Source of the DNA: Dehalococcoidia bacterium
GTDB lineage: Bacteria > Chloroflexota > Dehalococcoidia > E44-bin15
Assembly (NCBI GenBank): GCA_030638665.1
Contig: DAOWEF010000021.1
Span: 1-13,277, forward strand
Direction of reading: 5' to 3'
Length of the DNA: 13,277 nucleotides
The translations under genes were made by a program, and so were the position numbers. The notes below the pieces were generated by a model. The model saw nothing but the letters and a program-made list of their open reading frames with translations. It made no database searches and had not been told where the DNA came from. Positions within the stretch are counted from its first letter, which is position 1. Each line of letters begins with the position of its first letter. Below, one piece after another: positions 1 to 13,277 of this stretch.

Positions 1-982
1 CAGGATTATCTTTGCCGAGTATTGATACTGCCAGTGCGAGCGTGGCACCGCATGCACTACAAAGTGTCTTGCCTGGATGAGGACTTGAAAGTCCTGTTAC
101 TCTTGACTGGCTCAACAATACTTTATCTAGTTCAAATTGCCACTCAAGCTGCTCCTTGAGAGATTCTATATCCTCTCCCTTGATTAGAATTGTGCTGATA
201 TCGAAAGATCGATTATGCCTTTCGGCAAATTCTCTCAGATAATCAACCTGTGAAGGGTCGATTCCCAGGATAGTTGCCCCGACAGTGTCACACTCGAATA
301 TATCCGGGCTGGCTATAATCAAATCCTTGCGGTGGGCCACACCAGCGTAAGTTTCCGGACCCTTTTCCAACATGTATATTCCGTCAATTATGACCAGATC
401 GCTCTCGATAGCTTCGTTCAAAAGACAAATTAGACTATCTAATCGATTGGTAGTATGAAACTTCTGTTTGGAAGCTTTGCTGAGACACCCCTTCAGGTTC
501 TTGAAACCTAGAGAGACTTTAGTTTGAAAGTGGGTTTTTAGGACCGGAATGTTTATTAGAAAGTCTGTCTCTAAGGCTGCTTTGGAAACTTGAGCCTTTA
601 CCCCTCCCAAATCTAGCTTCTGGAAAGGACCCTGGTTGAAATCGATCAGTTTAACCCCGTGTTTTTCAGCCACCCTGTCAATGCCTGTACCTTTAAAACC
701 TCGTTTCGTATATGGCTCAAGTTCATCGAGTATACCGATAATGGCACCCTCGCCGATAGAAATGTCTCTGCAGCCATGTTCGAGTAGTAATTGTATGACT
801 CCATCTATTATCTTTGAGGTGGTGACCATTCCATATGGGGGCATTAATCTGTGCCGGAAGCAGTTATTGGGTTTTATCAGGATCTTATCGTTCCTATTTA
901 GCTTCCTGAATCCATCACATAGTTCAACGGCCTTACGAAGCGAATCCAGGGAATCGTCAAATTTCACCAGCGATACCGTCAT
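1..982 (-). CDS. DUF362 domain protein, 3' end outside window
   Basis: The minus strand is open from an ATG at 980-982 to the left edge, giving about 327 residues with no stop. The translation fits the DUF362 family: an early ILIKPNN segment (about residues 35-41), a GEGAIIG glycine-rich stretch, IPVLKTH followed by FKNLKGC, and VIIDGIYMLEKGP. DUF362 proteins are widespread, often carry Fe-S domains and mostly lack an assigned reaction. Near the visible C-terminus is a CSAC pair (TLCSACGATLA), but no full 4Fe-4S ferredoxin motif before the edge. The start is chosen because its ATG overlaps the stop of the upstream acyltransferase in an ATGA arrangement, which suggests translational coupling. 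Base composition is lower in GC than the genes right of 3500. Family membership is fairly sure; function is unknown. Confidence 0.8.
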   Translation of the reverse strand, partial: MTVSLVKFDDSLDSLRKAVELCDGFRKLNRNDKILIKPNNCFRHRLMPPYGMVTTSKIIDGVIQLLLEHGCRDISIGEGAIIGILDELEPYTKRGFKGTGIDRVAEKHGVKLIDFNQGPFQKLDLGGVKAQVSKAALETDFLINIPVLKTHFQTKVSLGFKNLKGCLSKASKQKFHTTNRLDSLICLLNEAIESDLVIIDGIYMLEKGPETYAGVAHRKDLIIASPDIFECDTVGATILGIDPSQVDYLREFAERHNRSFDISTILIKGEDIESLKEQLEWQFELDKVLLSQSRVTGLSSPHPGKTLCSACGATLALAVSILGKDNP

Positions 983-2389
983 GATCCCTCCGGAGCGGCC
1001 GGGTAGTTTCTAATCTCTTCAGTATATAGATCCAAAAACATCTGAGCCTTTTCTTTCGAGAAAAGGGCAGATCTATAGGTGAGAGAGATATTTAAACGCT
1101 TATTGTAGATGCCGGCGCAGAGGCTCAGTCCCATCGGGGTTACCACAGGTGCTGAGCCGGTAACATTGACAATTTTAGAGCTACCTATACTGGTAACAGC
1201 AGGTTCTTCGGAGCCTACTTTCGGCCAGACCACGCCCATATTAGTAATGAGAATAGTATCGACGTAGGTTCGGGTAATCATCAAGAACCTACACATTCCT
1301 CTCATAACTGCTAGAGGAAAGAGAGAGCAAAAGTAGAAGAAATAAACTAGGGAGAAGGCCATCCTATTCTTGGCTGCATATATGTTGTCTGTCCTTTCCT
1401 TTCTCAATAGCTTTGCGGGATCAGCCCTATCTTGGGGAGTGGTTACAGGGGAAATCCAGGATGCCTGATTGGAAACAACGTACCGGAACCCCTTGGGACT
1501 TATATTTACCGGTGCCATTATGCGTATCTTTTTACTGACTTTTCCGTGCATGCTATTCCATTTTTCAACGACTGTGTAACACGCAGCCAGAAAAACATCG
1601 TTCAGTTCGACACCGGCTGATCTTGCTTTAGACTCACTCTGTTCTCGTTCCCTTGGGCCCATTAGCTTATTATAAAGGTGAAGTTCTTTTAAGTGCCCTG
1701 ACTTATCATGGAAAACCCTTGTTGGGGCCGGAAGGGCGGCTATAACAAACCGATGGAAAAGACTAGAGATCATTTTCATAATAGTAGTGCTCTACCCTTG
1801 ACCTTTGGCTGCGGGCAAATTCCAGCAATTCATCCCCTTTACGGGATATGCGGACATCTTCTGACGGTCTAGAAACCTCAGAAACCTCGTTGTTGTAAAT
1901 TTCAATGACCTTCCTTATAAAAAGAACGCCGCGGAGTCCGTCTGTTGCAGAGTGATGAAAAGTGAAAACCAGCGAAGATTCAGCCTCGTTTTTCTTTATT
2001 AGAAGGGCTCTAAATGGAAATCGCTTTCTTATATCCATAGGCTGGTTCATCCATTCAGATAGATATCTCTCATAGTCTGCATCTTGGAGTTCGGCTAGGT
2101 CTTGGACAGTCAGGACTCCTTCTCCGAAATCATCTTGTATTTCGCGGTAAAGCCTGAAACCTTTGCTTCATAGAATCGTTCTCATAATGGGGTGAGCTTC
2201 TTGCGCGGACGTAATTGCTTGATTCAATCTAACAGGATCTATCTCCCCTTCGAGGTTTAGAATTGCGTGAATAAGCGCGAGCTCATTTATATCATCAAGA
2301 GCCAGTTCGCATTTATCGACGCAATTCAGTGGTATTGATCTGCCGGGCTTTTTCATTTCACTTCGCATGGTAGGTTTGAACAGGATCAA
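979..2389 (-). pseudogene. Condensation-type (HHxxxDG) acyltransferase, broken by a nonsense codon and a frameshift
   Basis: Three consecutive minus-strand pieces read as one protein of about 470 residues. The first (TTG at 2389, or ATG at 2368 or 2356) ends at an in-frame TGA at 2168-2170 after HPIMRTIL. The same frame then stays open through SKGFRLYREIQDDFGEG to the catalytic HHSATDG motif (about 1937-1957) and ends at a TAG near 1764. The third piece, in another frame from about 1779, supplies the C-terminal half (ALPAPTRVF, VELNDVFLAACY, IRIMAPVNIS) and ends at 979. HHxxxDG marks the condensation / WS-DGAT / PapA / alcohol acetyltransferase superfamily, which transfers acyl groups from thioesters to hydroxyl or amine acceptors. 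The acceptor cannot be told. Two independent lesions favour a pseudogene. Sequencing error could explain the frameshift but is less likely to explain both. Confidence 0.75.
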
Positions 2390-2484
2390 ACGGGGTGATT
2401 CGTCATAGTCATGTCATGAATTAAACTCGAGGCTGGCTGTATTCAAGCGACTAAGTCATACCTGTTACCATGAAGTTTGTTTGG

Positions 2485-2907
2485 TTATTTATCCAATGAT
2501 TCGATCCTTTTTTTTGCCGCTTGCGCAATCTCATCTGATACTGCTTGACCGCCTCGGCGTGCTAGCCATGCCAGAAGCCCTGAGACCTCGCCGCCTATGG
2601 TAACCTTCGTCTTGCCATTTACAGGTTCCAAGAAATAGAAGCGTGTCAAGTTGGTGCCCAGTGCTCTTCCTTGCATCACCACGGAACATTCCGGGACAAA
2701 TTCGGTGATTGTCATCAGCAAGTTGACTGTGAGCCTGCTTACCTTAGCCGTCACAGAAAGTTGTGAGCCTACTGTCAAAGGTCCCTCAGAGACCCTCTCA
2801 ATCTTCTTAATGGACCCCATCCATTGGGGCCACTCTTCAAGCCTGTCAACTAGCGCCCATACCTTCTTTACAGGGGCATTGATCTCAACACTGCTGCTAA
2901 ACCTCAT
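2485..2907 (-). CDS. SRPBCC-fold (START/polyketide-cyclase-like) protein
   Basis: This 140-residue protein opens with SSSVEINAPVKKVWALVDRLEEWPQWMGSI, the typical first strand and helix of SRPBCC / polyketide cyclase-dehydrase proteins (APxxxVW followed by a W-P-W segment), and ends in the expected long C-terminal helix (AVSDEIAQAAKKRIESL). The fold makes a hydrophobic pocket for lipids, polyketides or other small ligands. Many members bind rather than catalyse, and the ligand cannot be read from sequence. The ATG at 2907 follows a purine-rich GAAGGGGG stretch nine bases upstream, and a near-consensus promoter lies about 30-60 bases further up, so the start is well supported. It precedes the broken acyltransferase and DUF362 genes with a 95-base gap. 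A lipid- or acyl-related role for the trio is conceivable but is inference only. Confidence 0.8.
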   Translation of the reverse strand: MRFSSSVEINAPVKKVWALVDRLEEWPQWMGSIKKIERVSEGPLTVGSQLSVTAKVSRLTVNLLMTITEFVPECSVVMQGRALGTNLTRFYFLEPVNGKTKVTIGGEVSGLLAWLARRGGQAVSDEIAQAAKKRIESLDK

Positions 2908-2942
2908 ACCTTTTTACCCCCTTCATAACCTCAAGCTTGGTG

Positions 2943-2971
2943 ATGATACGCTCATGGCGTCTAGCTGTCAA
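2943..2971 (-). promoter_or_regulatory. Near-consensus sigma70-type promoter for the SRPBCC gene
   Basis: On the minus strand there is a perfect -35 TTGACA (2966-2971), a 17-base spacer, and a -10 TATCAT (2943-2948; five of six match TATAAT). Transcription would begin near 2936, leaving a leader of about 30 bases containing the GAAGGGGG ribosome-binding stretch and the ATG at 2907. The promoter could also serve the acyltransferase remnant and the DUF362 gene, since I found no better promoter in the 95 bases before the former. Confidence 0.65.
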
Positions 2972-3101
2972 GATCGTGTACTCGTCCAGTACATTCAGGA
3001 CTGCAACACAACAGACAAAATGTAGCTAGGTGGGCGGAGTCTATGGCTCTGCCTCAACGTTCATGAAGTAGTTGAAAGATTGGAACGGGAGGCGTGTCAT
3101 A

Positions 3102-3160
3102 TTCTAACCCGGACTAGCTTGCCGCTGCCCTTAGCGGTCGGTTGCAGTGAGTTGTTAGAC
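3102..3160 (-). other. Candidate integron attC site (59-base element)
   Basis: Read on the minus strand, the element starts with the R''-type core GTCTAAC (3160-3154; fits RYYYAAC) and ends with GTTAGAA (3108-3102; six of seven positions of GTTRRRY). These cores are inverted repeats with one mismatch and bound exactly 59 bases, the classical attC length. Inside, after a short spacer, CTGC (in CTGCAACCGAC) can pair with GC-T-AG on the other arm, leaving one extrahelical base. A central hairpin CCGCT / AGCGG encloses the loop AAGGGC. The R''/L'' half resembles, from memory, the aadA1-type attC arm. The orientation is right for a cassette: R'' lies 19 bases after the stop of the minus-strand reading frame at 3180. 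The imperfect last base of R' and the lack of an integrase or second attC in the window are the main cautions. Confidence 0.65.
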
Positions 3161-3179
3161 GGGCGTTGCTCTGAATATT

Positions 3180-3514
3180 TCACACTAGGCCGAGGAGAGT
3201 GGGTACAACTGAAATGACTGCGCCTGTTACTCCTCCCACAAGCAGACTAGGAATTTTGGGTCGCCAACTCCTAGCCGCGATAAGTTCTTTGTTCAACTGT
3301 TCGATAGTACCGGATAACCGTTGAACTTCTGAAAGAAAATCGTCCAGAGTTGTTGCGCGTTCTTGAATATTATTGAACAGGATGGTGGATGTTAACGGGA
3401 TTGTCCTGTCGCCAATTCTCTGAAACGCACCTCCATCTACTAGATATGGTACTTTATGTTTCCCTCGCTGCGGGGGCTTAAAGCGCGCCTTGACAATAGC
3501 GAATCTCGTTATAG
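3180..3514 (-). pseudogene. 5'-truncated gene remnant, AlbA_2 (Schlafen-type)-like C-terminal part plus TM segment
   Basis: A minus-strand frame runs from the end of the hydrolase gene to a TGA at 3180-3182, about 110 codons, with no ATG, GTG or TTG near its beginning. The translation looks like real protein: RFAIVKARFKPPQRGKHKVP, then GGAFQRIGDRTIPLTS, then a helical stretch with heptad character (TLDDFLSEVQRLSGTIEQLNKEL), then a hydrophobic C-terminal segment (SLLVGGVTGAVISVVPTLLGLV) that could be a membrane anchor. The 'Y-(V/Q)-R-x-G-(S/D)-x-T' type segment resembles the second half of AlbA_2 domains, with the N-terminal half missing. The break falls within a few dozen bases of the hydrolase stop. 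If intact it would need a rare ATT start. It sits just upstream of the attC-like site, like a cassette gene. The family call is tentative. Confidence 0.5.
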
Positions 3515-4162
3515 AGCGTGCTTGAGCACCACGATCTCTGTGGACGCGGGGAGCTGACCGCGTTTAAACTCCACCTCGGAGGCGTCCATCCGCTTCACAT
3601 TGGCCTTGCTGGCTAGGAAAGGCTCGACATCGCTTACGGGGAAAGTGGGGCACCTGTCCGTTTGATAGTGCATGGGGATAACCACGCGGGGCTGAACCTG
3701 GTCGACTACTCGATGGGCTCCGGCAGGGTCAAGGGTAAAGTTTCCGGCCATTGGGGTGAGCAGGACATCGACCTCGCCGATGTCAGCTAGCTGCTGGTCG
3801 CTGAGCGTATGACCCAGGTCTCCAAGATGGCAGAGCCTAACCCCGTTCACGGTGAAACAGAATATGTTATTTGGGCCTCGCTGGCTGCCGCCGCTATCAT
3901 CGTGATAGCTTGCTATCCCCGTGAACTCGATGCCTTTTACTTGATGTCCACCGGCACCACGGATCACCTGAGGGTTGCCAGGAACACCCTTTACATAGTT
4001 GTGGTCGGGGTGCTCGTGGCTGACCACCACGATATCGGCCGCCTCCTCTATTTTGCCATAATTAACCCCAAAGGTCCCGGGCTCGAAAGGGTCAGTAATG
4101 ATCTTGATTCCTTCATCCGAGGTGATTATAAAAGCAGAGTGACCAAGCCATTTTACCTTCAT
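3509..4162 (-). CDS. UlaG-like metallo-beta-lactamase-fold metal-dependent hydrolase
   Basis: This 217-residue protein has the MBL-fold metal signature HEHPDH (HxHxDH, residues 49-54), an early WLGHSAF segment, TDPF near residue 23-26, GDLGH around the second metal-ligand region, LTPMAGNFT and a late PMHYQTD. These match the UlaG / UPF0173-type branch of zinc or manganese hydrolases, cytoplasmic enzymes with mostly unknown substrates. The frame extends upstream to 4303, but the start is set at ATG 4162 because AAGGAGG lies eight bases before it, MKVKWLGHSA is the usual family N-terminus, and the upstream extension is Lys/Ser-rich and unconserved-looking. It follows pepA after 133 bases, so it may be read from the same message. 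The C-terminus (TEIVVLKHAL) looks complete, although the sequence directly beyond it is a rearranged junction. Confidence 0.87.
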   Translation of the reverse strand: MKVKWLGHSAFIITSDEGIKIITDPFEPGTFGVNYGKIEEAADIVVVSHEHPDHNYVKGVPGNPQVIRGAGGHQVKGIEFTGIASYHDDSGGSQRGPNNIFCFTVNGVRLCHLGDLGHTLSDQQLADIGEVDVLLTPMAGNFTLDPAGAHRVVDQVQPRVVIPMHYQTDRCPTFPVSDVEPFLASKANVKRMDASEVEFKRGQLPASTEIVVLKHAL

Positions 4163-4295
4163 TTTAGAAGCCTCCTTCTTTGATTTTTTTAAACTTTCTG
4201 AAGCGCTTTTTAGAACCGGGGCTTTCCTAGGAAAATCCCCCTTTTGTGAAACCTTTCCAAATAGTTCGAAATTTTTCGGCTGTCTCATCCCTTCC

Positions 4296-5792
4296 CTATT
4301 CATGGGTCAGGATGAGATTGGCCAGGGTTCTCACCGCAACACCGGTTGCCCCTTTCACCAGGTAGGTTCGTTCTTTCTCGGCGTGGGAGGGGCCGGCAAT
4401 ATCCAGATGAACCCAGGGTGTCTCCGCAACAAATTCGGCGAGGAACTGAGCCCCGGTGATCGCACCTCCCCATCTGCCCGCGGAGTTCTTGATGTCGGCG
4501 ATATCGCTCTTGTTCTGCTCCTTATACTCCTCATACATAGGCATCTGCCAGATGTACTCTCCAGCCTCCTCACCCGCCTTAATCACCCTATCCACTAGCT
4601 CCTGATTATTGCCGAAGGCACCGGTACAGAAGTCGCCCAGCGCGATGTGACAGGCACCGGTCAGCGTAGCAACATCCACCACTGGGGAGAGCCCCAACTT
4701 ACGAGCATAACAGAGGGCATCGGCCAGAATGAGCCGCCCCTCGGCATCTGTGGTCACAACCTCAATGGTCTTGCCATTTGACGCCTGCACGATGTCTCCC
4801 GGCTTGAGGGCTGCGCCGTCGGGGAGGTTCTCCGTCGCGGGCACGAGCGCAGTGACATTAACCTTCGGCCTGAGCTCACCGATGGCACGCATGGCAGCGA
4901 TAACGGCAGCGCCGCCGGCCATGTCCCCCTTCATATCCCCTAGCCCCTCTGAGGGCTTAATGGAGATGCCCCCGGAGTCGAAGGTTATCCCCTTGCCTAC
5001 AAGACCCAAGGGGCTTTTTGCTGGATCGCCACCTTTATAGTTGAGGAGGATGAGCTTTGGCGGCTGCCTGCTTCCCCGGGCCACGCTCAGGAGGGCGCCC
5101 ATCCCCAGCCGCTCCATATCTGCTTGCTCTAGGATGCGGCACTCAAACCCCCACTCGTCGGCGACTCTTTGGGCCACCTCCGCCATGTGAGTGGGGGTCA
5201 TGTAGTTGGCCGGCTCGTTGGCCATATCACGGGCGAGGTTTGTGGCCTCCGCCATTATTCGCCCCCCGGCGCACCCCCGCTCCAGCGCAGCGAGCTTTGC
5301 CTCATCGCGTTCCACGATGAGCAGCTGCTCAATCTCCCCCTCCTCCGCTTCCTTGGTTTGGTGCTTGCGGAAGGTATAAAGACCCAACATAGCGCCCTCT
5401 GTCACCGCCTGGGCCGATTTCTCAGCATCTATGCCACCCACGCCGGCGCCGTGGGCAATGGTTGCCACCTGCGTCGCGCCAACCCTCCTTAGGAAGCGGC
5501 AGGCCTCGGCAGCAACCCCGCGAATCACGGAGAGAGTTAGCTCCTCCTCCTTCCCCAAGCCAGCAACGACCACCCTCTCAGGCGCGATCTTACCCATGCT
5601 ATGAATCAGGGTGATTTCGTTGCGCTTCCCCTTAATCTCCCCCTCAGCGATGAGCTGGGTAATCAGCCCGCCCAGGGCTTTGTCCACCGCCGCCGTGGCC
5701 CCGCCGGGGTTTTTCACCCCTTCAAAGAGATTCACTATGATGGCACATAGGGGGAGCCCTGTGATGTCTCCGGATACAACCTTAACCTCCAT
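4296..5792 (-). CDS. pepA: Leucyl aminopeptidase, M17 family
   Basis: This cytosolic two-metal exopeptidase removes N-terminal residues from peptides. It is 498 residues long, normal for the family. The N-terminal macro-like domain covers about residues 1-170 and the catalytic domain follows. All expected catalytic and metal residues can be seen by position in the motifs: K267 in VGKGITFDSGG, D272, K279, D290 in GDMAGGA, and D349, E351 and R353 in TTDAEGRL. ATG 5792 follows GAGGAGGG eleven bases upstream. The gene lies 113 bases after the kinase gene, in a gap that carries two small inverted repeats, and 133 bases before the hydrolase. PepA of some bacteria also binds DNA; nothing here addresses that. 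Identification is secure. Confidence 0.96.
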   Translation of the reverse strand: MEVKVVSGDITGLPLCAIIVNLFEGVKNPGGATAAVDKALGGLITQLIAEGEIKGKRNEITLIHSMGKIAPERVVVAGLGKEEELTLSVIRGVAAEACRFLRRVGATQVATIAHGAGVGGIDAEKSAQAVTEGAMLGLYTFRKHQTKEAEEGEIEQLLIVERDEAKLAALERGCAGGRIMAEATNLARDMANEPANYMTPTHMAEVAQRVADEWGFECRILEQADMERLGMGALLSVARGSRQPPKLILLNYKGGDPAKSPLGLVGKGITFDSGGISIKPSEGLGDMKGDMAGGAAVIAAMRAIGELRPKVNVTALVPATENLPDGAALKPGDIVQASNGKTIEVVTTDAEGRLILADALCYARKLGLSPVVDVATLTGACHIALGDFCTGAFGNNQELVDRVIKAGEEAGEYIWQMPMYEEYKEQNKSDIADIKNSAGRWGGAITGAQFLAEFVAETPWVHLDIAGPSHAEKERTYLVKGATGVAVRTLANLILTHE

Positions 5793-5830
5793 CTCTTTTT
5801 TCGCCCTCCTCGTTGGTTTCGCCTGTTTGA

Positions 5831-5865
5831 ACCTGACTGCAGGTAAGATATCAGTCCAATCTTAC
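5831..5865. repeat. Two adjacent small inverted repeats in the kinase-pepA gap
   Basis: The + strand reads ACCTG-ACTG-CAGGT (5831-5844), a perfect 5-bp stem with a 4-base loop. It overlaps the start of GTAAGAT-N9-ATCTTAC (5843-5865), a perfect 7-bp inverted repeat. Neither is followed by a T-run in the direction of transcription, so they do not look like an intrinsic terminator. They lie about 40-75 bases upstream of the pepA start and could be an operator or an mRNA-processing hairpin. Function is unknown. Confidence 0.35.
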
Positions 5866-5905
5866 TGGAGCAGCTCTCGTCTGAATGTCCCGAAACGCCC
5901 AAAAT

Positions 5906-6553
5906 TCAACGATTTACCTCACGCACAATCTTGTCGATTACCGGGGTGATGTCCCTAGAGGTATCGACAGCGAAGTGGTTTCGTCGAATGCGCTGCGCCG
6001 CAGCGCTCATCCGCCGATAAACCCTCCAGTCAGCCTCCGATTTGTCCTCCGGATCGAGGCGAGAGAGGCGATCCTGGAGTCGCTGGCGCACCAATTCTGG
6101 AGGCGCCTCAACACGCACTATAATCAGCCTCGCTCCCACGCTGTCGGCAATGTGATAGAGGTGCTCCCGGTGGTATTCGATCAAGTTTGTGGCGTCGAAG
6201 ATAAGCGGGATCCCTCTTCGCAGCAGGTCTTCGATGAGCATGTGGCAAGCCCGAAACACGCGGTCGCTTTCGCCACGGCTATAATTTGGCGTCGGGAAAA
6301 GCAATCCCCTCAGGGCATCGCTCTCCAGGATGGGAAAAGGTGAGGCCGGGGGGCGTGTGGAGATAGAAGGTGATGCCGAGGGAAGGGGGGAGAGCGAAAA
6401 AAGACGCTCGGCAAGCCGGCGGCAGAAGTAGGACTTCCCGCTGCCAGGCAGGCCACTTACCACAATGAAGGCCGGGGTGATGGTGGGTTCGGGCAATTCA
6501 CCCAGGCTTTCCCTCAGCTGTTGCACATCTTTCCTGGTTTGGGTATCTTCCAT
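5906..6553 (-). CDS. P-loop AAA_33-type kinase/ATPase
   Basis: The protein has a Walker A motif GLPGSGKS (residues 34-41 from the ATG at 6553), SDALRG after it, a FDATNL segment where small-molecule and nucleic-acid kinases keep a second active-site strand, VRVEAPPELVRQRL, and basic residues in the lid region (DRLSRLDPEDKSEADWRVYRRM). This is the AAA_33 / zeta-toxin / polynucleotide-kinase-like fold, which phosphorylates small molecules, RNA or nucleotide sugars; the substrate is unknown. A Ser/Pro-rich stretch of about 22 residues separates the P-loop helix from SDALRG and looks like a low-complexity insertion. The frame can also begin at a GTG at 6601. ATG 6553 is preferred because the first 16 residues are Lys/Gly-rich with no family look, but neither start has a clear ribosome-binding site. 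Confidence 0.75.
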   Translation of the reverse strand: MEDTQTRKDVQQLRESLGELPEPTITPAFIVVSGLPGSGKSYFCRRLAERLFSLSPLPSASPSISTRPPASPFPILESDALRGLLFPTPNYSRGESDRVFRACHMLIEDLLRRGIPLIFDATNLIEYHREHLYHIADSVGARLIIVRVEAPPELVRQRLQDRLSRLDPEDKSEADWRVYRRMSAAAQRIRRNHFAVDTSRDITPVIDKIVREVNR

Positions 6554-6669
6554 GCCTTTTTCGCTCTTTCCGTTTCTTTCGCCTTTTATCCATTGTCGCA
6601 CGCCGGTTTTGTTGCCATATCATAGACCATCTGGGCGAAATAAAGGGATTTCACCACAGGTGGCGAGGC

Positions 6670-6692
6670 CTGAAGTTCCGCTCCGGCTTCAG
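6670..6692 (-). other. Hairpin just after the second degV gene
   Basis: A perfect 6-bp inverted repeat, CTGAAG / CTTCAG, encloses an inner CCG-GAG-CGG pairing. It begins 13 bases after the degV stop on the minus strand. No T-run follows in that direction, so it is not a standard intrinsic terminator. It may stabilise the 3' end of the long upstream message, and it marks the first real gap (about 150 bases to the kinase ATG) after the tightly packed genes from nrdJ. Confidence 0.35.
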
Positions 6693-6705
6693 AAAATGGG
6701 CCTCC

Positions 6706-7569
6706 TCAGCCTTCGGTATAAAAGGTAATGGCCAGCACTCCTGGGCCGGCATGAACCCCCATGCCAGGGGTGAACCCGGTGAGATAAAGCTCCACACAGT
6801 TAAATCGGGAGGCAATCTCAGCCTTGAGTTTCTCCCCATTCTCCAGCTCATCAGCATGGTGCACGATGACATGCACCGGGGAGTCCCCAACCCGTTCCGA
6901 CATTATCTCCAGGAGGCGACTTACCGCCTTTGTTCTGGTCCGGGGACGCGCCACCGGCATTGTTTCTCCTGTGGAAGTAGCATGCTCCACGATAGGCTTT
7001 ATATTTAAAAGTGTCCCGGCCCAAGCCTTCGCCCTGCCGGTGCGACCGGTTCTCGCCAGGTAGAAGAGGGTATCCAACATCGCAATGAAATTTACCCTGG
7101 GCATCATACCGCGAACCACCTCAGTCACCTGAGCCAGGTCTGCCCCCTGGCTGGCAGCACGAGCCGCCTCCAGGACGATAAGCCCCAAGGCGCCGCCCAC
7201 TGCCCGGCTGTCGATGACCTCGATAGTAGTGTTGGTGAGCACCTCTTTGGCCACATCTTTTGCTACCAGCGCAGTATCGTAGATCTTGCTTTGTAGCGAG
7301 GTGAGGGTGATGCAGAGTATGCTCTCCGACTTCTGGCTCAACTGGCGATAGGCACCGAGGAAATCCCCCGCCGATGGAGTGGAGGTGGTCGGCAGATTCT
7401 CTCTCCGCCGCATAATCCTGTAGACTTCGTCGGGACTCATGTCAATCCCGTCGCGATAGCTCTTGCCTTCATAAATTATCATTAGTGGCACTACACAAAT
7501 ATCATACTTCGACACCAATTCCTCAGGTAGGCAAGCTGTGCTGTCAGTAACAATGCCAACTTTTTTCAT
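6706..7569 (-). CDS. DegV family fatty-acid-binding protein (downstream copy)
   Basis: The protein begins MKKVGIVTDSTACLPEELVSKY, carries the family's TTSTPSAGDFLGAY segment, and ends in GMGVHAGPGVLAITFY; the TDST, TSxPS and HxGPG segments are all canonical. DegV proteins bind a long-chain fatty acid. In Firmicutes the FakB members present it to the kinase FakA. No FakA is visible here, so the partner is unknown. Length is 287 residues, normal for the family. The frame is open to an ATG at 7590 that overlaps the previous gene, but the start is set at 7569 because AGGAGG, directly after the previous gene's TAA, is spaced five bases from it. It is paired with a more divergent paralogue directly upstream and is clearly co-translated with it. 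Confidence 0.9.
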   Translation of the reverse strand: MKKVGIVTDSTACLPEELVSKYDICVVPLMIIYEGKSYRDGIDMSPDEVYRIMRRRENLPTTSTPSAGDFLGAYRQLSQKSESILCITLTSLQSKIYDTALVAKDVAKEVLTNTTIEVIDSRAVGGALGLIVLEAARAASQGADLAQVTEVVRGMMPRVNFIAMLDTLFYLARTGRTGRAKAWAGTLLNIKPIVEHATSTGETMPVARPRTRTKAVSRLLEIMSERVGDSPVHVIVHHADELENGEKLKAEIASRFNCVELYLTGFTPGMGVHAGPGVLAITFYTEG

Positions 7570-7579
7570 CATAGCCTCC

Positions 7580-8434
7580 TTAGTCAACATAAAAGGCGAG
7601 GCCGAGCAATCCCCGACCTGTAGTGTAGCCCATTATAGGGCTGAACTCACTAATCCAGAGCTCCCCGCAATTGAACTCCGATGCTACCTGCTCCTTGAGC
7701 CTCTGGGCCTCCTCAAGCGCATCGGCATGCACTACTGCCACATGCACCGGGTTTTCCCCAACCTTCTCTCGCATCAGTTGGATGATTCGCTTTACCCCGC
7801 GCTCTTTGGTCCTGGCAATGCCCACGAAATGCGCCGCCCCATCGGATATGCTCAATATCGGCTTGACACTGAGGGCAGACCCCACCTGTGACGCAAGCTT
7901 GGGGATGCGTCCTGACCGGTATACATGGCGGATGGTCTCCATAACGGTTAGGAGATTGACCTTATCCCTCATTTCCTCCGCGGTTTTAATGGCCTCAGCT
8001 AGGCACTTGCCATCCGCTACCGCCCTTGCCGCTGTCAGGACAACAAACCCCTCAGCAGCGGCGCAAGTCCGGGAGTCTAAAATCTCGATGGTGGTCTGTG
8101 AAAGTTCCTCTACACCTTGTTCCTTCGCCACCCGGGCCGCGTCATGAAGCATGCTAAACTTGGCGCTGAGGGTGATGCAAAGAATGCTTTGCGCTCTGGT
8201 GCTTAGCTCACGGTAGGCCTCAAGATAATCTGCGGGGGAGGGTGCCGATGTAGTGAAACAATCGGGGTCCCTTTCTAAAAGCCGGTAGGCCTCTGAGGGG
8301 CTTATGTCCAGATACTCTTTGTATACCTTGCCATCGAAATGGATGTTTGAGGGAACTATTCGAATCCCGTACTGCTCCACCATCTCTTTGGTGAAGCAGG
8401 CTATGCTATCGGCGACAATGGCAACCTTATCCAT
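7580..8434 (-). CDS. DegV family protein (upstream, divergent copy)
   Basis: This 284-residue paralogue of the next gene begins MDKVAIVADSIACFTKEMVEQY and carries FTTSAPSPADYLEAY. It keeps the Ser of the TDS-type motif (S10), but it has DSI where the other copy has DST, and its end reads IMGYTTGRGLLGLAFY where the other copy has the canonical GVHAGPG. These are ligand-pocket regions in DegV structures, so it may bind a different lipid or bind differently. The ATG at 8434 lies 15 bases after the only GGAGG, an unusually long spacing. A six-codon frame (ATG 8447) lies in between. It is 21 bases after yggT and shares its message. Confidence 0.88.
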   Translation of the reverse strand: MDKVAIVADSIACFTKEMVEQYGIRIVPSNIHFDGKVYKEYLDISPSEAYRLLERDPDCFTTSAPSPADYLEAYRELSTRAQSILCITLSAKFSMLHDAARVAKEQGVEELSQTTIEILDSRTCAAAEGFVVLTAARAVADGKCLAEAIKTAEEMRDKVNLLTVMETIRHVYRSGRIPKLASQVGSALSVKPILSISDGAAHFVGIARTKERGVKRIIQLMREKVGENPVHVAVVHADALEEAQRLKEQVASEFNCGELWISEFSPIMGYTTGRGLLGLAFYVD

Positions 8435-8455
8435 GTTTATTTAACATTTCCTCCG

Positions 8456-8704
8456 TTAAATGAGAAATATGAGGCGCGCAATGAGCAGCAGAATAATGAT
8501 CGCCACCATAGGGGTGATATCGACCATGCCGAGCCGGGGAATGATGCGACGCAACGGCGCCAGGATAGGCTCGGTAATCCGATCTAGGAAAACCACTATC
8601 GGGCTATAGGGGGAGATGGCAAACCAGGAGAGAATCGCCCGCACAAAAATGATAACGGCAAGCACTTGACATAAAATAGCGATGAAGTTGAGGAATACGT
8701 CCAT
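8456..8704 (-). CDS. yggT: YggT family membrane protein
   Basis: This small integral membrane protein has 82 residues and a single YggT repeat. Hydrophobic segments lie at about residues 4-29 and 62-82, on either side of the conserved DRITEPILAPLRRIIP loop. YggT members occur in osmotic-stress contexts and, in Gram-positive bacteria and cyanobacteria, in the yggS-sepF-yggT division cluster; plastid relatives help assemble nucleoids or cytochrome b6. The start codon directly abuts the proC stop (TAAATG), so the two are translationally coupled. Confidence 0.9.
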   Translation of the reverse strand: MDVFLNFIAILCQVLAVIIFVRAILSWFAISPYSPIVVFLDRITEPILAPLRRIIPRLGMVDITPMVAIIILLLIARLIFLI

Positions 8705-9505
8705 TTATCCCCTCAGCTCCTTAGCTTTTTCATGTGCGGCAATCACCGCGCGCAGGAGCAGGTCTCTCAGCCCGCCCTCCTCTAACTTCAATAGACCCTG
8801 TGCCGTGGTTCCCCCGGGGGATGTAACCCTATCCCTTAACTCCTTGGGGTGCTGACCTGTTTCCTGGGCAAGGCGTGCTGCCCCAACAACTGTCTCCAGC
8901 ACTAAATCCTCCACCATCTCATGTGGCAGCCCGATGTGTACCGCAGCGTCGACGAGTGCCTCGATGACTAGGAAGATATAGGCTGGACCGCTGCCGCTGA
9001 CCGCAGTCGCCATATCGATGTATTTCTCATCAGGCACATAGATCTCCCGACCCAGCGCCCCCAGGATGGACCGTGCTAGCCCTTTCTGGCGCCGGTTCAC
9101 CTCGCTCGAGGCGGTCCATACACTAATCCCCTGGCCGATCTGGGCCGGGGTATTGGGCATTGCCCGAACCACTGAGCGATGCCCCAGGCCTCTGGCGATG
9201 GTGGCTATCGACGTCCCGGCGACGATGGAGAGGACAAGCTGACCTCGGGTGAACCGACCCTCCAGTTCGGGCATAAGCTCAGCCAAATTCTGAGGCTTAA
9301 CGGCGATAACGACAATGTTGGAGCCTTTTACAGCGATGCCATAATCACCCGTCACTCTAACCCTGTATTCCTTTTTTAGGCTGGCGACCCGAGCGGCGCT
9401 GACGTCATTAACGATGATGTCTTGAGGCGTGGTCAGCCCTTTATTGAGAATCCCCCTGATCATCGCCTCCCCCATGACCCCACCACCTATAAAGGCAATC
9501 TTCAT
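8705..9505 (-). CDS. proC: Pyrroline-5-carboxylate reductase
   Basis: ProC catalyses the last step of proline synthesis, NAD(P)H-dependent reduction of 1-pyrroline-5-carboxylate, in the cytoplasm. The protein has 266 residues. It begins with the Rossmann motif IGGGVMGEAMIRG (about residues 6-18), continues with VIAVKP and VVRAMPNTP, and has the C-terminal dimerisation and substrate signature SGSGPAY followed by RDRVTSPGGTT. All hallmark segments are intact. The ATG overlaps the stop of the preceding small gene as ATGA and its own stop abuts yggT, so it sits in a coupled trio. Its place beside yggS and yggT is common in several phyla. Identification is secure. Confidence 0.95.
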   Translation of the reverse strand: MKIAFIGGGVMGEAMIRGILNKGLTTPQDIIVNDVSAARVASLKKEYRVRVTGDYGIAVKGSNIVVIAVKPQNLAELMPELEGRFTRGQLVLSIVAGTSIATIARGLGHRSVVRAMPNTPAQIGQGISVWTASSEVNRRQKGLARSILGALGREIYVPDEKYIDMATAVSGSGPAYIFLVIEALVDAAVHIGLPHEMVEDLVLETVVGAARLAQETGQHPKELRDRVTSPGGTTAQGLLKLEEGGLRDLLLRAVIAAHEKAKELRG

Positions 9506-9891
9506 GCGTTATCCGCCTTCTCCAGTATCCCTCTTATTTCGCCCTGAGATTTATCCTTTAAGGATACGTGTTTTTGACACTGCACGTCACGAAAGTTTAC
9601 CATTTCCTGGTCCGTATTGATTCTGCCCCCTAGGAGGATAACCAGATCGTCGCCCCCTCTCACCTTAAGCCTCTTGGTGTGATTATAAAGGATGTCAGCC
9701 AGTAAACCGGTATTGTCATTATCGGTAGAGATCATGATAAAGGCAGCCACCCCTCCACCGCGGAAGGATGTCCCTAAACGCCTCACATCAATGGATATAT
9801 CTTGAATAGTCTCCAAATCCCGCAGCAGGGAATCTGGGGGTGTAAGGTGACCCGTCTGCAACATAACTCTTAGCTCACGCCTGGCTACCAT
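9502..9891 (-). CDS. Unknown 129-residue protein between yggS and proC
   Basis: I do not recognise this protein. It has 129 residues, no signal peptide and no membrane segment. It looks like a small alpha/beta domain: an N-terminal basic helical part (MVARRELRVML), strand-like VAAFIMIST and DDLVILLGGR separated by a helix (LLADILYNHTKRLK), and a charged C-terminus (LKDKSQGEIRGILEKAD). There are no Cys pairs or nucleotide-binding motifs. In Firmicutes and cyanobacteria, sepF (an FtsZ anchor) occupies this position between yggS and proC/yggT, but the sequence shows no SepF hallmarks that I can see. The start has a weak GAG five bases upstream, and AGGGGG is further away. Its end overlaps proC by four bases, so it is expressed with proC. 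It is real because it sits exactly in a coupled operon. Confidence 0.75.
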   Translation of the reverse strand: MVARRELRVMLQTGHLTPPDSLLRDLETIQDISIDVRRLGTSFRGGGVAAFIMISTDNDNTGLLADILYNHTKRLKVRGGDDLVILLGGRINTDQEMVNFRDVQCQKHVSLKDKSQGEIRGILEKADNA

Positions 9892-9938
9892 TTTCTCGAA
9901 CTAATCCCCCTTTTCAGTTTACCGTGTTTCCGTTTTAC

Positions 9939-10613
9939 CTATCCCCGCTCCCCGAATATGGCGCGCCCGATCCTCACCATCGTGGCTCCCTCCCCTACGG
10001 CAACCTCAAAGTCATCGCTCATCCCCATGGAAAGGTGCTCCAGGCCTAGGGAGTCGCGAAGCTCTCGCAGCCTTCGAAAGATGGGTCGAACCTCTTCAGG
10101 GTCGCTAACCAGGGGGGCAATGGTCATTAGTCCCTTCACCTTAAGCATGGAAAGGCGAGCGACATCTTCCACCGCCTTGGGCAATTCGGCCTCTGAAAAG
10201 CCGCTCTTTGGTTCCTCCCCTGAGATGTTGACCTGCAGCAACACGGGAACGGTGTTTCGAGCGCGGCCGCTCAACGCCTCTGCTAATCTAAGCGAATCGA
10301 TGCTATGGATTATATCAAAAATCTCCACGGCTGTCTTAACCTTGTTGGTCTGAAGGTGTCCCACCATGTGCCAGGTAGCGCATGGCTGCAGGTTGGACAA
10401 GCGCGCTATCTTCTCCCTCGCCTCCTGAACCCTGTTCTCGCCAATGTGCCTGATGCCTGCCTCAAGGGCGGCCTCAATAGCCTGGGCGGTTAACCCCTTA
10501 GTCACGGCGACAATGGTGATCTCTGCCGGTGACCGGCCTGCCCTCTGAGCCACTTGGGCGATGCGACGCTCCACATCATGCAGATTTCGTGCAATATCCA
10601 TTTCAGCAAACAC
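9939..10613 (-). CDS. yggS: YggS / PLPBP pyridoxal-phosphate homeostasis protein
   Basis: This cytoplasmic PLP-binding protein with an alanine-racemase-like TIM barrel buffers pyridoxal phosphate and affects amino-acid balance; it is not known to be catalytic. The translation has VAVTKG with the PLP lysine (K39), HIGENRVQEA, WHMVGHLQTNK, VLLQVNISGEEPKSGF and the closing MSDDFEVAVGEGATMVRIGRAIFG, all diagnostic. Length is 224 residues from GTG 10613, which has AGGA five bases upstream and overlaps the radical SAM gene's end by 11 bases. An ATG at 10601 (MDIARNL) is the alternative. It opens the yggS / unknown / proC / yggT cluster. Identification is secure. Confidence 0.95.
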   Translation of the reverse strand: MFAEMDIARNLHDVERRIAQVAQRAGRSPAEITIVAVTKGLTAQAIEAALEAGIRHIGENRVQEAREKIARLSNLQPCATWHMVGHLQTNKVKTAVEIFDIIHSIDSLRLAEALSGRARNTVPVLLQVNISGEEPKSGFSEAELPKAVEDVARLSMLKVKGLMTIAPLVSDPEEVRPIFRRLRELRDSLGLEHLSMGMSDDFEVAVGEGATMVRIGRAIFGERG

Positions 10614-12270
10614 CGCATTCCTGGCATTCGGCTAGCGGGCATGGTGGGGTCTCTTCACCAAGACGCGCCCGCTCCAGCTCCCTTTTCAGATAATCAAGTT
10701 CAACCCCCGAAACGATGTTTGCCCAGGGGAGCCGCTCATCAACAGGGATTTCCCTGCCGATGTAGAAATCGGCATCGAGCGAAAACTCCGCCAGCGCACG
10801 ACGCCACGAGGAGAGGGATTTTCCTTCCATCCGGGCAAGCACCGGGGCCAGTCTCCTGTCGCCTCGCGACAGCACCCCTTGGACCACGGCCCAGGCCACG
10901 CTCTCCGACTTGACCGCGATGCCCTTCGGCTCTAGGCTGTTTTTGATCGTGGCGAGGCGACGGCTGAGAATTTTGTCGCTGGTCATCGGAAGCCATTGGA
11001 AGGGGGTGCCTGCCTTAGGCACAAAAGGCTCTATGGTGAGGGTGAGACGGGTCCCCGCTCGCTTCCGGTCAATGCGCCTCTTTAAGGATAGGGTCAACTC
11101 GATCATCTCATCGATATCATCGTCGGTCTCCGTGGGCAAACCGATCATGAAATAGAGCTTGAGCTGCTTGGGAGGGTGCTCAGTGACCCACACTATCGCC
11201 TCGATGATGTCTTTCTCCGATACACCCTTATTAATGATTTTACGCAATCGTGCTGACCCTGCTTCTGGTGCTAAAGACAAGGTTTGGGTGCCGCTCTCCA
11301 CAAGCCCCCTGAGGGCTACTCGTGACAGGGGACGAATTCTCAGGGAGCTGATGGACATCTCTGCTCCCATCTTCTGCAACCTGGCCACCAGCTCTTCTAT
11401 CTCAGGGTGATCGAAGGGTGAAGCCCCCAAAATGCCGATCCTTTTCTTATACTTCAGGCCACTCTCAGCTTGGCTCAACAAGCTATTTAAAGAACGAAAG
11501 CGAAACGGGCGAAAAAGATAACCGGTGAGGCAAAAACGGCAGCCCCATCGGCAGCCACGCGCGATCTCAATGAGGAACATATTGCCAAGCTCTGTCTGGG
11601 GGGTGAGGATCACTGAGGTGGTGGCAAAATCATCGATGTTCCGAACCCACTGTCGGGAGATCGGCTTCCCATCGTGAAGGCTGGGCACATAAACCCCGGG
11701 AAGCGAGGAAAGCGCGCGAAGCAGCTCATTTCTGCTTCCACGAATCCCTTTTTCGCTCTCTCCACACCCCCCCAGGAGCGCCTCAATCATTGCTGGTAAA
11801 ATAGCCTCTCCTTCACCAATGACAAAGCAGTCAAAGAAGGGTGAAAGGGGCTCCGGGTTGGCGGTGATACAGGGTCCGCCCGCAATAACCAGGGGGTGGG
11901 CATCACTGCGGTCAGCGGCAAAGAGGTCAGTGGCGCTCGATCTCAGCATCTCGACTACATTGAAGTAGTCCAGCTCATAGGAGATAGAGAAGGCGAGTAC
12001 GGCGAAGTCATCGAGGGGGCGCCCGGATTCAACACTTCCCCCCCCCCTCTCCCAGAAGACCCGCTCGCAGACAATATTATCATAGCTGTTAAGAAGACCG
12101 TAGATAGTCTGGAAGCCGAGGTTGGACATACCTACATAATAGGTATTGGGGTAGATCAGCGCGATGGGGATTCTGCCGCCCCAATCCTTGAAGATCGTGC
12201 CTTGCTCCTTCGAGAGCCTTCGCCTCGCCGCTTTTTCCCACCTCATCTCACCAGATTTCGCTCTCCCCAC
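10603..12270 (-). CDS. Radical SAM enzyme with B12-binding-like N-terminal domain (TIGR03960-like)
   Basis: The 4Fe-4S/SAM motif is CRWGCRFC (C240, C244, C247 from the GTG start) within EIARGCRWGCRFCLTGYLFRP. Before it, residues about 34-160 form a cobalamin-binding-like Rossmann domain (IALIYPNTYYVGMSNLGFQTIYGLLN, VIAGGPCITANPEP, FVIGEGE) that appears to lack the DxHxxG cobalt-ligand motif. After it come SLAPEAGSARLRKIINKG and FMIGLPTETDDDI, typical of this family. The last 17 residues are Cys-rich (CPLAECQECGVC) and might bind a further cluster. The reaction is unknown. GTG 12270 has GGAG eight bases upstream; ATG 12246 is the alternative. A run of ten Gs (12038-12047) lies early in the gene. 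The gene ends inside yggS. Confidence 0.87.
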   Translation of the reverse strand: MGRAKSGEMRWEKAARRRLSKEQGTIFKDWGGRIPIALIYPNTYYVGMSNLGFQTIYGLLNSYDNIVCERVFWERGGGSVESGRPLDDFAVLAFSISYELDYFNVVEMLRSSATDLFAADRSDAHPLVIAGGPCITANPEPLSPFFDCFVIGEGEAILPAMIEALLGGCGESEKGIRGSRNELLRALSSLPGVYVPSLHDGKPISRQWVRNIDDFATTSVILTPQTELGNMFLIEIARGCRWGCRFCLTGYLFRPFRFRSLNSLLSQAESGLKYKKRIGILGASPFDHPEIEELVARLQKMGAEMSISSLRIRPLSRVALRGLVESGTQTLSLAPEAGSARLRKIINKGVSEKDIIEAIVWVTEHPPKQLKLYFMIGLPTETDDDIDEMIELTLSLKRRIDRKRAGTRLTLTIEPFVPKAGTPFQWLPMTSDKILSRRLATIKNSLEPKGIAVKSESVAWAVVQGVLSRGDRRLAPVLARMEGKSLSSWRRALAEFSLDADFYIGREIPVDERLPWANIVSGVELDYLKRELERARLGEETPPCPLAECQECGVC

Positions 12271-12292
12271 AGCCCCGACTCCACCCCTATGA

Positions 12293-12517
12293 TTATTTCA
12301 TCATCTTCTCGCTGCCCACCATGCCAATCTCGACGGTCTGTCCGCAATTGGGGCAAGTTATCGTCACACTAAGGGGTCGCTTCATCGCTCGCTCGGCGAG
12401 AGCAGTGACCATGGTGTCAATGTTATCCAGGCGCTGGTCCAGGTTATCAAGGCGCCGCTTAATCTGCTCTAGGTTCAGATTCTCTTTCTTAGCTTCGCGC
12501 TCCGTTTCTTGTACCAA
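12293..12517 (-). CDS. Small coiled-coil protein with C-terminal CxxC
   Basis: I do not recognise this protein. About 74 residues: a charged N-terminal half with heptad repeats (LEQIKRRLDNLDQRLDNIDTMVTALAERAM) that should form a coiled coil, then CPNCGQTVEIG, a single CxxC that could be half of a zinc site shared in an oligomer. The frame extends to a TTG at 12535 inside the previous gene, but the start is placed at TTG 12517 because GAGGAGG lies exactly five bases before it. It lies ten bases after the membrane protein and 22 bases before the radical SAM gene, so it is part of the same operon. A structural or scaffold role with the neighbouring membrane protein is possible but unproven. Confidence 0.65.
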   Translation of the reverse strand: MVQETEREAKKENLNLEQIKRRLDNLDQRLDNIDTMVTALAERAMKRPLSVTITCPNCGQTVEIGMVGSEKMMK

Positions 12518-12527
12518 ATCAGCCTCC

Positions 12528-12785
12528 TCAATCAATGGCTAAGAATGCACCGCCCAGGATGATTAAAACTAATCCTACGGTAATAAATATCCACCCCCCC
12601 ACCCTGAGTGCCCCGGGTTCAACACGCATCGGCCAACGGGTGATGAACTCCCTCAGGTCGCGGCGCTGGGAGAGGCCATAGTTAAGCCCTAGCTCCTCAC
12701 CCCTGGCCCACAAAAAGGCGATAACTGCCAGGAGCAGGAAAAATCCTCCCAGGCCCATCATTATGAAGCTATCAAGGTGAGACAT
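12528..12785 (-). CDS. Small two-TM membrane protein
   Basis: I do not recognise this protein. It has 85 residues with two hydrophobic segments, about 6-27 (FIMMGLGGFFLLLAVIAFLW) and about 62-83 (VGGWIFITVGLVLIILGGAFLA). They are joined by a hydrophilic, Arg-rich loop of about 35 residues (QRRDLREFITRWPMRVEPGA). There is no cleavable signal. The ATG follows GAGAGGGGAAG directly, and the nrdJ stop lies nine bases upstream, so it is co-transcribed with the reductase. Its stop is ten bases before the coiled-coil gene. No function can be assigned. Confidence 0.7.
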   Translation of the reverse strand: MSHLDSFIMMGLGGFFLLLAVIAFLWARGEELGLNYGLSQRRDLREFITRWPMRVEPGALRVGGWIFITVGLVLIILGGAFLAID

Positions 12786-12794
12786 CTTCCCCTC

Positions 12795-13277
12795 TCAACT
12801 GCACTTTGTATAGCCGCAGGCGGGGCAGATATGGCACCCCTCCTGGTATACCAACATGCTGCCGCATTCAGGGCACTGCCCCCCAAAATTCATCACCAGA
12901 CCATATTCATCGGGATTAGTTGCTGCGCCCTCACCATTAATGTGCCTCTCCAGCACAGTCCCTATAGCATCGGGGCAGGAGAGCACCGCATGACCCTGCT
13001 CCCAGGCGATGGAGGGACAGCGAATGCCTCTGAGGTGCTTCACCACCGAGGCGACATCCACCCCGGAGCGAAGCGCCAGTGAGATGAGCCTGCAGGTGGC
13101 CTCAAGCTGCGCCGAGGCACAGCCCCCCGCCTTCCCCAGGCTGGAGAAGACCTCGCATACCCCATCCTCATCGGAATTCACCGTAACATAGATATTGCCG
13201 CAGCCGGTGGCTACCCTCTCCGTGCCTCCCGTAGTCATCTTGGCTCGCCTTCTGGGGAGCAGGGCTTGCCCCTCAGC
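12795..13277 (-). CDS. nrdJ: Adenosylcobalamin-dependent (class II) ribonucleotide reductase, C-terminal end
   Basis: The frame is open to the right edge (160 codons), so only the C-terminus is present. It reads ALLPRRRAKMTTGGTERVATGCGNIYVTVN, then SSLGKAGGCASAQLEATCRLISLALRSG and IRCPSIAWEQG. This is the TSCPD-type C-terminal domain of class II ribonucleotide reductases, enzymes that make deoxyribonucleotides without oxygen dependence using adenosylcobalamin. It ends in CPECGSMLVYQEGCHICPACGYTKC, a zinc-ribbon-like tail whose last cysteine pair is the expected swing-arm dithiol that re-reduces the active site. An internal ATG at 13238 exists but is not the start. A B12 requirement agrees with the nearby radical SAM protein's B12-like domain. 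Identification is strong despite truncation. Confidence 0.92.
   Translation of the reverse strand, partial: AEGQALLPRRRAKMTTGGTERVATGCGNIYVTVNSDEDGVCEVFSSLGKAGGCASAQLEATCRLISLALRSGVDVASVVKHLRGIRCPSIAWEQGHAVLSCPDAIGTVLERHINGEGAATNPDEYGLVMNFGGQCPECGSMLVYQEGCHICPACGYTKCS

Follow-up and report, generated by a model that had tools for sequence, protein, structure and literature searches.

A probable decayed single attC site lacking a detected integrase in a Dehalococcoidia chromosome

An attC site is active once its bottom strand has folded up as a hairpin; the integrase IntI then cuts and joins it opposite the G/TT in the R' core. The consensus of the attC cores reads RYYYAAC and GTTRRRY. The Dehalococcoidia, being mostly uncultured, are not the usual ground on which integrons are studied. 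In the literature, a single attC lacking an integron-integrase is called a SALIN, as the accessible text of its source has it (PMC12690207), and the origins proposed for integrase-less attCs in the accessible part of another are off-target insertion, loss of intI and rearrangement (PMC8618304). IntegronFinder 2.0 raised its threshold for a CALIN to two attCs as a guard against false positives, with the accessible text granting that single sites can be true (PMC9024848). Going by the available portions of the sources, integrons, CALINs and SALINs of Chloroflexota have already been published (PMC9668308, PMC8618304, PMC12690207, PMC9024848); our own search for publications treating CALINs, integrons and attC together with Chloroflexi, most subscription journals lying outside it, returned none, and one for integrons and attC in Dehalococcoid bacteria returned four.

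Here we describe a site at positions 3102-3160 of a 13,277-nucleotide stretch of Dehalococcoidia DNA, the whole of which is referred to as the window. With a probability of roughly 0.8, we take it to be a decayed single attC lacking an integrase, that is, a SALIN, in a chromosome of this class.

The 59-base site and its two halves

The elements of the site are as follows.

3102 to 3160, minus strand: attC-like site of 59 bases; the cassette orientation is minus and the strand that IntI would fold is plus
3160 to 3154, minus strand: R'' core GTCTAAC, which fits RYYYAAC
3108 to 3102, minus strand: R' core GTTAGAA, which fits GTTRRRY except at the last base
3137 to 3146, minus strand: L'' segment TGCAACCGAC, intact
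3122 to 3137, minus strand: hairpin stem and loop, with CCGCT (3137-3133) complementary to AGCGG (3126-3122), from the sequence and the predicted fold
3109 to 3125, minus strand: L' side, the expected position of the second arm, its attC likeness lost

An earlier reading, made from the letters of the sequence, had proposed an integron attC at this place. Its description of the layout is borne out on the minus strand: the inverted cores enclose 45 bases and bound exactly 59, the internal CCGCT and AGCGG are complementary, and 19 bases separate R'' from a minus-strand TGA stop (3182-3180).

Taken by itself, either the core pair or the fold is within chance expectation. Under the core-pair rule the window holds four pairs, where 40 dinucleotide shuffles average 1.98; at a spacing of 55-65 bp it holds one, where the shuffles average 0.175 and 7 of the 40 contain one or more. 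The R' core taken singly may have arisen by chance. The fold of the 59 bases gives a z of -1.2 to -1.43 on the plus strand, where 22 of 200 shuffles are equally stable, and of -0.13 on the minus strand (84 of 200), and the window has no match in Rfam at gathering scores. The excess over chance lies in the pattern specific to attC, as captured by a covariance model with its decoy control and by the R''-L'' half.

The covariance model was built here and is distinct from the attC model of IntegronFinder. Its seeds were sought in six stretches of plasmid DNA bearing class 1 integrons and in the surroundings of Chloroflexota integrase genes. Of the 25 attC seeds, six come from two plasmid records and 19 from Chloroflexota, the window being excluded; most were picked by a script that demanded core pairing and stability of the inner fold. 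On 45 sources amounting to 586 kb, the model matches the window at exactly 3102-3160 on the minus strand with 24.2 bits and an E-value of 7.1e-4, these E-values being rough on account of a shortened calibration. In the 688-kb genome bin that holds the window, the same site ranks first (24.2 bits, E 8.4e-4), followed at 13.6 bits (E 1.1) by a stretch without obvious attC cores. The score is modest: among the 52 reference matches with an E of at most 0.001, only two lie below it. A decoy model, made of the same sites written backwards, returned a single match on the same 586 kb, at 15.7 bits (E 1.5). When the best 37 first-look candidates per genome were scored with stricter filters under both models, the real model matched 24 of 148 genomes of the class at E 0.01 or better and the decoy none, the limit of this control being that the decoy has no genome with a known non-chance match. 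In four of the 24 (G383, G455, G479 and G492), the only matches fall between E 0.002 and 0.01, and those inspected by eye looked poor. The attC-like identity of the site is upheld on the minus strand, and the caution of IntegronFinder 2.0 over single sites is met here by a site that passes a decoy-controlled test. A plus-strand orientation was set aside: the covariance model reports the minus one, on which the R''-L'' half is also read.

The two halves of the site differ in a position-weight test based on 51 distinct reference sites that the model had matched with an E of at most 0.001. With 20.5, the 26-base R''-L'' half exceeds 23 of these 51 known sites in a leave-one-out comparison; across the window and 12 other loci, a score as high occurs at only two of 292,592 positions. 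In a version of the test with 43 sites, those two positions are the window site itself and an attC remnant in the family relative G506, a locus that lies in the background because the covariance model had found it. Bases 3133-3159 (27 bases) share 88.9% identity with the attC of the plasmid-borne GIM-1 cassette at a BLAST E of 4; of the eight plasmid records with a match at an E no higher than 10, three are the GIM-1 cassette attC and five are not recognisable as attC. The 17-base L' segment, on the other hand, scores -12.0, below 50 of the 51 known attCs, and 186,898 of 292,610 background positions match or beat it. The conclusion is the same with the 43-site subset, which omits nine of the 52 matches (among them duplicates, partial matches, GIM-1 and the two lowest-scoring) and places L' below 43 of 43 and R''-L'' above 13 of 43.

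It could be argued that the two cores at 3102-3160 happen to lie in a chance inverted repeat or in an ordinary hairpin between genes, such as a terminator, given that core pairs arise unaided, that the fold reaches a z of only -1.43 and that one arm is unlike attC. We regard this as very improbable in view of the covariance model with its reversed decoy and the statistics of the R''-L'' half; a terminator was rejected, no terminator-like site being reported at 3102-3160.

Read plainly, the 59 bases are an attC that has lost one arm. Folding them as a single strand, as had been suggested, gave a divided answer: the R boxes pair (six pairs in the predicted fold), the inner arms do so poorly and only in short stretches. 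On the strand that IntI would use, the predicted fold amounts to -8.3 kcal/mol, against -11.1 to -29.7 kcal/mol (z -1.7 to -6.2) in 19 comparison sites, a set that leans towards stable sites because 12 are seeds, mostly picked by script for stability, the other seven coming from the model. The R boxes are unpaired in the best predicted fold of two of the 19, whereas they pair in the window site. Since the L' and L'' arms are not complementary, we speak of an attC remnant rather than a working attC, and the claim that the architecture recognised by IntI is present has to be cut by half because the inner arms no longer pair properly. Recombination activity is probably low or nil, since the arm due to pair with L'' does not, though the cores remain.

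Chromosomal setting and the neighbouring frame

The surroundings of the site comprise the following features.

3509 to 4303, minus strand: metallo-beta-lactamase-fold hydrolase (PF13483, E 4.7e-55; synteny), the last gene of a conserved block
2485 to 2907, minus strand: SRPBCC or polyketide-cyclase-like gene (PF10604, E 3.6e-13), on the far side of the segment
2972 to 3497, no strand assigned: segment of about 525 bp with a repeat, the attC and a putative ORF remnant, the DNA homology of relatives ending at both edges
2972 to 3093, no strand assigned: dispersed-repeat copy whose end lies 8 bases from R'
3180 to 3497, minus strand: open frame ending 19 bases before R'', which may be a truncated cassette remnant, a very short cassette gene or non-coding
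3297 to 3291, minus strand: GTTGAAC, the sole GTTRRRY match from R'' to the hydrolase stop, either the left edge of a cassette or chance

That the window belongs to a Chloroflexota chromosome, as the sequence-only reading had supposed, is confirmed for the Dehalococcoidia by positions 4184-6207, which are 96.5% identical to a genome of the same genus (G454), and the block of hydrolase, aminopeptidase, DegV, YggT, ProC and SepF genes is conserved in relatives. On the hydrolase side, homology begins at 3497 in G454, at 3509 in G162 and at 3510 in G486, G445 and G466. On the other side, G486 matches window positions 2-2972 at 84%, in the same order and orientation as its hydrolase and on the same contig, about 13 kb off, so the gene order is altered: an interval of about 13 kb in G486 (contig C21, 67570-80565) occupies the place of window 2972-3497. 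We take the ORFs read in this interval to be concerned with sugar-nucleotides and glycans (dTDP-rhamnose type, glmS, phosphohexomutase and oligosaccharyltransferase-like), and presumably glycosyltransferase-like genes adjoin the hydrolase in G454. The segment 2972-3497 appears, from such likenesses, to stand where these two relatives carry sugar-biosynthesis-like genes. Because relatives carry other genes at this point, there is no clean comparison for an insertion, and a search among them yielded no empty site that lacks this insertion and is otherwise the same.

The dispersed repeat at 2972-3093 recurs at 87% over 127 bases in G454 and at 90% over 72 bases elsewhere in the same bin, with further copies in family genomes. 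No transposase was found at the six copies checked, which hold one frame longer than 50 residues (58). A consensus scan places promoter-like elements at the SRPBCC gene, with TTGACA at 2971-2966 and a TATCAT ending at 2943.

Several further observations concern the repeat and the wider window. The ends of the repeat (window 2966-3093) are conserved across several family genomes, as TGTACTCGTCCAGTACATT and GTTCATGAAGTAGTTG...GGGAGG, and GTCAA, the reverse complement of the -35-like TTGAC, stands at the edge in nine of ten repeat left ends printed. At 979-2389, a gene that is weakly condensation-like, its Pfam matches being below the gathering score, is spread over three ORFs, the counterpart in G486 being a single ORF of 458 aa; such a split could fit a decaying region (a pseudogene) or a sequencing error. 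Finally, 6706-8434 holds a tandem pair of genes that we take to be DegV-like, with three such copies at the same place in G162.

The sequence-only reading had also likened the stop near R'' to the end of a gene cassette, a suggestion that gains little from the frame at 3180-3497. It has no ATG or GTG start, its first start being a TTG that gives 38 aa (3296-3180), and it has no Pfam match at the gathering score. In the protein database eight candidates shared words with it and none proved a homologue, the search considering lengths of 0.55-1.75 times the query and being such as to miss a much longer full-length relative; genome contigs and viral contigs held no usable homologue. Among 400 genomes of the phylum, the frame found itself and one weak match (26%, E 0.0096), which looks spurious because it sits among long overlapping ORFs on both strands.

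These features bear on the possibility that 3102-3160 is a still usable attC of a single cassette, inserted in trans by an IntI at an attG-type, non-classical site, in which case the cassette could extend over about 3102-3297 with the 38-aa TTG frame, or towards 3497. Both cores are present and the R boxes pair; GTTGAAC at 3297-3291, with the TTG at 3296, could form the left edge of a cassette of about 190 bp. The insertion of cassettes into genomes at attG is described in the accessible text of two sources (PMC12901181, PMC12444791, citing Loot 2024). However, the attC likeness of L' is lost and the fold is weak, and GTTGAAC is possible as an edge but, as a single 7-mer, not far from chance, with about 0.3 GTTRRRY expected in that stretch on an estimate from equal base frequencies. 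Further, there is no GTT in 3427-3560, by the hydrolase stop where the homology of relatives breaks, no homologue of the frame 3180-3497 was detected, and the stretch offers no convincing candidate for the left boundary of a cassette at 3102-3160. A usable attC is, on balance, improbable, and the decayed single attC is the reading that we retain.

Integrases and attC matches in the family and class

The possibility of a lone attC without an integrase had been raised, and the sequence at hand agrees with it: searches with TIGR02249 found no integrase above the cut-off in the bin (67% complete, window included) or in any of 14 family genomes, and 3102-3160 is the only attC match in window and bin. 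Both absences are provisional, since the bin is incomplete and the missing sequence may hold an integrase or further attCs. Two frames in the bin, of 318 and 321 aa, match TIGR02249 below the cut-off and are, by score, ordinary tyrosine recombinases, because 14 of 14 control genomes match at that threshold; the family relative G162 carries a match of 135.6 bits against a cut-off of 265.

In another family relative, G506, a 38-bp attC remnant was observed (L156:2079-2116, also L101:1501-1538; 25.8 bits), in which R'' and L'' are intact, an R'-like core is present and the central loop is missing. It lies between ORFs that we assume to be oxidoreductase-like and galactokinase-like.

Across the class, attC matches outnumber integrase matches. 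In draws of the same size and rule (148 genomes), with the best 37 first-look candidates per genome considered for attC, the 24 genomes with attC matches stand beside four with TIGR02249 matches at 1e-50, two above the cut-off (G305, G499) and two fragments (G490, G482). As all four are among the 24, 20 attC genomes have no integrase match at 1e-50, an absence that is provisional where genomes are incomplete, as many are. G270 (95% complete) holds eight attC matches on five contigs, in ones and twos, without an integrase match, and G482 holds 20 together with an integrase fragment with an internal stop. An attC without integrase in this lineage is, therefore, less exceptional than the sequence-only reading had it.

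These counts suggest that cassette movement is wider in the class than the number of integrases shows, and the excess of attC over integrase is a more interesting lead than the single site. It might be that integrases now gone, or residing on visiting elements, scattered attCs singly or in pairs through Dehalococcoidia chromosomes, an extension that we hold tentatively and consider rather unlikely. If true, attCs would outnumber integrases across the class and their decay in place would be a record of past cassette traffic.

Proposed history and comparison with known systems

For the decayed single attC at 3102-3160, a cassette or array may have arrived either through IntI acting in trans or within a larger integron-bearing segment. 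Rearrangement would then have reduced the arrived DNA, as suggested by the lack here of the roughly 13 kb of G486, by the repeat 8 bases away and by a frame without a normal start. Once no integrase maintained the site, the L' arm would have lost its match to L''. The half-decayed site may serve as an example of how an attC wears out, one arm first and the cores last.

Compared with attC sites (59-base elements), the locus shares an R'' of RYYYAAC, an R' that is one base off GTTRRRY, the L'' segment, the length of 59 bp and a covariance match, and differs in a diverged L' arm and in a hairpin weaker than those of all 19 comparison sites. With CALINs it shares an attC without an integrase; the label CALIN-type offered earlier does not fit, as its current use needs two or more attCs and one is seen here. 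It resembles SALINs in having a single attC in a bin that yielded no integrase; the difference is that the site is decayed rather than canonical and that the lack of integrase is provisional in an incomplete bin. As to Chloroflexota integrons, integrases above the TIGR02249 cut-off occur in 42 of 400 genomes of the phylum, several of them with attCs of the same pattern, as against two of 148 in the class and none of 14 in the family. The site is very probably an integrase-less integron relic, a known kind of element, here in a little-studied lineage.
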